This document shows, piece by piece, positions 1 through 64,000 of a stretch of 64,000 nucleotides of DNA; within the stretch, counting starts at the first letter, position 1, and each line of letters starts with the position of its first letter. The notes under the pieces were generated by a model. That model was not told the origin of the DNA and did not search any database. It was given only the letters and a program-made list of their open reading frames with translations. The stretch comes from Candidatus Accumulibacter phosphatis (GTDB taxonomy: Bacteria; Pseudomonadota; Gammaproteobacteria; Burkholderiales; Rhodocyclaceae), in contig NZ_SPMY01000019.1 of NCBI RefSeq assembly GCF_012939955.1, positions 65,782 to 129,781 on the forward strand, in the 5' to 3' direction. The translations under genes and the position numbers were made by a program.

Positions 1-801
1 CCGGCTTTGCGGACAGCCCTTCAGGTCCAGCAGCAACTGCCGCCCCTGGTCATCGAGAGCCGGCAGCGCGGCAAGCCAGCGACTACCCGTAAGTAGCGCC
101 GCACGAACGACCGCCGCCAGGCTTTCGAAAGGGCCTCCCGCAGCGACGCGGGCGCTCAGTTCGGCGGCCTGCGTCGGCTCCTCGGTAAGCAACAGCAGGG
201 ATTTCAGGAGATAGCGGAGATCGCGGTATGGCGAGCGAAAGGGTATCGCGCGCAGCTGCTCCTCAAGCGCCAGTTGGTCGCCACGAGCGCAGGCGGCGAT
301 GGCCGCCAGGGCGAGCGCACGATGACGGGATAGTGGACTGTCGGCGGCGAGTTGCGCCAGCGCTTCGGCGGGCGCAGTCAAGACCACCGCTGCCAGCCGT
401 GTTTCAAGCTCGGCGATAGCCGACGGCGAGAGATCAGCGCTGGTGACCAGCAAGCGCAGCGCAGCAGCATGCTCGCCTGCGCGCAGCAACCACTCGACGT
501 AGGGGCCTTCTGCCAGCGGCCGATCGCACAGGCTGGTGCGATTCCGCCATACCACCAGCGCTTCGGAGAGCATGCCCTTGGCGGCCAGCTCGCCAGCGCG
601 GCCAGCATAGCTGGCGGCCAGACCGTCGACCCACTCGCTCCTGCGCTCCTGCTTCAGCAAGGTCTTGTATAGCTCTATCGCCTGGCGATACTGGCCCGCC
701 GCAAGCGTCTTCGCGGCCTGAGCCTCCGGCGTCAGCGGCTCAGCGAGTACCGCTTGACGGACGCGCGAGGCAGGAGTTCTCTTCTTGCGGGACACAGACA
801 T
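1..801 (-). CDS. Hypothetical alanine/leucine-rich helical-repeat protein (3' end beyond window)
   Basis: The frame is open from an ATG at 801 through base 1, so at least 267 residues are present and the C-terminus lies outside the window. The start is basic (MSVSRKKRTP), with no signal peptide or membrane segment. The rest is rich in Ala, Leu, Arg and Glu, with helix-pair patterns such as AAGQYRQAIELYKTLL that look like TPR or TPR-like repeats. No catalytic motif is visible. It is transcribed away from bpt on the same strand, about 55 bases downstream of it. A scaffold role would fit the repeats, but the function is unknown. Confidence 0.6.
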   Translation of the reverse strand, partial: MSVSRKKRTPASRVRQAVLAEPLTPEAQAAKTLAAGQYRQAIELYKTLLKQERRSEWVDGLAASYAGRAGELAAKGMLSEALVVWRNRTSLCDRPLAEGPYVEWLLRAGEHAAALRLLVTSADLSPSAIAELETRLAAVVLTAPAEALAQLAADSPLSRHRALALAAIAACARGDQLALEEQLRAIPFRSPYRDLRYLLKSLLLLTEEPTQAAELSARVAAGGPFESLAAVVRAALLTGSRWLAALPALDDQGRQLLLDLKGCPQSR

Positions 802-856
802 GGATTCAGCTGAGAGTGAAGCGACGGCAGGAATTTTATCCCAAGAACGCGCCCGA

Positions 857-1600
857 TTAGGCCCCCAGGCGCGCGCGCAGATCCACCCACTGCCGGTCGA
901 ACAGGCCCTCAATGGACTTGAAGTTGGCCTTGTAAGCCATTTTCCGGCTGTCACGGATCCAGTAACCCAGGTACAGATAAGGAAGCTTGTTGGCCGCACA
1001 CTGGCTGATTTGCCAGACGATGTTGTAAGTGCCAAAACTGGCAGGGGAAAGATCCGGATCGTAGAAGGTGTAGACCGACGAAAGGCCGTCGTTGAGCACG
1101 TCCAGGATACTCACCATGCGCAGGACGCCGTTTTCGGTGAATTCGATGAGGCGAGTGTCAACGCGACTCTGCAGCAGGAAATGCGCGTACTGGTCGTGGC
1201 TGTCCTCGTCCATGCCGCCACCGGCGTGCCGCGCCGCCTGGTAACGCAGGTAAAGCTGATAGTGCTGCTCATTGAAGCACAGTGGCAGTTCGCGCGCCTG
1301 CAGGCGCGCGTGCCTGTGCACACTGCGGCGCTGGCTGCGGTTGGGCTGGAACAGATCAACCGGAATGCGTACCGGGATGCAGGCCTGACAGTGGTCGCAC
1401 TTCGGCCGGTAGGTGAACAGGCCGCTACGTCGAAAACCGCTACGCACGAGTTCGCCGTAAATCTCGGTGCTGATCAGATGGCTTGGCGCGGCGACCTGCG
1501 AACGCGCCCGCTCACCCGCCAGGTAGCTGCAGGTGTAAGGGGCCGTCGAGTAGAACTGCAGCAGGGAGAACGGCAGTTCCGAGTCATTGAGGCGCGCCAT
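857..1600 (-). CDS. bpt: Aspartate/glutamate leucyltransferase
   Basis: Transfers leucine from Leu-tRNA to N-terminal Asp or Glu of proteins, marking them for ClpS/ClpAP degradation (bacterial N-degron pathway, cytosol). The 247-residue product carries the ATE family signatures: an N-terminal [11 protein letters not shown] segment, a Cys-rich [12 protein letters not shown] motif near residues 70-80, and the C-terminal block [20 protein letters not shown]. An upstream in-frame extension exists, but the ATG at 1600 gives the usual family length and N-terminus ([17 protein letters not shown]). It follows aat with only 4 bases between, so the two transferases of the same pathway are probably co-transcribed. 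Confidence 0.93.
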
Positions 1601-1604
1601 GCAA

Positions 1605-2308
1605 CTAATTCCAGGGTTGGTTGGCGCCGTCGGCCGGCCATCGACCCGGCTGCCACGGCACGGCGACCAGCGCGCGCAAACGGGCCATGAAATCGGCACG
1701 CGGGATTTCGCGCGCGCCCAGAGACGCCAGGTGCGCGGTTTTCATCTGGCAATCTATCAGGCCGTATCCCTCACCCTCAAGGAAACGCGCGAGGTGTGCG
1801 GCGGCAATCTTGGAAGCATCGGTGGCCAGCGCGAACATCGATTCTCCGTAGAACATGCGCCCGATAGCCATTCCGTAGAGACCGCCCACCAGCTGGCCAT
1901 CGATCCACGTCTCGACCGAGTGCGCGAAACCAAGTTGCGCCAGCTGCCAGTAGGCGTGCTGCATTTCGCGGGAAATCCAGGTGCCGTCCTGACCGTCGCG
2001 CGGCGCTTCTGCGCAGGCGCGGATGACCGCCGGGAAGTCACTGTCCAGTTTCACCTCGTAGCGACCGGCACGCAGGCGACGGCGCAGGGAGCGCGAGATG
2101 CGGAAGTCCCCAGGGTCAAGCACCATACGCGGATCCGGGCTCCACCAGAGGATCGGTTCGCCGCTCGCGTACCAGGGGAAAATGCCATGTTGGTAGGCGT
2201 TGAGGAGGCGTTGCGGCGACAGGTCGCCACCCGCACAGAGCAGGCCGTTGGGCTCGTGCAGCGCCCGTTCCAGTGGCGGAAAGGGGGCTTTGCCTTCGAG
2301 CCAGGGAA

Positions 2309-2312
<4 letters not shown>
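1605..2312 (-). CDS. aat: Leucyl/phenylalanyl-tRNA--protein transferase
   Basis: Adds Leu or Phe to proteins with N-terminal Lys or Arg, creating N-degrons read by ClpS. The 235-residue protein matches the family in length and motifs: [24 protein letters not shown] and [10 protein letters not shown] in the N-terminal half, and [16 protein letters not shown] and MFYGESMF in the catalytic GNAT-like domain. It shares an ATGA overlap (2309-2312) with the upstream fbpC reading frame and sits 4 bases before bpt. The order fbpC-aat-bpt therefore looks like one transcription unit, although the ABC ATPase is functionally unrelated. Confidence 0.94.
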
Positions 2313-3418
<1,106 letters not shown>

Positions 3419-3440
3419 CGAAGCCTGGTGAGGAGTGGAT

Positions 3441-3520
3441 GAGTCGGTGATTCGGTGATTCGGTGATTCGGTGATTCGGTGATTCGGTGATTCGGTGACT
3501 CGGTGACTCGGTGACTCGGT
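3441..3520. repeat. Octamer tandem repeat, 10 copies of GAxTCGGT
   Basis: Ten contiguous 8-base units: one GAGTCGGT, six GATTCGGT and three GACTCGGT, with no insertions between units. The array lies in the divergent fbpC/fbpB control region, starting 23 bases before the fbpC start and ending about 108 bases before the fbpB start. The unit is not a multiple of three and lies outside both genes. Copy-number change would alter promoter spacing rather than reading frame. Confidence 0.9.
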
Positions 3521-3596
3521 GGGCGGCGGACCCCAGCTGCTCAGTTCCTGCCGACGTCAGCCAGGACGTGAAGCAGCAAGGAGCAAGGCTGCTTGT

Positions 3597-3615
3597 CAAT
3601 TATAATTCTCATTTA
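3597..3615 (+). promoter_or_regulatory. AT-rich Fur-box-like segment upstream of fbpB
   Basis: The segment CAATTATAATTCTCATTTA is the only AT-rich stretch between the two divergent fbp genes and partly resembles the Fur consensus (ATAAT...CATT). It ends 12 bases before the fbpB ATG. Iron repression by Fur is usual for fbp loci, but the match is loose. Confidence 0.3.
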
Positions 3616-3627
3616 CGCACTTGAATC

Positions 3628-5262
3628 ATGATCCGCTCACCGCTCAATCCCCTGCTCGTCGTTTCTGCCACCGTCGCCGCCCTGGTCGGCCTGCCGGTGG
3701 CCAGCGTGCTGACCAACATCCTCAGCGGCGGTACCGGAACGACCTGGTCGCACCTGGCAGCGACCGTGCTGCCGGACTACATCGCCAACACCCTGGTACT
3801 GTGCCTGACGGTCGGGGTGGGGGTGGTCGTCCTCGGCGTCAGCACAGCCTGGCTGACGACCATGCATTCATTTCCCGGTCGGCGCGTCTTCGAGTGGGCG
3901 CTGGTCTTGCCACTGGCCATGCCGGCCTACGTTCTGGCCTACGTGTACACCGATTTCCTGCAGTTTGTCGGCCCCCTGCAGACTTTCCTGCGCGAGTACT
4001 TCGGCTGGAGCAAGGCCGACTACTGGTTTCCGGAAGTGCGCAGCCTGGGCGGCGCCGTCACCATGTTCGTCTTCGTTCTTTATCCCTACGTCTATCTGCT
4101 CACCCGCACGGCTTTCATCGAGCGTGCCAGCGGCATGCTCGAAGCCTCGCGCACACTCGGTCTCGGGCCCTGGCGCAGTTTCTTTCGCGTCTCGCTGCCA
4201 CTGGCCCGGCCGGCCGTCGCGGCCGGCGCCGCGCTGGCACTGATGGAAACGCTCGCCGATTACGGGACGGTCTCCTATTTCGGCGTGCAGACCTTCACCA
4301 CCGGCATCTATCGTGCCTGGTTCTCGCTGGGTGATCGCATTGCCGCAGCGCAACTGGCGGCGGCGCTGCTCGGCTTCGTGATGCTACTGCTGGCCATCGA
4401 GCGGGTCTCCCGCGGCCGCTCGCGCTTCTACGACACCACCGCACGCAACCGGCCACGCACTAGCCAGCACTTGTCGGGCTGGCGCGGCTGGCTGGCCAGC
4501 GCAGTGTGTGCGCTGCCGCTGACCATCGGCTTCCTGTTGCCAGCCTACCTCTTGCTGCGCCTGGCGCTGGCCAACGGCGAGGCGCGCTTTGGCGAACATT
4601 TCTTCGTCATGGTGCGCAACAGCTTCGTGCTCGCCGGCCTGACCGCAATCATCGCCGTGTCGCTGGCGGTATTGCTCGCCTACGGCGCACGCCTCTCGAA
4701 AGGGCTACTGGCGCGCGCCCTCAACCGCCTGGTCAGCCTCGGCTACGCCGTCCCCGGTTCAGTCATCGCCGTCGGTGTCCTGATCCCGGTCAGCCGCCTC
4801 GACATCTGGCTGGCCGGCCAGTGGCAAGACTGGTTCGGCGCCAACCCCGGCCTGCTGCTCACGGGCGGAATCGCGGCGCTGATCTACGCCTATCTGGTGC
4901 GCTTTCTGGCCGTCGCCTTGCAGGCGGTGAGCAGCAGCCTGGCAAAAATCACCCCGAACATGGACGATGCGGCGCGCAGCCTGGGCCTCGGTCAGGGCGC
5001 AACGCTGCGCCGGGTGCACCTGCCGATCCTGCGCAGCAGCCTGTTCACCGCCAGCTTGCTGGTCTTCGTCGACGTCATGAAAGAGTTGCCGGCGACGCTG
5101 GTGATGCGCCCTTTCGACTTCGACACCCTGGCCACGCAGGCCTATACGCTGGCCGCAGACGAACGGCTCGCCGAAGCAGCCAGCGCGTCGCTGGCCATCG
5201 TCGTCGTTGGACTGCTACCGCTCATCGCGCTGTCACGCCAGATTTCACGCCGCCGTCGCTGA
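3628..5262 (+). CDS. fbpB: Iron(III) ABC transporter permease (fused two-half type)
   Basis: The 544-residue integral membrane protein has about 12 hydrophobic segments in two homologous halves, the usual form for FbpB/ThiP-type permeases. Each half has the cytoplasmic EAA loop that contacts the ATPase: EASRTLGLGPWRSFFRVSLP at about residue 172 and DAARSLGLGQGATLRRVHLP at about residue 449. It moves ferric iron delivered by the periplasmic protein FbpA across the inner membrane. The ATG at 3628 lies just after a short AT-rich stretch. fbpA follows in convergent orientation 57 bases downstream. Confidence 0.9.
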   Translation: MIRSPLNPLLVVSATVAALVGLPVASVLTNILSGGTGTTWSHLAATVLPDYIANTLVLCLTVGVGVVVLGVSTAWLTTMHSFPGRRVFEWALVLPLAMPAYVLAYVYTDFLQFVGPLQTFLREYFGWSKADYWFPEVRSLGGAVTMFVFVLYPYVYLLTRTAFIERASGMLEASRTLGLGPWRSFFRVSLPLARPAVAAGAALALMETLADYGTVSYFGVQTFTTGIYRAWFSLGDRIAAAQLAAALLGFVMLLLAIERVSRGRSRFYDTTARNRPRTSQHLSGWRGWLASAVCALPLTIGFLLPAYLLLRLALANGEARFGEHFFVMVRNSFVLAGLTAIIAVSLAVLLAYGARLSKGLLARALNRLVSLGYAVPGSVIAVGVLIPVSRLDIWLAGQWQDWFGANPGLLLTGGIAALIYAYLVRFLAVALQAVSSSLAKITPNMDDAARSLGLGQGATLRRVHLPILRSSLFTASLLVFVDVMKELPATLVMRPFDFDTLATQAYTLAADERLAEAASASLAIVVVGLLPLIALSRQISRRRR

Positions 5263-5319
5263 CGCCGCTGCGGCGATCGGCGCGAGCAGCGAAATTAGCG
5301 CTCTAACGCAATCAGGCAA

Positions 5320-6351
5320 TCAGCGATACCCCACCTGATCGAAGATCATCTGCGCCTTGGCACGATACATCGCCAGCGAGCCGACCGGCAGCGGGTCGGC
5401 CTTGAACTTGCCGAGCGCAGTCAGCGCCGGATTGTCGATCTTGATCCCGACCACCACCGGCCACTCGTTGTTACCATCGGCGAAATAGCGCTGCGCCTGG
5501 TCGCTGGCCAGATACTCGAGGAACTTGAGCGCTGCTTCCTTGTGCGGTGCATGCTTGAGAATCCCGCCACCGGAGACGTTGATGTGTGCCCCATAGCTCT
5601 GCTGGTCAGGCCAGACGACGCCGATCTTGTCCATCGTCGTGCGGTCCTCGGGCTTGTCCGAACGCATCAGGCGCGCCAGATAGTAGGTATTGGCGACCGC
5701 CACCGCGCATTCGCCAGCAGCCACCGCCCGGATCTGATCGGTATCCCCACCTTTCGGCGCGCGCGCGAAATTGGCCACCATGCCCTTCGCCCATTGCTCG
5801 GCCTTGGCCTCGCCCTGATGGGCGATGATCGACGCCATCAGTGACAGGTTGTAGGGATGCGAGCCCGAACGCGAGCAGATCTTTCCCTTCAGGCGAGGAT
5901 TGGCCAGGTCGCCATAAGTCTGCACTTCCTCGGGCTTGACGACGCCTTTGGCATAGACGATGACGCGCGCACGCGTCGAGAACGAAAACCAGTCGACGGT
6001 GCGCAGATTGGCCGGAATACGCGCCTCGAGAAGCGGCGAGCTCAGCGGCGCAAAGAGTCCCAGTTCGTGCGCGGCGGCGAGCCGCGCGGCATCGACGGTG
6101 AGCAGGATATCCGCCGGGCTGTAGGCGCCCTCGTTCCTGATCCGTTCGAGCAGTTCGTCTTCCTTGCCCTCGATTCGCTTGATGGTGATTCCGGTCTGCT
6201 CGGTGAAACCCTGGTACAAGGCTTCATCGGTCTGATAGTGCCGCGCCGAATAAAGATTCAGCACTTTGTCCTCGGCCTGGCTGACGCTGCTGCCGAAGGC
6301 AGCGACAACCACCGCGAGAGTCAACAGCGAACGCGAAAACAGAACTTTCAT
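5320..6351 (-). CDS. fbpA: Iron(III) ABC transporter periplasmic substrate-binding protein
   Basis: The 343-residue product begins with a Sec signal peptide (MKVLFSRSLLTLAVVVAAFG...SQAED, cleavage near residue 26). It belongs to the ferric-binding protein family of periplasmic class II binding proteins, with LNLYSARHYQTDEALYQGF at the N-terminus and the paired-Tyr type metal-binding region VAVANTYYLARLM. A longer in-frame extension exists, but the ATG at 6351 is preceded by GGAGG and begins the signal peptide. It is convergent with fbpB. Two inverted repeats lie 30-100 bases upstream of its start. Confidence 0.9.
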   Translation of the reverse strand: MKVLFSRSLLTLAVVVAAFGSSVSQAEDKVLNLYSARHYQTDEALYQGFTEQTGITIKRIEGKEDELLERIRNEGAYSPADILLTVDAARLAAAHELGLFAPLSSPLLEARIPANLRTVDWFSFSTRARVIVYAKGVVKPEEVQTYGDLANPRLKGKICSRSGSHPYNLSLMASIIAHQGEAKAEQWAKGMVANFARAPKGGDTDQIRAVAAGECAVAVANTYYLARLMRSDKPEDRTTMDKIGVVWPDQQSYGAHINVSGGGILKHAPHKEAALKFLEYLASDQAQRYFADGNNEWPVVVGIKIDNPALTALGKFKADPLPVGSLAMYRAKAQMIFDQVGYR

Positions 6352-6384
6352 GTCATACCTCCATTGCTTGAGATGCGAATAACT

Positions 6385-6409
6385 CTTGTTAGCAACGGAT
6401 ATTAACAAG
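6385..6409. promoter_or_regulatory. Inverted repeat upstream of fbpA
   Basis: Seven-base arms CTTGTTA and TAACAAG are separated by 11 bases, 34-58 bases upstream of the fbpA ATG. The size and spacing suit a dimeric regulator site. The regulator cannot be named from the sequence. Confidence 0.4.
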
Positions 6410-6419
6410 CGCAGAGCTT

Positions 6420-6450
6420 GCTGTAAATGCGAATTCTTCGCATTTACAGC
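6420..6450. promoter_or_regulatory. Perfect 31-base palindrome between fbpA and the porin gene
   Basis: Arms GCTGTAAATGCGAA and TTCGCATTTACAGC match at all 14 positions around a TTC centre. It lies in the divergent region between fbpA and the porin gene. It has no T-run on either side, so an operator or RNA hairpin is more likely than a terminator. Confidence 0.5.
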
Positions 6451-6644
6451 TGTGAGATTCGGGCCGTTTGACGATCCATCATTCCTAACCATGGAAAAGT
6501 TCAGCCAAACCATGGTAACGCGAATGCTTCTCATGTACATTGCAAACCCATTCCTTTGGGCCCTTGCTGCGCTAGGGCAGCTTTGACAACGGTCATGCTC
6601 CGCGAGGCAGGCACTCGCTCACTTTTTTTGGAAGAGGGATGTTG

Positions 6645-8066
6645 ATGTCCAAGTACACATTCGGCGCCGCGCGCAGCGCATTGTTGCTCACTGTCCTTTT
6701 CACTCAAGCTTCGCCTGTGCATGCTGCCGCCGGGGACGACCCCGGCGCGTCCTCAAGGGCAGGCGAAATCCGGCAGAGCGAGGGCGGGCCGGCGCACGAG
6801 ATGACTTCCATCGCGAGCGCCGATGTCGCTGCGCCGAACTGGCAGGAAAGCACCCTCACCGGCGACTGGGGCGGTGCCCGTCAGCGCCTGTACGACAAAG
6901 GTGCCGAGCTCGAGCTTCTCTACACCGCTGACTACCTCCGTAACAATAGTGGTGGCTTCAAACGCGGCGGCGGCTACATGGGTCATGTCGACCTGATCCT
7001 GCAAGTCGACGGTGAGAAGCTGCTCGGCTGGCAGGGCGGATCGGCGTACCTGCAGTTGATCAGCAACAGCGGCCAACGCGTCAATCTCAACTACGTCGGT
7101 AGCCTGATGGGCATTGACAACATCGAAGCTCCGGTCAACCGTAGCGGCATCTTCCAGGCCTGGCTGCAGCAGTCCTTCCCCGACGACAAGGGCTCGCTGC
7201 GGCTTGGCCTTTACCCCATCGACTCCGAGTTCTACGTTACCGATTCGTCGGGCGTTTTTCTGCATCCGTCGTTCGGGATGTCCGCCGAAGCCGGTGATTT
7301 CGGCACCCTGGCAGGCCCTACGATCTACCCGACCAGCACCTGGGGCGCCCGCCTGCGGATCGATCCGGACCCTGCCTGGTACGCCATGCTGGCCGTCACC
7401 CGCGGCGTTACGACCGAGCGTGCAGCGACTGCCGGCCCCAACATCAGCTGGCAACAGGGCAGCGGCAGCATGGTCATCGGTGAAGTCGGCCTGCGTCCGG
7501 CCGAACTGGGCGTGACGCTCGGTGCGTCAGCTCCGGCCGCCAGCCACGCGGGTGGCTTCGAACCCATCAGCAAGCTCGCCCTTGGCGCCTGGCGTTTCAC
7601 GCCGCAGTTCCCGGAGCTGGTGGCGGTCAACGCGGCGGGCGATGCCAAGACCACGACGCACTGGGGTGCCTACATTCTCGGCGAACAGACCCTTTATCGT
7701 GTCCCCGACTCGAATCGCAACTTGACGGCCTTCGTTCGCTACGGCCTTACCGACGGCAAGACCAACAACATCGACTATTCGGTCAGCGCCGGTATCGCCT
7801 GGCAGGGCGTGCTCGCTGGCCGTGAAGACGACATCTTCGGCATCGCAGCAACGCGCGCACACGTCGGCCTGCAGGGACGTGAACTGCTGGCCGCCGATCT
7901 TGGCACGCCGCTGTCGTCTACTGCGGAAACCGTCGTTGAAGTAACCTACCAGGCCCAGCTCGCACGCGGCGTGATCGTGCAACCGCTGATCCAGCGCATT
8001 TTCAATCCCGGGCTTTCGCTACCCGACTCCACCGTTGCCGGCGCCCGTCTGCAGCTGGCATTTTGA
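6645..8066 (+). CDS. OprB-type carbohydrate-selective porin family protein
   Basis: Outer membrane beta-barrel protein of 473 residues. A signal peptide occupies residues 1-27 (MSKYTFGAARSALLLTVLF...VHA). A polar linker follows, then the family entry motif LTGDWGGARQRLYDKGAELELLYTADY and alternating beta-strand segments; it ends in a terminal Phe (LQLAF), typical for Bam-dependent insertion. The ATG at 6645 is preferred over the one at 6639 because GAGGG at 6634-6638 gives proper spacing only for the former. OprB relatives pass sugars, but substrate cannot be told from sequence. The divergent iron transporter leaves open a link to iron. Confidence 0.82.
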   Translation: MSKYTFGAARSALLLTVLFTQASPVHAAAGDDPGASSRAGEIRQSEGGPAHEMTSIASADVAAPNWQESTLTGDWGGARQRLYDKGAELELLYTADYLRNNSGGFKRGGGYMGHVDLILQVDGEKLLGWQGGSAYLQLISNSGQRVNLNYVGSLMGIDNIEAPVNRSGIFQAWLQQSFPDDKGSLRLGLYPIDSEFYVTDSSGVFLHPSFGMSAEAGDFGTLAGPTIYPTSTWGARLRIDPDPAWYAMLAVTRGVTTERAATAGPNISWQQGSGSMVIGEVGLRPAELGVTLGASAPAASHAGGFEPISKLALGAWRFTPQFPELVAVNAAGDAKTTTHWGAYILGEQTLYRVPDSNRNLTAFVRYGLTDGKTNNIDYSVSAGIAWQGVLAGREDDIFGIAATRAHVGLQGRELLAADLGTPLSSTAETVVEVTYQAQLARGVIVQPLIQRIFNPGLSLPDSTVAGARLQLAF

Positions 8067-8336
8067 GCACCGCCGCCAAGGCGCCGGGCAACACATGCCT
8101 GCTACAGATCCCCACCCATGAACGAAGGCCTCGTCGGGAATTGTAAATGCGGCGCTACAAGTCGCTGCGGGAAATGGTTTCGGAAAGTCTGATCAAGAAT
8201 GCAGCACTACACACTAAACTGACCGAATTTTCTGGGGTTCCGGCTTACCACCCCTAATCTGAAAGTCGCCTACGCAACTCAGGAGTCGCCCTTCTCTCCT
8301 CGCGGACGAAGGGCCAGGGGGGACGGTCATAACCGG

Positions 8337-8885
8337 TTACTGAGCGAGGCTTTTCTGCTCCTCGCGAGCCAGCAAGCGACGGGCGCCGTTGTAGCGGTTG
8401 ATCCAGTAACTCTGGCGCATATCCTCGATACGCACTTCGGCACCGGAGCGCGGCGCGTGCAGGAAGCGGTTGTCACCGAGATAGATGCCGACGTGCGAGA
8501 ACGCGCTCCGCATGGTGTTGAAGAAAACAAGGTCTCCGGCTTTCAGCTCCTGGCGGCCGATCACCGCACCCACCTGGCTCTGTTCTCTGGCCGTGCGCGG
8601 CAGCAACATGCCGATCGCCTCCTTGAAAACCACTTGCACCAGACCGCTGCAGTCCAGGCCGACATCGGGATTGGTGCCGCCCATGCGATAGTTGATGCCG
8701 ATCAGCTCGAGGCCCTTGAGAATCAGGTCTTGAGCGCTGTTGGTGTAGCGCTCGAAGAACGACGCGTCCTCGGCAATCCTGTGCAATTCGGTGGCGTAAA
8801 CCGAGCCGGCACTTCCTGGGAGGACCGCTGGGAAAGCCATCAGCGCGGCAGCGAAAAGGGAGGCGAGAAGGTGTTTTTTGAGCAT
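8337..8885 (-). CDS. NlpC/P60 family peptidoglycan hydrolase
   Basis: The 182-residue secreted protein has a signal peptide (MLKKHLLASLFAAALMAFPAV...) and an NlpC/P60 domain covering residues 55-175. The catalytic Cys is in GLDCSGLVQ, the His in FSHVGIYLGD, with a third polar residue in FLHAPRSG. Such enzymes cut D-Glu-meso-DAP bonds in cell wall peptides. The ATG at 8885 begins the signal peptide; the longer frame upstream has no sensible N-terminus. The gene stands alone between the porin and the divergent acuI-like gene, so it is probably a single-gene unit. Confidence 0.88.
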   Translation of the reverse strand: MLKKHLLASLFAAALMAFPAVLPGSAGSVYATELHRIAEDASFFERYTNSAQDLILKGLELIGINYRMGGTNPDVGLDCSGLVQVVFKEAIGMLLPRTAREQSQVGAVIGRQELKAGDLVFFNTMRSAFSHVGIYLGDNRFLHAPRSGAEVRIEDMRQSYWINRYNGARRLLAREEQKSLAQ

Positions 8886-9273
8886 AGAGGCGGAATTTAT
8901 GTGAAAAAAGTCACACTGTAAACCCCCAATTGAACCGCAGCTATCCCAGAAACCGATCGAAACAAGCACTGCAAGCGACTCACTTAAATGAGATATCCAA
9001 TAAAAATCAGCCTCGTGGCAATGCTGCACTGCACATACGAGCAAGGGAACAAACGCGCTATATTCCTTGTCTCGCTGGCACCCGCGTCGAAGACTCTAAT
9101 TCTGGCAACGGCGATGACGCGCGTTGGCGCGCAAAGGTGCTGGGCTTTGTGTTTATAATCGCCGACTGTCCCGACGGTCAACGAGGCGGCAGCTTCGCCC
9201 CGCGTTTCGCTAGACTCCCGTTGTGCTCGACTCCTTGTGCTCAACCCCATCCAATCCAACGTACGGAGCCTGC
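8886..9273. other. 388-base divergent intergenic region (NlpC/P60 and acuI promoters)
   Basis: No convincing gene. It holds an A/T-rich stretch just before the NlpC/P60 start and a TATAAT at 9154-9159 that could be the -10 of the acuI-like gene, though no good -35 stands 17 bases upstream. Short open frames here have no family features. Confidence 0.4.
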
Positions 9274-10269
9274 ATGAGTCCCTTCAAAGCGTATCTGATC
9301 GATGAACAGGAAGGTGTCACCAAAAGCGACTTCGTCAAGCTCGAGGAAGCGCAACTGGATGCGGGCGAAGTAACGATCAAGGTCGCCTACTCGAGCGTTA
9401 ATTTCAAGGACGCGCTGGCGGCAACCGGCGCCGGCCGCATCATCCGCCGCTACCCCTGCGTTGGCGGCATAGACCTCTCGGGAACCGTCGCCGCGAGCAG
9501 CGACGCGCGCTTCAGCGTCGGCGATGCGGTGATTGCCACCAGCTTCGACATCGGCGTTGCGCACCACGGTGGTTATGCCGAATACGCCAGGGTGCCCGCG
9601 CAATGGGTCGTCCCCCTGCCCACCGGCCTATCGCTGTACGAAGCGATGGCCCTGGGTACCGCGGGCTTCACGGCGGCGCTGGGAATTGTGCGCATGGAGG
9701 AAAACGGTCTCCAACCGAGCAAGGGTCCGCTGATCGTCACCGGGGCCAGCGGGGGCGTCGGCAGTCTGGCGGTGGACATGCTGGCCCGGCGTGGTTATCA
9801 GGTCACGGCACTGACCGGCAAGGAAAGCGAAGTCGACTACCTCAAAAGCCTGGGCGCGGCAGCAGTGATGCTCCGTTCGACGCTCGACCTGTCGCGCATC
9901 AGGCCCCTCGACAAGACGCTCTGGGCTGGTGCCGTTGATAACCTCGGCGGCGAGGTTCTCGCCTGGATCGTCAGCACCATGAAACAGGGCGGAACGATCG
10001 CCAGCATCGGTCTGGCAGCCAGCCCGTCACTGAACACGACAGTAATGCCTTTCATCCTGCGCGGCGCCTGCCTGCTGGGAATCGATTCCGGCTACATTGG
10101 CGAGCCGTACCGCAGCAGCCTCTGGCAGCGTCTGGCCAGCGACCTGCGCCCGCAGCATCTGCAGTCGATGACGCGCTGCATCGCTTTCGACGAACTGCCC
10201 AAGGTCTTCGACGACTTCCTCAAGGGTCGTGCGCATGGCAGGGTAGTGGTCGCTGTGGGCGGCACTTGA
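9274..10269 (+). CDS. acuI: YhdH/AcuI-family NADPH-dependent acrylyl-CoA reductase / quinone oxidoreductase
   Basis: Medium-chain dehydrogenase/reductase of 331 residues without zinc-binding cysteines. The catalytic-domain motif YSSVNFKDALAATG, the NADPH-binding Rossmann motif VTGASGGVGSLAVDML (about residue 150) and the YhdH-type ending AHGRVVVAVGG are present. Members of this family reduce acrylyl-CoA to propionyl-CoA, which would feed the propionyl-CoA synthetase branch encoded 1.2 kb downstream. The ATG at 9274 gives the normal N-terminus (MSPFKAYLID). The substrate is inferred from family only. Confidence 0.8.
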   Translation: MSPFKAYLIDEQEGVTKSDFVKLEEAQLDAGEVTIKVAYSSVNFKDALAATGAGRIIRRYPCVGGIDLSGTVAASSDARFSVGDAVIATSFDIGVAHHGGYAEYARVPAQWVVPLPTGLSLYEAMALGTAGFTAALGIVRMEENGLQPSKGPLIVTGASGGVGSLAVDMLARRGYQVTALTGKESEVDYLKSLGAAAVMLRSTLDLSRIRPLDKTLWAGAVDNLGGEVLAWIVSTMKQGGTIASIGLAASPSLNTTVMPFILRGACLLGIDSGYIGEPYRSSLWQRLASDLRPQHLQSMTRCIAFDELPKVFDDFLKGRAHGRVVVAVGGT

Positions 10270-10301
10270 CGCCCCGGCCTTGATTGCCAGCGCCCACCGC
10301 G

Positions 10302-11426
10302 ATGGACACCCCGCAGCAACGGCCTCGCATCCTGATTGTCGATGAATCGCGAAACGTCCGCACCCAGCTCGTCCAGCTCATCCGCGACCAGTACGACTTC
10401 CGCGAGGAAGGCGATGGTGAAGGCGGCTGGCAGGCGCTGGTCATCGATCATTCGCTGCAGCTGGTGATCTGCGCCGTGTCGATATCAATACCGCTACTCG
10501 ATAGCGACGGTCTGCTGGCGCGACTGCGCTCGTCGAGGCTGGCCCGCCTGCGTCAAATTCCGGTGCTGATGGTCGCCAGCAACGATGAGGAGGCCAATGT
10601 GCGCGCCCGCGCGCTCGGCGCCTCCGACTTCATCGCCAGCGACATCGACGCCAGCGAACTGCTGGCGCGCATCGACTCGGCACTGCGCCTGGCCCAGGCG
10701 CAGAACGTCCTCCGCGAACATCCGGAACGCGACACCCAGCACCCCGATACCGGACTACCCACCCGCCAGCGCCTCGAAGTTCATGCGGCGCAGGCAATCT
10801 CGTATGCCCTGCGCCACGAGAGCCCGGTGAGCATTCTGATCATGGGCTTCGACCGCTTCGACGCACTGCGCGACGAGCACGGTGAAGATCTGGTCAAAGA
10901 GTTGCACAAACGTTTCGCAAGTATGCTATTCACCAAGGTGCGCAAGGAGGACAGCCTCGGCCACTACTCCGGCAGCGATCTGGCCGTGGTTTCGCCGGGC
11001 ACCCCCTACCCGGCCTGCGAAGCCTTCGCCAATCGCCTTCGCGAGGCCTTCGCGGTGGCTAATATCGCGGTGCACGGCAAACGCCTCGATTTGTCGGTCA
11101 GCGTCGGGGTGGCAAATACCCCGGTTGATCGTCTAAACTCAGCGTCGTCCTTGCTCACCCTGGCCGCTCAGCGCCTCAAGACGGCGCAACAGGCGGGTGG
11201 CAATCGCGTCGTCGCCTGCGGCGAAAAACCGTTGAGCCAGCAACCAGCGCCACGCCTAGGCCATGCCATCGACCTAATCAAGGCCGGACACGAGAACGCG
11301 GTGATCCCGCATCTCCTGCACTTGAGCAAAGAAGTACTGCCCTTCCTGGAACTACTGGAAAGGGAATTGAAGTTGGGTCTGCCTTTGGCAGAGCTCCGAA
11401 AAAGGACGCTTGACCGGGAGCATTAG
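10302..11426 (+). CDS. Degenerate receiver plus degenerate GGDEF-domain protein
   Basis: Protein of 374 residues. Residues 6-125 look like a response-regulator receiver (RILIVDESRNVRTQL...), but the segment where the phospho-acceptor Asp should be reads VICAVSIS, with no Asp. Residues 155-300 have a diguanylate cyclase fold (ILIMGFDRFDALRDEHGEDLV), but the GG(D/E)EF active-site loop is YSGSDLAV, so catalysis is unlikely. The C-terminal 70 residues match nothing I know. An in-frame TTG exists at 10284, but the ATG at 10302 is simpler. It may bind c-di-GMP or partners; it lies 33 bases after acuI and just before prpE. Confidence 0.75.
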   Translation: MDTPQQRPRILIVDESRNVRTQLVQLIRDQYDFREEGDGEGGWQALVIDHSLQLVICAVSISIPLLDSDGLLARLRSSRLARLRQIPVLMVASNDEEANVRARALGASDFIASDIDASELLARIDSALRLAQAQNVLREHPERDTQHPDTGLPTRQRLEVHAAQAISYALRHESPVSILIMGFDRFDALRDEHGEDLVKELHKRFASMLFTKVRKEDSLGHYSGSDLAVVSPGTPYPACEAFANRLREAFAVANIAVHGKRLDLSVSVGVANTPVDRLNSASSLLTLAAQRLKTAQQAGGNRVVACGEKPLSQQPAPRLGHAIDLIKAGHENAVIPHLLHLSKEVLPFLELLERELKLGLPLAELRKRTLDREH

Positions 11427-11497
11427 GCGCTCCAAGACACCCGGCAGGCGTAGTTTCCACTGCAGCACGTGGTTTAAATTTTGCACGAGGGAGTCTC

Positions 11498-13399
11498 ATG
11501 ACGACAATCCAAGAGTTTCACAAGAAATCAATCGACAATCCGGACGCTTTCTGGGGAGAAGAGGCCAAACTCATCGACTGGCACACGCCGTTCAGCCAGG
11601 TACTCGATTTTTCCCGGCCACCGTTCGCCAAGTGGTTCGTCGGAGGCGAAACCAATCTTTGCTACAACGCCGTCGATCGGCACGCCGCCACGCGACCGAA
11701 CGACCGCGCGCTGGTCTTCATCTCGACCGAAACCGACCAGGAAGTGGTCTATTCCTTCGCCGACTTGAAAGCCGAAGTGATGCGCATGGCAGCGATCATG
11801 CAAAACCTCGGCGTCGGCAAGGGCGACCGCGTTCTGATCTACATGCCGATGGTCGCTGAAGCGGCCTTCGCGATGCTCGCCTGTGCGCGCATCGGCGCCA
11901 TCCATTCGGTCGTTTTCGGTGGCTTTGCCTCCGGTTCGCTGGCCACCCGCATCGACGATGCAACGCCGGCACTGATCGTCTCTTCCGATGCCGGCATGCG
12001 CGGCGGCAAGGCCGTCCCCTACAAGGGCCTGCTCGACGAGGCGATTTCCCTGGCCGAAAAGAAGCCGGCGAAAGTGCTGATGATCGATCGTGGCATCGAC
12101 AAGGGCTTCAACAAGGTCGCCGGTCGCGACGTAGACTATGCGACCGAACGCGCCAAGGTCATGGACACCGACGTGCCGATCGTCTGGCTGGAGTCCTCCG
12201 AGCCGTCCTACATCCTCTATACCTCCGGAACCACCGGCAAGCCGAAGGGCGTGCAGCGTGACACGGGTGGCTACGCCGTCGCCCTGGCCGCGTCGATCAA
12301 GAACATCTTCTGCGGCGAAGCCGGCGAGACCTTTTTCGCCACCTCCGACATCGGCTGGGTCGTCGGCCACTCCTACATCGTCTATGGTCCGCTGCTCGCC
12401 GGCATGGCCACTATCATGTACGAAGGCACGCCGCTGCGTCCCGATCCCGGCATCTGGTGGCAGATCGTCGAGAAATACAAGGTCAGCGTCATGTTCTCGG
12501 CGCCAACGGCGGCACGGGTGCTCAAGAAGCACGACACCGAGTACATGCACAAGTACGACCTGTCGACGCTCAAGCACCTGTTCCTGGCCGGCGAGCCTCT
12601 CGACCAGCCGACGCACGAGTGGCTGATGGGCGAACTCGGCCTGCCGGTGATCGACAACTACTGGCAGACCGAAAGCGGCTGGCCGATGCTGTCGGCCATG
12701 CCTGGTGTCGAGAAGACCGAAATCCGCTACGGCACGCCGAGCTTCCCGGTCTATGGCTACAACCTCAAGATCTTCCGCGAAGACGGCACGATCTGCGATC
12801 CGGATGAAAAAGGCATCGTCGGCATCCTGCCCCCGCTACCGCCGGGCTGCCTGTCGACCGTCTGGGGCGACGACGCGCGCTTCGTGTCGACCTACTTCAC
12901 GCTCTTCCGCGAGCCGCAGGTCTACTCGTCGTTCGACTGGGGTATCGCCGACAAGGAAGGCTATCACTACATCCTCGGCCGTACCGATGACGTGATCAAC
13001 GTTGCCGGCCACCGTCTGGGGACGCGCGAGATCGAAGAAGCCATCCAGGGACATCCGGCGATTGCCGAAGTTGCCGTCGTCGGTGTTGCCGACAAGCTCA
13101 AGGGTCAGATGCCGATGGCTTTCGCGGTGGTCAAGAGCGCCGACAGCATCGCCACGCCAGAGCTGGTAGCTGCGCTAGAAAAGGCGGTGATGAAGCAGGT
13201 GGACGCCAGCCTCGGTGCGATCGCTCGCCCGAGTCACGTGCACTTCCTCAGCGTGCTGCCCAAGACCCGTTCGGGCAAGCTGCTGCGGCGGACGATCCAG
13301 GCCCTCGCCGAAGGTCGCGACCCGGGCGATCTGACGACCATCGAGGATCCCCTGGCCCTCGAACAGCTGCAAAAGGCACTGAGCGCCGCCCAGGCTTGA
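11498..13399 (+). CDS. prpE: Propionyl-CoA synthetase
   Basis: ATP-dependent acyl-CoA synthetase of 633 residues, cytosolic, forming propionyl-CoA (and acetyl-CoA less well) through an acyl-adenylate. The P-loop YTSGTTGKPKGVQRDTGGYA (about residue 240) with its VQRDTGGYAVAL continuation is the PrpE type rather than Acs. Further signatures are YWQTESGWP, the hinge GRTDDVINVAGHRLGTREIE, and the C-terminal SGKLLRR whose Lys is acetylated in this family. GAGGGAG lies just before the ATG. A rho-independent terminator follows 42 bases after the stop. Propionate activation suits organisms that store PHA from volatile fatty acids. Confidence 0.92.
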   Translation: MTTIQEFHKKSIDNPDAFWGEEAKLIDWHTPFSQVLDFSRPPFAKWFVGGETNLCYNAVDRHAATRPNDRALVFISTETDQEVVYSFADLKAEVMRMAAIMQNLGVGKGDRVLIYMPMVAEAAFAMLACARIGAIHSVVFGGFASGSLATRIDDATPALIVSSDAGMRGGKAVPYKGLLDEAISLAEKKPAKVLMIDRGIDKGFNKVAGRDVDYATERAKVMDTDVPIVWLESSEPSYILYTSGTTGKPKGVQRDTGGYAVALAASIKNIFCGEAGETFFATSDIGWVVGHSYIVYGPLLAGMATIMYEGTPLRPDPGIWWQIVEKYKVSVMFSAPTAARVLKKHDTEYMHKYDLSTLKHLFLAGEPLDQPTHEWLMGELGLPVIDNYWQTESGWPMLSAMPGVEKTEIRYGTPSFPVYGYNLKIFREDGTICDPDEKGIVGILPPLPPGCLSTVWGDDARFVSTYFTLFREPQVYSSFDWGIADKEGYHYILGRTDDVINVAGHRLGTREIEEAIQGHPAIAEVAVVGVADKLKGQMPMAFAVVKSADSIATPELVAALEKAVMKQVDASLGAIARPSHVHFLSVLPKTRSGKLLRRTIQALAEGRDPGDLTTIEDPLALEQLQKALSAAQA

Positions 13400-13441
13400 G
13401 GCCGCGGCCGCCACCTGGCGGCCAACACTTGAACCTTCAAC

Positions 13442-13468
13442 TGCCGCCCGTGAGGGCGGCATTTTTTT
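13442..13468 (+). terminator. Rho-independent terminator after prpE
   Basis: Stem TGCCGCCC / GGGCGGCA with a GTGA loop, followed by seven T residues (13462-13468). It lies 42 bases after the prpE stop. Confidence 0.93.
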
Positions 13469-13592
13469 GGATTCCGCTGCGGCAACAACGACCCCATTGC
13501 CGAAAACCTGAACCACGGCCATAAAGGTGCGCTGGTTTTGTCCGTTAACTACCTGTCAGTCGCCGATACCCGACCCGAGAGGCCCCCGAACC

Positions 13593-15647
13593 ATGACCGC
13601 CAAAACCGCCGCCTCGACCCGTGCCCTCGCGCTCGCCTTCGCTTTCGCCTTTGCAACCCAGACCACAGCCCAGTCCCTGCCGCCGGAGGAGCTCGACATC
13701 AGCCTCGAAGACCTGCTCCGCGTCGAAGTGACCAGCGCTTCGCGCAAGAGCGAGCGCCTGCACGACGTGGCCGCGGCGGTGTACGTGATTAGTCGTGAAG
13801 ACATCGAACGCTCGGGAGCGACGAGCATTCCCGAAGCGCTGCGCATGGCACCCGGCGTCGAGGTTGCGCGCCTGGCCAATAATCGCTGGGCGGTCAGCGT
13901 CCGTGGCTTCAACGACCGCTTCGGCAACAAACTCCTGGTACTAATGGACGGGCGCAGCATCTACTCGCCGATCTTTGCCGGCGTCCTGTGGGAAAACGAG
14001 GACACCCTCCTCGAAGACATCGAGCGCATCGAGGTCATCCGCGGCCCAGGGGCGGCGATGTGGGGAGCCAACGCGGTCAACGGGGTGATCAACATCATCA
14101 CCCGTCGACCGCGCGATACCCAGGGCAATCTGCTGGTTGCCGGCGCCGGCAACGAGGAACGCGGCTTCGCCTCGTTCCGCCATGGCGGCGAGGCCGGCGA
14201 CGGCCACTACCGGGTCTGGGGAAAGGCCTTCAATCGCGACACGGCGGTCAGCGCTGACGGTCGCTCGGGTAACGACTACTGGCGCTCGGGGCGCGTCGGC
14301 TTTCGCGGCGACTGGACCGTCGCCAGCGGCCAGCGCGTGATGCTCAGCGGTCAAGCCTATTCGAACGATACCGGTGACCGCTGGCAGGTCCCCGACATCA
14401 CTGCGCCGCAAGGAGTGCGGCTCACCGACATGCAGCAGACCGGCAAGGGAGCGCACCTGCTCGGGCGCAGCGAATGGATCCTGAACGATGGTTCCGAAGC
14501 CGCGCTGCAGGCCTATGTCGACGTCAGCCAGATCGAATTACCCGGCGCTTTCAAGGAGGACCGAACGACGATCGACATGGATTTCCAGCATCGTCTGCTC
14601 GTTGGCAAGCGCCACGACGTGCTCTGGGGCCTCGGCTATCGCTACTCGGGTGACCGCATCGACTCGGCAGGAATCATGTCCTTCCAGCCGGACAGTCGCA
14701 GCTTCAATCTGGCCAGTGCCTTCGTCCACGACGACATCACCCTGCTGCCGAATACGCTGCGCATGATCCTCGGCGTGCGCCTGGAAACCAACAATTTCAC
14801 CGGCTATCAACCGCTGCCAAACGCCCGCCTGATGTGGACGCCAAGCGACAGTCAGTCGGTGTGGGGCTCGGTCGCCCGCGCCGTGCGCACCCCATCGCGC
14901 GGCGAACTCGACGCCGACATCGACCGGTCGGTGCAGCCGCCCGGCACGCCGGGCAATCCCTCGCCCTTCCCGATCCTGACGCGCAACGTCCAGGACGATC
15001 ACGAGCTGAAAACGGAGACCGTCCTGGCCTATGAACTCGGCTACCGGCAGCGCTATGCAAACAATCTGTCGCTCGATGTCGCCGCTTTCTACAACCAGTA
15101 CGGCGATCTGCGCGCGGCGGTGCTCGGCGCGCGCAGCTTCGAATTCTCGCCGCCGCCACCGCACATCGTTCAGACGATCACCCCGGACAACAACGTCGAG
15201 GCGCATACCCATGGTGTCGAGGTCTCCGTCGACTGGTCGCCGCTGCCCTGGTGGCGGCTGCAGCCGATCTACAGCTACCTCTCGCTGACCTCCTCGTCAA
15301 CCAGTGGCGACCCGGTCTCCGTCGCCAGCGCGCAGATCTACAACAGCAGCGACCCGCAGCATCAATGGTCGCTGCGTTCGTCGATGTCCGTGACCGACCG
15401 GCAGCAGTTCGATCTCTGGCTGCGCTATGTCAGCAAGCTCGGCGACCGGACCTCGCAGTTCTCGATTCCGGCCTACACCACCCTCGACCTGCGCTACGCG
15501 TGGCGGCCGACGCGTGACCTGGAGTTGTCGCTGGTCGGGCAGAACCTGCTCGACAACCAGCACCCGGAGTTCGTCCCCAGCCTGCTGCCCGGGCAGGCGC
15601 TGGAAATAGAGCGCGGCGTATACGTCAAGGCCAAGTGGCAGTTCTGA
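13593..15647 (+). CDS. TonB-dependent outer membrane receptor
   Basis: The 684-residue receptor has a signal peptide (MTAKTAASTRALALAFAFAFAT...), then LEDLLRVEVTSASRKSERL, which contains the TonB box-like segment and start of the plug. Plug motifs follow: AVYVISREDIERSGATSIPEAL, VSVRGFNDRFGNKLLVLMDG and RIEVIRGPGAAMWGANAVNG. The C-terminal barrel ends in KAKWQF with terminal Phe. The ATG at 13593 has GAGAGG upstream and begins the signal peptide. Its downstream partners are a YfiR-like protein and a hybrid kinase, so it may serve in signalling as well as uptake. The ligand is unknown. Confidence 0.9.
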   Translation: MTAKTAASTRALALAFAFAFATQTTAQSLPPEELDISLEDLLRVEVTSASRKSERLHDVAAAVYVISREDIERSGATSIPEALRMAPGVEVARLANNRWAVSVRGFNDRFGNKLLVLMDGRSIYSPIFAGVLWENEDTLLEDIERIEVIRGPGAAMWGANAVNGVINIITRRPRDTQGNLLVAGAGNEERGFASFRHGGEAGDGHYRVWGKAFNRDTAVSADGRSGNDYWRSGRVGFRGDWTVASGQRVMLSGQAYSNDTGDRWQVPDITAPQGVRLTDMQQTGKGAHLLGRSEWILNDGSEAALQAYVDVSQIELPGAFKEDRTTIDMDFQHRLLVGKRHDVLWGLGYRYSGDRIDSAGIMSFQPDSRSFNLASAFVHDDITLLPNTLRMILGVRLETNNFTGYQPLPNARLMWTPSDSQSVWGSVARAVRTPSRGELDADIDRSVQPPGTPGNPSPFPILTRNVQDDHELKTETVLAYELGYRQRYANNLSLDVAAFYNQYGDLRAAVLGARSFEFSPPPPHIVQTITPDNNVEAHTHGVEVSVDWSPLPWWRLQPIYSYLSLTSSSTSGDPVSVASAQIYNSSDPQHQWSLRSSMSVTDRQQFDLWLRYVSKLGDRTSQFSIPAYTTLDLRYAWRPTRDLELSLVGQNLLDNQHPEFVPSLLPGQALEIERGVYVKAKWQF

Positions 15648-15669
15648 GAGTGCGGAGAGTGACAACTCG

Positions 15670-16242
15670 ATGGCCGCACGCATGAACTCCTTGGCGCTCC
15701 GTTGTCTCGCCGTGCTTCTGGCGATTGCCACGATCATGGCTGCCGGCAGCACTCGCGCCCAGGGCACGCTCACCGAGGCACAGGCCAAGGCGGCGTTCGT
15801 GATCAACTTCGCGCGCTACATCGAATGGCCGGAGCGCGTTTTCACGACCCGCACGGCGCCCCTACTGATCTGCGCCCTCGGTCGCAGCGCCGTCGGCAAC
15901 GCTCTGGAAGCGCACGAAGGCCGCCAGGTGCAAGGGCGCCCGGTCGCCGTGCGCCAACTGCTGGGCATCGACGAGACGCGCCCCTGTCAGGTGCTGTTCA
16001 TCGCCGACTCGGAAGAACGCCGTATGAGCCAGTTGCTGCGCGCGCTCAGCGGACAGCCGATACTGACGGTCAGCGACGCCGACGCTTTCATCGATGGCGG
16101 CGGCACCATCGGTCTGGTGCGTGCCGAGCAACGCCTGCAGTTCGAGGTCAATCGCCAGGCTTTGGAACAGGCACAGCTCAAGGCCAGTTCCAACCTTCTC
16201 AAGCTCGCCCGCAACCTGGCCGATTTCAAGGGAAAAAACTGA
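15670..16242 (+). CDS. YfiR family periplasmic protein (DUF4154)
   Basis: 190 residues: a signal peptide (residues 1-30, [30 protein letters not shown]), then a YfiR/DUF4154 domain with [45 protein letters not shown] and the C-terminal segment LKLARNL. YfiR proteins act in the periplasm and repress an inner-membrane partner that has a CHASE8 sensor domain (YfiN in Pseudomonas). Here the next gene, one base beyond the stop, encodes a CHASE8-like sensor histidine kinase, so the likely partner is a kinase rather than a diguanylate cyclase. The TonB receptor gene ends 22 bases upstream. Confidence 0.88.
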
Positions 16243-16243
16243 G

Positions 16244-18631
16244 ATGCGTTTCCGCGATTTACCGCTGAACAACAAGATGATGTTGATTATCGGTCTGACC
16301 GTCGGTGCCGGTCTGCTGATCAGCACCCTGCTCTTTGCCGGCTCGGAGATCGACGACAACCGTCAGGCCGAGCTGGCCAAGCTCAATGGCATGGCCGAGA
16401 TTCTGGCCGCAAGCAGCACCGCGGCGATCGCCTTCGCCGACACGGCTGCGGCCAGAGAAACGCTGGCCGGCCTGCGCATTCGTCCCGAAGTCAGCGGCGC
16501 TTCGATCACCCTGCACGACGGCACGCTCTTCGCGCACTATCCTGCCGACCAGACGCCGGTGGCCGCAACGAGTCCCGGCGCCAGCGCCGCGCTCGTCGCC
16601 GGCGCCTACTGGGGCAACTCGCTGAAGATCGAGTACCCGATCCGCCAGGGCAAGGAAGTTATCGCCACGCTGAGCATCGAATCCGATCTCACGCCGATGT
16701 GGCAGGACATCACCCAGCGCATGCTGGTCGTCCTCGGTGGCGCCCTGATCGCCTTCGGCGTCGCCCTGCTGCTCGCCGCGCGCCTGCAACGTTCGGTTTC
16801 GGCGCCGATTCTGGTGCTCAGGCAAGCGATGCACCGGGTGGGCACCGACAAGGACTATGCGCAGCGGGTAATGATCGATCAGCGCGACGAGATCGGCGAC
16901 CTGATCACCGGCTTCAACGTCATGCTCAGCGAAGTCCAGCTGCGCGACCAGGAGCTTGCCAAGCACCGGGCGACACTTGAAGATCAGGTCGAGCAGCGCA
17001 CCGCACAACTGCGCCAGGCAAAGGAACAGGCGGAAAGTGCCAACGTCGCCAAGTCCCGCTTTCTGGCCAACATGAGTCACGAAATCAGGACCCCGATGAA
17101 CGGCGTCATCGGCATGGCCGACCTGCTCATGGAGACGCCGCTTTCAGCACAGCAACGACGCTACACCGAGACCCTGCGCGTTTCGGCCGAGTCGCTGTTG
17201 CACCTGCTGAACAACGTTCTCGACCTGTCGAAAATCGAGTCCGGTCGACTGGAAATCGAGCATCTGGCCTTCAGTCCACAGCAACTCGTCGAGGAGGTCG
17301 TGCAACCGTTTCGTGAAATGGCCTCGGCCAAGGGCGTGCTGCTCAGCCTGGTAATTGACCCGGACGTGCCCGCGGCTGTCAGCGGCGATCCCTACCGCAT
17401 CAAGCAGATCGTCAGCAACCTGCTCAGCAACGCCGTCAAGTTCACCGAACGCGGCTCGATTGCCGTCTCCCTGACTTGCGAATGCACAGACCTTGCCCAG
17501 CCCGAGTTGGGGTCGGCAGATGCCGGGGACTGCGCCCTGTGCTACGCAGTCATCGACACCGGGGTCGGCATCTCGCCAAAAAATCGCGACAAGCTGTTCG
17601 CGCCTTTTTCACAGGCGGACGATTCGACGACGCGCAAGTTTGGCGGCACCGGTCTCGGCTTGGTGATCATTCGCGAACTGGCGCAGCGCATGGCCGGCGA
17701 GGTCGGCTTCGAAAGCGAGCCTGGACGCGGCTCGACCTTCTGGTTCCGGCAACGGGTACAGCGGCACACGCAAGTACTGCCGCAACCGGCATGGCTTTCA
17801 CAGCAGGCACGCAGGCTGAGCGGACGCGTACTGCTCGTCGAAGACAATGAGGTCAATCGCGAGATCGCTGGCGCCATCCTCGACACCCTCGGATGCCAGG
17901 TGGACTGTGCTCACGACGGCGCACAAGCGGTAGTTGCGGCGCGTGCGGGGATCTACGACCTGATCCTGATGGATTGCCAGATGCCGATCATGGACGGCTT
18001 CGCAGCCACTCGTCAAATCCGCAGCGAAGAGCAGCAGACGGAGCGTGCCCGGTGTCCGATCATTGCCCTGACCGCCAACGCGCTGGCTGGAGACCGCGAA
18101 CAATGCCTGGCCGCCGGCATGACCGATTACCTGGCCAAGCCGATCAACCGCGCGCAACTCGCCGCGGCACTGGAGCGCAACCTTCCCGCGACGCCAGCGC
18201 CGTGTGGCGACAGCGGTCAGCCTGCGGCCAGCGATGCCAAGTCCATCAGCCAGGTTCAGCCGGACACGCCAGCGGCTTTCGACCCCCGCCTGGTGCAGGC
18301 TCTGCCGATGGTCGCCGATGGCAGCAATCCGGCCTTCGCCGACCGCATCCTCGATATGTTCACCAGCAACGCCACCCAGATCCTCGAGGCCATCGAAGCG
18401 GCGAGCGCGAGCGGCGACGCGACCACCTTGCAGCGTTCCGGGCATACGCTCAAGTCGTCGAGCGCCACGGTCGGCGCGCTGGCACTGTCCGAACAAGCCA
18501 GGCAGCTCGAAATGCTGCTGCGCGCCGGCAGCTCGCCGGCCAGCGACTGGCCGTCCAGGCTCAGGCACGCCTATGACGAATTCGCCGACAAGCTGGCACA
18601 ATATCGCATCACCAAGTTTCCAGCAGGATGA
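16244..18631 (+). CDS. Hybrid sensor histidine kinase (CHASE8-like, HAMP, HisKA, HATPase, receiver, Hpt)
   Basis: 795-residue inner membrane kinase. Order: membrane segment about 12-33; periplasmic CHASE8-like sensor about 35-150 ([22 protein letters not shown]); second membrane segment about 160-185; HAMP; HisKA with phospho-His near 279 ([18 protein letters not shown]); HATPase ([18 protein letters not shown]); receiver about 526-640 with acceptor Asp in [13 protein letters not shown]; Hpt with His near 732 ([13 protein letters not shown]). A full phosphorelay is thus in one chain, and a separate response regulator must exist elsewhere. The ATG at 16244 follows the yfiR stop by one base. 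The last residues (FPAG) are read from bases that in another frame encode an EAL remnant, so the 3' end seems to be a recombination junction. Confidence 0.9.
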
Positions 18632-18911
18632 CATCGCCGACAAACTTGCCGATGCGGTACGGCGCGCCGGCATTTCGGCACAGCAACCGGTCCTTGAACT
18701 AACCGAGTCCTTGCTCATGGTCGACGCCGAACGCACCATCGCTCGACTGCACAGTTTGCGCGACCAGGGCTTCAGCCTGTCGCTCGACGATTTCGGAACC
18801 GGCTAGTCGTCCTTGAGCTATCTCAAACGATTTCCGATCGATGAACTGAAAATCGACCGCGCCTTCGTCAACGACGTCGCCTGCGGCGGCGAGGTCGCGA
18901 TGCGGCCTTGA
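18617..18911 (+). pseudogene. EAL-domain (c-di-GMP phosphodiesterase) remnant with in-frame TAG
   Basis: In the +3 frame relative to the window, the stretch reads [14 protein letters not shown]...VLELTESLLM...LSLDDFGTG, then a TAG, then SSLSYLKRFPIDELKIDRAFV and a stop at 18909-18911. This is the middle of an EAL domain; DDFGTGYSSLSYLKRFP is the usual motif, so the Tyr codon became TAG. Both ends of the domain are missing, including the catalytic EAL motif. The start overlaps the last codons of the hybrid kinase. It is a decayed fragment of a GGDEF/EAL protein. Confidence 0.85.
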
Positions 18912-18952
18912 GGCAGGAGTGCACGACGCTCGCCGGTGGAGTGAATCCCTGA

Positions 18953-20725
18953 TCAACAGCACTTCGCAAGGAGGTCGTGCCAGCTCAGCCCAGCGCCCAC
19001 CTGCCGCCAGTACTCGCGGCGTCTGGCGACGCTCGCCTGGCGATCGATCGGCACTTCGATCAGCGTCGCACCACCGCGCTGCAGCGCCCGCTCGACGCTG
19101 GCCGTGAATTCGGCCAACGAACTGACACGCTCGCCGGCGCTGCCGAAGCTTTGGGCGGCGGCGATCAGGTTGATGCTCTGCGGGGTCAGCCAAGCGCGCT
19201 CGAACTCGGGCAAAGCGGCGACCGGCAAATAATCGAAGATGCCACCGCCACCGTTGTTGAGCACCACGACAATGATGTCACGGCCGCTGGCTGCGGCCAG
19301 TGCGCTCAGATCGTGCTGCGCGGTCAGGTCGCCGACCAGCGCCACGCAGGGGCCATCGCTGGCGATCCCCAGCGCAGTCGACAAATTGCCGTCGATGCCG
19401 CTGGCACCGCGATTGCCGAAGAAGCGCAGCGGCTTGTCGCTGCTGCCCGAAAAGGCATCAAGGTCACGAATCGCCAGCGAGTTGCCACAGAACAGGCGAT
19501 GGCCCGCCGGCAGGATTTCGAGCAGCGCCGGAATCAGCATGCCTTCGAAGTTCTCCGACGCCTCGGCAGCGTTTGCGCAGGCCACGAACGGTGCTCTTGC
19601 CACGGCCTCGGCGGCGGCTTCGGCCTGCGCAAACGCGTCCCGCCAGCCGGCCGGCACGGGTTTCCCGCCGCCCGCCAGCAGAGCCTGACAAACCTCTAGC
19701 GGATCGGCCTGAAGCAGCCTGCTGGCGGCGTGCTGCGGATCCGGCCAGCGGCTGTCCGGGCTGATCACCACCTGCACCGCTGGCCCAGCCCTGCGCAACC
19801 AGTCCTGCAGGGTACGGGTGACAGGAAAGGCGCCGAAACGCAGCAGCCATTCCGGCCTTGCCGCAGCGAGCGGCGATGGCTGGCGCAGGAAGCTCTCGTA
19901 ACGCACGCAGAGCCGGCTGCGGTCGTGCGCACCAAAACGCAGGTTCGACAGTGGTTCAGCAAGGATCGGGCAGTCGAGCTGCGCGGCCAGCGCGCTCACT
20001 GCGTCGGCAAATCCCGGCGGATAGTCGGCGCCACCACAGACGATCAGCCCGGGACGAGCGTTAATCTCGGCCAGCGTCTCGCTGATCGCCTGCGGCCTGG
20101 GCATCAGCAGCGGGGCGGCGACGCTGATCGCCGACGGACAGGCCGTGGCCGCATGCGTCGCGAGCAGGTCGCCGGCCGGCAACAGCGGTTCGCGGAAAGC
20201 CAGATTGAGATGCACCGGACCCGGCAGCGGCCAGCGGCTATCGGCGAGCACCCGCGCCGCCAGGCGCTGCAGGTAAGCAGGTGAGAAGTCGGCATCGGGC
20301 AGCGGCGGCGCATGGAAGGAACGCACGTGCCCGCCAAACAGCTGCTGCTGGTCAATCGTCTGGTTGGCGCCCCAGCCGAGCAGCTCGGGCGGGCGGTCGG
20401 CCGACAGCAGCAACAGCGGCACGCTGCCAAGATCGGCTTCGATGAGCGCCGGAAACCAGTTCGCCGGCGCCGAACCCGAGGTACACAGCAACGCCGCCGG
20501 CTGCCGCGTGGCCTTGGCCACGCCCAGCGCGCAGAAGGCGGCGCTGCGCTCGTCGAGGATGACCTGGCAGCGGATCGCCGGCTGACGCAGGAAGGCCAGC
20601 GCCAGCGGACTCGAACGCGACCCCGGCGAAAGCACCACGTCGCGCAGTCCGGCAGCGGCCAGGGCATCGACCAAGGTCTGCGCCCAGCGCAGGTTGAGCA
20701 GACCGCTGTCGGCGGCGGCGCTCAT
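18953..20725 (-). CDS. menD: 2-succinyl-5-enolpyruvyl-6-hydroxy-3-cyclohexene-1-carboxylate synthase
   Basis: ThDP-dependent enzyme that condenses isochorismate with 2-oxoglutarate in menaquinone synthesis. The 590-residue protein has the MenD N-terminal pattern RWAQTLVDALAAAGLRDVVLSPGSRSSPLA, the ThDP-activating Glu in VILDERSAAFCALG, and the C-terminal ThDP/Mg motif GDLTAQHDLSAL...VVVLNNGGGGIFDYLP. The start overlaps the menF stop by four bases (ATGA), implying translational coupling. The substrate comes directly from MenF, the previous gene. Confidence 0.94.
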   Translation of the reverse strand: MSAAADSGLLNLRWAQTLVDALAAAGLRDVVLSPGSRSSPLALAFLRQPAIRCQVILDERSAAFCALGVAKATRQPAALLCTSGSAPANWFPALIEADLGSVPLLLLSADRPPELLGWGANQTIDQQQLFGGHVRSFHAPPLPDADFSPAYLQRLAARVLADSRWPLPGPVHLNLAFREPLLPAGDLLATHAATACPSAISVAAPLLMPRPQAISETLAEINARPGLIVCGGADYPPGFADAVSALAAQLDCPILAEPLSNLRFGAHDRSRLCVRYESFLRQPSPLAAARPEWLLRFGAFPVTRTLQDWLRRAGPAVQVVISPDSRWPDPQHAASRLLQADPLEVCQALLAGGGKPVPAGWRDAFAQAEAAAEAVARAPFVACANAAEASENFEGMLIPALLEILPAGHRLFCGNSLAIRDLDAFSGSSDKPLRFFGNRGASGIDGNLSTALGIASDGPCVALVGDLTAQHDLSALAAASGRDIIVVVLNNGGGGIFDYLPVAALPEFERAWLTPQSINLIAAAQSFGSAGERVSSLAEFTASVERALQRGGATLIEVPIDRQASVARRREYWRQVGAGLSWHDLLAKCC

Positions 20726-22224
20726 GCGCTCCGGCTCACCTGGCCAGGTACGCCGCGCAGGGCTTGGCCCAGGGGCTGGCGCAAGGCTTCGGCGATCACC
20801 GCCATCTTGGCTTCGGTTTCGGCGAATTCCTGCGCCGGGTCCGAGCCGGCGACGATACCCGCCCCCGCGAACAGCTCGGCTTCGCTACCCTTTATGCGCG
20901 CGCAGCGCAGCGCGACGACCGCTTCACCGTCACCGTCACGGTCGATCCAGCCGATGCCACCGCTGTACCAGGCGCCACGGCGATCGCCGTGGCTGCGCAA
21001 CCAGTGCCGCGCAGCGCCGCTCGGGACGCCGCCCACCGCAGGCGTCGGGTGCAGGCACGCAATCAGGTCGAAAAGCCCGACCCCCGGCCGCACGTGCCCG
21101 CGGACGCGCGTCCGCAAGTGCTGCAGCTCACGCAACTGCAACACTTCCGCCGGTGTCGGCGATGCCAGCACAGCACAGAGTGGCAGCAGTGCGGCACGAA
21201 CAGCATCGACCACCAACTGCTGCTCGTGGGTGTTCTTGTCGTGCTGCAGCGCCAGCACACTCGCTGCGCGAGGATTTGCTGCCGCCACCGGCCAAGCCGT
21301 ACCAGCGAGCGCATCGGCCTCGACAAGGCCGTGGCGCAGCGAGACCAGACGCTCGGGCGTGGCGCCGAGAAAACACTGCTCGCGCTCACCGACGCCGTAG
21401 ATGGTGCATTCGGGATGGCGATCGGCGAGCGCGGCCAGCAAGGCTGCCGGGTCAATGCGCTTGCTGCTGTCGACGTATACGCTGCGCGCGAGAACCAGCT
21501 TGTCGACGCCGCCGCCGGCGATCGCAGCCAGGGCGGCGCGGGCTCGCGCCAGGAACGCCCGATCGGCCAGCGCGGCGCTGCGGCGGCGCACGACGCTGGC
21601 CGCAGCGGCCGGGGCTGGCGTCCGCTCTGGCGCCCGCTCTGGCGACTGAGCAGCACGCAAAGCGCTGCGCCAGCGTTCGATGGCGCTTTCACCTTCGCGC
21701 ACCGCGCAGCTGAAAGTGGCCGTGCAGCGACCCGCTCGATTGGCCAACAAAATGGCAGGCACCAGCAGGCGCGCGTTCGGCAAGTCGTCGGCGCTGTCGG
21801 CAGCGTTCCGGGTGTTCTCGGTGTTCTCAGCGAAGGCGAAACCGATATGCGCCGCGGGAACGAAACCGGTGTGCTGCCAGTCGTCGTGCTCCCAGACCGG
21901 CGCCAGACCGGAAAAAGCGGCCTGCAAGGCCGAAAAACGCGCCGCACCGGCGCTCGTGAAACTCATCGCGCTGCCAATGGCGAGGCGAAAGTCGCCGCCT
22001 GCGCCAGTGCGCTGAGGGCTGTCCCTGCCAGCCTCCGTCGGCCGCGCCCACCAGTTGAGCTGCGCTTGCGCGAGATCGACGTCCAGCCAGCGCTCATCCT
22101 TCCCTGCGCCGAGATCGAGCGTGACGCTGAGCAGGCCCCGCGCCGCCGCCGCCGCCAAGCGCGCGCGCAAACGCCGCCGCAAGAGTGCACTGCGCGGGCC
22201 ATCGAGCAGCTCAGCGAGGTTCAT
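20722..22224 (-). CDS. menF: Isochorismate synthase
   Basis: Converts chorismate to isochorismate, the committed step of menaquinone synthesis. The 500-residue product has the chorismate-binding domain in its C-terminal half: VDKLVLARSVYVDSS, FLGATPERLVSL, DALAGTAWP, KNTHEQQLVVDAVR, HPTPAVGGVP and a WYSGGIGWID motif. The ATG at 22224 (MNLAELLDG) is taken as start; an ATG at 22236 lies inside the tandem repeat. No strong Shine-Dalgarno is seen because the leader consists of GAGTGAAT repeats. It is preceded by menE and overlaps menD by four bases. Confidence 0.92.
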   Translation of the reverse strand: MNLAELLDGPRSALLRRRLRARLAAAAARGLLSVTLDLGAGKDERWLDVDLAQAQLNWWARPTEAGRDSPQRTGAGGDFRLAIGSAMSFTSAGAARFSALQAAFSGLAPVWEHDDWQHTGFVPAAHIGFAFAENTENTRNAADSADDLPNARLLVPAILLANRAGRCTATFSCAVREGESAIERWRSALRAAQSPERAPERTPAPAAAASVVRRRSAALADRAFLARARAALAAIAGGGVDKLVLARSVYVDSSKRIDPAALLAALADRHPECTIYGVGEREQCFLGATPERLVSLRHGLVEADALAGTAWPVAAANPRAASVLALQHDKNTHEQQLVVDAVRAALLPLCAVLASPTPAEVLQLRELQHLRTRVRGHVRPGVGLFDLIACLHPTPAVGGVPSGAARHWLRSHGDRRGAWYSGGIGWIDRDGDGEAVVALRCARIKGSEAELFAGAGIVAGSDPAQEFAETEAKMAVIAEALRQPLGQALRGVPGQVSRSA

Positions 22225-22226
22225 GC

Positions 22227-22314
22227 ATTCACTCATTCACTCATTCACTCATTCACTCATTCACTCATTCACTCATTCATCCATTCATTCATTCATTCAT
22301 TCATTCATTCATTC
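22227..22314. repeat. Octamer and tetramer tandem repeats between menE and menF
   Basis: Six perfect ATTCACTC octamers (22227-22274), one ATTCATCC, then eight ATTC tetramers (22283-22314). On the menF sense strand the octamer reads GAGTGAAT; consecutive units create ATG-AGT-GAA-TGA mini-frames in all three phases. The array fills the space between the menE stop (22317) and the menF ATG (22224). Length change by slipped pairing would alter the menE-menF spacing and the menF leader. Confidence 0.92.
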
Positions 22315-22316
22315 TT

Positions 22317-23819
22317 TCACCCACTCACCTGCGCGAGCTCGCGCAAGGCGCGCCGTTCGATCTTGCCCATGGCGTTGCGCGGCAGCGCATCCAGGCGCAG
22401 CAGCCGACGCGGCCGTTTGGCCGCCACCAGATGCTGCCGGCTCCAGTCGTGCAGCGCGCCGAGCTCGGCCGGACCGACGATCAGGGCAACCAGCAGGTCA
22501 CCCCAGAGCGGATCGGCAACGGCGGTCACCGCGACGTCGATGACGCCGGGGCAAGCCGCCAGGCAGGACTCGACTTCGAGCGGGTGCACGTTGACGCCGC
22601 CGCTGATCAGCATGTCGTCGGCACGGCCGAGAATGCTGAGCCGTCCGTCGGCGTCGAAACGGCCCAGGTCAGCGGTCGGCAACCAGCCGTCTTCAAGGCC
22701 GTCACCGCGCTGCCAGGCCGGGTTCAGGTAGCCGGCCATGACCTGCGCGCCGTGTAAATGGAGACGCCCGTCGGCAGCCACCCGGGCGCGCAGCCCGCTC
22801 AGCAAGTGACCGACCTGGCCCGCCTGCCAGTTGCCATCCGGCCGTAGCAGCGTCGCCGCCTGCGCCGTCGACTCGCTCATTCCCCAGCTCGGGCAGATCG
22901 GCCAGCCGCTCGCCAGGGCGCGCTCGCAGAGCGGCCGCGACAAGGCCGCGCCACCGATCAGTGCATGGCGCAGACTGCGCGGCGGCGACGCGCCCTGCGC
23001 CACGTCAAGCAGGCGCGCCAACATCGCCGGAACCAGCGACAGGTGACTGACAGGGCGGGCGTGCAGATCGTCCCAAACGGCAGCCGCCGAAAAACCGTCA
23101 TGCAAGAGCAGCGTCGCCGCGGCGCGCAAACACCGGCCAAGGATGGCGATACCGCCGATGTGATGCAGCGGCAGACAGGCCAGCCAAAGGTCTCCGGGGT
23201 GTAGCGGCAGGCGCTCGTTCGCAGCCGCGGCGGCGGCGTCGATATTGGCCTCGCTGAGCATCACCACCTTGGGCGCGCCCTCACTGCCACTGGTGGCAAT
23301 CAGCAGCGCCAGATCGGTGGCCGCATCGGCAACACTGGCGTCATTGGGCGCGTCGCCTGCCTTGCTCCTCCCGTGCCCAGCAGCGAGCGACGGGGAAGCT
23401 GCGGGTGAAAGGTCCAGGCTATCGGGCAGCGGCGAAAGCTGCTGCAGGCGACCGCCAGCAAGCGCTTGCAGCCTCGGCCAGGCGGCCTCGGCGAGGAGCG
23501 GATCGAGCGGGAGAAAAGCCACTTTCGCCGTCGCACAGGCCAGCGCCGCGAGCGCCAGTTCGCCAGCGCCCGCGGCGATGGCCACGGCGTCGCCAGCCGC
23601 CAGCCCTTGCGCACGGAGAAAGCCGCCAGCGCGCTCAGCCAGAGACGCCAATTCGTCGTAGCGCCATTCGCCGCGCGTGCTCAGCAAAGCGAGCTCCGAG
23701 GGGTGCTGGCCTGCGTTCGCATGCAGCCAGCGCACGAACGGGCTGCGCCTCTCTGGAAAAGGCGCAGTTTTTTTTGTCGGCAGAAGGGAAGACGAGGCGT
23801 GGGTCACTGTGAACGGCAA
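22317..23819 (-). CDS. menE: o-Succinylbenzoate--CoA ligase
   Basis: ANL-superfamily ligase that activates o-succinylbenzoate for menaquinone synthesis. About 500 residues with the AMP-binding loop LIATSGSEGAPKVVMLS (about residue 170), SWGMSESTAQAATL, TADLGRFDADGRLSILGRADDMLISGGVNVHPLEVE in the hinge, and the catalytic C-terminal Lys in NAMGKIERRAL. The frame opens with a TTG at 23819; later in-frame GTG codons are possible starts and the first 20 residues match nothing, so the start is uncertain. It is the first gene of menE-menF-menD. Confidence 0.9.
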   Translation of the reverse strand: MPFTVTHASSSLLPTKKTAPFPERRSPFVRWLHANAGQHPSELALLSTRGEWRYDELASLAERAGGFLRAQGLAAGDAVAIAAGAGELALAALACATAKVAFLPLDPLLAEAAWPRLQALAGGRLQQLSPLPDSLDLSPAASPSLAAGHGRSKAGDAPNDASVADAATDLALLIATSGSEGAPKVVMLSEANIDAAAAAANERLPLHPGDLWLACLPLHHIGGIAILGRCLRAAATLLLHDGFSAAAVWDDLHARPVSHLSLVPAMLARLLDVAQGASPPRSLRHALIGGAALSRPLCERALASGWPICPSWGMSESTAQAATLLRPDGNWQAGQVGHLLSGLRARVAADGRLHLHGAQVMAGYLNPAWQRGDGLEDGWLPTADLGRFDADGRLSILGRADDMLISGGVNVHPLEVESCLAACPGVIDVAVTAVADPLWGDLLVALIVGPAELGALHDWSRQHLVAAKRPRRLLRLDALPRNAMGKIERRALRELAQVSG

Positions 23820-23967
23820 GACATGGCGCCAAGATTATACGCAGCCGCCCTGGCTCCCGCCCATGCTGCCGATCAAGAAAAACGCCGCACGCGTCCTGGG
23901 CGCTACTCGGCGATGCCAGCGAGCAGCACCGCTTCGCCGCCTCGGCGGACCCTGCTAAACTCGGACC

Positions 23968-24663
23968 ATGTGTGGACGCTATGCCCTCGATGCCCCGCGC
24001 TCGCAGCTCTCACGACGCTTCGCCCTCGACGAATGCGTCGAGCTGAGCGCCCGCTACAACATCGCCCCGACCAGTGACGTCGCGGTCATTCGCCAGTCGC
24101 CAGAGGGGCAACGCGTTCTCCACCGGCTGCGCTGGGGGCTCTTGCCGCACTGGGCGAAAGACCCGGCAATCGCTGCCCGCCTGATCAACGCCCGCGGCGA
24201 GCCATTGGCCGCGCTGGCCGCAACAGCCGCCTTTCGCGACGCTTTCCGCAAGCGCCGCTGCCTGCTTCCGGCCAGCGGTTTCTACGAATGGCAAAAAGTC
24301 GCCGCGCGACCTGGCTCGGCACGCAAACAGCCCTTCTACACCTCTCTGCAATCGGGTGAAGTGATGGCCTTCGGTGGACTCTGGGAAGCTTGGACCGCAC
24401 CGAGCGGCGAAGTGATCCGCAGCTGCTGCATCGTCACCACCGCCGCCAACCAGGGCCTGCAGGCAATCCACGAGCGCATGCCGCTGATTCTTGCTCCCGA
24501 ACACTGGCAGGACTGGCTGAGCGCCCCGGTCGACCAGGCGGCAGCGCTGATCCGCCCCTGCCCGGACGGCGTCCTGCAAAGCTGGCCGGTCAGCCCCCGC
24601 GTTGGCAAGGCCAGCGCGGACGACCCAGCCCTGATCACCGCGCTGCATGGAGACGAGCCATGA
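23968..24663 (+). CDS. yedK: SRAP-domain protein (YedK/HMCES family)
   Basis: 231 residues. The family binds abasic sites in single-stranded DNA and forms a stable thiazolidine crosslink through Cys2, which becomes the N-terminus after Met removal. The protein begins MCGRYA, and further SRAP signatures are RYNIAPTSDV, LRWGLLPHWAKD, INARGE, CLLPASGFYEW with the catalytic Glu, and IHERMPLIL with the active-site His. The length and start match E. coli YedK. It is divergent from menE. A short frame overlapping its stop (24661) has no recognisable features and was not called. Confidence 0.93.
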   Translation: MCGRYALDAPRSQLSRRFALDECVELSARYNIAPTSDVAVIRQSPEGQRVLHRLRWGLLPHWAKDPAIAARLINARGEPLAALAATAAFRDAFRKRRCLLPASGFYEWQKVAARPGSARKQPFYTSLQSGEVMAFGGLWEAWTAPSGEVIRSCCIVTTAANQGLQAIHERMPLILAPEHWQDWLSAPVDQAAALIRPCPDGVLQSWPVSPRVGKASADDPALITALHGDEP

Positions 24664-24843
24664 AAACCAGCAGCAGCACGATCGCCCGACACCGAGCTAC
24701 TGGGAACGAACGGGAGGCCGCGGCGCGACGCCCTGCCGCGGCTCACAGATCATCATGCCTGAGCGGATCTTGCGCCATCGTCATCCGCCGATGACCTGCG
24801 TTTTGTAGCATAATCGCCGGCAAATGCCGGACTCGAAACTTTC

Positions 24844-26763
24844 TTGATCAGCTTCGTCGACCCCGAACGCTACCGTTTGATGAAGGCGACGGGCAAGCTG
24901 CCGTCGCCGAAAGGCGTCGCCTTCGCGATCATCACCCTTCTGCAACGGGACGATTTCCGGGTTACGGAACTGGTGCGACTGGTGCAGTCGGATCCGGCGA
25001 TTGCCGGACGCCTGCTCAAGTTCGCCAACGCCGCCGCCTTTGGCCGCACGCGGCCGATTGTTTCCCTGCAACGGGCGATTGTCGCCCTCGGATCGTTCAA
25101 GGTCCGCGATCTGGTGATCGGGCTGTCGGTGATGCACAGCCACAAGAGCGGCCAGTGCGTCGAATTCGATTACACCGCTTTCTGGGGCCATTCGCTGGCC
25201 ACCGGCATCGCTTGCCAGGAACTCGCCCGTTTCGCACAGATTTCGAGCGAAGACATCTTCACCATCGGCCTGCTGACCCGGGTCGGCGAATTGGCGATGG
25301 CCTCGCTGTACCCCGACGAGTACGCCGAGGTACTGATCGCGGTGAAGGAGCTGCATCAGGATCTGGCCACTCTCGAGCGTGAACGCTTCGCCATGGACCA
25401 TCGCCAGCTTGGCGCCACCATGCTCGCCGAGTGGGGCTTGCCGGACATGCTGATCCAGGCCGCCTACCATCAGGAGCAACCCGATGTCGCCGGTTTTCCG
25501 GATGGCTCGCGTTTGCAGACGCTGACCCACTCGCTCAATTTTGCCTGCTCGCTGGCCGAAATCTGCATGGCCGACGAGGAGGCACGCTGGAGCCTGCTGC
25601 CGGGTCTGCTGACCCGGGCCGCGCGCCTGGGAGTCAGCGGTGACGCGCTCAACGACATGGTCGACCGCATGGCGCGGCGCTGGCGTGAGTGGGGAGCGAC
25701 GCTGCAGGTACGCACGCAGGAGCTGCCGCCCTTCGCCGAAATCCTCGCCGCCAGCCCGCCGAGCCGACGGGTCAGCGCCGCCAGTCCCGAACACAGCGGC
25801 AAAGCGGCTGCGCCGCGCCTGCAGGTGCAGATCCTCGGCGTTCCGGCGCCCGAGCTGCCCGCCTTGATGGAACAGATCGAAAGTCTCGGACATCTGCCAG
25901 TGCTGCTGGACAGCAGCCCCGAAGGCCTGAAGCAGGCGCTGCGTCAGCCCGCCCAGATCGTCATTGCCGACATGTCGATGCCCGGCCTCAAGCCGGCCGT
26001 CTTCTGCCGCATCCTGCGCCAGACCAGTGCCGGCAAGGAGACCTACGCCCTGCTCCTGGCATCGCCGGATAGCGAGGGCCATATCATCGAAGCCATCGAC
26101 GCGGGCGCCGACGACGTACTGGTCAAACCGCTGACCGTCCAGACCTTGCGCGTGCGCCTCAATACCGCCACGCGCATGATCCTGCTGCGCGAGGAGATTC
26201 AACGCGAGCGCCGCGGCATCATGCGTTCGACCGGCGAGTTCGCCGTCGCCCACAAGCGCCTGCTGCAGGAGGCGCTGACCGATACCCTGACGCAACTCCC
26301 GAACCGACGCCACGGCCTCGACTTCCTGGCTTCCGAATGGGCATTCGCACAGTCCAACGCGCTACCCATGGCCTTCCTGCTGCTTGACATCGACCACTTC
26401 AAGCGCATCAACGACAGCCACGGACACCCCGCCGGCGACGCCGTCCTGCGCCAGCTCGCGGACCTCCTCAAGCGCACCTCACGTGGCGAAGACCTGGTTT
26501 TTCGCTACGGTGGCGAGGAGTTCGCCGCGGTGCTGCCCAATGCCAGCGTGCGCGCCGCAGCGCAGATCGCCGAACGCATCCGGGCCTTCGTCGAAAAGTA
26601 CAACTTCCTGTGGAACCATCAGACTCTGCCAGTCACCGTGAGCATCGGCGTAGCGTCCGCCAGCGCTTCCGACAAAAACAGTCAGGCGCTGATCCAGGCC
26701 GCCGACACAGCGCTCTACCAGGCCAAGAACGAAGGCCGCAACCGGGTCGTCGTCGCCAGCTGA
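24844..26763 (+). CDS. HDOD, receiver-like and GGDEF (diguanylate cyclase) protein
   Basis: 639 residues. An HDOD domain spans about 10-215 (KLPSPKGVAFAIITLLQRDDFRVTELVRLVQSDPAIAGRLLKFAN). A receiver-like domain spans about 325-440, with Asp in VIADMSMPGLKP and Lys in DDVLVKPL. A GGDEF domain follows at about 478-639 with LPNRRHGLDF, LDIDHFKRINDSHGH and an intact YGGEEF, so c-di-GMP synthesis is expected. The start is a TTG at 24844; an in-frame TAA upstream rules out a longer product and no ATG is available. It probably forms a single-gene unit. The signal and target are unknown. Confidence 0.88.
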   Translation: MISFVDPERYRLMKATGKLPSPKGVAFAIITLLQRDDFRVTELVRLVQSDPAIAGRLLKFANAAAFGRTRPIVSLQRAIVALGSFKVRDLVIGLSVMHSHKSGQCVEFDYTAFWGHSLATGIACQELARFAQISSEDIFTIGLLTRVGELAMASLYPDEYAEVLIAVKELHQDLATLERERFAMDHRQLGATMLAEWGLPDMLIQAAYHQEQPDVAGFPDGSRLQTLTHSLNFACSLAEICMADEEARWSLLPGLLTRAARLGVSGDALNDMVDRMARRWREWGATLQVRTQELPPFAEILAASPPSRRVSAASPEHSGKAAAPRLQVQILGVPAPELPALMEQIESLGHLPVLLDSSPEGLKQALRQPAQIVIADMSMPGLKPAVFCRILRQTSAGKETYALLLASPDSEGHIIEAIDAGADDVLVKPLTVQTLRVRLNTATRMILLREEIQRERRGIMRSTGEFAVAHKRLLQEALTDTLTQLPNRRHGLDFLASEWAFAQSNALPMAFLLLDIDHFKRINDSHGHPAGDAVLRQLADLLKRTSRGEDLVFRYGGEEFAAVLPNASVRAAAQIAERIRAFVEKYNFLWNHQTLPVTVSIGVASASASDKNSQALIQAADTALYQAKNEGRNRVVVAS

Positions 26764-26771
26764 CGCCCAGC

Positions 26772-27632
26772 TCAGGGGGCGAGCAAGGCCAGGGCGTGAT
26801 GGCGCAGGTGATCGTCGATGAAGCTGGCGATGAAGTAGTAGCTGTGGTCGTAACCAGGGTGCACCCGCAGGCGGAGCGGATGGCCGGCAGCCGCGCAAGC
26901 CTGACGCAACTTCTCGGGCTGCAGTTGCGCGACCAGAAAACCGTCGGCCGCGCCCTGATCGACCAACAGAGGCAGGCGCTCGCCGCCTCGGGCGATCAGT
27001 TCGCAAGCATCCCACTCTTTCCAGCTGGCTCGATCTTCACCGAGGTAAGCGGCGAAAGCTTTCTGCCCCCAGGGGCTGTCGAGGGCGTGGCTGATCGGTG
27101 CAAAAGCCGACAGCGAGCGATAACGGCCGGGGTTGCGCAGCGCACAGATCAGCGCACCGTGGCCGCCCATCGAGTGACCGCTGATGCCGCGCCGCGCGTC
27201 GATCGGCAGCAGCTCTTCGAGCAGTGCCGGCAACTCCCAGACCACGTAGTCGTGCATCCGATAGTTCTCGGCCCAGGGCTGTTGCGTGGCGTTGAGGTAG
27301 AAACCGGCGCCGTGGCCGAAATCCCAGGCGCCTTCCGGATCGCCGGGTACCTGCGCACCACGCGGGCTGGTGTCGGGCGCGATGATGGCCACGCCCAGTT
27401 CGGCCGCAAGGCGCTGGGCGCCCCCTTTGTGGACGAAGTTCTCGTCGCTGCAGGTCAAGCCGGAGAGCCAGTACAGCGCCGGCACCGTGCCCAGCTCGGC
27501 CTGTGGCGGCAGATAGACGGCAAACACCATCTCGCAGCGCAGCGTCGCCGAGTAATGCCGATAACGGCGCTGCCAGCCATCGAAACAGCAATTGGCAGCG
27601 ATCTCTTCGAGCGCCCCGGCAGTCACCGTCAT
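26772..27632 (-). CDS. fghA: S-formylglutathione hydrolase
   Basis: Serine esterase of the FrmB/YeiG family, 286 residues, which hydrolyses S-formylglutathione to formate and glutathione in formaldehyde detoxification. The nucleophile is in GHSMGGHGAL (about residue 150). Other signatures are LSGLTCSDENFVHKGGAQRLAAELG near the start, the acid in VDQGAADGFL and the catalytic His in PGYDHSYYFIASF. It lies 5 bases downstream of frmA on the same strand; the pair forms the two steps of the glutathione-dependent pathway. Confidence 0.95.
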   Translation of the reverse strand: MTVTAGALEEIAANCCFDGWQRRYRHYSATLRCEMVFAVYLPPQAELGTVPALYWLSGLTCSDENFVHKGGAQRLAAELGVAIIAPDTSPRGAQVPGDPEGAWDFGHGAGFYLNATQQPWAENYRMHDYVVWELPALLEELLPIDARRGISGHSMGGHGALICALRNPGRYRSLSAFAPISHALDSPWGQKAFAAYLGEDRASWKEWDACELIARGGERLPLLVDQGAADGFLVAQLQPEKLRQACAAAGHPLRLRVHPGYDHSYYFIASFIDDHLRHHALALLAP

Positions 27633-27637
27633 GGCCG

Positions 27638-28750
27638 TCAGAAGTGGATCACCGAGCGGATGCTCTTGCCGGCGTGCATCAGCTCGAAAGCGTGGTTGAT
27701 GTCCTCCAGCCCCATGGTGTGCGTAATGAAGGTATCAAGCGGAATCTCGCCGTTTTGCGCGCGGGCGACATAGCCGGGCAGTTCGCTGCGGCCACGCACG
27801 CCGCCAAACGCCGACCCCCGCCAGACGCGGCCCGTCACCAGCTGGAAGGGTCGCGTCGAGATTTCCTCGCCAGCGCCGGCGACGCCGATGATCACCGCTT
27901 CGCCCCAGCCCTTGTGACAGCACTCGAGCGCCGCGCGCATCACCTTGACATTGCCGATGCACTCGAAGGAGTAGTCGACGCCGCCATCGGTCAGGTCGAC
28001 AATCACGTCCTGGATCGGGCGGTCGTAATCCGCCGGATTGATGCAGTCGGTCGCCCCCAGTTGCCGGGCAATGGCAAATTTTCCCGGGTTGGTGTCGATG
28101 GCAACGATCCGCGCCGCCTTGGCCATCACCGCACCAATCACTGCCGACAGGCCGATACCCCCAAGGCCAAAAATCGCCACCGTTGCCCCCGGCTCGACCT
28201 TGGCGGTATTGACCACCGCACCAATGCCGGTGGTCACGCCACAGCCGAGCAGACAGACCTTCTCCAGCGGCGCATCCTTGGCGATCCTGGCCAGCGAGAT
28301 TTCCGGCAGCACGGTGTACTCGCTGAAGGTCGACGTGCCCATGTAATGGAAAATCGGCTTGCCCCGGTGCGCGAAACGGCTGCTGCCGTCGGGCATCAGG
28401 CCCTTGCCCTGCGTGGCGCGAATCGCCTGGCAGAGATTGGTCTTGCCCGAGGTACAGAACTTGCATTGCCCGCACTCGGGCGTGTACAGCGGAATCACGT
28501 GATCACCGACCGCGACCGAAGTCACGCCGGGCCCGATGGCCTCGACGACGCCGCCGCCCTCGTGGCCAAGAATGCTTGGAAAAATCCCTTCGGGATCGGC
28601 ACCGGAGAGCGTAAACGCATCGGTATGGCAAACGCCGGTAGCGACGATGCGCACCAGCACCTCGCCACTGCGCGGCGCCTCGACGTCGACTTCGGTAATT
28701 TCCAGAGGCTGTCCCGCCGCCCAGGCAATGGCAGCACGTGCTTTGATCAT
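27638..28750 (-). CDS. frmA: S-(hydroxymethyl)glutathione dehydrogenase / class III alcohol dehydrogenase
   Basis: Zinc- and NAD-dependent enzyme of 370 residues that oxidises the formaldehyde-glutathione adduct to S-formylglutathione. Catalytic zinc ligands lie in [17 protein letters not shown] and LLGCGVTTG. The structural zinc lobe is [16 protein letters not shown]. The NAD-binding motif is [11 protein letters not shown]. The ending [10 protein letters not shown] is typical of class III enzymes. The ATG at 28750 has GGAGAG about 8 bases upstream; a TTG two codons earlier is possible. It is the first gene of frmA-fghA. No frmR regulator is seen nearby. Confidence 0.95.
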
Positions 28751-28810
28751 CGACAACTCTCCTCAATCGTTAATGTGATAGTCGCGCAACAGCTTGCCAT
28801 CGGCCGTATG

Positions 28811-29311
28811 TCAGTGCAGGTCTTTCACTTTCAGGCGCGGCAAACGGAGGACTTCGACCCCCTCCTCACGCAATGCCTCATATTCCTCGTCGCTCGCCTG
28901 CCCCCGAATCGAGCGCTCCGGCGTCTCCAGGTAGTGGATCTTTCTGGCCTCTTCGGCGAAGTGCTCGCCGACGTCCTCGCAATTGGCAAGCAGCATGGTC
29001 GTCAGTTGTTGAAGGGAGGAACGCGCGCCGGCACGCGGATCGATCGCCGGCGACGACGGAACGGGAGCGGCGACTGTCGCACTTGACGCGGCTGACATGG
29101 GTGGCATGGGTGGCATGGGTGACGGAGCCACTTCCGAACCCTTCGACTGACGACCCACATGCAGCGCCGACGGCACCCGACGAACCTGCAGCGAACCACA
29201 GTCCGGGCAGCTGATCAGCGAACGCAATGACTGGCTGTCGAAATCCTCGCGCGACTGGAACCAGCCTTCGAAGCGATGCTCGTGCTGACAGGAAAGATCG
29301 AAAATGATCAT
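28811..29311 (-). CDS. DUF1178 family protein with zinc-ribbon-like N-terminus
   Basis: 166 residues. The N-terminus MIIFDLSCQHEHRFEGWFQSREDF with a following SCPDCGS motif is the DUF1178 pattern, with Cys/His pairs that could hold zinc as in FmdB-type proteins. A low-complexity linker rich in Pro, Met, Ser and Ala (about residues 63-93) separates it from a charged helical C-terminal half (SLQQLTTMLLANCEDVGEHFAEEARKIHYLE...), which is conserved in the family. The ATG at 29311 gives the family N-terminus. Function is unknown. It runs in the same direction as the two tRNA genes upstream. Confidence 0.85.
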   Translation of the reverse strand: MIIFDLSCQHEHRFEGWFQSREDFDSQSLRSLISCPDCGSLQVRRVPSALHVGRQSKGSEVAPSPMPPMPPMSAASSATVAAPVPSSPAIDPRAGARSSLQQLTTMLLANCEDVGEHFAEEARKIHYLETPERSIRGQASDEEYEALREEGVEVLRLPRLKVKDLH

Positions 29312-29348
29312 CGGGAACCAGCGCAGAAAGCCTGCAGTAAAGGGATCG

Positions 29349-29432
29349 TGCCCGGAGCCGGGATCGAACCGGCACAGCCGCAAGGCCGAGAGATTTTAAG
29401 TCTCTTGTGTCTACCTATTCCACCATCCGGGC
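29349..29432 (-). tRNA. tRNA-Leu (anticodon UAA)
   Basis: Acceptor arms GCCCGGA / TCCGGGC pair fully, with discriminator A at 29349. The anticodon loop has TAA in CTTAAAA, there is a long variable arm typical of class II tRNAs, and the T arm contains GTTCGATCC. CCA is not encoded. Confidence 0.95.
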
Positions 29433-29467
29433 GATGCAAGCCATTATACCTGCCCCGAAATGAAAGA

Positions 29468-29496
29468 AAGGGAAAGTGCTTTACGCACTTTCCCTT
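29468..29496 (-). terminator. Hairpin between tRNA-Gly and tRNA-Leu
   Basis: Perfect 12-base arms AAGGGAAAGTGC / GCACTTTCCCTT around a 5-base loop, followed on the minus strand by a T-rich tail (TCTTTCATTTC). It lies just downstream of tRNA-Gly, and may end or process that transcript before tRNA-Leu. Confidence 0.55.
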
Positions 29497-29503
29497 CGAT
29501 ATC

Positions 29504-29579
29504 TGGAGCGGGAGAAGAGTCTCGAACTCTCGACCTATACCTTGGCAAGGTATCGCTCTACCAACTGAGCTACTCCCGC
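29504..29579 (-). tRNA. tRNA-Gly (anticodon GCC)
   Basis: Begins GCGGGAGTAGCTCAGTTGG with standard D arm. The anticodon stem ATACC/GGTAT encloses TTGCCAA, the T loop is GTTCGAGAC, acceptor pairing is complete, and CCA is encoded (29504-29506). Confidence 0.96.
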
Positions 29580-29772
29580 TTGGAAGCATTTCTGGTGCCG
29601 CTCGACGCGTCGGGAAGACCCGCTACGAATCGAAAGATTCGCGACCACCAGCGCCGCGCATTATCCGGATGCTTGCGGCTGCTGTCAACCCGCAACTCGT
29701 TTTCGACGACAGCGCCCTGCACTTTGCCAAGCGCGGCTGTCCAGGCTGGCAGCAGGCCCGCAGACCCACCGG

Positions 29773-30189
29773 CTAGGGCGTCGGCTCGGTCACGAAGGCG
29801 ATTTTCACCAGACCCGCACGCTGCGCGTCGGCAAGCACCTCGGTGACGCGCTCGTAGCGCGTTCCACGGTCGGCGCGCAGATGTAGTTCGGGCTGTCCGC
29901 CAGCGGCGTTGATGGCCAGGAAGCGCGCCGCCATGTCGCTGCGCTCGACCGCCTGGCCGTCGATGAAAACGTCACCGGCAGCGTCGATGGCCACCGACAA
30001 CACTTGCGGTGGATCATCGAGCCGGCTGGCATCGACGCGCGGCAGGTCGATCGGCAGGGCTTCGTGAAAGAGCGGTGCGGTGATGATGAAGATCACCAGC
30101 AGCACCAGCATCACGTCGACCAGCGGCGTGGTATTAATTTCTGCCATCGGCTGGCTGCTGCCACTGTTTTCGAATGAACCGAATGCCAT
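29773..30189 (-). CDS. exbD: Biopolymer transport protein ExbD
   Basis: 138-residue inner membrane protein. One transmembrane helix, about residues 22-42 (PLVDVMLVLLVIFIITAPLF), carries the essential proton-handling Asp in PLVD. A periplasmic domain follows with IDLPRVDASRLDD and HLRADRGTRYERVTEVLADAQRAGL. With ExbB it forms the proton motor that drives TonB. It is the last gene of tonB-exbB-exbD, 17 bases after exbB. Confidence 0.93.
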   Translation of the reverse strand: MAFGSFENSGSSQPMAEINTTPLVDVMLVLLVIFIITAPLFHEALPIDLPRVDASRLDDPPQVLSVAIDAAGDVFIDGQAVERSDMAARFLAINAAGGQPELHLRADRGTRYERVTEVLADAQRAGLVKIAFVTEPTP

Positions 30190-30206
30190 GCTGCCCTCCC
30201 CCTTGT

Positions 30207-30941
30207 TCAGGCGCTACGCCCGGCACGAACGGCGCCCAGATCGACCAGCTTGTCACCCGGCCGGCCACGCAGACCGGTGGTCAGGTAGGCGTGCAGGTCA
30301 TGCGCAAAGCCGTCCAGGCGCGCCAGCGTCAGGCGATTGCCGCGGGTGAAGGCGTTGTAGGCGAGCACCGCAGGAATCGCCACGAAGAGGCCACCGGCGG
30401 TCATGATCAGCGCCTCACCGACCGGGCCGGCAACTTTGTCGAGGACCACCTGGGTGGCGCCCGAGAGACCGACCAGAGCGTGGTAGATACCCCAGACAGT
30501 CCCGAACAGGCCGATGAACGGCGCCGTCGAGCCCACCGAAGCCAGGAAGGTGAGTCCGGATTCGATGCTCGCCTGTGCTTCAACGATCTGGCTGCGCAGC
30601 GAGCGCGTGACAAACTCGCTGACGCTGACCCCGGCGCCGATGCCGCGATCGGAGTGCTGGTGGTGCAAGCCGGCGGCGTTGGCACCGGCAACCGCCATGC
30701 TGGTGAAGATGCCGGTGCGATCCTCCAGCCGGATCGCCTCGATCGCCGCCGGCAGGCTAGGCGCACCCCAGAACGAAGCCAGTGCGCGCGCATGACAACG
30801 CTTGGCCTGCCAGACCGCGTAGGCTTTGCTGGCAATCACATACCAGCTGAGCACTGACAGCAACACCAACAGTGTGGCCACCGAATGCGTCACCACATCG
30901 CCCTGTGCCCAGAACTGCGCCAATCCCAACTCCATTCGCAT
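30207..30941 (-). CDS. exbB: Biopolymer transport protein ExbB (MotA/TolQ/ExbB)
   Basis: 244-residue inner membrane channel subunit with three hydrophobic segments at about 20-40, 130-155 and 170-195. The family core is LTFLASVGSTAPFIGLFGTVWGIYHALVGLS and VGEALIMTAGGLFVAIPAVLAYNAFTR. The ATG at 30941 (MRMELGLAQFW) is chosen for its GGAAGAGA leader; the ATG two codons later is possible. It sits 20 bases after tonB. Together with ExbD it energises the TonB-dependent receptor at 13593 and any others in the genome. Confidence 0.93.
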   Translation of the reverse strand: MRMELGLAQFWAQGDVVTHSVATLLVLLSVLSWYVIASKAYAVWQAKRCHARALASFWGAPSLPAAIEAIRLEDRTGIFTSMAVAGANAAGLHHQHSDRGIGAGVSVSEFVTRSLRSQIVEAQASIESGLTFLASVGSTAPFIGLFGTVWGIYHALVGLSGATQVVLDKVAGPVGEALIMTAGGLFVAIPAVLAYNAFTRGNRLTLARLDGFAHDLHAYLTTGLRGRPGDKLVDLGAVRAGRSA

Positions 30942-30961
30942 AGTCTCTTCCACTTCCCTGT

Positions 30962-31738
30962 TCAACCCTTGAGCGTGAATTGTAGCGGTACCAGCACTGA
31001 CGACTCGATGGCCGTCGCGCCGCGCCTGGCGGGGACGAATCGCCAACGTTCGACAGCCGCCCTGGCCGCTTCGTCGAGGCGTCGAAAACCGCTCGCCTGT
31101 TTGATCTCGACGCTCAGCGGCAGGCCCTCGGCGCTGACCATGACGCGCAGAACGACACGCCCCTCCTCACCCATTCGCCGCGAAGCCGCCGGATAGACGG
31201 GAGGCGGGTTGCGCAGATAGTCGGCGTCGAATCGCGCCCCAACCGCTGGCAGAGGCGCCGCAAGCGCCAGCGGTGATGCCACTGCCGCCGACGCTGCTGG
31301 CGGCGCGACGGCGAATGGAGTCGCCGCAACTGCCGTAGGCGCCGCCGTCAGTAGCGCCGGCGGCGTTGGCAATAGCTTCTTCGCAGGCGCCGGCAATGCG
31401 CGCGCCGCCTTCTGCTGGTGGAGCTTTCGCGGCGCTTTGACGGGTGCTGGCAGCGCCACCGCGGCTGGCGGTTCAAGCGCCTTGGCCACCTTTGGCGGTT
31501 CGACCGTCCTGCTTTCTTCGACTTTTGCCCGCGCCGGGGCGAGTTCCAGGACGCGCACGGTCAGCACCGGCAAGGGCTCCGGAGGGGTGTGCCCGCTGAC
31601 CATTCCAAAAGCGAGAAACAGGCCGCTGAGGTGCACGCCCAGGACCAGCAGGACGAGCACAGCCAGCCTCCAGAAAGGCGGCCTGCGCTCTTCCGGCAGT
31701 TCGAAGTACCCTGCTGTGCCATGCACCTGGCCCGACAT
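30962..31738 (-). CDS. tonB: TonB family energy-transducing protein
   Basis: 258 residues: a short cytoplasmic tail, one membrane helix (about 23-45, FWRLAVLVLLVLGVHLSGLFLAF), a long Ala/Pro/Lys-rich periplasmic spacer (about 50-165), and the C-terminal TonB fold with PVYPAASRRMGEEGRVVLRVMV and DEAARAAVERWRFVPARRG. It couples the ExbBD motor to outer membrane receptors. The ATG at 31738 has GGAG 9 bases upstream; a TTG at 31756 is less likely. It is the first gene of the tonB-exbB-exbD operon. Confidence 0.92.
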   Translation of the reverse strand: MSGQVHGTAGYFELPEERRPPFWRLAVLVLLVLGVHLSGLFLAFGMVSGHTPPEPLPVLTVRVLELAPARAKVEESRTVEPPKVAKALEPPAAVALPAPVKAPRKLHQQKAARALPAPAKKLLPTPPALLTAAPTAVAATPFAVAPPAASAAVASPLALAAPLPAVGARFDADYLRNPPPVYPAASRRMGEEGRVVLRVMVSAEGLPLSVEIKQASGFRRLDEAARAAVERWRFVPARRGATAIESSVLVPLQFTLKG

Positions 31739-31765
31739 TTCGCCCAACTCCGCCAACTCTGCCTA

Positions 31766-31783
31766 GCTCAGTGAGCACTGAGC
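31766..31783. promoter_or_regulatory. Palindrome upstream of tonB
   Basis: GCTCAGTG and CACTGAGC are perfect arms around AG, 28 bases before the tonB ATG. It has no following T-run, so it is more likely an operator than a terminator. The binding protein is unknown. Confidence 0.4.
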
Positions 31784-32490
31784 GGTGCTCGAAAGGGCGT
31801 CATTGTAAGCCGCCCCAGCAACATCCGGATGCGGCATTTTGTCTCGGTAGAGGCGCTCGCCGTCCGGGAAAGCCAGTGCCGGCAGCACTTCGTTTGCCGG
31901 CAGCCGCCATTGTGCCTATGATTCTGCTTCGCGACGTCGAGAAAAAAACGAGTGCCTTGCCGGCCGCCAGCGAGGCACGGAGAAAATGAACCAATGCGGG
32001 GGGAAGCAGGCGGATGCAGAAGCTGGGCCGTATGCCAGCCTCCTGAACGTGACGCCGCCCGCCCTGTTACGACGGAGCAAGAGCAACGGCGGGGTTTTTC
32101 CCTTCGCAAGTGTCTATAGCGTGATCGAAGGACGAAAAGAGGTCAAAGTGCAGGGATCGAGTGAGATGTTGATCCGGGGAAACGACTATCCGCTCAAATC
32201 CGCCGAGCGCTCCTTCGAGAGGCAACACAACGCCAATTCCCATGTCCGTGGACGCCTGTTCGCGCTGATCGATTACCTCAACCGCATGCAGCAGAAGTAG
32301 GCGCTGCACTGCCACTTGCAAACGAATCGCCTCGCTATGCCGCTCGCCACCCAGCACTCCACGTATGGGTACCGGCCGCCGACGTTGCGGAGCCATGCTC
32401 GCGACTTGGCAAGCGCAAAGGGTATGAAATCCTGCACAATGCCGGCCTTTCCCCCCGGGCCGCGACGACTTCGCGGCAGGAAGTGCCAAA
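31784..32490. other. 707-base region with no confident gene
   Basis: Between tonB and the EamA transporter. It contains one weak open frame (31986-32300), described separately, and overlapping frames on the other strand with no family features. The stretch from 32301 to 32490 shows nothing recognisable apart from the leader of the EamA gene. Confidence 0.4.
31986..32300 (+). CDS. Doubtful 104-residue hypothetical protein
   Basis: Opens with ATG at 31986 (MNQCGGKQADAEAG). The middle part, VIEGRKEVKVQGSSEMLIRGNDYPL, faintly recalls the cupin-like N-terminal domain of AraC-type regulators, but no other part of such a protein is present. Codon use is less GC-biased at third positions than in neighbours. 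It may be a gene fragment or chance frame. No partner genes indicate a role. Confidence 0.25.
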   Translation: MNQCGGKQADAEAGPYASLLNVTPPALLRRSKSNGGVFPFASVYSVIEGRKEVKVQGSSEMLIRGNDYPLKSAERSFERQHNANSHVRGRLFALIDYLNRMQQK

Positions 32491-33411
32491 ATGTCGCACC
32501 GCCGTGCTGTTGCTCTGATGGTCCTGGCCACGCTGCTGTGGAGCATCGCCGGCGTTGTCGCTCGCCAGCTCGATAACGCTGCCAGCTTCGAGATCACCTT
32601 CTGGCGCAGCCTCTTCGCGGCGCTGGCTTTGAGTGTGGCGCTGACGCTCATGCGCGGGCCGGGAATGTGGCGTGGTCTGGCGAAAGCGCGCTGGCCGGTC
32701 TGGTTCTCGGGCCTGTGCTGGTCGGTGATGGCCACCGCTTTCATGCTCGCGATAAGCCTGACCACGGTCGCCAACGTGCTCATCAGCATGGCCATCACCC
32801 CGCTGATGACCGCCCTGTTCGCACGCATTTTCCTGCAGCACCGGCTGCCGGCCAGAACCTGGGTGGCAATTGGCGTGGCTGGCGTGGGCATCGCCGGGAT
32901 GTTCTGGAAGGACGCGGGCACTGGCCTGTCATTGACCGGAAGCATCGTCGCGATGGCTGTCCCGCTGGCCGCCGCGCTCAACTTCACGATGCTGCAGCAC
33001 GTCGGCCAGGGCCAGGGCGAACCGGCAAATGGCCCGCGCCACGACATGTTGCCAGCGGTGCTGATCGGCACCATCCTGTCGGCGGCGTTCACCTTGCCAC
33101 TGGCCTACCCCTTGCAGGCGTCGGCACACGATCTCCAACTGCTGGCCTTGCTGGGCAGCGTTCAACTGGCGCTTCCCTGCCTGATGGTGGTACGCCTGTC
33201 GCGCCAGCTAGCGGCACCCGAGATCGCCCTGCTCGGCCTGCTCGAAGTGCTTTTCGGCATCAGCTGGGCGTGGCTCGGTGCCGGCGAAACGCCGCATGCG
33301 AGCACGCTGATCGGCGGCGCACTGGTCCTCGCTGCGCTGATCACCAACGAGGCGCTGGCCTTGCTCGGTCGCGGCGCGCAACGGGCGCGCAACGGTCATG
33401 CCAGGGAGTGA
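32491..33411 (+). CDS. EamA family (drug/metabolite) transporter
   Basis: 306-residue integral membrane protein with ten predicted hydrophobic segments arranged as two EamA repeats. The first starts at residue 8 (ALMVLATLLWSIAGVVARQL) and contains FWRSLFAALAL. The second starts near residue 150 and contains the terminal block IALLGLLEVLFGISWAWLGAGETPHASTLIGGALVLAAL. Members export small metabolites or amino acids; the substrate cannot be inferred. It is convergent with the aspartate racemase gene. Confidence 0.88.
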   Translation: MSHRRAVALMVLATLLWSIAGVVARQLDNAASFEITFWRSLFAALALSVALTLMRGPGMWRGLAKARWPVWFSGLCWSVMATAFMLAISLTTVANVLISMAITPLMTALFARIFLQHRLPARTWVAIGVAGVGIAGMFWKDAGTGLSLTGSIVAMAVPLAAALNFTMLQHVGQGQGEPANGPRHDMLPAVLIGTILSAAFTLPLAYPLQASAHDLQLLALLGSVQLALPCLMVVRLSRQLAAPEIALLGLLEVLFGISWAWLGAGETPHASTLIGGALVLAALITNEALALLGRGAQRARNGHARE

Positions 33412-33429
33412 AGTGCCTGATCAGGGAAG

Positions 33430-34140
33430 TCAGGGAAATGACTGGCGGTCGGCAAGCGCATATTCCGCCGCTGTCGTGGCGTGAATGCGCGTCGTGTCGA
33501 AGAGCGGTACGGCTGCATCCGCAGCATTGACCAGGAGCGAAATCTCGGTGCAGCCGAGAATTACCGCCTGCGCGCCCTTCGCCACCAGCCGGCTGATGAT
33601 GCGCCGGTACTCGTCGCGCGACGCATCGCGCAGCTGGCCGGCGCACAGTTCGTCGTAGATCACGCGATGGACGATTTCGCGGTCGGCCGCGTCGGGCAGC
33701 ACGACATCGATCCCCTGCCGTTGCTGGAGCCGTTCCCGGTAAAAGACCTGCTCCATCGTGAAACGCGTGCCGAGCAGGCCGACCCGGGAAAAACCCGCAC
33801 GCTGGATTTCGTCTGCCGTCGGGTCGGCAATATGGAGCAGGGGCAGTGCGACGGCAGCCTCGATGGCCGGCGCAACACGGTGCATGGTGTTGGTACACAA
33901 GACGAGGAAATCGGCACCGGCCGCGTCGAGCGACTGCGCAGCTTGCGCCATCAAGGCGCCGGCCGCGCTCCAGTCACCGCGACGCTGGAGTTCCTCCAAC
34001 GGCTGGAAATCAACGCTGCAGAGCAGCAGCGGCGCCGAATGCAGGCCACCGAGTCGTTCCTGCACGGTTTCATTAATGATCCGATAGTAGGGAATCGTCG
34101 ACTGCCAACTCATGCCGCCGATCAGGCCGATAGTTTTCAC
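33430..34140 (-). CDS. Aspartate/glutamate racemase family protein
   Basis: 236 residues, PLP-independent racemase of the Asp/Glu racemase family. The start MKTIGLIGGMSWQSTIPYYRIIN is typical. The two catalytic cysteines are in LVLCTNTMHR (about residue 82) and AVILGCTEISLLV (about residue 196). It would interconvert L- and D-aspartate or a related acid in the cytosol. The ATG at 34140 gives the canonical N-terminus. It is a single gene, convergent with the EamA transporter. Confidence 0.9.
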   Translation of the reverse strand: MKTIGLIGGMSWQSTIPYYRIINETVQERLGGLHSAPLLLCSVDFQPLEELQRRGDWSAAGALMAQAAQSLDAAGADFLVLCTNTMHRVAPAIEAAVALPLLHIADPTADEIQRAGFSRVGLLGTRFTMEQVFYRERLQQRQGIDVVLPDAADREIVHRVIYDELCAGQLRDASRDEYRRIISRLVAKGAQAVILGCTEISLLVNAADAAVPLFDTTRIHATTAAEYALADRQSFP

Positions 34141-34578
34141 GCGATTTCCTCCAAACTCCCTCCAGCCTCTTCATTCTCAACAGCGGCGACTCAGATCGCC
34201 ATCGTTGCCGGTAGTCCACAAGTTCTGCTGCCGATCCCGGCTGAGCCCATTGTCGCCGGCCTGGCGACGAACCGCCATGTTGAAGCCACCGCGAGAGCCC
34301 GTTCGCGGCGACGCGGCGGGAAATTTCCTTGAGCTGCTGCTGCAGAATGACCGACAATGATTAACCTGAATCAAGGCAACAGGCCGGCGCGCTCCGGACA
34401 ATGCCAGCCTGAGCGCAGGATGTCGGCCACGGCGGGCGACGATAGACAAGCCGCTTGCCGACCGAAAAACCGCCGCGCCAGCCGCGCCGCCGCCGCCGCA
34501 CCCACGGGCGACGAACAACTGGCCAACGCCGCCCTCTTCACTCTGCACAACAGACTTTCGCGACAAGCAAAGACGACC
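34141..34578. other. 438-base intergenic region without a confident gene
   Basis: Divergent space between the racemase and the sco gene. Open frames on both strands here are Arg/Ala-rich and show no family features, and the frame leading into sco lacks a signal peptide until the ATG at 34579. No clear promoter motif was found. Confidence 0.4.
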
Positions 34579-35160
34579 ATGAAAATCCTTTCGACGCTGA
34601 TCCTGTCCATCACCCTGCTGCTCTCGGCGTGTTCTCAGCCCGTGGCTTTCAAGTCCAGCGACATCACCGGCGTCGATTGGGGCAAGACCCTGAGTTTGAC
34701 CGACCACAACGGCAAGCCGCGCCAGCTGGCGGATTTCAAGGGGCAGGCGATCGTTCTCTTCTTCGGTTATACCCAGTGTCCCGACGTTTGCCCGACGACA
34801 CTGCTGGCGATGCGTGACGTGCTCAAGCGTCTCGGCGACAGCGCCAGTCGCGTGCAAGTCCTTTTCGTCACCCTCGACCCGGAGCGGGATACCGCGCAAC
34901 TGCTGTCCGGCTACGTCACCGCCTTCGATCCGAGCTTCATCGGCCTGCGCGGCGACGACGCCGCCACCGCTGTCGCCGCCAAGGAATTCAAGGTCTTCTC
35001 CGTCAAACAGGCCGGCAGCACGCCCGACACCTATTCTATCGACCACAGTACCGGCAGCTACGTCTTTGACCCGCAGGGCAAGCTACGGCTGCTGGTCCGC
35101 CACGGCGAGCCCGCCGACAGCGTCGCCGCCGACATCAAGCGGCTACTCGATGGTCAATGA
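34579..35160 (+). CDS. SCO1/SenC family copper chaperone (lipoprotein)
   Basis: 193 residues. It has a lipoprotein signal with lipobox LSAC at Cys18 and a thioredoxin-like domain with the copper site FGYTQCPDVCPTT (CxxxC) and distal His in YSIDHSTGSYVFDPQG. It delivers copper to the CuA centre of heme-copper oxidase subunit II or keeps its cysteines reduced, in the periplasm. The ATG at 34579 starts the signal peptide. It heads a group with a YdbL-like pseudogene and a PCuAC chaperone, near two CtaA genes and the oxidase genes at 38.6-41 kb. Confidence 0.9.
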   Translation: MKILSTLILSITLLLSACSQPVAFKSSDITGVDWGKTLSLTDHNGKPRQLADFKGQAIVLFFGYTQCPDVCPTTLLAMRDVLKRLGDSASRVQVLFVTLDPERDTAQLLSGYVTAFDPSFIGLRGDDAATAVAAKEFKVFSVKQAGSTPDTYSIDHSTGSYVFDPQGKLRLLVRHGEPADSVAADIKRLLDGQ

Positions 35161-35178
35161 TCGTTCAGGAAAAATGAT

Positions 35179-35607
35179 ATGAAACGCCTTCTCGCGCTAC
35201 TGCTCCTCACTTTTCTATCACTGCCGCTCGCGGCGGCACCGCCCAGCGCGGAGATCAATCTCGATATCGGCACACCGCCGGTGATCCTGGTCAAGCACAC
35301 CCTCGCCCAGCGAGGCTCGCGACTGGTCTATTTTTTTGGATCCCGGTGTCATCGGTCTGGGTTACGACGGCATGATCAAGGTGCGTGACGACAGTAGACT
35401 CAACCTGCCGCAACTCCAGGTCGTCGGAAAACTCATTGACCAGGAAAACCCGGACCGCAATTCGCTGATCTACGCGATCGCCGAAGGCACGGCGGGCAGC
35501 AGTTCGAGCCGGCCGTGCGCGCGGCGCAGATCAAGCGCTGGAAGGCGCAGTTCCACTCGGGCTGGTGGATCGAGGACGAGCAAGGCAACTGGAGCCAGAA
35601 ACCCTGA
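35179..35607 (+). pseudogene. YdbL-like (DUF1318) periplasmic protein gene with two frameshifts
   Basis: Begins in frame with a signal peptide (MKRLLALLLLTFLSLPLAAAPP) and TPPVILVKHTLAQRGSRLVYFF. At a T7 run (35331-35337) the frame shifts to DPGVIGLGYDGMIKVRDDSRLNLPQLQVVGKLIDQENPDR. Near 35496 it shifts back to GQQFEPAVRAAQIKRWKAQF and SGWWIEDEQGNWSQKP, stop at 35605. The joined product has the DUF1318 layout, including the YdbL-like C-terminal W-rich end. The two shifts cancel out. Either may be a base-call error, so the gene could be intact in the organism. Confidence 0.75.
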
Positions 35608-35702
35608 TTCCTTCATGCCGCGCCTGCGGCATCTTGTCGCATGAGGCAATACGGGCCGCCACTTATAATCAAGGCCTTTGCATGATGATGAAGGAGTACG
35701 GC

Positions 35703-36179
35703 TTGAAAGCAACACGAACTCAACTGGCGATGGCCTTCCTGTTCAGCCTGTCCGCAACGGCAGCGCTGGCCGCCGATGTCGAGGTCAAGGATGCCTGGAT
35801 ACGCGGAACGGTAACCGGCCAGCAGGCGACCGGCGCTTTCCTGGAAATCACCAGCAAGTCGGACGCGGCGCTCGTCGGCGCCGCCAGCCCGGCCGCGGCA
35901 GTCAGCGAAATCCACGAAATGAAGATGGACGGCGGGATCATGAAGATGCGCGCCGTCACCCGCCTCGAACTGCCGGCCGGCAAGCCGGTACAGCTGGCAC
36001 CCGGCGGCTACCATGTGATGCTGATGAAACTGAAGCAGCCGCTGAAGAAAGGCGAGTCGATCCCGCTGACGCTACAGGTCGAGGGCCCGGACAAAACCGT
36101 GCAAACGATCGAAGTTCAGGCCGCAGTACGCGACCTGACCGCCAGCGGCTCATCGGCGAGCGAACACAGCAAGCACTGA
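35703..36179 (+). CDS. Periplasmic copper chaperone PCuAC (DUF461)
   Basis: About 158 residues. A signal peptide (KATRTQLAMAFLFSLSATAALA) precedes a PCuAC domain with the copper motif pieces IHEMKMDGGIMKMR and GGYHVMLMKLKQPLKKG, matching H-M-X10-M...H-X-M. It takes copper to the CuA site together with Sco proteins. The start is placed at TTG 35703, because AAGGAG (35691-35696) is correctly spaced for it and the signal peptide begins there. Three ATG codons at 35682-35688 are alternative starts that would add seven residues. A His-rich tail (SEHSKH) could also bind copper. Confidence 0.88.
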   Translation: MKATRTQLAMAFLFSLSATAALAADVEVKDAWIRGTVTGQQATGAFLEITSKSDAALVGAASPAAAVSEIHEMKMDGGIMKMRAVTRLELPAGKPVQLAPGGYHVMLMKLKQPLKKGESIPLTLQVEGPDKTVQTIEVQAAVRDLTASGSSASEHSKH

Positions 36180-36280
36180 GCAGCCGCCCCTGAGTGTTTG
36201 CTGGCGTCGGGCGCAAGGCCGATCGGCGCGGGACGATGTCGCTGGACGGCAGCGTTGACACTTCGCCACGCGCCTGGCCC

Positions 36281-37222
36281 TCAGCGCCGCAGCAAGCTCA
36301 CTAGGGTAGCGAGCAGTACGGCCGCGCAGCAGGCATGCGCGATCGCCAGCCACAGACTGAAGCCGCTGATCACGGTCAGCGCCCCGAGCATCACCTGCGC
36401 GGGTAAAAGCAGCAGCAGCGCCATGGCTGCCTTGCGCGTCGCGCCATCGGCGAGCGCCTGCCAGGCAGCGCCGCCCAACAAGAGCAGCGTCAGCAAGGCA
36501 CTCCAGCGGTGCAGCAGATGCAGACTGATCCCCCCGGCTTCGCCCGCTGGCGGCGGCCCATTCAACGCCGCAAATACCTGCATGGCAGCCCAACCGTCTG
36601 CTGTCGGCCACCAGTGGCCCATACAATCCGGCAAGGACAAACAGGCCAGGGCTTCGTAACGGGCGCCGATCAGCGCACCGAGGATCAGCGTCAGCGACAG
36701 CGCAGCGCTACCGAGCTGTAGCAGCCGCCTTGGCGGCCCGGGTCGCGCCTTCACCGCCCTGCCGAGCATTGCTTCCGGGCGGCTGGCGAGCGCCACTCGC
36801 CACGAGAAACTCACCAGGCCAAGGCCGCCGAGGATGTTCAGGAAAGAAACCAGCACTAGCCGTGGATCGGAACTCCAGAAGCCGAGCACCGCCAACGCCA
36901 GCACCAGCAACACCAGGGCGCTTGCCGGACGTGCCGGCGACGGCAGCGACGGACGACGCCAGCACAGCCACGCCAGATGGCAGACCAGCAGTAGCGCCAG
37001 CGAGGCCGTAGCGCGATGCAGCAGGCGCAGCGGGCCGAAAGCCTGCGCCGGCGGCTCGCTGCTCAGCAGTTGCGCGTAGCAGGCGGGCCAGTCGGCACAG
37101 CCGAGACCGGCCGCTGCAAGGCGCAGCCAGGCGCTGAGCAGCACCACCAGCAGCGACAGCGCCGTCAGCCAACAGGCAATCGTCCGGATTTTCTGCAGTC
37201 GCAAAGCCTGGCTGGCAATCAA
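36281..37222 (-). CDS. CtaA/COX15-family heme A synthase paralogue
   Basis: About 313 residues with eight hydrophobic helices. The signature of the CtaA half is present: AWLRLAAAGLGCADWPACYAQ (with paired Cys in and before the motif region), LLHRATASLALLLV and LHLLHRWSALLTLL, each with heme-binding His. The start is uncertain: a TTG at 37222 overlaps the upstream ctaA stop as TTGA, while a GTG at 37270 would give a longer overlap. It differs strongly from the adjacent ctaA, so the two are not recent duplicates. Its role may be heme A formation or an assembly function. Confidence 0.8.
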   Translation of the reverse strand: MIASQALRLQKIRTIACWLTALSLLVVLLSAWLRLAAAGLGCADWPACYAQLLSSEPPAQAFGPLRLLHRATASLALLLVCHLAWLCWRRPSLPSPARPASALVLLVLALAVLGFWSSDPRLVLVSFLNILGGLGLVSFSWRVALASRPEAMLGRAVKARPGPPRRLLQLGSAALSLTLILGALIGARYEALACLSLPDCMGHWWPTADGWAAMQVFAALNGPPPAGEAGGISLHLLHRWSALLTLLLLGGAAWQALADGATRKAAMALLLLLPAQVMLGALTVISGFSLWLAIAHACCAAVLLATLVSLLRR

Positions 37223-38268
37223 GCGGCGCTGCCCGCCACCGGCTCTACCCGCAGTTGGTGATTCAACCACAGCAGCAGGCCGAGAACGATCATCGCGCCC
37301 CCCTGATGTGCGGCGCCGAGGCCAACCGGAACCGCCAGCAGCAAGGTCGAGATCCCGAGCACGATCTGCAGGAAGACGGCTACCAGGACCAGAGTTGCTG
37401 CCAGGCGGGCACTACGGGAAAGCGCGGCCGCCCTGATCTTCCACCACAACCAGGGCACCAGAAAGGCCAACAGCCATGCCCCCAGGCGATGGTCAAACTG
37501 CACCAGCGCCATGTTGTTGAAGAAATTGAGATACCAGGGATCGATGATGAAGCTTTCCGGCGGCAGGAAATGCCCGTTCATCAGCGGAAAGCTGTTGTAG
37601 GCCTTGCCGGCCCGAATGCCGGCGACCAGACCACCGCTGACCACCATGTAGCCCACCAGAATCGCCAGCCAGAAGGCGAAGCGCTGCAAACCCTTTAATG
37701 TCGCGTCGGTGGTCACGCGCACGCGCTCGCTGAGCAGGCCGAGCGCCAGCCACATCATGGCCACGAAAATCAGGAAGGCCAGCGACAGATGCGCCGTCAG
37801 GCGATACTGGCTGACGCGCGGATCATCGACCAGGCCACTCTTGACCATGTACCAGCCCATCGCGCCCTGCAGGCCCCCGAGCACGAAGATGCCGAGCAGC
37901 TTGGGCATCAGCGGCGGGTCGATCTTGCGTCGCCAGCAAAAATAGAGGAAGGGCAGCAGGAAGACGACACCGATCAGGCGTCCAAGAACACGGTGCCAGT
38001 ACTCCCAGAAGAAGATACCCTTGAACTCCTCGAGCCCCATCTGGTGGTTGACCTTGTGGTACTCCGGCGTCTTCTTGTATTTCTCGAAAGTCTCGTCCCA
38101 CTCGGCCTGGTTGAGCGGCGGAACGATGCCCACGATCGGCTTCCACTCGACGATCGACAGGCCGGAATGGGTCAGGCGGGTGACGCCGCCGACGACCAGG
38201 ATTGCGAAGACCATGGCGCTGCAGATGAACAACCACAGCGCAACTTGCCGGCGAGCGACTTTATTCAT
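37219..38268 (-). CDS. ctaA: Heme A synthase
   Basis: Membrane monooxygenase that converts heme O to heme A with eight helices; 349 residues. It is of the COX15/alphaproteobacterial type, with VVGGVTRLTHSGLSIVEWKPIVGIVPPL, EFKGIFFWEYWHRVLGRLIG, GMVKSGL-like GWYMVKSGLVDDPRVSQYRLTAHL, and NMALVQFDHRLGAWLL, containing the conserved heme ligands. The ATG at 38268 starts a short cytoplasmic tail (MNKVARRQ). It is divergent from the oxidase operon at 38576 and shares its 300-base control region, which contains an FNR-type box. Confidence 0.92.
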   Translation of the reverse strand: MNKVARRQVALWLFICSAMVFAILVVGGVTRLTHSGLSIVEWKPIVGIVPPLNQAEWDETFEKYKKTPEYHKVNHQMGLEEFKGIFFWEYWHRVLGRLIGVVFLLPFLYFCWRRKIDPPLMPKLLGIFVLGGLQGAMGWYMVKSGLVDDPRVSQYRLTAHLSLAFLIFVAMMWLALGLLSERVRVTTDATLKGLQRFAFWLAILVGYMVVSGGLVAGIRAGKAYNSFPLMNGHFLPPESFIIDPWYLNFFNNMALVQFDHRLGAWLLAFLVPWLWWKIRAAALSRSARLAATLVLVAVFLQIVLGISTLLLAVPVGLGAAHQGGAMIVLGLLLWLNHQLRVEPVAGSAA

Positions 38269-38439
38269 ACGATGGATCCGGGAGGGAAGAGGAAAGCGAA
38301 GCGAGGAAAGCGAAGCGCGAATTATAGGCCTTCGGCGGCGGCCTTGAGCGCTCCAGGGGCTGCGACCGGCGGCCGCATGAGCATGCCTGCAAGGCTGATG
38401 ATTGCTGGCTTTGCCGGTCATCGCCGTCTTTCCCCGTTC

Positions 38440-38482
38440 TTGACGTGCATCAAATCACAAGCAGGGCAAGAGCAGGTATTCT
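38440..38482 (+). promoter_or_regulatory. FNR/Dnr-type box and -10 element for the heme-copper oxidase operon
   Basis: TTGACGTGCATCAA at 38440-38453 matches the TTGA(T/C)-N4-(A/G)TCAA site of FNR/Dnr regulators. A -10-like TATTCT lies at 38477-38482. With a start near 38488 the box is centred at -41.5, the class II activator position. It lies 122 bases before the first gene of the operon. Confidence 0.6.
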
Positions 38483-38575
38483 TCGCCCAATTGTGCCCGA
38501 CAAGCCCAAGGAATTTTACCTTATCGGCAACTTATCAAGCGCCACGAGCGCCAATCAGCGAAGGAGGATTCAACC

Positions 38576-38725
38576 ATGGTCGACGACAAAGACGACGACA
38601 TCCCGTTCATGCAGAAGCTGCTGGACAACCACTTTCTGCTCCTGTTTCTCGGTGTGGCGTCACCAGGGCTGATCTACATCCTGTGGGGCATCATCGACAT
38701 CATGAACACGCCGGTCGCCAAATAA
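38576..38725 (+). CDS. Small single-helix membrane protein preceding oxidase subunit II
   Basis: 49 residues: acidic N-terminus (MVDDKDDDIPFMQKLLDNH), then one transmembrane helix (FLLLFLGVASPGLIYILWGIIDIM). AAGGAGG lies 9 bases before the ATG at 38576, so translation is likely. It is 30 bases upstream of the subunit II gene and is almost certainly in the same transcript. Size and placement suggest a small accessory subunit, like subunit IIa of ba3-type oxidases, but I do not recognise the family. Confidence 0.75.
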   Translation: MVDDKDDDIPFMQKLLDNHFLLLFLGVASPGLIYILWGIIDIMNTPVAK

Positions 38726-38755
38726 AACAGCCAGTCACCTCAGGGAGAGAGAAAT

Positions 38756-39296
38756 ATGAGTGCAATTCTGCCGCCGTCAGATCGGCTATGGTGGAAGCAA
38801 CCCATCGACAAGGTCGAATGGGCGTGGATAGCGATCGCCTTCGTATGGGGGATGATCATGTTCGGGATGATGATCTACTGGCACATATACGGTAAGCAGA
38901 ACCTGTCCAACGAGGCCTACAAGACCACCCCGGAACTGTTCGCCGCCAAGGCCGAGAAGTTCATCGCCGAAAACACCATCCGCACCGAGACCGACCAGGA
39001 CATCCCGGTGGTGAGAGTCCCGCCGGGCGGCGACGGCTACCTGATCGCCCGCCTCTGGGCCTGGTACCCGATCCTCGAACTCGAGGAAGGTCAAACCTAC
39101 AAGATCCATCTCTCGTCGATGGACTACAACCACGGTTTCTCGCTGCAACCGGTCAACATCAACATCCAGGTGATCCCCGGTTATGAGCACGTGGTGAAGA
39201 TGACACCAACCAAAAAAAGGCACTTATGCCATCGTTTGCAACGAATTCTGCGGCATCGGCCATTCCTGGATGCTTGGCCGTATCTACGTGAAATAA
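38756..39296 (+). CDS. Heme-copper oxidase/NO reductase subunit II with CuA site (frameshifted near 3' end)
   Basis: Single N-terminal membrane anchor (WIAIAFVWGMIMFGMMIYWHIYG) and a periplasmic cupredoxin domain of the short ba3 type, with MDYNHGFSLQPVNINIQVIPGYEHVVKM. An A7 run at 39212-39218 breaks the frame. With one A fewer, it continues GTYAIVCNEFCGIGHSWMLGRIYVK and stops at 39294-39296, giving the full CuA set (upstream His, CxxxCxxxH, Met). As sequenced, translation runs on to 39310 with a nonsense tail. The intact downstream genes make a base-call error likely. It passes electrons to subunit I. Comparable to NorS of norSY clusters. Confidence 0.82.
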
Positions 39297-39310
39297 GGGG
39301 GAGTAAATAG

Positions 39311-41005
39311 ATGGCAACCACGTACCGCACCTGTCCAATCTCGGGAATGCAGTTTGAGGACCAGGCCGAGAAACTGATGCGCTGGAACGCCGTCGCCGGC
39401 GTCCTCTGGCTGCTGGTAGGCGGCGTCACCGCGCTGTTGGTGATCCTTACCCGCTGGCCGGCGATCAAGCTGCTGCCGGCCGACCAGTTCTACCTGATTC
39501 TCACCGCCCACGGCATCGACATGCTGATTCTGTGGATCCTGTTCTTCGAAATGGCCGTTCTCTACTTTGCCTCATCGACATTGCTGCGCTGTCGACTGGC
39601 GGCACCGAAGATCGCCTGGCTCGGCTTCTGGCTGATGGTCGTTGGCGGCATCATCACCAACGTCGCGGTTTTCCAGGGTGAATCAAGTGTCATGTTCACC
39701 TCCTACGTGCCAATGCAGGCGCAGCCGCACTTCTACCTGGGCATCATCCTGGTCGCCGTCGGCGCCCTGCTCGGTACCTGCGTCTTCTTCGGCACCCTGG
39801 TCGTCGCCAAGAAGGACAAGACCTATCAGGGCTCGCTGCCGCTGGTGACTTTCGGCGCCCTGACCGCGGCGATCATCGCCACCTTCACCATCCTGTCCGG
39901 TGCCGGCATCCTGATCCCGACCTTCTTCTGGTCGATGGGCTGGATCAAGGAAATCGACGCCCAGTTGTACCGCATGATCTGGTGGGGCCTGGGACACTCG
40001 TCGCAGCAAATCAACGTTGCCGCGCATGTCTCGGTCTGGTATCTGACTGCCGCCGTGCTCTTCAACGCCAAGCCGCTGTCCGAGAAAGTCTCGCGTTTTG
40101 CCTTCCTGCTCTACATCCTCTTCCTGCAACTGGCCAGCGCGCACCACCTGCTGTCCGACCCGGGCATGAGCGCCGAGTGGAAAGTGCTCAACACCTCGTA
40201 CTTCATGTACTTCGCGGTGATGGCCTCGATGATCCACGGCTTCACGGTCCCTGGCGCAATCGAAGCGGCGCAACGGCGCAGAGGTTTCACCAACGGCATG
40301 TTCGAATGGCTGCGCAAGGCACCCTGGGGCAACCCGGTGTTCTCGGGCATGTTCATCTCGCTGGTCAGCTTCGGCTTCCTCGGCGGCATCTCTGGTGTCG
40401 TCCTCGGTACCGAGCAGATCAACATGCTGATGCACAACACCTTCTACGTTCCCGGCCACTTCCACACCACGGTTGTCAGCGGCACGACGCTGGCCTTCAT
40501 GTCGATCACCTTCCTGCTGGTTCCGGTGCTCTTCCGGCGCGAACTGATCCTGCCGAAGCTGTGCCAGATCCAGCCCTACCTGTACGGCATCAGCATGGGC
40601 ATTCTCGGCCTGGTGATGATGGGCGCCGGTACGCTGGGCGTTTCCCGCCGGCACTGGGACATGGCCTTCTCCGGCGCACCGTTCCAGTATGAATGGCCGG
40701 GTGCTGCCTACCTGATGATGGGCCTGACCGGTATCTTCGGGGTCATCGCCGTCATCGGTGGTGGCCTGTGGATCCTGCTCATCGTCGGCTCGCTGCTGTT
40801 CGGCAAGAAGCTCGACGGCGGCAAGGTCTCCGACAAGCCGACCCCGATCCCGGGCAACACGCAAGCGGCCTCGGCCGTCGCGCACGGCAGCGACCACATA
40901 CCGGTCCCTGGGACCGTCGTCCTGGCCTTGCTGCTCTTCGTGTCCTTCGTGCTCTACTACTTCGTCAACTGGAAGTACCTGTCCGAAGTCTGGCTGCTCA
41001 GCTGA
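39311..41005 (+). CDS. B-family heme-copper oxidase subunit I lacking the active-site Tyr; candidate nitric oxide reductase
   Basis: 564 residues, 13-14 helices. Heme ligands: His67 (LTAHGIDML) with His385 for the low-spin heme, and His383 for the high-spin heme (PGHFH). CuB ligands: His229, His278 and His279 (ASAHHLLSD). The usual GHPxVY motif of O2 reductases reads GLGHSSQQI here, so the cross-linked Tyr at His+4 is Gln233. There is also no Tyr six residues before the HH pair, as cbb3 enzymes have. Loss of this Tyr is typical of NO reductases. The subunit II-I order with SenC nearby recalls norSY-senC of ammonia oxidisers. An O2-reductase role cannot be ruled out. Confidence 0.85.
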   Translation: MATTYRTCPISGMQFEDQAEKLMRWNAVAGVLWLLVGGVTALLVILTRWPAIKLLPADQFYLILTAHGIDMLILWILFFEMAVLYFASSTLLRCRLAAPKIAWLGFWLMVVGGIITNVAVFQGESSVMFTSYVPMQAQPHFYLGIILVAVGALLGTCVFFGTLVVAKKDKTYQGSLPLVTFGALTAAIIATFTILSGAGILIPTFFWSMGWIKEIDAQLYRMIWWGLGHSSQQINVAAHVSVWYLTAAVLFNAKPLSEKVSRFAFLLYILFLQLASAHHLLSDPGMSAEWKVLNTSYFMYFAVMASMIHGFTVPGAIEAAQRRRGFTNGMFEWLRKAPWGNPVFSGMFISLVSFGFLGGISGVVLGTEQINMLMHNTFYVPGHFHTTVVSGTTLAFMSITFLLVPVLFRRELILPKLCQIQPYLYGISMGILGLVMMGAGTLGVSRRHWDMAFSGAPFQYEWPGAAYLMMGLTGIFGVIAVIGGGLWILLIVGSLLFGKKLDGGKVSDKPTPIPGNTQAASAVAHGSDHIPVPGTVVLALLLFVSFVLYYFVNWKYLSEVWLLS

Positions 41006-41014
41006 TCGAGCGCT

Positions 41015-41037
41015 CCCCCACGCCCCTGGCGTGGGGG
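41015..41037 (+). other. Strong GC hairpin between the oxidase subunit I gene and ctaB
   Basis: CCCCCACGCC / GGCGTGGGGG form a perfect 10-base stem with a CCT loop, 10 bases after the subunit I stop. There is no T-run, so it is not a standard terminator. It may stabilise the upstream mRNA or lower ctaB expression. Confidence 0.5.
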
Positions 41038-41162
41038 CCTGCCTCAATCGGGCCCGGGACAATGCTCCAGGCTCGATTCAAGCAGGTCTGACCCTTCGCC
41101 CCCGGGGCGATTTCGCGCCAACTCCTGCCTCTTCTTTTCCCTTCGCTGCGCCACCGAGACTC

Positions 41163-42059
41163 ATGCACTCCACGCTCCCACCGAACAGCACTTCCGGCTT
41201 TCCTTTCCGTGCCATTCTGGGCCTTTTCAAGTTGCGTATCGGCGTGGTCATCACTTTTACCGCCCTCGCCGGCCTGGCCGTCGGCGCCGGCCCCAGCCTG
41301 AGCCCCTTGCAACTGCTGGTGTTGACCCTCTCGGTACTCGTCTCCTCGGCCAGCGCCGGTGCCTTCAACCAGTATTACGAACACGACAGCGATCACCTGA
41401 TGGCGCGCACCAGCAAGCGCCCCTTCGTCACCGGCGAACTGCGCCATGGTCCCATCTGGCTGCTGCTGATTGCTGCCTTGATGGTGCTTTCGGTCGGCGC
41501 CGCCTGGATCGCGCTCAATGCCTGGTCAGCGCTCTTCGTCTTCCTCGGCGCCTTCTTCTACGCCATCGTCTATACCGTCTGGCTCAAGCGCCGCACCTGG
41601 CTGAACATCGTTTTCGGCGGCCTGGCCGGGAGCTGGGCAGTCCTCGCCGGGGCGACGGCGGCCGACCCGCAACTCGGCGCCGTGCCTCTGGCGCTGGCGC
41701 TGGTACTCTTCCTGTGGACGCCACCGCACTTCTGGAGTCTGGCCATCGCGTTCCGTGACGACTACGCCGCCGCCGGCGTGCCGATGCTGCCAGTGGTGGT
41801 TGGTGAGCAGCGGGCGGCGAAAACGATTTTCTTCAGCACCCTGGCGCTGGTCGCCGCCTCCTTCATTCCACTGGCTTTCGGACTCGGTGCGATCTACTTC
41901 GTCGGCGCCGCCAGCGGTGGCTTCCTGTTCATCCACAAAGCCTGGCTGCTGACTCGCGACACCCACCGCAAATCGGCGATGGCCTGCTTTCACGCTTCAT
42001 TGATCCAGTTGACACTGGTGCTGCTGGCCGCCATCGTGGACAGTCAATTTGCGTCCTGA
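41163..42059 (+). CDS. ctaB: Protoheme IX farnesyltransferase (heme O synthase)
   Basis: UbiA-family prenyltransferase of 298 residues with about nine helices; attaches farnesyl to heme b to make heme O, substrate of CtaA. The Asp-rich substrate motif is AGAFNQYYEHDSDHLMARTSKRP, the second is DYAAAGVPMLPVVVGEQ, and LFLWTPPHFWSLAIAFR is a CtaB signature. The ATG at 41163 is chosen because the upstream extension of the frame lies in the hairpin region and lacks family sequence. Its place inside the operon suggests that the oxidase carries a hydroxyethylfarnesyl heme. Confidence 0.92.
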   Translation: MHSTLPPNSTSGFPFRAILGLFKLRIGVVITFTALAGLAVGAGPSLSPLQLLVLTLSVLVSSASAGAFNQYYEHDSDHLMARTSKRPFVTGELRHGPIWLLLIAALMVLSVGAAWIALNAWSALFVFLGAFFYAIVYTVWLKRRTWLNIVFGGLAGSWAVLAGATAADPQLGAVPLALALVLFLWTPPHFWSLAIAFRDDYAAAGVPMLPVVVGEQRAAKTIFFSTLALVAASFIPLAFGLGAIYFVGAASGGFLFIHKAWLLTRDTHRKSAMACFHASLIQLTLVLLAAIVDSQFAS

Positions 42060-42103
42060 CCCTGGGACGCCCTGACCTTCTGATCCACCACTGGCATGTT
42101 TCG

Positions 42104-42988
42104 ATGATTGGTCCCTGTTTTCGCGCCCTCCTGGCGTCGCTTCTCGTTCTGGCAGCCTCCCCTCTCGTCGCCGATGAAGCCGCGGTCGAACAGCCCAAGC
42201 TCACGGCTCGGCCGCAGGGGCTGCTGCGCGGCGACCTGACACTGACCGCGCTCGACGAAAAAGCCGCTTACACCTTCTCGCAGGCCGCCATTGGCAGGCC
42301 GCTGGGGGACTTCGTGCTGCTCGACCGCAACGGAAAGCCGGTCGAACTGTCCCGTTATCTGGGCAAGCCGCTACTGGTCAACTTCATTTACACCGCCTGT
42401 TTCCAGGTCTGCCCGACGACCACCCGCAACCTGCAGAAAGCGCTCGAGAACACGGTCAGCGTCATGGGTGCCGATCGCTTCAACGTCGTCAGCATCGGCT
42501 TCAACCAGCCTTTCGACTCGCCAGCTGCCTTGCGGGATTTTTCCCGGCAGTACGGCATCGACCTCCCCAACTGGAATTTTCTCAGCCCGGCGACGGCAAT
42601 CGTCGATGACTTGACGGCTCATTTCGGCTTTCGCTTCATCGCCACCTCGGCCGGCTTCGACCACCTCAACCAGGTGACGATGGTGGATGCAGAAGGCAGG
42701 ATCGTGCGCCAGGTCTATGGCGAGAAGTTCACCGCCGAAGACATCGCCGAACCGCTCAAGCTGCTGATCACCGGCTCCGCCATCCCGCCCGAGACGGGCA
42801 CCCTGCGGGAGATCATGGAGCGTATCCGCATCATCTGCTCGGTCTACGACCCGCAGACCGGGCGCTATCGTACCGACTACTCGCTGTATTTCATGTTCGC
42901 CGGCTTCCTGACTTTCGTCTTCTTCATGATCTACCTGTCGATCAACTTCTGGAGAAATCGGCGCCGCGACGAGCCCAAGGCGCCCTGA
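42104..42988 (+). CDS. SCO1/SenC family protein with C-terminal membrane helix
   Basis: 294 residues. It has an N-terminal signal or anchor (MIGPCFRALLASLLVLAAS), a thioredoxin-like domain with FIYTACFQVCPTTT (CxxxC at about 100-104) and the third ligand in AGFDHLNQVTMVDAEG, then an extra C-terminal helix (YSLYFMFAGFLTFVFFMIYLSINFW). The C-terminal helix separates it from the lipoprotein Sco at 34579. It most likely matures the CuA site of the adjacent oxidase; in norSY clusters the equivalent gene is senC. It follows ctaB by 44 bases. Confidence 0.9.
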   Translation: MIGPCFRALLASLLVLAASPLVADEAAVEQPKLTARPQGLLRGDLTLTALDEKAAYTFSQAAIGRPLGDFVLLDRNGKPVELSRYLGKPLLVNFIYTACFQVCPTTTRNLQKALENTVSVMGADRFNVVSIGFNQPFDSPAALRDFSRQYGIDLPNWNFLSPATAIVDDLTAHFGFRFIATSAGFDHLNQVTMVDAEGRIVRQVYGEKFTAEDIAEPLKLLITGSAIPPETGTLREIMERIRIICSVYDPQTGRYRTDYSLYFMFAGFLTFVFFMIYLSINFWRNRRRDEPKAP

Positions 42989-43072
42989 TCGGCGAGCGCC
43001 AGCGCCGGTCCCCCACTTTTGAACTGCAAAAGCCACTCGCGGGCCAGGCAAGCCGAGCCACCGGAGCAGCCA

Positions 43073-43537
43073 TTGAGCGCCGTCGTCCTCTTTCGACCCG
43101 AAATCCCGCCGAACACCGGCAACGTCATTCGCCTGTGTGCCAACACCGGCTGCGAACTGCACCTCGTCGAACCGCTCGGCTTCCGCTGGGAAGACCGCTC
43201 GCTGAAGCGTGCCGGCCTCGACTATCACGAGTTTGCTCGCGTTTTTCGGCACGCCGACTGGGACGCCTGCAAGCAGGCCCTGAGCGGGCGGCGCCGCTTC
43301 GCGCTCAGCACGCGCGGCGGACGACGTTTCGACGATCCGGACTTCGCTGCCGACGACGTCTTCGTCTTCGGCCAGGAGACCAGCGGCCTACCGGCCGAGG
43401 TGATGGCCGAATTCGCCGCCGAGCAGCGCCTGCGCCTGCCGATGCGGCCCGGACAACGCAGCCTCAACCTCTCGAATGCGGTCGCGGTGATGGTCTTCGA
43501 AGCCTGGCGGCAACAGGGTTTTGCCGACGGCGTATAA
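43073..43537 (+). CDS. trmL: tRNA (cytidine/uridine(34)-2'-O)-methyltransferase
   Basis: SPOUT-class knotted methyltransferase, which methylates the ribose of the wobble base of tRNA-Leu isoacceptors using SAM. From the TTG at 43073 the product is 154 residues, close to E. coli TrmL (157). Motifs: LFRPEIPPNTGNVIRLCANTGCELHLVEPLGF, VFGQETSGLP, and RSLNLSNAVAVMVFEAWRQ, the knot. The TTG start has GGAG seven bases upstream; a TTG at 43019 would add 18 residues without homology. It separates the oxidase operon from the cytochrome b fusion operon. Confidence 0.9.
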   Translation: MSAVVLFRPEIPPNTGNVIRLCANTGCELHLVEPLGFRWEDRSLKRAGLDYHEFARVFRHADWDACKQALSGRRRFALSTRGGRRFDDPDFAADDVFVFGQETSGLPAEVMAEFAAEQRLRLPMRPGQRSLNLSNAVAVMVFEAWRQQGFADGV

Positions 43538-43590
43538 GTCGGCATCCGGAGGCGCTCGACATGTCGCAACCGTCATGGCATGTTTTGTAT

Positions 43591-43632
43591 TTGACTCGGG
43601 TCAAGTCGCCTCCAGCCCGCAGTCTATATAAT
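43591..43632 (+). promoter_or_regulatory. FNR/Dnr-type box and -10 element for the cytochrome b fusion operon
   Basis: TTGACTCGGGTCAA at 43591-43604 is a perfect palindromic TTGAC-N4-GTCAA site. TATAAT lies at 43627-43632. A start near 43639 puts the box centre at -41.5, the class II position for FNR, Dnr and CRP-type activators. The first gene begins at 43680. Confidence 0.7.
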
Positions 43633-43679
43633 CAGCGGCTAATGATTATTCTCAACCACGCTTCAGAGGCCTCCGGCAC

Positions 43680-45251
43680 GTGAGCTTCCACGCCGCATTG
43701 CGCAACGGCACAAAGAGCGTTTTTCTGCGTGTTGAAGAAGCCTTCGATTCCCCGTTCGGTGGCCAGGACAACCCCCTGCGCCATCTCGGCGCGATGGGTC
43801 TCTATCTGCTGTGGATCGTCGTCGGCAGCGGTCTTTATCTCTACACCGTTCTCGATACCGGCATCGACGCCGTCTATCACTCCATCGGCTATCTCTCCAA
43901 CGAGCAGTGGTACCTCGGCGGCGTCCTGCGCAGCCTGCATCGCTACGCCTCGGACGGCTTCATGCTGGTGATGATGCTGCATCTGCTTCGCGAATGGTCC
44001 TACGGCCGCTATTACGGCTTCCGCCTTTACTCGTGGATGACCGGCATCCCGCTGATCTGGCTGGCCTATATTGCCGGAATCGGCGGCTACTGGATCGTCT
44101 GGGATGAACTCGCGCAATTGTCGGCGACCGCGACCACCGAACTGCTCGACTGGCTACCGATCTTCAGCGAGCCATCGGCGCGCAACTTCATGTCGCCGAG
44201 CGCGATCAGCGACCGCTTCTTCACGGTCCTGATTTTCATCCATCTCGGCGTGCCGCTGCTACTGATCCTCGGCCTGTGGGCACACGTCCATCGCGTCGCT
44301 CATGTCGATTACCTGCCGACGCGTCGCGTGATGCTGGCTACCGCCGCCGCCCTGACCCTGCTCGCCCTGTTCCGACCCGCGCTGAGCAACCCGCCCGCCG
44401 ATCTGGCCAGCGTTCCCGGTGAACTGGCTTTCGACTGGTTCATCCTGTTCATTCATCCGCTCACCGACCTGACCTCGCCAGCCATCGTCTGGTCGCTGCT
44501 CTTCGGCCTGACGGCACTACTCTTCGCCCTGCCCCTGCTGCCGCACCCCAAGGCGCAGCCGATCGCCGTCGTCGACCCGGCCAACTGCACCGGCTGCGAC
44601 CGCTGTCATGTCGACTGCCCCTATGCGGCGATCTCGATGGCGCCGCACCCGGGCCGACCCGGCTACCAGCTGGCGATCGTCGACGCCGACCTCTGCGCCA
44701 GTTGTGGCATCTGTGCCGGCTCCTGCCCGTCATCAACCCCTTTCCGCCGTCGCGAGACGCTGATCACCGGCATCGACATGCCACAACTGCCGGTCAACGC
44801 CCTGCGCCAGCAACTCGAGCAGGCGCTGGCGCAACTCGCCGGCCGCACCCGCATCGTCGTCTTCTCCTGCGCGCGCGGTGCCCAGGGCAGCCCGCTGGCC
44901 GGCGCCGACACCGCGGTGATTGAGCTGATCTGCACCGGCATGCTGCCGCCGGCTTTCGTCGAATATGCGCTGCGCGGTGGTGCCGACGGCGTCGTGGTTA
45001 CCGCCTGTCGCGGCGGCGGCTGCGATTTCCGCCTCGGCGAACGCTGGACCAGCGAGCGCCTGCTCGGCGATCGTGAACCGCACCTGCGCCCCAGCGTACC
45101 CCCCTCGCGACTGCAACTACTGCTCGGCTCGGCGCACGACAGCGGCGCACTGGTCGCTGCGGTGGCCGAACTCAGAACCCGGATCGAAACCCTCGGGGTT
45201 GCGACCGACCGCCTTCCACCCTACCTGCGGAGTGCTTCACATCATGCTTAA
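43680..45251 (+). CDS. Cytochrome b / two [4Fe-4S] ferredoxin / MvhD-FlpD-like fusion protein
   Basis: 523 residues in three modules. Residues 1-290 are a cytochrome b/b6-like membrane domain with two bis-His pairs, each H-x13-H (LHRYASDGFMLVMMLH; IHLGVPLLLILGLWAH). Residues about 300-355 hold two [4Fe-4S] motifs (CTGCDRCHVDCP, CASCGICAGSCP). Residues about 385-500 resemble the MvhD/FlpD [2Fe-2S] subunit of heterodisulfide reductase-linked complexes (VVFSCARG, ELICTGMLPPAFVEYALRGGADGVVVTACRGGGC). It should carry electrons between the quinone pool and a soluble partner. The start is GTG at 43680 with GAGG upstream. It overlaps the next gene by 8 bases. Confidence 0.85.
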   Translation: MSFHAALRNGTKSVFLRVEEAFDSPFGGQDNPLRHLGAMGLYLLWIVVGSGLYLYTVLDTGIDAVYHSIGYLSNEQWYLGGVLRSLHRYASDGFMLVMMLHLLREWSYGRYYGFRLYSWMTGIPLIWLAYIAGIGGYWIVWDELAQLSATATTELLDWLPIFSEPSARNFMSPSAISDRFFTVLIFIHLGVPLLLILGLWAHVHRVAHVDYLPTRRVMLATAAALTLLALFRPALSNPPADLASVPGELAFDWFILFIHPLTDLTSPAIVWSLLFGLTALLFALPLLPHPKAQPIAVVDPANCTGCDRCHVDCPYAAISMAPHPGRPGYQLAIVDADLCASCGICAGSCPSSTPFRRRETLITGIDMPQLPVNALRQQLEQALAQLAGRTRIVVFSCARGAQGSPLAGADTAVIELICTGMLPPAFVEYALRGGADGVVVTACRGGGCDFRLGERWTSERLLGDREPHLRPSVPPSRLQLLLGSAHDSGALVAAVAELRTRIETLGVATDRLPPYLRSASHHA

Positions 45252-45741
45252 ACCCGCCGCCATCGTCGGCCAGGTGATCCTCTACGGCGCTTTTGCCGCT
45301 TTCATCGGCTATTTCGCCACCTCGCCGACCTACCACCAGATTCCCGAAGACGTCGCGCTGATCAAGCTCTCGATCAGCCACCTCGGCGACCGCGAGTGTC
45401 GCAAGCGGACACCCGAAGAGCTGGCCAAGATGCCACCGAACATGCGCGCACCGATGGACTGCCCGCGCGAGCGCTCCGACATCAATCTCGAAGTAGACCT
45501 CGACGGCGAGCCGGTTTTTCGTACCGTGCTGCACCCCACCGGCCTCTACAAGGACGGCGTGTCGACCGTCTACAAGCGCTTCGAAGTCAAGGCAGGCACG
45601 CACCAGCTGGCAGTCCGGATGAACGACAACCTGGTCGTCCCCGGCTTCAACTTCGTCCAGGATGAAGAGATCACCCTTGCCCCACGGCAGGTAATGGTCG
45701 TCGACTTCAACCCGGATCAAGGTGGCTTGTACTTCAAGTGA
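45244..45741 (+). CDS. Membrane-anchored periplasmic protein of unknown function
   Basis: 165 residues. It has one N-terminal membrane helix (AAIVGQVILYGAFAAFIGYFA) and a soluble domain that is probably periplasmic, with two cysteines (DRECRKRT and MDCPRERSD) and a beta-rich C-terminal half (VDLDGEPVFRTVLHPTGL, AGTHQLAVRMNDN). The ATG at 45244 overlaps the stop of the preceding cytochrome b fusion gene, so the two are coupled. The next gene is the second cytochrome b fusion. It is probably a subunit or assembly factor of a complex formed by the two cytochromes. I do not recognise the family. Confidence 0.8.
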   Translation: MLKPAAIVGQVILYGAFAAFIGYFATSPTYHQIPEDVALIKLSISHLGDRECRKRTPEELAKMPPNMRAPMDCPRERSDINLEVDLDGEPVFRTVLHPTGLYKDGVSTVYKRFEVKAGTHQLAVRMNDNLVVPGFNFVQDEEITLAPRQVMVVDFNPDQGGLYFK

Positions 45742-45847
45742 TCACCGCCACTGCGCATAACTCCAGACGCTGCCGCCGACACAGGTCCCGGCCAACAGGT
45801 ACGCACGCGAGTTCCACATCAAACAATTTCCCGAGCTGACATCAAAA

Positions 45848-47767
45848 ATGGTCAAAATCATTCAACAAGTCATCCGCTGGCTGTTCATGCGCATCGAGAA
45901 TGTGTTCAACGTCGCCTTCGGCGACAAGATGAACCCCTTCTACCACCTCGGCACGATCAGCTTCTGGCAATTCTGGTTGCTGCTCATCTCCGGCCTCTAC
46001 CTCTACATCTTCGCCGACACCGGCGTCCATGACGCCTTCGAGTCGGTGGAGAGCATCACCCATGACCAGTGGTGGCTGGGCGGCATCCTGCGCAGCGTGC
46101 ACCGCTACGCCACCGACGGCATGATCCTGACCATGCTGCTACACATGCTGCGGCACTTCGCCTACGATCGCTATCGCGGCTTCCGCTCGTTTTCCTGGCT
46201 CACCGGCGTCGTCCTGCTGTGGCTGATCTACATCGCCGGCGTCAATGGCTTCATGCTCGTCTGGGACAAGCTCGCGCAGTTCGTGGTCATCGCCACTGCC
46301 GAGTGGTTCGACATCCTGCCCATGTTCAACGGCACCCTGATCCGCAATTTCCTGTTCCTTGAAAACGTCAATAGCCGCCTGTTCACCCTGCTCGCTTTCC
46401 TGCACATCGGCATCCCGCTGATCATCGGCATCGTGATGTGGGTGCACGTGCAGCGCATCCCGCGCGCGCACATCAATCCGCCGCGCCCGATCGCCATCGC
46501 CGTGACCCTGATGTTCCTGGCGCTGTCGCTGGTCAAGCCGATCCTCAGCCAGGGTGGCGAAGCCGATATGGCGGTAGTCCCGACCGGCATTGCCTTCGAC
46601 TGGTTCGAGTTGCCGGTGCTGGCGCTGGTCTACGTCACCAACCCCCTGCACCTCTGGTTCTGGGTCATCGGCCTCACCGTCCTGCTGATCCTCGTGCCCT
46701 GGCTGCCGCCAAAACGACTCGGCTCGGCCAAGGCATTGACCTCGATCACCTTCCAGCCCGATCACAGATCGGTCAGCGCCCGCTTTGGCGAAACCCTGCT
46801 CGACGCCGGCCTGCGCCAGGACATCAACCTGCCCTACGAATGCCGTAACGGCGGCTGTGGGGTCTGCAAATGCACCGTCCTGCAAGGCAAGGTCGACCCC
46901 GGCCTCTACCAGCCGAGCGCGCTGTCCGACGCCGAACTGGCGCAGGGCAAAGTGCTCTCCTGCTGCGCCACTGCACTCGAAGACGTGATCATCGAGTACC
47001 AGGCCAGCGCCGTCGCCAGCGGCATCCAGGAATACACCGCCCGCGTCGTCAAGCTGGAGAAGCTCACCCATGACGTCATGCGCGTCCTGCTCAAGTTGCC
47101 GCAAGGCCAGCAGATCAAGTTCAAGGCCGGCCAGTACGTAAACATCATCCTCGACGACGGCCAGCGACGCGCCTTCTCCTTCGCCAACCCGCCGCACGAA
47201 CCCGAGTTCGTCGAACTGCAAATCCGTCTGATGCCCGGCGGCAAATTCACGACGCACGTTTTCGAAGCCATGCAGGAAGGTGACGAGATCCGCTTCGAAG
47301 GCCCGATCGGCGACTTCAGCCTGCGCGAATCCGAGCGCCCGATCGTCTTCGTCGCCGGCGCCACCGGCTTCGCCCCGGTCAAGAGCATGGTCGAAGACGC
47401 TTTCAAGCGCGGTCTCAAGCGCCAAATCCATCTCTACTGGGGCGTCAAGACTCTGAAAGATCTCTACCTGCCCGAACTGCCGACGCGCTGGGCGCAGGAA
47501 CACGACAACTTCCACTTCATCCCCGTGCTCTCCGAGCCCGAGTCCGAAGCCACCTGGAGCGGCCGCACCGGCCTGGTCCACGAAGCCATCCTCGAAGACT
47601 TCCCCGAACTCAAGGAACACGAAATCTACGCCTGCGGCTCGGTGCGCATGGTCGAAGCCATCTTCCCCTTCCTCAAGCAGCACGGTGCGGAAGACGGCGC
47701 GTGCTTCTCCGATGCCTTCAGCGTCTCGGCCAGGTCGATGGCTTTCCAGCCCAGGCAGGGGTCGTAG
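45848..47767 (+). CDS. Cytochrome b / 2Fe-2S ferredoxin / FAD-NAD(P) reductase fusion protein
   Basis: 639 residues. Residues 1-290 are a cytochrome b/b6 domain with two H-x13-H pairs (VHRYATDGMILTMLLH; LHIGIPLIIGIVMWVH), paralogous to the gene at 43680. Residues about 295-385 are a plant-type ferredoxin (CRNGGCGVCKC and a fourth Cys in LSCCA). Residues about 395-625 are a ferredoxin-NAD(P) reductase domain with FAD motif RRAFSFANPP, NAD motif VAGATGFAPVKSM and YACGSVRM. It matches the fusion reported from Candidatus Accumulibacter, proposed to let quinol electrons reach NAD(P)+ when terminal acceptors are lacking. Direction of flow is unproven. Confidence 0.9.
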   Translation: MVKIIQQVIRWLFMRIENVFNVAFGDKMNPFYHLGTISFWQFWLLLISGLYLYIFADTGVHDAFESVESITHDQWWLGGILRSVHRYATDGMILTMLLHMLRHFAYDRYRGFRSFSWLTGVVLLWLIYIAGVNGFMLVWDKLAQFVVIATAEWFDILPMFNGTLIRNFLFLENVNSRLFTLLAFLHIGIPLIIGIVMWVHVQRIPRAHINPPRPIAIAVTLMFLALSLVKPILSQGGEADMAVVPTGIAFDWFELPVLALVYVTNPLHLWFWVIGLTVLLILVPWLPPKRLGSAKALTSITFQPDHRSVSARFGETLLDAGLRQDINLPYECRNGGCGVCKCTVLQGKVDPGLYQPSALSDAELAQGKVLSCCATALEDVIIEYQASAVASGIQEYTARVVKLEKLTHDVMRVLLKLPQGQQIKFKAGQYVNIILDDGQRRAFSFANPPHEPEFVELQIRLMPGGKFTTHVFEAMQEGDEIRFEGPIGDFSLRESERPIVFVAGATGFAPVKSMVEDAFKRGLKRQIHLYWGVKTLKDLYLPELPTRWAQEHDNFHFIPVLSEPESEATWSGRTGLVHEAILEDFPELKEHEIYACGSVRMVEAIFPFLKQHGAEDGACFSDAFSVSARSMAFQPRQGS

Positions 47768-47792
47768 CCTGGGCCTGGAGTAAGACGCTTCC

Positions 47793-47834
47793 AAGCCCCT
47801 CGCCCCTCGTCGGAGAGGGCTTGGGGAGAGGGGC
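47793..47834 (+). repeat. GC-rich REP-like repeat, copy 1
   Basis: The segment AGCCCCTCGCCCCTCGT...GAGAGGG.TTGGGGAGAGGGG matches copy 2 at 51788 with only two or three differences, in the same orientation about 4 kb apart. It lies 26 bases after the stop of the cytochrome b/reductase fusion. Confidence 0.8.
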
Positions 47835-47892
47835 AGCAGCCAGTCGACCACCCCCCCGCCACCCAGGATCACCACCACGCCAGGAGAAGCCC

Positions 47893-48241
47893 ATGATCAC
47901 CGTCATCGTCGAATTCAAGCTCCCCCCACACTCTGTCCAGAGAACAGGCCCAGGCCACTTTCCGGAGCACGGCGCCAAAATACCAGGGCATGCCCGGCCT
48001 GATTCGCAAGTACTACTTTCTTTCCGAAGACGGCAAGCGCGCCGGCGGCATCTATCTCTGGAACATGCGTGCCGACGCCGATCGGGTCTACACGCAAGAA
48101 TGGAAAGCCTTCGTCCGCGGCAAATACGGCAGCGAGCCGTCGCTGACCTTCCTCGAATGCCCGCTGGTCGTCGACAACCTCACGCAGGAAATCATTGCCG
48201 ACCAGGCAGTTCAAAGCGAGATATCGCCCGCCACTCGGTAA
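47893..48241 (+). pseudogene. YdhR-family monooxygenase-like protein gene with a C-run frameshift
   Basis: Starts MITVIVEFKLP at the ATG 47893. A C6 run at 47922-47927 breaks the frame; with one C fewer it continues as TLSREQAQATFRSTAPKYQG, MPGLIRKYYFLSEDGKRAGG and IYLWNMRADADRVYTQEWKAF, ending at 48239-48241. The joined protein (about 115 residues) is a ferredoxin-like fold of the YdhR putative monooxygenase family. The well-preserved downstream half suggests a sequencing error or a very recent mutation. It is the first gene after repeat copy 1. Confidence 0.75.
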
Positions 48242-48269
48242 CGCCCACGACTACAGAAAGGAAGCAAAA

Positions 48270-48746
48270 ATGCCCGACAAAGCTTTTCAGGATTTTTATC
48301 CGGAGGATTTCAGTCATTGCTACGGATGCGGCAAAAGCAATGAACACGGCCATCATTTGAAAAGCCATTGGGATGGCGAGACGACCGTTGCCCGCTTTAC
48401 GCCGCAGCCCTATTACACCGGCGGCGTCCCCGGCAATGTCTACGGCGGGCTGATTGCCTCCCTGCTTGATTGCCACGGAGCCGCATCGGCGGCGGCCGCC
48501 GCGTGCAAGGCAGAAGGTCGCGAAATGGGCAGCGCGCCGCCGATGCGCTTTGTCACCGCCTCGCTCAAGGTCGACTATCTCCGCCCGACGCCGATAGACG
48601 CCGAACTGGAAGTCCGCGGCGAAATCGTCGAAGTCAAAGCGCGCAAAGTCACCGTCAATCTGTCCTTGACTGCCCATGGCGAGGTTTGCGCGCGCGGGCA
48701 CATGGTCGCCGTGCGACTGCCTGATGCTGCGGCGAAAAAGCCTTAA
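48270..48746 (+). CDS. PaaI-like hotdog-fold thioesterase
   Basis: 158 residues forming one hotdog domain: the catalytic-helix segment GGVPGNVYGGLIASLLDCHGAASAAAAA and the strand region MRFVTASLKVDYLRPTPIDAELEVRGEIVEV are typical of PaaI/YigI-type acyl-CoA thioesterases. An N-terminal CYGCGKSNEHG motif is usual in the subgroup. The ATG at 48270 has GGAAG upstream. It follows the YdhR-like gene by 28 bases and probably shares its transcript. The acyl-CoA substrate is unknown. Confidence 0.87.
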   Translation: MPDKAFQDFYPEDFSHCYGCGKSNEHGHHLKSHWDGETTVARFTPQPYYTGGVPGNVYGGLIASLLDCHGAASAAAAACKAEGREMGSAPPMRFVTASLKVDYLRPTPIDAELEVRGEIVEVKARKVTVNLSLTAHGEVCARGHMVAVRLPDAAAKKP

Positions 48747-48946
48747 GCGGGCCGCGGCGGACGCGTGGCCGAAACCGTGGCCGGCTCCGCCCGCGACTCG
48801 GCCGAGGATCAGAAGCTCGGCCGCAAGGCGAAGCCTGAACCGTGCAGGCTGCCAGCGAAAAAGGGCGCCGCGGGGGAAGTCTCCCCCGCAACCCCTCCAG
48901 AGTCGGAGCACGAGAGGCCCGGAGTCCAGCTGAGCAGAGGTCAGGG

Positions 48947-50803
48947 CTACTCATCAGGGGAAGAACGCAACACCACCCGGAAACCGACGAAGGGGTCGCT
49001 ATCGGGATGTGCCACGCTGCGATAGGCGCAGCGCGCATCGCTGCGGTCGAAACCCCACGCGCCGCCGCGAACGACCCTGTCACCCTTGGCGGCTGCTTCG
49101 AGATCCTCGCGGCCATCGTCGGCCGGCAACCAGAAGCGCTCCTGGTCAAATCGCGGGTCACCCAGGGCCGAAAGCACATCTCCCGCACGCGCGCGAACAA
49201 CCGGCCTGGCACCGAGCAGCGTCGACTCGTCGCCCAACAGTTCAACGATCCTCCGCGCGCAACCGCCGCGGGTCGCTTCGCCGCATTCGCGCCATTCCAG
49301 CGCCGCCGTGCCCGCCAGTTCGGCTGCCGAGAACTGCGCGTTCGGCTCGCCGCCGAACCTGGCCAGCGCTCCGAGAAAATCGCGCGCCGACTTGGCGGCA
49401 TTGCTCGCCCGGTAGCCAGCCAGCAATAGAATTGGCTCGCGCCACCACGGATCGTCGAGGCGGTCGCCGAGCACGGCAAGGATCGCGTCACGGCCCTCGT
49501 CGCCGGTGACTTCGCGCAGGTAGCGCGCCACCAGGAATTCCTGAAAGGCCAGATGAATGAAGCGATAGGCGCCCTGTCGCTCCTCCAGCACGCTGCCGCG
49601 CTGACGGGCGTGGCTGAGGAAGCGGTCAATGTGCGGCCGAAATTCGGCCTCCTCACGCAAGACCTTCTGCAAGGCCCGCTCACCGATCTCGCGCCCCTGG
49701 TCACGCCCCTGCTGGTGCATGTGAAAAGCGAGATGCTGCGCCATGTCGCGAAACACCTTCCAGTCGCTGGCCAACTCGCGGATGTCGGCCTGCTCGCGTC
49801 CGTAGTCGACTTGCAGCAAGGCGCTGATCGCCTTGTCGAAGAGCTCGGCGCGCCCGTCAGGAAGCGTGCGGTTGTTCACCTGCACGATCAGCAACAGGCG
49901 CACCATCAGCGGACTATCGACCAGCACCTGCGCATCGTCGCCGAGGCGCGCACGGCGGTCGTCCTCGAGCCGCCGAATGCCACCCAGGAGTTCCTGCACC
50001 CGCTCGCTGCGCAAATCGGCGTCCTGCGGGTGAATACAGGCGTACGCCTGGCGCACCATCGGTACGACGTGTTGCTCGAAATCGAGCGGCTGCACGGCAA
50101 TCTCACGGAACCTCACGCCCAGCGCAGTACCGCCGCTGCGGTAGGCGATGGTGCGACAGGTGACAACGACGCGCATGCGCTCCTGGCCACTGACCAATTC
50201 CTCGACCGACGCACGCACTTCGGCGCGCTCTTCTTCATTGGCGACCTCATCGAGCCCGTCGAGCAACAGGATCACCGGCCGCCCGTCCCTGAGGAGTTGT
50301 ACGAAGAAATCGTCGGGCAGATCGACGTCGGCCTGCTTCCTGATCAGGTGATAGGAGATGAAGTGTGTCAGCGCCCTCTCGCGTGCCGGTGCGTTGGCCG
50401 GCAGCTCGCGGCGGAAGCGGGCGAACGACGCGAGCGGCACAAAGATCGGCAAGGGCAGTTCGCTGGTAGCGACCACCGCCAAACCGAGGCGCGACTGCGC
50501 CGGCTCTGCCTGCCCGGTGAGCAGCGAAGACGCCAGCGCCCACGCCATGTGCAGCAGTACCGTCGTCTTGCCCGATCCTGGCCCGCCGATGATCACCAGG
50601 CGATTACCGAGACCGAGCACCTGGTTGAGGTCAATATCGCTGTCGCGCTCGCGCTCATCGGGTTCTGTTTTCTCGCCAGCGTCACCGCGACTGCGGGGGC
50701 GAGGGAGAGACTGCGCTGCCATCTTGTCCTGCGCGTCACCGGGCCGCGGGATCGGTCGGGCACGCAGCGGCACATAGGCCGCCTCCAGCGGCAGGGACAC
50801 CAC
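48947..50803 (-). CDS. NACHT-domain NTPase with truncated FGE-sulfatase tail (NLR-like)
   Basis: From the GTG at 50803 it has 618 residues. The NACHT domain carries Walker A GGPGSGKTT (residues 73-81) and Walker B with acidic pair LLLDGLDE (about 179-186), then a sensor region VVTCRTIAYRSG and the helical segment ending FIHLAFQEFLVARYLRE. The last 43 residues (RVVRGGAWGFDRSDARCAYR...GFRVVLRS) are only the end of a formylglycine-generating-enzyme-like domain; its core is missing. Coding sequence clearly extends upstream in frame to the TAG at 50948, including the conserved LRGIERAGGALVVSLPLEAAYVPL region. Relatives act in antiphage defence. It may be part of one gene with the TIR-like frame. 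Confidence 0.8.
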   Translation of the reverse strand: MVSLPLEAAYVPLRARPIPRPGDAQDKMAAQSLPRPRSRGDAGEKTEPDERERDSDIDLNQVLGLGNRLVIIGGPGSGKTTVLLHMAWALASSLLTGQAEPAQSRLGLAVVATSELPLPIFVPLASFARFRRELPANAPARERALTHFISYHLIRKQADVDLPDDFFVQLLRDGRPVILLLDGLDEVANEEERAEVRASVEELVSGQERMRVVVTCRTIAYRSGGTALGVRFREIAVQPLDFEQHVVPMVRQAYACIHPQDADLRSERVQELLGGIRRLEDDRRARLGDDAQVLVDSPLMVRLLLIVQVNNRTLPDGRAELFDKAISALLQVDYGREQADIRELASDWKVFRDMAQHLAFHMHQQGRDQGREIGERALQKVLREEAEFRPHIDRFLSHARQRGSVLEERQGAYRFIHLAFQEFLVARYLREVTGDEGRDAILAVLGDRLDDPWWREPILLLAGYRASNAAKSARDFLGALARFGGEPNAQFSAAELAGTAALEWRECGEATRGGCARRIVELLGDESTLLGARPVVRARAGDVLSALGDPRFDQERFWLPADDGREDLEAAAKGDRVVRGGAWGFDRSDARCAYRSVAHPDSDPFVGFRVVLRSSPDE

Positions 50804-50947
50804 CAGCGCGCCCCCCGCACGTTCGATGCCGCGCAGCTCGATGGACTCGGTATGGCTGCGCAGCCAGCGCAGATAGCCGTCGACCGGGTAGGCCCTGCCG
50901 GCCGTCGGGCCAGCGTCGACCTTGGGTGACTTTTGCGACTGCTCAGG

Positions 50948-51454
50948 CTAGTGCGACGCGACTCGGATCGAGCCGCTTGCAAGCAGCTTATCCAATTGTT
51001 GATTGAACTCATGCTTCAGCTGGTCGGTGTTCGTGTAACGCGTTGGGAAGTGCTCCACGACCTTCAGCTTGTCCTCGAACGCCCACAGGCTTGCCATATC
51101 AGCCCGGTTGACACTGGCAGAGCTGATCTGCACGTCCTTGAAATAGGTGAAGATCAAGGGCCTGCCGGTGGCCTTGAATTGCGCGTGGGCGGTCTCGAAT
51201 TCTTCGTCGGTGTAGCGACCAGCCTTGCTCCCGACCAACGTTACAAAAAGGTCGCATTCGCGAATCGCCTGGTTGTACTCGTCCTGCAACCGGGTCTTCG
51301 ACATGGCATTGAGGAAGTCTTCCCAGAGCACCACCTCGATGACGACACCCCGCGGACGTAAAGCCTTGTTCTTGCGGCTGATGCAGAGCTCAAACTCCTT
51401 CCGCTCCTCGCAGAATTCGGAGGACGAGGCAAGGAAGAGCTTCGTGGTGATCAT
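50948..51454 (-). CDS. TIR/SEFIR-like effector domain protein, in frame with the downstream NACHT gene
   Basis: 168 residues from the ATG at 51454 (MITTKLFLASSSEFCEERKEF) to a TAG at 50948-50950. The fold pattern is that of TIR/SEFIR-like domains: a FLASSSEF first strand, VVIEVVLWEDFLNAMSKTRLQDEYNQAIRECDLFVTLV, and GRYTDEEFETAHAQFKATGRPLIFTYFKD with a candidate catalytic Glu. After the TAG the same frame continues without interruption through a linker into the NACHT protein. So this is either the N-terminal effector module of a single TIR-NACHT protein cut by a nonsense codon, or a separate first gene. The domain type is inferred from motifs. Confidence 0.72.
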   Translation of the reverse strand: MITTKLFLASSSEFCEERKEFELCISRKNKALRPRGVVIEVVLWEDFLNAMSKTRLQDEYNQAIRECDLFVTLVGSKAGRYTDEEFETAHAQFKATGRPLIFTYFKDVQISSASVNRADMASLWAFEDKLKVVEHFPTRYTNTDQLKHEFNQQLDKLLASGSIRVASH

Positions 51455-51787
51455 CGTGACGGTTTCCAGAAGGCGTGTCGCCGAACAGTATAACCAAGCG
51501 TCCGCGAGAAACAGCGGCAACGCCGCCCGCCCACCCGGCGCTGCCGCTTTTGCCGTCTGGAAAGCACTCCCTTACCAAGCACGCTAAATCGCTGCGCCGT
51601 AAATCAAGGACAACGGCCATGGATCGCCACACACCCGCAAGCACGGCCAAACTGATTACCAGGATAATCGCCACAAGCTGCACGCCGGCACCCCGGACGC
51701 ACGACACGGTGAGCACAGCCACGCGGCCCCGCCAACACGCGAGCAGCATGTTCGCCACAGCAAACCGACCACGCCGAAAGCAGCACT
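51455..51787. other. 333-base region with no supported gene
   Basis: Between the TIR-like gene and repeat copy 2. Open frames on both strands exist; one on the minus strand has a hydrophobic stretch but no family features or ribosome site. No promoter motif stands out. Confidence 0.35.
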
Positions 51788-51830
51788 AGCCCCTCGCCCC
51801 TCGTGGGAGAGGGGTTGGGGAGAGGGGGAG
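51788..51830 (+). repeat. GC-rich REP-like repeat, copy 2
   Basis: AGCCCCTCGCCCCTCGTGGG...GGGGTTGGGGAGAGGGGG, nearly identical to copy 1 at 47793 and inverted relative to copy 3 at 52169. It ends 7 bases before the DUF559 start codon. Confidence 0.82.
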
Positions 51831-51837
51831 AAAACCA

Positions 51838-52275
51838 ATGCCCAAGCACGACTTCGTCAAATCCCTGCGCCAGAACATGACCGACGCCGAGAATCTCCTC
51901 TGGCGCCACCTGCGAGCGCATCGCCTGGGCGGCGTGAAATTCAGGCGCCAGCAGGCGATTGGCCCGTACGTCGTCGATTTCGTGCATTTCGGTGCTCGTG
52001 TCGTCGTTGAAGCGGACGGTGGACAGCACAATGAATCGCTGCCCGACGAGACACGCGATGCCTGGTTGACGGCTCAGGGATTCCGAATAATGCGCTTCTG
52101 GAACAACGACATACTGACTGACACCGCGGCGGTTCTGGAGGCGGTGATGGCGGAAGTTGAACGTGCTTCCCCCTCTCCCCCAGCCCCTCCCCCGCAAGGG
52201 GGAGGGGAGCAGGCAGGTAAATGGCCGCACTGCCGACAACGGCGGGCGCGATGGCCTGGCCGCGCCTTGCTTTGA
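51838..52275 (+). CDS. DUF559 (Vsr-like) endonuclease domain protein
   Basis: 145 residues. The PD-(D/E)XK-like DUF559 domain spans residues 5-110: LRQNMTDAENLLWRHLRAHRLGGVKFRRQQAIGPYVVDFVHFGARVVVEADGGQH, with catalytic residues in VVDF and VEADGGQH, then FRIMRFWNNDIL. The remaining 35 residues are encoded by repeat copy 3 (Pro/Gly-rich SPPAPPPQGGGEQ) and do not look like protein domain. The ATG at 51838 follows repeat copy 2 directly. The gene is thus enclosed between inverted repeat copies. Biological role of these proteins is unknown. Confidence 0.88.
   Translation: MPKHDFVKSLRQNMTDAENLLWRHLRAHRLGGVKFRRQQAIGPYVVDFVHFGARVVVEADGGQHNESLPDETRDAWLTAQGFRIMRFWNNDILTDTAAVLEAVMAEVERASPSPPAPPPQGGGEQAGKWPHCRQRRARWPGRALL
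52169..52210 (-). repeat. GC-rich REP-like repeat, copy 3 (inverted)
   Basis: CCCCCTCTCCCCCAGCCCC...CAAGGGGGAGGGGAGC is the reverse-complement relative of copies 1 and 2. It forms the 3' coding end of the DUF559 gene. It can also fold on itself through CCCCTCCCCC/GGGGGAGGGG. Confidence 0.78.
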
Positions 52276-52288
52276 CTATCTGCCCGAC

Positions 52289-52426
52289 GCTGCCGGGGAC
52301 CCGTTCGCGAGTGCTGTAGTCGAGGCTGGCCAGCCATTCGTCGGGAACGAAGCCGATGATCAGGTCGCGCACCAGCTCCGGAGTGGAGAAGAGAAACTTG
52401 TAGCCGCTGTCGTGATCCTTGCGCAT
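52289..52426 (-). pseudogene. Rpn-family recombination-promoting nuclease / putative transposase remnant
   Basis: From the ATG at 52426 the frame reads MRKDHDSGYKFLFSTPELVR, then DLIIGFVPDEWLASLDYSTRERV, which is the N-terminus of Rpn (PDDEXK nuclease, YhgA-like) proteins normally near 300 residues. After about 46 residues the homology stops and the frame runs into repeat copy 3. Only this 5' fragment remains. It marks the border of the accessory island next to cysB. Confidence 0.72.
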
Positions 52427-52508
52427 CGGCGGATGGCAGCAAGCCAGGACCGGTCGGAAACATCGACCAGAAGTGCCACGGCGAATCGTCGCCCTGAGCG
52501 GCTGATGC

Positions 52509-53456
52509 TCAAAGCTGATACTCCTCCCCCGGCCGCGCACCGGCAATGGCCATATCGACCGCTTTGCGCGTCAGCTGCGGCGCGAAAAGCTCAATGAAGT
52601 CGTACTCGAAGCGACGGATGTGATTGCCACGCCGCAAGCCGATGCGCGTGGTGTTCGAGCCAAAGAGATGTTCGGCAGGCAGCGCCTGCAGGCCGGCGTC
52701 GCGGGTGGCATCGAAAGCCATGCTGGCGATGATGCCGAGGCCGAGGCCGAGGCTGACGTAGGTCTTGATGACGTCGGCGTCGATGGCGGTGAGCACGACG
52801 TTGGGGGTCAACCGGGCGAGTTCGAAAGCCTTGTTGATGCGCGAGCGACCGGCGAAGGCCGAGTCGTAGGTGATCAGTGGCCAGCGCGCCAGGGCAGTCA
52901 GGGACAGGGGCTTCTCGCCGAGGATGGCATGCCCGTCGGGAGCGATCACGCAGTGCACCCATTGGTAGCACGGGAGCATCAGGAGCTGCGGGTACTGGTC
53001 GAGCGCTTCGGTGGCGATGGCAATGTCGGCCTCGCCTTTCAGCGCCCATTCGGCGATCTGCGTCGGATGCCCCTGGCGCAGCGACAGCCGCACCCGCGGA
53101 TGGCGGTCGACGAAGCTCTTGACGACGCCGGGCAGCGCGTAGCGTGCCTGCGTGTGCGTCGTGGCGATGACCAGGCTGCCGGAGTCGCCACCGGCGTACT
53201 CCTCGCCGACGCGACGGATGTTCTCCGCGTCGCGCAGGATTCGTTCGGCGATTTCGAGCACCGCCCGGCCCGGCTCGGTGACCGCTGTCAGGCGCTTGCC
53301 ACTGCGCTCGAAAACGATCACCCCCAGTTCGTCTTCGAGCAGCTTGATCTGTTTCGAGATTCCCGGTTGCGAGGTGTACAGCGCTGCCGCGGCTTCCGAA
53401 ACGTTGAGGCCGCGCTGCGCCACTTCGACGAGATAACGCAGTTGCTGGAGCTTCAT
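52509..53456 (-). CDS. cysB: CysB-type LysR-family transcriptional regulator
   Basis: 315 residues. A winged helix-turn-helix spans 1-60 (MKLQQLRYLVEVAQRGLNVSEAAAALYTSQPGISKQIKLLEDELG), then the CysB/Cbl effector domain with IATTHTQARYALPGVV, the ligand-binding region HPTQIAEWALKGEADIAIATE, and DADVIKTYVSLGLGLGIIA. CysB activates sulfate assimilation genes with N-acetylserine or O-acetylserine as signal. The ATG at 53456 has AAGGGT five bases upstream; a GTG two codons earlier is possible. It is divergent from the sulfur cluster that starts at 53564, as expected for its regulator. Confidence 0.93.
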   Translation of the reverse strand: MKLQQLRYLVEVAQRGLNVSEAAAALYTSQPGISKQIKLLEDELGVIVFERSGKRLTAVTEPGRAVLEIAERILRDAENIRRVGEEYAGGDSGSLVIATTHTQARYALPGVVKSFVDRHPRVRLSLRQGHPTQIAEWALKGEADIAIATEALDQYPQLLMLPCYQWVHCVIAPDGHAILGEKPLSLTALARWPLITYDSAFAGRSRINKAFELARLTPNVVLTAIDADVIKTYVSLGLGLGIIASMAFDATRDAGLQALPAEHLFGSNTTRIGLRRGNHIRRFEYDFIELFAPQLTRKAVDMAIAGARPGEEYQL

Positions 53457-53563
53457 CGCCACCCTTAATCACCGTTGGTTATAACAATCTAACTGAATAG
53501 TCTTTTTCGATCAAACTCTGTGCTGCTACCATGCGCGCTCATTTTCGCTAGAGCGGATCCTTG

Positions 53564-54340
53564 ATGGACTGGATGTTCACCTTGTCGGGCTTTGTCGTTG
53601 GCGCCATCGTCGGGCTCACCGGCGTTGGTGGCGGCTCGCTGATGACCCCACTTCTGGTGCTGGTCTTCGGCATCCACCCGGCAACGGCCGTCGGTACCGA
53701 TCTCCTGTATGCGGCAATCACCAAGGCTGGCGGCACTTTCGTGCATGCCAAGAAGGACCATGTCGACTGGCGCATCACCCGTCTGCTGGCGACGGGCAGT
53801 ATTCCCGCCGCGCTGCTGACCATCTGGGCGCTGTCCTTCCTGCCCAAGCAGAGCGACGAGGTTTCGCACGTGATCTCGGTCTCGCTGGGCATCGCCCTGC
53901 TGCTCACCGCCGGGGCGATCATTTTCCGCCACAAGCTGCAGAACCACGCCCTGGCCCACGCTGATGACAGCGCCCATACGCAGCTGCGAGCACCGATCAC
54001 CATTGCCGTCGGCGCACTGCTCGGCGTCCTGGTCACCGTTTCATCGGTCGGCGCCGGGGCGCTCGGCGTCGCCGTGCTGTTCTACCTTTACCCGCGGCTG
54101 CCGACACTGCGCATCATCGGCAGCGACCTCGCGCACGCTGTGCCGCTGACCCTGGTCGCCGGCCTCGGGCACTGGCTGCTTGGCAGCATCGACTGGTCGC
54201 TGCTTGGCAGCCTGCTGCTCGGCTCGCTGCCCGGAATCTGGCTCGGCAGCCACGCCTCGGCGAAAATCCCGGACCGTATTCTTCGCCCCATCCTGGCCTG
54301 CATGCTGCTCGTCATCGGCGGCAAGCTGATCGCCCAGTAG
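53564..54340 (+). CDS. TauE/SafE-family sulfite/sulfur-compound permease
   Basis: 258-residue membrane protein with about eight helices. The start contains the family glycine motif FVVGAIVGLTGVGGGSLMTPLLVLVFGIHPATAVGTDLLYAAITKAGG, repeated in the second half as VSSVGAGALGVAVLFYLYP. Members move sulfite, sulfoacetate or related anions. Placed between cysB and cysI, it probably imports a sulfur compound or exports excess sulfite. The ATG at 53564 is preferred over a TTG one codon earlier. It is followed by cysI after 64 bases. Confidence 0.88.
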   Translation: MDWMFTLSGFVVGAIVGLTGVGGGSLMTPLLVLVFGIHPATAVGTDLLYAAITKAGGTFVHAKKDHVDWRITRLLATGSIPAALLTIWALSFLPKQSDEVSHVISVSLGIALLLTAGAIIFRHKLQNHALAHADDSAHTQLRAPITIAVGALLGVLVTVSSVGAGALGVAVLFYLYPRLPTLRIIGSDLAHAVPLTLVAGLGHWLLGSIDWSLLGSLLLGSLPGIWLGSHASAKIPDRILRPILACMLLVIGGKLIAQ

Positions 54341-54404
54341 ATGCCCGTGCCCGGCCTGATCCAGGGAATGGCAGGCATGACTTCATTCTTATAAGGAGCG
54401 ACCC

Positions 54405-56123
54405 ATGTATCGCTACGACAGTACTGACCAACAACTGATTGACCAGCGCGTGAGCCAGTATCGCGGCCAGATGGAGCGCCATCTGGCGGGTGAACTCTCG
54501 GACGACGAGCTGCGTCCGCTGCGCCTGCAGAACGGCCTTTACATCCAGCGGCACGGTCCGATGCTGCGCATCGCCATCCCCTACGGCATGCTCTCGTCGG
54601 CGCAGCTGCGCAAGCTGGCCGAAATATCGCGCCGCTACGACCGTGCCGTCGGGCACTTCACGACCCGCCAGAACATGCAGCTCAACTGGCCGCAGTTCGA
54701 GGAAACGCCGGAGATCCTGGCCGAGCTGGCGAGCGTCGAAATGCACGCCGTGCAGACCTCGGGCAACTGCATCCGCAACATCACCAGCGACCACTTTGCC
54801 GGCGTCGCGCCGGACGAACTGGTCGACCCGCGCCCGTACTGCGAACTGCTGCGGCAATGGTCGACTTTCCATCCGGAATTCGCCTTCCTGCCGCGCAAGT
54901 TCAAGATCGCGGTGAATGCCGCGGCACAGGACCGCGCAGTGATCCGGGCGCACGACATCGGACTCGAGGTGGTCAGCGACGAGCGTGGCGAGATCGGCTT
55001 CAAGGTCCTCGTCGGTGGCGGTCTCGGGCGCACGCCGATCCTCGGCAAGGTGGTTCGCGAGTTTCTGCCGCGCCGGCACATCCTCTCCTACCTGGAGGCC
55101 ATCCTGCGCCTGTATAACCGCTATGGTCGCCGCGACAACATGTACAAGGCGCGTATCAAGATTCTCGTGCAGGCGCTCGGCAGCGAGGAGTTTGCGCGCC
55201 AGGTCGAGGCCGAGTGGGCGCATCTGCGCGACGGCGAGACGACGGTCACCGACGCCGAGTTCGAGCGTATCGCCGGCCACTTCGAGCCGCCGGCCTGGGA
55301 GACGCTGCCTGCCGAAGACCCCGCGCACAACGCCCGCCTGACTGCCGACAAGGCTTTCGCCAACTGGGTCAAGCGCTGCGTGCACCCTCACAAGACGCCG
55401 GGCTATGCCGCCGTGACGCTGTCGCTGAAAGCGCCGGGAGTCGCTCCCGGCGACATCAGCGACACGCAGATGATCGCCGTCGCCGACCTCGCCGACCGCT
55501 TCAGCTTCGGCGAACTGCGCGTCAGCCATGAACAGAACCTGATCCTTTCCGACGTCAAGCTCGGCGATCTGCACGAGCTCTGGCAACTCGCCCGCGGCCA
55601 GCGCCTGGCGACCGCCAACATCGGTCTGCTGACGGACATGATCTGCTGCCCTGGCGGCGACCTCTGTGCTCTGGCCAATGCGCGCTCGCTACCGATCGCC
55701 GAGGCGGTGAACGACAAATTCGACGACCTCGACTATCTCTACGACATCGGCGACATCTCGCTCAACATCTCGGGCTGCATGAACTCCTGTGGTCACCATC
55801 ATGTCGCCAACATCGGCATTCTCGGCGTCGACAAAAACGACGAGGAGTGGTACCAGATCACCGTCGGCGGCCAACAGGGCAACAGCGCGATCATCGGCAA
55901 GGTCATCGGCCCTTCCTTCTACGCCCAGGAAGTGCCGGAGGTCATCGAAGCCCTGATCGCCGTCTATCTCGAACAGCGCACCGCCAGCGAGCGCTTCATC
56001 GACACCTGGCAGCGCGTCGGTATCGAGCCCTTCAAGGCACGCGCCTACGCCGGCCGCGACCGGCGCCGCACGGCCAAGGTCGCCGGCAAGGAAAGCCAAG
56101 CAAAGGAAATCGTCAATGCCTAG
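54405..56123 (+). CDS. cysI: Sulfite reductase hemoprotein (nitrite/sulfite reductase family)
   Basis: 572 residues. Reduces sulfite to sulfide with six electrons using siroheme and a [4Fe-4S] cluster. Cluster and siroheme ligands are in MICCPGGDLCALA (about 414-426) and LNISGCMNSCGHHH (about 455-468). Substrate-binding motifs FTTRQNMQLNWP and TSGNCIRNI are present. There is no cysJ flavoprotein nearby, so the donor may be ferredoxin or another protein, as is usual where cysI is paired with DUF934. GGAG lies 7 bases before the ATG. The end overlaps the DUF934 gene by 8 bases. Confidence 0.93.
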   Translation: MYRYDSTDQQLIDQRVSQYRGQMERHLAGELSDDELRPLRLQNGLYIQRHGPMLRIAIPYGMLSSAQLRKLAEISRRYDRAVGHFTTRQNMQLNWPQFEETPEILAELASVEMHAVQTSGNCIRNITSDHFAGVAPDELVDPRPYCELLRQWSTFHPEFAFLPRKFKIAVNAAAQDRAVIRAHDIGLEVVSDERGEIGFKVLVGGGLGRTPILGKVVREFLPRRHILSYLEAILRLYNRYGRRDNMYKARIKILVQALGSEEFARQVEAEWAHLRDGETTVTDAEFERIAGHFEPPAWETLPAEDPAHNARLTADKAFANWVKRCVHPHKTPGYAAVTLSLKAPGVAPGDISDTQMIAVADLADRFSFGELRVSHEQNLILSDVKLGDLHELWQLARGQRLATANIGLLTDMICCPGGDLCALANARSLPIAEAVNDKFDDLDYLYDIGDISLNISGCMNSCGHHHVANIGILGVDKNDEEWYQITVGGQQGNSAIIGKVIGPSFYAQEVPEVIEALIAVYLEQRTASERFIDTWQRVGIEPFKARAYAGRDRRRTAKVAGKESQAKEIVNA

Positions 56124-56643
56124 GATCATCAAGAATACGCAGATCGTCGAAGACCACTGGCAGGTGCTGACGCTGGCCGAAGGAGAAACACCGGAAGCCG
56201 TCGCCCTGCCTGCCGCGCCGACGCTGCTGCCGCTGGCCGTCTGGCTGGCACGCCGGAACGAGATCGTCGCCGCAGGCCTGGCGCCTGGCGTCTGGCTGGA
56301 CGCCGGCGAGGGCCCGGAAGCATTGGCCGACGACCTCGACCGATTGGCGGTGATCGGCGTCAATTTCCCGAAATTCACCGACGGCCGCAGCTACTCCAGC
56401 GCCCGCCTGCTGCGCGAGCGCTACGCCTACCGCGGCGAGATTCGCGCCCTCGGCGACGTGCAGCAGGACCAGCTGTTTTTCATGCGCCGCTGCGGTATCG
56501 ACGCCTACGCCCTGCGTGCCGACAAGGACATCGACAAAGCGCTCGCCGGTTTGGCGGTCTTCAGCGACGCCTACCAGGCGGCGGTCGACCAGCCGCAACC
56601 GCTGTTCCGCCGGCGCACGGCACGCGGCCAGGAGGCGGCATGA
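56116..56643 (+). CDS. DUF934 family protein (sulfite reductase-associated)
   Basis: 175 residues, no signal peptide or membrane helix. The family core is DLDRLAVIGVNFPKFTDGRSYSSARLLRERYAYRGEIRALGDVQQDQLFFMRRCGIDAYAL. DUF934 genes regularly sit between cysI and cysH in proteobacteria lacking cysJ, so the protein is thought to help sulfite reductase, perhaps in electron supply, but no reaction is known. It overlaps cysI by 8 bases and cysH by 4, indicating tight translational coupling. Confidence 0.9.
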   Translation: MPRIIKNTQIVEDHWQVLTLAEGETPEAVALPAAPTLLPLAVWLARRNEIVAAGLAPGVWLDAGEGPEALADDLDRLAVIGVNFPKFTDGRSYSSARLLRERYAYRGEIRALGDVQQDQLFFMRRCGIDAYALRADKDIDKALAGLAVFSDAYQAAVDQPQPLFRRRTARGQEAA

Positions 56644-57365
56644 AGCACCTCGGCACACTCGACGACCCCGCGCTGCTCGACGCGCTGGCCAGCAAAGTCG
56701 CTGGCGCGCGCCGCCTGTTGCGCGCAATCGCCGACGATTTCTCGCCGGCCGCTTTTGCCAGCAGTCTCGGTGCCGAAGACATGGTGCTCACCGATCTGAT
56801 CGTCACCGAGCGGCTCGACATCGAGATCTTCTCGCTCGACACCGGCCGCCTGCCGGCCGAGACCTACGCGCTGATCGCCAAGGTCAAGAGCCACTACGGC
56901 CTGGCGCTGCGCCTGTATTATCCGCGCCACGATCTGGCCGAGGCATGGACGCGTGAGAACGGCATAAACGCTTTCTACGAGTCGGTCGAGCTGCGCAAGG
57001 GCTGCTGCCATTTCCGCAAGGTTGAACCTCTGCAACGCGCGCTGGCTGGCCGCAAGGCCTGGATCACCGGCATGCGCGCGCAGCAATCGGCGACTCGTGA
57101 GGACCTGCCGCTGCGCAGTTTCGACGTCGGCAGCGGTGGGCTCGAGAAATTCAACCCGCTCACAGCATGGAGCGAACGCGAAGTCTGGGCCTACCTCAAG
57201 CAGCAGCAGGTACCGTACAACGCCTTGCACGACCAGTTCTACCCGAGCATCGGCTGCGCGCCCTGCTCGCGCGCGATCACGCCGGGAGAAGATGTACGCG
57301 CCGGCCGCTGGTGGTGGGAGAATCCCGACTCGAAGGAATGCGGCTTGCACCTCAAGCGCACCTGA
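56640..57365 (+). CDS. cysH: Adenylyl-sulfate (APS) reductase, assimilatory
   Basis: 241 residues. Reduces APS to sulfite and AMP with thioredoxin-type electrons. The bacterial APS-reductase [4Fe-4S] ligands are present, KGCCHFRK (paired Cys) and GCAPCSR, along with the nucleophilic Cys of the C-terminal motif KECGLH. Other motifs are ASSLGAEDMVLTDLI and IFSLDTGRLPAETY. This makes it an APS rather than PAPS reductase, consistent with cysN lacking a fused APS kinase and with no cysC in the window. It overlaps the DUF934 gene by 4 bases. Confidence 0.93.
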   Translation: MKHLGTLDDPALLDALASKVAGARRLLRAIADDFSPAAFASSLGAEDMVLTDLIVTERLDIEIFSLDTGRLPAETYALIAKVKSHYGLALRLYYPRHDLAEAWTRENGINAFYESVELRKGCCHFRKVEPLQRALAGRKAWITGMRAQQSATREDLPLRSFDVGSGGLEKFNPLTAWSEREVWAYLKQQQVPYNALHDQFYPSIGCAPCSRAITPGEDVRAGRWWWENPDSKECGLHLKRT

Positions 57366-57407
57366 AACCCGCACCGACAAACAACCGATGAATCACACAG
57401 GTCAATC

Positions 57408-58328
57408 ATGAGCAGCACAGCACTTTCTAGTGTCACCCTTTCCCATCTCGACTGGCTCGAATCCGAGGCCATCCACATCATGCGCGAGGTTGCCGGCCAA
57501 TGCAGCAACCCGGTGCTGCTGTTCTCCGGCGGCAAGGACTCGATCTGCATGCTGCGTATCGCCGAGAAAGCCTTTCGCCCAGGCCGTTTCCCGTTCCCGC
57601 TGATGCATATCGATACCGGCCACAACTACCAGGAAGTCACCGACTTCCGCGACCAGCGCGCCGCCGAGCTCGGCGAGCGGCTGATCGTGCGTTCGCTCGA
57701 GGACTCGATGGCGCGCGGCACGGTGGTCCTCAAGTCCGCCGACGAACCGCGCAACAAGCACCAGTCGATAACCCTGCTCGAAGCAATCGAGGAATTCGGT
57801 TTCGACGCTTGCATTGGTGGTGCGCGCCGCGACGAGGAAAAGGCACGCGCCAAGGAGCGAATTTTTTCCTTCCGCGACGAATTCGGCCAGTGGGACCCCA
57901 AGAACCAGCGCCCCGAGCTCTGGGACCTCTATAACGCACGCAGCTTCAAAGGCGAAAACATTCGCGTTTTCCCGATCTCGAACTGGACCGAGATCGACGT
58001 CTGGCAGTACATCGAGCGCGAGCGACTGGCCCTGCCATCGATCTACTTCGCGCACCGCCGCCCCATCGTCCGGCGCAGCGGCGGCATGCTGCCGGTCACC
58101 GCGGTGACACCGGTCAAGCCCGGTGAGGTGGTGGAAGAAGTGATGGTTCGCTTTCGCACCGTCGGCGATATCACCTGCACGGCGCCGGTCGAGTCAGACG
58201 CCGACAGCGTCGCCAAGATCATCGCCGAAACGGCAATCACGACGATCACCGAGCGTGGCGCCACCCGCCTCGACGACCAGACCTCGGACGCGTCGATGGA
58301 GCAACGCAAGAAGGAAGGCTATTTCTGA
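57408..58328 (+). CDS. cysD: Sulfate adenylyltransferase subunit 2
   Basis: 306 residues, ATP-pyrophosphatase domain of the ATP sulfurylase heterodimer that makes APS from sulfate and ATP. The PP-loop is LLFSGGKDSICMLRIAEKAF (about 40-60). Other signatures are LMHIDTGHNYQEVTDFRD, DACIGGARRDEEKARAKER, and FPISNWTEIDVWQYIERE. The ending ATRLDDQTSDASMEQRKKEGYF is typical of CysD. The last base of its stop overlaps the first of the cysN ATG. It follows cysH by 42 bases. Confidence 0.95.
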   Translation: MSSTALSSVTLSHLDWLESEAIHIMREVAGQCSNPVLLFSGGKDSICMLRIAEKAFRPGRFPFPLMHIDTGHNYQEVTDFRDQRAAELGERLIVRSLEDSMARGTVVLKSADEPRNKHQSITLLEAIEEFGFDACIGGARRDEEKARAKERIFSFRDEFGQWDPKNQRPELWDLYNARSFKGENIRVFPISNWTEIDVWQYIERERLALPSIYFAHRRPIVRRSGGMLPVTAVTPVKPGEVVEEVMVRFRTVGDITCTAPVESDADSVAKIIAETAITTITERGATRLDDQTSDASMEQRKKEGYF

Positions 58329-59635
58329 TGTCCGCAATCGACACCATTGAACCCATGCAAGCACTCCCCCTCGAAGATGCCCCCGACAACGGCCTGCTGC
58401 GCTTTCTGACCTGCGGCAGCGTCGACGACGGCAAGAGCACGCTGATCGGCCGCCTGCTCTACGACAGCAAGACGATTCTCGCCGACACCCTGCACGCCAT
58501 GCAGCGCACGTCCGAAAAACGCGGGCTGGATGTTGTCGACCTGTCGCTGCTCACCGACGGCCTGCAGGCCGAGCGCGAACAGGGAATCACCATCGACGTC
58601 GCCTATCGCTACTTCACCACCGGCACGCGCAAATACATCATCGCCGACGCCCCAGGCCACGAGCAGTACACGCGCAACATGGTCACCGCCGCGTCGACGG
58701 CCGACCTGGCGATCATCCTCATCGACGCCCGCAGGGGCGTTCTCGCGCAGACCCGCCGCCACTCGTACATAGCGCACCTGCTCGGCATCCCGCAGGTGGT
58801 AGTGGCCGTAAACAAGATGGACCTGGTCGACTACTCGCCAGAAATCTTCGCCCGCATCAAGGCCGACTATCTGGCCTTTGCCGGCAAACTGGGGATCGCG
58901 AACATTCGCTTCATGCCGATGTCGGCGCTGCACGGCGACATGATCGTCGAGCGCGGCACGCGACTCGACTGGTACACCGGGCCGAGCCTCATCGAAACCC
59001 TCGAAACGGTGCCGGCAGTCCATAGCGCACACGCCGAGAAATTCCGCTTCCCGGTGCAATATGTGTGCCGTCCGCAGGATTCGGCCAATCCGGAACTGCA
59101 CGATTATCGCGGCTTCATGGGCCGTGTCGAGTCCGGCGAGCTGGCCATCGGCGACGCGGTGACGGTGCTGCCCTCGGGGCTGGAGACGCGCGTCAAGGAC
59201 ATCCAGGTGCTCGCCGAGTCACTGCCCTGTGCCACCGCCGAGCAGTCGGTGACCCTCCTCCTCGAAGACGAGATCGACATCTCGCGCGGCGACATGATCG
59301 TCAAGAGCGGCGAACTGCCGACGCTCAGCAAACAGATCGACGCCATGCTCTGCTGGCTGGCCGAAGCAGCGCTCGATCCACGCCGCAAATACCTCATTCG
59401 TCACACCACCCGCGATAGCAAGGCGATGCTCGCCGGCATCGATTACCGGATCGACATCAACACCATGGAACAGCAGGCGTGCGAGCGGCTGGTGATGAAT
59501 GACATTGCCCGCGTGCGCTTCAAACTGGCGCAGCCGATTTTTGCCGACCCCTACGCGGAAAGCCGCGGCACCGGCGCCTTCATCGTCATCGACGAATCTT
59601 CGAACAACACCATCGGCGCCGGCATGATTCTCTGA
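58328..59635 (+). CDS. cysN: Sulfate adenylyltransferase subunit 1 (GTPase)
   Basis: 435 residues; GTP hydrolysis drives APS formation by CysD. G1 is GSVDDGKSTLIGRLLYDSK, G3 is DAPGHEQYTRNM, G4 is NKMD, followed by elongation factor-like beta-barrel domains. The length is that of a plain CysN, without the C-terminal APS kinase of NodQ/CysNC proteins. Together with the APS-type cysH, this indicates a PAPS-independent route. The start overlaps the cysD stop by one base. Confidence 0.95.
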   Translation: MSAIDTIEPMQALPLEDAPDNGLLRFLTCGSVDDGKSTLIGRLLYDSKTILADTLHAMQRTSEKRGLDVVDLSLLTDGLQAEREQGITIDVAYRYFTTGTRKYIIADAPGHEQYTRNMVTAASTADLAIILIDARRGVLAQTRRHSYIAHLLGIPQVVVAVNKMDLVDYSPEIFARIKADYLAFAGKLGIANIRFMPMSALHGDMIVERGTRLDWYTGPSLIETLETVPAVHSAHAEKFRFPVQYVCRPQDSANPELHDYRGFMGRVESGELAIGDAVTVLPSGLETRVKDIQVLAESLPCATAEQSVTLLLEDEIDISRGDMIVKSGELPTLSKQIDAMLCWLAEAALDPRRKYLIRHTTRDSKAMLAGIDYRIDINTMEQQACERLVMNDIARVRFKLAQPIFADPYAESRGTGAFIVIDESSNNTIGAGMIL

Positions 59636-59656
59636 TCGGCACGGCCTGCTGTGGTC

Positions 59657-60733
59657 ATGGATATTCACGGAAAGCCAATCGCCGAACGCATAGCCTGGCT
59701 GTTCGGCCTGGCCGAGCGCCATGCAGCGATGTACCGCAGCCCGGAAGCCTGGCTGGCACGCCAGCGCTATCAGGCCGAGCACCCGACGGCGATTGCCGTC
59801 CTCAAGTGCATGGACGGGCGCATCAACATCCCGGTGGCGACCAACACCCCGGTCGGCCTGCTGATGCCTTTTCGCAACCTCGGTGGGATCTTCGACCTCG
59901 GCTGGCCGCACCTCGGCGAAGTGCTCGCGCACCATGTGCAGCGCGTCGTCAACGCCGGACGGCATGTGCTTTTCCTGGTCACCTACCACTACTCGCAGGG
60001 CGAGCCACGGCGCGGTTGTGCCGGCTTCGACTACGACACGGCGGCAGCCATCGCCCATACCTACGAGATACGCCGCCAGGTCGAACACATCTTCGGCAGC
60101 GACCACGGTACCGTCTATCCGCTGGTTTGCGGTTTCGAAACCGACGAAGACGCACTGGTGATCCACGGCACCACTGGCGAGCAGTTGCACCTGGCGAAAC
60201 TGACCGCCGCCGACCGGGCAGCGCTCGAACAACGCCTCGCCGCCCTGCTGCCCGACATGCCGGCACAGATGCGCGCCGATCTGCTGCCGCTGCTGCACGG
60301 CAATCTCGAACATATCGAGAGCGTACGCTCGCAGATCCGCAGTCGCGAGCGCCTGCTGGACATCGAGCACCGCGAGTGGACGATTTGTCTCGGGCGTGGC
60401 TTCGATTTCCTGCACACGCCCAATGTCGCCTTGATCATCGGCCCCTACAGCCCCAATCTCGACGTCCCGATCCGCAAGGCGGCCGGGATCATCGAAGCGA
60501 ACATGCAGGCCGGACGGATTCCGGATGATGGCTTTCTGCTCCTGGCGTCGGTACCGTACGAGGAAATCGGCGTAGACCGCGCGCGGGCGGAGCTCAAGTC
60601 GAGCTTCCTGTCGAGCTTCGCCGCCGACGTCATTCGCCGCGAATTTCCCCGCCTGGGCGAGCAGATGACAACGCGCACGGCGGTCCTCGACTGGCGCTCG
60701 CGAACCCTGGAGGCGATCGCCAGCAAGCAGTAG
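59657..60733 (+). CDS. Beta-carbonic-anhydrase-like protein of unknown function
   Basis: 358 residues. The segment AVLKCMDGRINIPVATNTPVGLLMPFRNLGG (about 47-77) has the C-x-D-x-R pattern of beta-carbonic anhydrases, and VTYHYSQGEPRRGCAGFDYD (about 110-130) gives a His and a second Cys that could complete a zinc site. The C-terminal 200 residues are mostly helical and unfamiliar. It could supply bicarbonate, bind zinc without catalysis, or use another substrate. It starts 22 bases after cysN and probably belongs to the sulfur operon. The ATG at 59657 is taken; a GTG two codons earlier is possible. Confidence 0.7.
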   Translation: MDIHGKPIAERIAWLFGLAERHAAMYRSPEAWLARQRYQAEHPTAIAVLKCMDGRINIPVATNTPVGLLMPFRNLGGIFDLGWPHLGEVLAHHVQRVVNAGRHVLFLVTYHYSQGEPRRGCAGFDYDTAAAIAHTYEIRRQVEHIFGSDHGTVYPLVCGFETDEDALVIHGTTGEQLHLAKLTAADRAALEQRLAALLPDMPAQMRADLLPLLHGNLEHIESVRSQIRSRERLLDIEHREWTICLGRGFDFLHTPNVALIIGPYSPNLDVPIRKAAGIIEANMQAGRIPDDGFLLLASVPYEEIGVDRARAELKSSFLSSFAADVIRREFPRLGEQMTTRTAVLDWRSRTLEAIASKQ

Positions 60734-60829
60734 CCGCGTGCGCCAGGCACCTGGTGACAGCCAGCCAAGCGACAGGGCGTGGCGGCAAGCTGTTAGAATC
60801 GCGCCCTCTATCTACCGGCCTTGCCTATC

Positions 60830-61591
60830 ATGTCCCAGAATTCACGCCTGATTTTCGGCTTCCATTCGACGCTCGCCAAACTGCGTCACGACCCCGGCGC
60901 AATACGTGAAATCTACGTCGACGCCGCGCGCCACGATGCTCGCCTGCGTGATCTGGTTCGCCAGGCGGAGTTCGCCACGGTGCGCATCCTTCCGGTGGAC
61001 GGCGCGCGACTGCAGGCCATGGCGCCAGGCGCCCGGCACCAGGGAGTGATCGCCACGGTCGATGCGACGCCGCGGCACGTGACTCTCGACGACGTTCTCG
61101 ACACCCTCGACGAACCAGCCTTCCTGCTGATCCTCGACGGTATTCAGGATCCGCATAACCTCGGCGCCTGCCTGCGGGTTGCCGATGCCGTCGGCGCGCA
61201 CGCGGTCGTCGCACCCAAGGATCGTGCCGTTGGCTTGACACAGGCGGCCGTGAAAGTGGCCAGTGGTGCCGCCGAGACGGTCCCCTACGTCACGGTCACC
61301 AATCTCGCACGCACGCTGCGCGAACTGAAGGAAAGGGAAATCTGGATCGTCGGCACCGATGCCGACGCCAAGGACGATCTCTACAGCGCCCAGTGGCCCA
61401 CGGCCTGCGCCTGGGTACTCGGCGCCGAAGGCGACGGCCTGCGCCGCCTGACGCGCGAGACCTGTGACCAACTGGTCAACATCCCGATGCTCGGCTCCGT
61501 CGCCAGCCTCAATGTCTCGGTCGCCACCGGCGTCTGCCTCTACGAGGCGCGACGACGGCGCGGGCCAGCCAGCAATTCCGGCAATTACTAA
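60830..61591 (+). CDS. rlmB: 23S rRNA (guanosine(2251)-2'-O)-methyltransferase
   Basis: SPOUT methyltransferase of 253 residues that modifies G2251 in the ribosomal P-loop. An N-terminal substrate-binding domain (LIFGFHSTLAKLRHDPGAIREIYVD) is followed by the knot domain with LLILDGIQDPHNLGACLRVADAVGAHAVV, VKVASGAAETVPYVTVTNLARTL, WVLGAEGDGLRRL and IPMLGSVASLNVSVATGVCLYEA. The ATG at 60830 gives the usual start; a TTG three codons earlier is less likely. The 3' end overlaps the convergent wzc-like gene by four bases. Confidence 0.94.
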   Translation: MSQNSRLIFGFHSTLAKLRHDPGAIREIYVDAARHDARLRDLVRQAEFATVRILPVDGARLQAMAPGARHQGVIATVDATPRHVTLDDVLDTLDEPAFLLILDGIQDPHNLGACLRVADAVGAHAVVAPKDRAVGLTQAAVKVASGAAETVPYVTVTNLARTLRELKEREIWIVGTDADAKDDLYSAQWPTACAWVLGAEGDGLRRLTRETCDQLVNIPMLGSVASLNVSVATGVCLYEARRRRGPASNSGNY

Positions 61592-63849
61592 TCCTTGTAC
61601 GAGTAGCGGTAGACGTAGCCTTTGTAACCGTAGCGGTAGCGCTGGCGGCTGACATTGAGGTCGTTGAAGACGAAGCCCTTGACTTCGACACCCGCCTGAT
61701 TGAGGCGCTTGACCGCTTGCTCGAGTTCGCGAATCGGGTGCTTTCCCGAGCGGGCGACCATCAGCGTGGCACCGACATGACGGCCGATGATCGCCGCATC
61801 GGAAACGGCCAGCACCGGCGGCGCATCGACGATGACCGTGTCGAAGCGTTCGCCGAGTTGCGTCAGCAAGGTGACAAAGCGCTCGTGCATCAGCAGTTCG
61901 GAAGGATTGGGCGGGATCTGGCCGGTAGAGATCACCCACAAGTTGGCGACCGAAGTCGTTTTCAGAATCGCGTCCAGCGAAACCTGCCCGGCAACGTACT
62001 CCGAGATTCCCGACGCACGCTCCCTGCCGAACTCTTTGTGGATATGCCCGCGGCGCAGGTCGGCATCGACGATCACCACGCGCTTGCCGACCTGCGCCAG
62101 CACGACACCAAGGTTCTTGGAAATGAAGCTCTTGCCGAGGCCGGGGCTCGAACCGGTGATCAACAGCGAGTTGCGTTTTGCGTCGAGCAGGGCAAAGTGC
62201 AGCGTCGTGCGCAGGCCGCGCAGGCTCTCGACCGCGTCGTCTTCCGGAAACCCGACGGCCAGCAGCTCGCCGACACCGGATTTTGCCTTGCGGTGCAAAT
62301 CGACTTCGGTCTTGCTGTGCGGGACCGTTGCATAGACCGGCAGGCCGAGTTGCGACTCGATGATCTCGGGATCTTCGACAACCACACGCAGCGCCCGCAG
62401 CAGCCAAATGATGACCATGCTCAGCAATACGCCGAGAAGCAGGGCAATACCCAGAATCGCGGCCGGCCCGGTGCCGACGGGTTGGCGAGCGACTGCCGCC
62501 GAATCGATGATGCGCACGTCGCCAACCGTCCCGGCCTTTGACACCCGCAATTGCTGGGCGGTATTAAGCAACTCGGTATAGAGCCTGTTCGAGACTTCGA
62601 CATCGCGCGCCAGACGTAGAACCGTCTGCTGCGTATCAGGCAAGGCCGCAACATCGGCGTCAAAAGCCTTGCGACGCTCAGCGAGACGCTGCAACTTGTT
62701 ATCCATCGCCTGAATCCTGGGATGCTCGGGAGTGAAGCGCTGGCGCAATTCATCACGCTCCTGCTTGAGCAACACGGCGGCGTTCTCGACCTCGACCAGG
62801 GACTTCAGCACGCCCTGTGTCTCCAGGCTCAAGTCGAGCGAACCACGGCTTTGACGATAGTTGTTGTACGCCGCCTCGGCGCTATCGACCTGTGTTTTGA
62901 GAGCGGGAAGCTGGGTTTCGAGAAAGGCCAAGGTCTTCTCGGCTTCGGCCGAACGCCGTTCGACGTTCTGCCGAACATAGGTGTTCATGATGTCGTCGAG
63001 AACAATACCAATCTGCCCGGGATCTCCTCCCAAGAGGTTAAGCTCCACGAGGCTGGATTTCTTGCCGCGCTCCTTGACGGAATAGTTCTTGCGCAAACTG
63101 GCCACGGCTGTTTCGGCGGAAAGTCTCATCAGCCGAAACTGTGTTCCTGGCCGCGCCTGGAGCTGCGCGACAAAAATCGAGTAATCCTGGTTACTGGCAC
63201 GCGTCCCCGCTTCACCCTTGAGGACCGGCTGATCCTCCCAATCCAGCACTTCGAAAGCGCCGTCGTCACCCGCGACCAGGGTGAGCCTCTGATCCAGAGC
63301 TGGTCGCGGAACGTCGAGCGAATCGACCTGAATGCGGTCACCACCCCATGCAAAACTCGACAGGCCCAGCCATGGCGAATTCGGTTCATCACCTTGGTAG
63401 CGCCGGCTGACCGCACCGCCAATCAAGGGCAGGGTTCTGGGAACGGCCACAATGTCCAGCTTCAGCTTGCTGACCACCCGTTCCAGGACCATCCGCGAGC
63501 TGAGGATTTCGAGTTCGGCTGAGACCGTTGTGTCGTCACCCAACAGCGGCTGCAGGGCCTTGAGGGAACCCATTCCGGAGCTTTTCTCCTCGACTTGCAA
63601 GAGACCATCGGCCCGGTAGACCGGCTTCGCCACCACCACCCAAGCCAGGCCAAGAACGAGTGCCAACAGGCTCACCGCGGCAATCAACCAGCGGTAGTCA
63701 ATGAGCACGGCAATGATCTCGCCAAGCGCCAGGCCCTCGTCCTCATCTTCCGAGGACATCTGCTGCATCGGCTGCGCTTGCGCCTGAGCGTCTGACCGGC
63801 CGGCGACACCGGGCGCGTTGAAAGAGGTCTGTGACTGGTCGTTGTTCAT
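61588..63849 (-). CDS. Wzc-like polysaccharide co-polymerase / tyrosine autokinase
   Basis: 753 residues. Two membrane helices (about 49-73 and 455-480) flank a large periplasmic region with coiled coil (about 280-430). The Wzz domain begins at GLALGEIIAVLIDYRW. The cytoplasmic BY-kinase has Walker A SSPGLGKSFISKNLG (about 558), Walker A' VVIVDADLRRGHIHK and Walker B TVIVDAPPVL. The C-terminus has a Tyr cluster (RQRYRYGYKGYVYRYSYKD) for autophosphorylation. It controls chain length and export of exopolysaccharide, relevant to floc or granule formation. Other exopolysaccharide genes would lie beyond 64000 if linked. Confidence 0.93.
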   Translation of the reverse strand: MNNDQSQTSFNAPGVAGRSDAQAQAQPMQQMSSEDEDEGLALGEIIAVLIDYRWLIAAVSLLALVLGLAWVVVAKPVYRADGLLQVEEKSSGMGSLKALQPLLGDDTTVSAELEILSSRMVLERVVSKLKLDIVAVPRTLPLIGGAVSRRYQGDEPNSPWLGLSSFAWGGDRIQVDSLDVPRPALDQRLTLVAGDDGAFEVLDWEDQPVLKGEAGTRASNQDYSIFVAQLQARPGTQFRLMRLSAETAVASLRKNYSVKERGKKSSLVELNLLGGDPGQIGIVLDDIMNTYVRQNVERRSAEAEKTLAFLETQLPALKTQVDSAEAAYNNYRQSRGSLDLSLETQGVLKSLVEVENAAVLLKQERDELRQRFTPEHPRIQAMDNKLQRLAERRKAFDADVAALPDTQQTVLRLARDVEVSNRLYTELLNTAQQLRVSKAGTVGDVRIIDSAAVARQPVGTGPAAILGIALLLGVLLSMVIIWLLRALRVVVEDPEIIESQLGLPVYATVPHSKTEVDLHRKAKSGVGELLAVGFPEDDAVESLRGLRTTLHFALLDAKRNSLLITGSSPGLGKSFISKNLGVVLAQVGKRVVIVDADLRRGHIHKEFGRERASGISEYVAGQVSLDAILKTTSVANLWVISTGQIPPNPSELLMHERFVTLLTQLGERFDTVIVDAPPVLAVSDAAIIGRHVGATLMVARSGKHPIRELEQAVKRLNQAGVEVKGFVFNDLNVSRQRYRYGYKGYVYRYSYKD

Positions 63850-64000
63850 GGATCGTCCGTGATTGCCGCCGCCAGAGTCATGGCTGGGCGGCTCAGCGTG
63901 TTAGGCAGGCGTTTGCGGGGGAGCTTAGCCGGCGGCTTGGTCAGCCCCCGACAGGCCTGCGGCGGAAAAAAAACTCGTCGAGATCAGTACGGCGGTTGTC

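Follow-up and report, generated by a model that had tools for sequence, protein, structure and literature searches.

MvhD/FlpD proteins dock to hydrogenase, formate dehydrogenase or Hdr. Garcia Martin et al. 2006 reportedly proposed that a cytochrome b/b6-NAD(P)/flavin fusion of Accumulibacter, presumably the same gene as the one at 45848-47767 described below, links quinol and NAD(P). The eNOR nitric oxide (NO) reductases are said to be treated by Murali et al. 2024, and the norSY-senC locus of N. europaea has a further gene, orf1. According to Hemp and Gennis, as cited in a passage of PMC8756737, eNOR enzymes are NO reductases; passages of PMC10734462 and PMC8114936 present them as an NO reductase group with a proposed proton channel, and table A4 of PMC8756737 gives a glutamine at the position of the active-site tyrosine as their mark. 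The N. europaea locus codes for sNOR, where B-type heme-copper (HCO) subunits go along with senC, as they do in the locus described here (passage of PMC6967387), whereas the active-site residue is Asn in sNOR and Gln in the present enzyme (PMC8756737, table A4). The Accumulibacter fusion is mentioned as a “novel cytochrome” in a passage of PMC2289847. The literature passages on eNOR mention no cytochrome b-MvhD partner, whereas such a fusion is present here, and the passages returned by searches that did not pair both terms directly contain no description of an MvhD fusion beside an eNOR.

The window, i.e., the whole stretch of 64,000 nucleotides from Candidatus Accumulibacter phosphatis analysed here, harbours two cytochrome b fusions around a gene for a one-helix protein, and further upstream the operon of an eNOR-type reductase (Table 1). 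Subunit I of this reductase lies 2.7 kb upstream of the MvhD fusion, and two CtaA homologues adjoin the cluster.

Table 1. Features of the cytochrome b fusion locus and of the reductase operon upstream (positions in the window)
Feature	Positions	Strand	Basis
FNR/DNR-like palindrome TTGAYNNNNRTCAA before eNOR operon (putative)	38440..38453	.	exact pattern match
One-helix small subunit-like protein, 49 aa, cluster c8	38576..38725	+	ORF; resembles conserved c8 peptides of relatives
eNOR subunit II, CuA type, C-terminal frameshift in this assembly	38756..39310	+	motif in relatives
eNOR-type heme-copper subunit I (Tyr to Gln)	39311..41005	+	PF00115 207.4 bits; motifs
CtaB-like heme O synthase, UbiA family	40758..42059	+	UbiA 167.6 bits over 41301-42059
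SCO1/SenC protein	42104..42988	+	PF02630 51.7 bits
FNR/DNR-like palindrome before MvhD fusion (putative)	43591..43604	.	exact pattern match
Cytochrome b - 2x[4Fe-4S] - MvhD fusion	43680..45251	+	Pfam domains, invariant ligands, structure model
One-helix protein with beta-sandwich	45244..45741	+	ORF, structure prediction, relatives beside fusion
Cytochrome b - [2Fe-2S] ferredoxin - FAD/NAD(P) reductase (FNR) fusion	45848..47767	+	Pfam domains, invariant ligands

The domain make-up that an earlier note on this DNA had read from the sequence of both fusions is borne out by Pfam. The ORF of the MvhD fusion (523 aa, start codon GTG) matches PF00033 cytochrome b (4.3e-13), 4Fe-4S models and PF02662 FlpD/MvhD (1.2e-11; model positions 27-123), the last with 45.1 bits and thus above the family's gathering cut-off of 22.3. 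In an alignment of 36 divergent MvhD fusions the heme-ligand histidines H87, H101, H188 and H202 are invariant, as are eight 4Fe-4S cysteines and four MvhD cysteines. The predicted structure (pLDDT 88, pTM 0.83) resembles bc1 cytochrome b in its cytochrome b part, with a fold match up to residue 291 and, for the best bc1 match, Z 22.8 and 3.1 A across 258 residues; the fold matches listed are all taken up by this part, and none is informative on the MvhD arm.

The four heme histidines (helices B and D) occupy the same positions as in the cytochrome b of bc1/b6f complexes. In contrast to these complexes, which continue with C-terminal helices, the proteins described here carry Fe-S/MvhD or FNR modules instead, and where bc1/b6f has PEWY, the MvhD fusions have an Asp-Trp pair (D252-W253), which is invariant in 36/36 between variable flanking residues and which we take to be the equivalent of that motif. 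Rieske, cytochrome c1 or cytochrome f partners are absent from the cluster genes scanned by Pfam. The order of a 4Fe-4S pair followed by MvhD, found at residues 296-507, is shared with the C-terminus of HdrA2; the match to the HdrA2 model NF040770 is confined to that end of the model and reaches 77.5 bits against a cut-off of 1100. For both the MvhD fusion (66.8 bits) and the FNR fusion (94.6 bits) the best NCBIfam cytochrome b model is Geobacter ExtP (NF040969), which spans 205 positions without the fused modules and whose cut-off of 290 bits neither protein reaches. Beyond the MvhD fusion, no further FlpD domain was found in the genome.

The FNR fusion (639 aa) combines PF00033 (1e-17) with PF00111 (Fer2), PF00970 (FAD-binding) and PF00175 (NAD-binding); across nine such fusions the histidines H85, H99, H186 and H200 and the [2Fe-2S] cysteines C332, C337, C340 and C372 are invariant. 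Among solved structures, no direct sequence match was found for the later helices of its cytochrome b. The two cytochrome b domains are paralogous di-heme domains, as the earlier note had stated: they are 43% identical, and each fusion type keeps its four histidines. In a tree of these domains (midpoint root, for drawing only) the FNR-fusion domains form one group on the side of the MvhD fusions from genomes outside the class and apart from most Rhodocyclaceae MvhD fusions, with 100/96 on the dividing branches; one MvhD copy of the family (L115) is also placed on the FNR side. This topology opposes a recent tandem duplication within the family and is better explained by an ancient divergence or by the exchange of a module.

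Between the fusions lies the one-helix protein (165 aa), whose gene overlaps the MvhD fusion gene by 8 nt, and its predicted structure (pLDDT 88) comprises a helix at residues 4-26 and a beta-sandwich, in agreement with the overlapping gene for a one-helix protein noted before. Up to E 0.1 it has no Pfam or NCBIfam match. A relative adjoins the MvhD fusion in 46/48 loci (L037-L084), and its two cysteines are absent together in two of the loci, L057 and L063. A role as redox carrier was considered and dismissed; there is no family match, and the fold matches are common beta-sandwiches only.

The gene set is not a chance arrangement. Order and orientation of all three genes are the same in 23/25 related loci, which differ in detail: the FNR fusion gene breaks off at residue 588 in L021, reads in pieces in L013 and L016 and is represented by 62 codons in L024; about 0.8 kb separate the MvhD fusion gene from the one-helix gene in L019, an extra gene precedes the FNR fusion gene in L035, and L033 ends within the MvhD fusion gene. 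In the family sample, where fusions matched nearly end to end were counted (G014 and G084 hold pieces, G017 part of the FNR fusion), 28 of the 30 genomes with a full MvhD fusion also have a full FNR fusion. The corresponding number in the phylum sample, with three candidates per genome scored, is 2/34 for full-length FNR fusions. Thus, the co-occurrence of three genes suggested in the earlier note stands within the family and fails in the phylum; its single three-protein complex is rejected as a general, obligate rule in view of where the FNR fusion occurs, and outside the family the two fusions regularly occur apart, a pattern the note itself had named as contrary to its reading. The conserved core is the MvhD fusion with the one-helix protein, the constant companions of the fusion are the one-helix protein and the eNOR-type reductase, and the FNR fusion has for the most part been added within the family.

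The earlier note had not dealt with the eNOR-type reductase context. In the upstream operon, subunit I displays the motifs GHSSQQ, HH and GHFH, and in an alignment of 12 sequences H229, H278, H279, H383 and H385, which include the CuB histidines, are invariant together with Q233 at the active-site Tyr position. Glutamine takes the place of this tyrosine in 28/28 mapped reductases, 26 recognised by pattern and two, L091 (HSTQQ) and L115, by alignment; the 28 are the 29 long rows minus L102 (549 aa, pseudo-COX1). The same holds for all 15 gene-bearing loci among L012-L036. Relatives of subunit II carry the motif CNE[YF]CGIGH, the window copy leaves frame at an A-run near 39211-39217, and a CuA-type motif is found in 15/15 loci with a subunit II match. 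The true start of the CtaB-like protein is probably inside its ORF. Judged by the Gln signature and the CuA-type subunit II of the relatives, both common to known eNOR and to the upstream enzyme and its relatives, the heme-copper enzyme is of the eNOR type. No further B-type HCO having an active-site Tyr was recognised among the genome's nine COX1 matches, whose qNOR-like or cNOR-like labels were assigned solely by motif and length. Pseudo-COX1 matches occur in 47 genomes; the count of 41 refers to those above 400 bits and leaves out G009, G028, G044, G104, G140 and G142 (202-277 bits). In some other lineages nirS and heme-d1-synthesis-like genes neighbour the cluster. Two members of cluster c6 were Pfam-checked, and some of the remaining ones may be spurious reading frames.

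Across genomes, the MvhD fusion, together with the one-helix protein, tracks the eNOR-type reductase, which suggests that it feeds, builds or balances the reductase rather than acting alone. Among the 398 genomes of the phylum sample, searched with three candidates per genome scored, the reductase occurs in 30, the MvhD fusion in 34 and both in 29 (Fisher p 8e-38, computed without regard to the kinship of the genomes). The two are no more than 5 kb apart in 15 of these 29 genomes, 13-19 kb apart in two and on separate contigs in 12. The contig of the reductase-only genome (G218) stops just past senC. Five fusion genomes lack a match to the reductase, namely G270, G286, G294, G376 and G426, with a reported completeness of 82, 77, 96, 74 and 69%, respectively; the G270 contig ends within senC. 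In the family sample (150 genomes), MvhD fusion and reductase are found in 30 genomes each and together in 28; the fusion lacks a matching reductase in G077 and G114, the reductase lacks a full fusion in G014 and G017, and in G079 the two are about 28 kb apart. At seven of the 16 named Accumulibacter loci for which 8 kb of upstream sequence is at hand (L019, L020, L021, L026, L028, L030 and L034) neither reductase nor ctaB nor senC occurs in these 8 kb, the only stretch covered there. Clustering is therefore not strict, even in the genus, and the genome-level co-occurrence does not rest on locus clustering in Accumulibacter.

Both units are preceded by a palindrome that we name FNR/DNR-like and regard as a putative site. 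Exact matches in the window number two against 0.08 expected, for a pattern loosened after the sequence was read; allowing one mismatch in the stricter TTGATNNNNATCAA yields two matches (8692, 38440) against 0.60 expected and misses 43591. Conservation across loci is the better evidence: the palindrome is found no more than 400 nt upstream of subunit II in 28/43 distinct loci and no more than 200 nt upstream of 39/44 family-type MvhD fusions vs 1/39 others, counts in which many loci are close relatives and the background rate includes the sites themselves. A sigma-70 promoter scan found one promoter, with 1.6 expected. Passages of PMC6446978 report that the ba3 operon of Accumulibacter is FNR-regulated, that UW-1 has high “ba3” transcript levels under anaerobic conditions and that in UW-LDO-IC “ba3” belongs to a group repressed by FNR and rising with oxygen.

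We propose, at what we judge to be nearly an even chance, that the gene set is an electron-transfer partner of the eNOR-type NO reductase, placed between quinol or cytoplasmic carriers and the enzyme. Observed are the architecture, the co-occurrence and often also the clustering of the genes, the palindrome common to both units, the eNOR signature and the bc1-like fold of the membrane part; a physical complex, its sidedness in the membrane, the direction of flow and NO as acceptor are inferred. The core would comprise a cytochrome b bearing a loop that resembles a quinol site and two b hemes across the membrane, a cytoplasmic [4Fe-4S]2-MvhD arm and the one-helix protein as periplasmic subunit, to which most fusion-bearing Rhodocyclaceae and a few relatives add a second cytochrome b whose arm is a ferredoxin-NAD(P)H reductase. 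Electrons might come from quinol and/or from cytoplasmic donors, i.e., NAD(P)H via the FNR arm and another donor via MvhD; the b hemes would carry them to the periplasmic side and on to the CuA subunit of eNOR, which would then reduce NO to N2O. This reading is favoured because the co-occurrence holds even for unlinked genes, Gln is found in 28/28 reductases, nirS is a neighbour in some lineages, the palindrome stands at both units and the redox ligands are invariant. It is weakened by the loose clustering, the unmatched genomes and the mixed reported expression; CuA-type enzymes usually receive their electrons from cytochrome c, and no cofactor protein linking the p-side heme to CuA was seen.

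The main rival, which we consider rather unlikely, assigns the MvhD fusion and the small protein to maturation: they would give reducing power for heme and copper insertion into eNOR, outside turnover, in analogy to the CcoG/CcoH-type proteins that support cbb3 oxidase assembly. Such a role agrees with the placement of the window genes downstream of ctaB and senC and beside two CtaA homologues, with the co-occurrence with eNOR when unlinked and with a small protein made of one helix and a beta-sandwich with two jointly lost cysteines; yet a complete invariant set of ligands for two hemes, two 4Fe-4S clusters, four MvhD cysteines and a quinol-loop-like motif seem excessive for a copper reductase, and the extra NAD(P)H arm looks catalytic. 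An improbable variant of electron transfer is an NO-driven, Rieske-free quinone bifurcation, in which the DW-motif site would oxidise quinol; eNOR would receive one electron, and the other would travel through the b hemes into either the 4Fe-4S/MvhD arm or the FNR arm and there reduce a low-potential carrier or NAD(P)+. The predicted bc1-like fold covers the loop where bc1 has PEWY, D252-W253 is invariant and the NO reductase is nearly always present, but Asp replaces the usual Glu, a Rieske-like first acceptor is missing from the cluster genes scanned by Pfam, and the genome is without other FlpD. If this variant were true, NO respiration would drive the formation of NAD(P)H (FNR arm, Rhodocyclaceae) or ferredoxin.

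The view of the earlier note, a self-standing three-protein complex linking quinone, NAD(P)H and a low-potential carrier and unrelated to NO, draws on the conserved gene order (23/25 loci; 28/30 in the family) and on the seven Accumulibacter loci where the three genes lie without the reductase within 8 kb; given that the FNR fusion accompanies only 2/34 fusions in the phylum and that the recurring partner is eNOR, we hold it to be very improbable. Equally improbable, in our estimate, is an oxygen reductase, as annotated (ba3), to which the module would serve as a substitute complex III. The B-type sNOR of N. europaea has been argued to be a possible high-affinity oxidase (passage of PMC6967387), and the ba3 transcripts of UW-LDO-IC fall into the oxygen-rising group (passage of PMC6446978); however, the active-site Tyr of a ba3-type oxygen reductase is replaced by Gln, the eNOR mark of PMC8756737, table A4, in all 28 enzymes, and nirS neighbours the cluster in some lineages.

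The gene set would give eNOR a concrete partner and so bears on N2O formation. The Accumulibacter cytochrome b-FNR fusion, framed earlier as a quinol-NAD(P) link and placed here beside an NO reductase, gains a new functional frame. According to passages of Camejo et al. 2019 (PMC6446978), few Accumulibacter genomes carry norZ despite the toxicity of NO, and a “ba3 oxidase” is annotated in all genomes of that study. The B-type enzyme is eNOR in the present genome and at 10 named Accumulibacter loci with a readable gene, and the reported “ba3 oxidase” is probably this eNOR. If so, NO reduction may be general in Accumulibacter, which bears on the puzzle of norZ and NO toxicity in phosphorus-removing sludge.

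The make-up of the three genes agrees with the earlier note, which had described two cytochrome b fusions around a small anchored protein. The gene of the fusion ending in MvhD (the MvhD fusion) overlaps the small gene by 8 nt, and a gap of 106 nt precedes the gene of the fusion ending in a reductase (the FNR fusion). The window is part of a Candidatus Accumulibacter genome. The first protein shares 97% identity with that of Ca. A. meliphilus UW-LDO-IC; the source assembly comprises 5.04 Mb in 149 contigs.

Fusion genes and palindrome copies in the window
Feature	Position	Basis or placement
Cytochrome b-2x[4Fe-4S]-MvhD	43680-45251	domain matches
One-helix protein	45244-45741	
Cytochrome b-[2Fe-2S]-FAD/NAD(P) reductase	45848-47767	domain matches
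TTGAYNNNNRTCAA copy	38440	before the reductase operon
TTGAYNNNNRTCAA copy	43591	before the MvhD fusion

The MvhD fusion retains a complete set of redox ligands, since four histidines, eight 4Fe-4S cysteines and four MvhD cysteines are invariant in an alignment of 36 divergent fusions, the other members being 41-72% identical to the window's copy. Through residue 291 its predicted structure (pLDDT 88, pTM 0.83) shares the membrane fold of bc1 cytochrome b, with a best Z of 22.8 for 258 residues at 3.1 A; the Fe-S/MvhD arm follows. Where bc1 has PEWY, the fusion has the likewise invariant pair D252-W253, and we read this loop as the counterpart of the PEWY loop. From the helix count, both the reductase arm and the MvhD arm are expected in the cytoplasm. 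The small protein is predicted to form one helix and a beta-sandwich; its two cysteines, each conserved in 90% or more of the 36 sequences compared, vanish together in L057 and L063, which would fit a disulfide.

The genes upstream encode a one-helix protein of 49 aa, two enzyme subunits (II of CuA type, I of the COX1 family), CtaB, SenC and a SpoU RNA methylase. Subunit I carries the motif GHSSQQ, compared with GHPEVY in the aa3 oxidase of the same genome, and the active-site glutamine is the mark of the nitric oxide reductase eNOR in a published table (PMC8756737). This residue is found in 28/28 mapped relatives and in all 15 gene-holding loci among L012-L036, 10 of which are named Accumulibacter. 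The “ba3” reported for Accumulibacter by Camejo et al. 2019 (PMC6446978) is probably this gene, judging from the glutamine signature and because no tyrosine-bearing B-type enzyme was recognised among the genome's nine COX1-type matches, which include a pseudo-COX1 besides aa3, cbb3, qNOR-like and cNOR-like copies. Subunit II is frameshifted in the window's copy; in this assembly, an A-run at 39211-39217 breaks the frame just ahead of the CuA motif. The motif is in frame in 15/15 related loci with a subunit II match, and the frameshift is either a sequencing error or a real lesion. Beside the eNOR operon, the minus strand carries a side-by-side pair of divergent homologues of CtaA, the heme A synthase (36281-38421; 107.8 and 375.8 bits).

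In a 398-genome sample of the phylum, 34 genomes carried the MvhD fusion, 30 the reductase and 29 both; in these 29 the two lie within 5 kb (15 genomes), at 13-19 kb (2) or on separate contigs (12). The sole reductase-only genome (G218) has a contig that stops right after senC; among the fusion-only genomes (G270, G286, G294, G376, G426), the contig of G270 stops inside senC. In 150 genomes of the family Rhodocyclaceae, the full MvhD fusion and the reductase each occur in 30 and together in 28. Of the 150, 29 have a full-length FNR fusion, 28 of them also with the MvhD fusion; G037 and G095 carry the MvhD fusion without it, and G004, 84% complete, shows the reverse. The small protein adjoins the MvhD fusion in 46 of 48 loci (L037-L084). 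L060 and L084 each hold a tandem pair of fusions, and their sequence stops short of its position; a longer stretch of L060 (L089) does show it. Because of these distributions and this adjacency, the core consists of the MvhD fusion, the small protein and eNOR, to which the FNR fusion has been added. The earlier proposal of one three-protein complex is not supported as a general rule, given that the phylum sample, with three candidates scored per genome, yielded a full-length FNR fusion in this genome and G514 only.

Linkage also varies within Accumulibacter. In 16 named loci the sequence covers the 8 kb ahead of the fusion; nine contain reductase, ctaB and senC in that stretch, and seven contain none of these (L019, L020, L021, L026, L028, L030, L034), as though the eNOR operon had relocated or been lost. 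The family sample includes three genomes of this genus (G018, G079, G125), and each has the reductase, which in G079 lies about 28 kb from the fusion. These seven loci and G079 count against strict linkage.

Both operons share a palindrome, TTGAYNNNNRTCAA, which has exactly two matches in the 64 kb window (0.08 expected), the pattern having been picked after inspection of the sequence and a stricter form having missed 43591. It occurs within 200 nt upstream of 39/44 family-type versus 1/39 other fusions (background 0.017 per 200 nt, from 915,106 bases), and 28/43 loci have it no more than 400 nt ahead of subunit II. Such a pattern would fit common control of the FNR/DNR type, by low oxygen or NO.

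A further companion is the pseudo-COX1 of about 460 aa, which keeps several conserved histidines and lacks the CuB HH pair. Some relatives have its gene inserted after the small gene and before the FNR fusion; in this genome it sits outside the cluster (G000:C27:878-2263; L119, L152); it is present in 30/30 fusion-bearing family-sample genomes and in 11 others at >400 bits. In some other lineages nirS (L088, Cytochrom_D1 422 bits) and a NirF-like, a NirDL/GH-like and a NirJ-like radical-SAM gene lie nearby. A small-genome lineage (1.2-1.9 Mb; L086, L089, L091) carries two tandem MvhD fusions instead of the MvhD and FNR pair, both with complete redox ligands; the small protein and pseudo-COX1 come next.

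Elsewhere in the window (48947-51520, minus strand), a NACHT-type ATPase (39.5 bits) adjoins a small protein that matches PADLOC PDC-S60 (29 bits) and, weakly and under the Pfam cut-offs, TIR_2/DUF4062 (24.6 and 22.2 bits). The two form a possible defence pair, and a DUF559 protein (51838-52275, 128.7 bits) is encoded close by.

None of eNOR, the FNR fusion or MvhD is new by itself; the literature searched, which did not extend to the central eNOR paper, yielded no description of eNOR paired with a cytochrome b-MvhD fusion. The main rival account of this pairing is that the module matures eNOR, because ctaB, senC, two CtaA homologues and the small protein are present; we consider it unlikely. 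A bolder reading, NO-driven quinone bifurcation, appears more doubtful still. The printed expression data in PMC6446978 point in both directions. The observed wiring and gene company lead us to favour, tentatively and at close to even chances, the module as an electron supplier to eNOR, with direction, contact and substrate as we infer them: quinol and/or cytoplasmic donors would pass electrons through the b hemes to the reductase.
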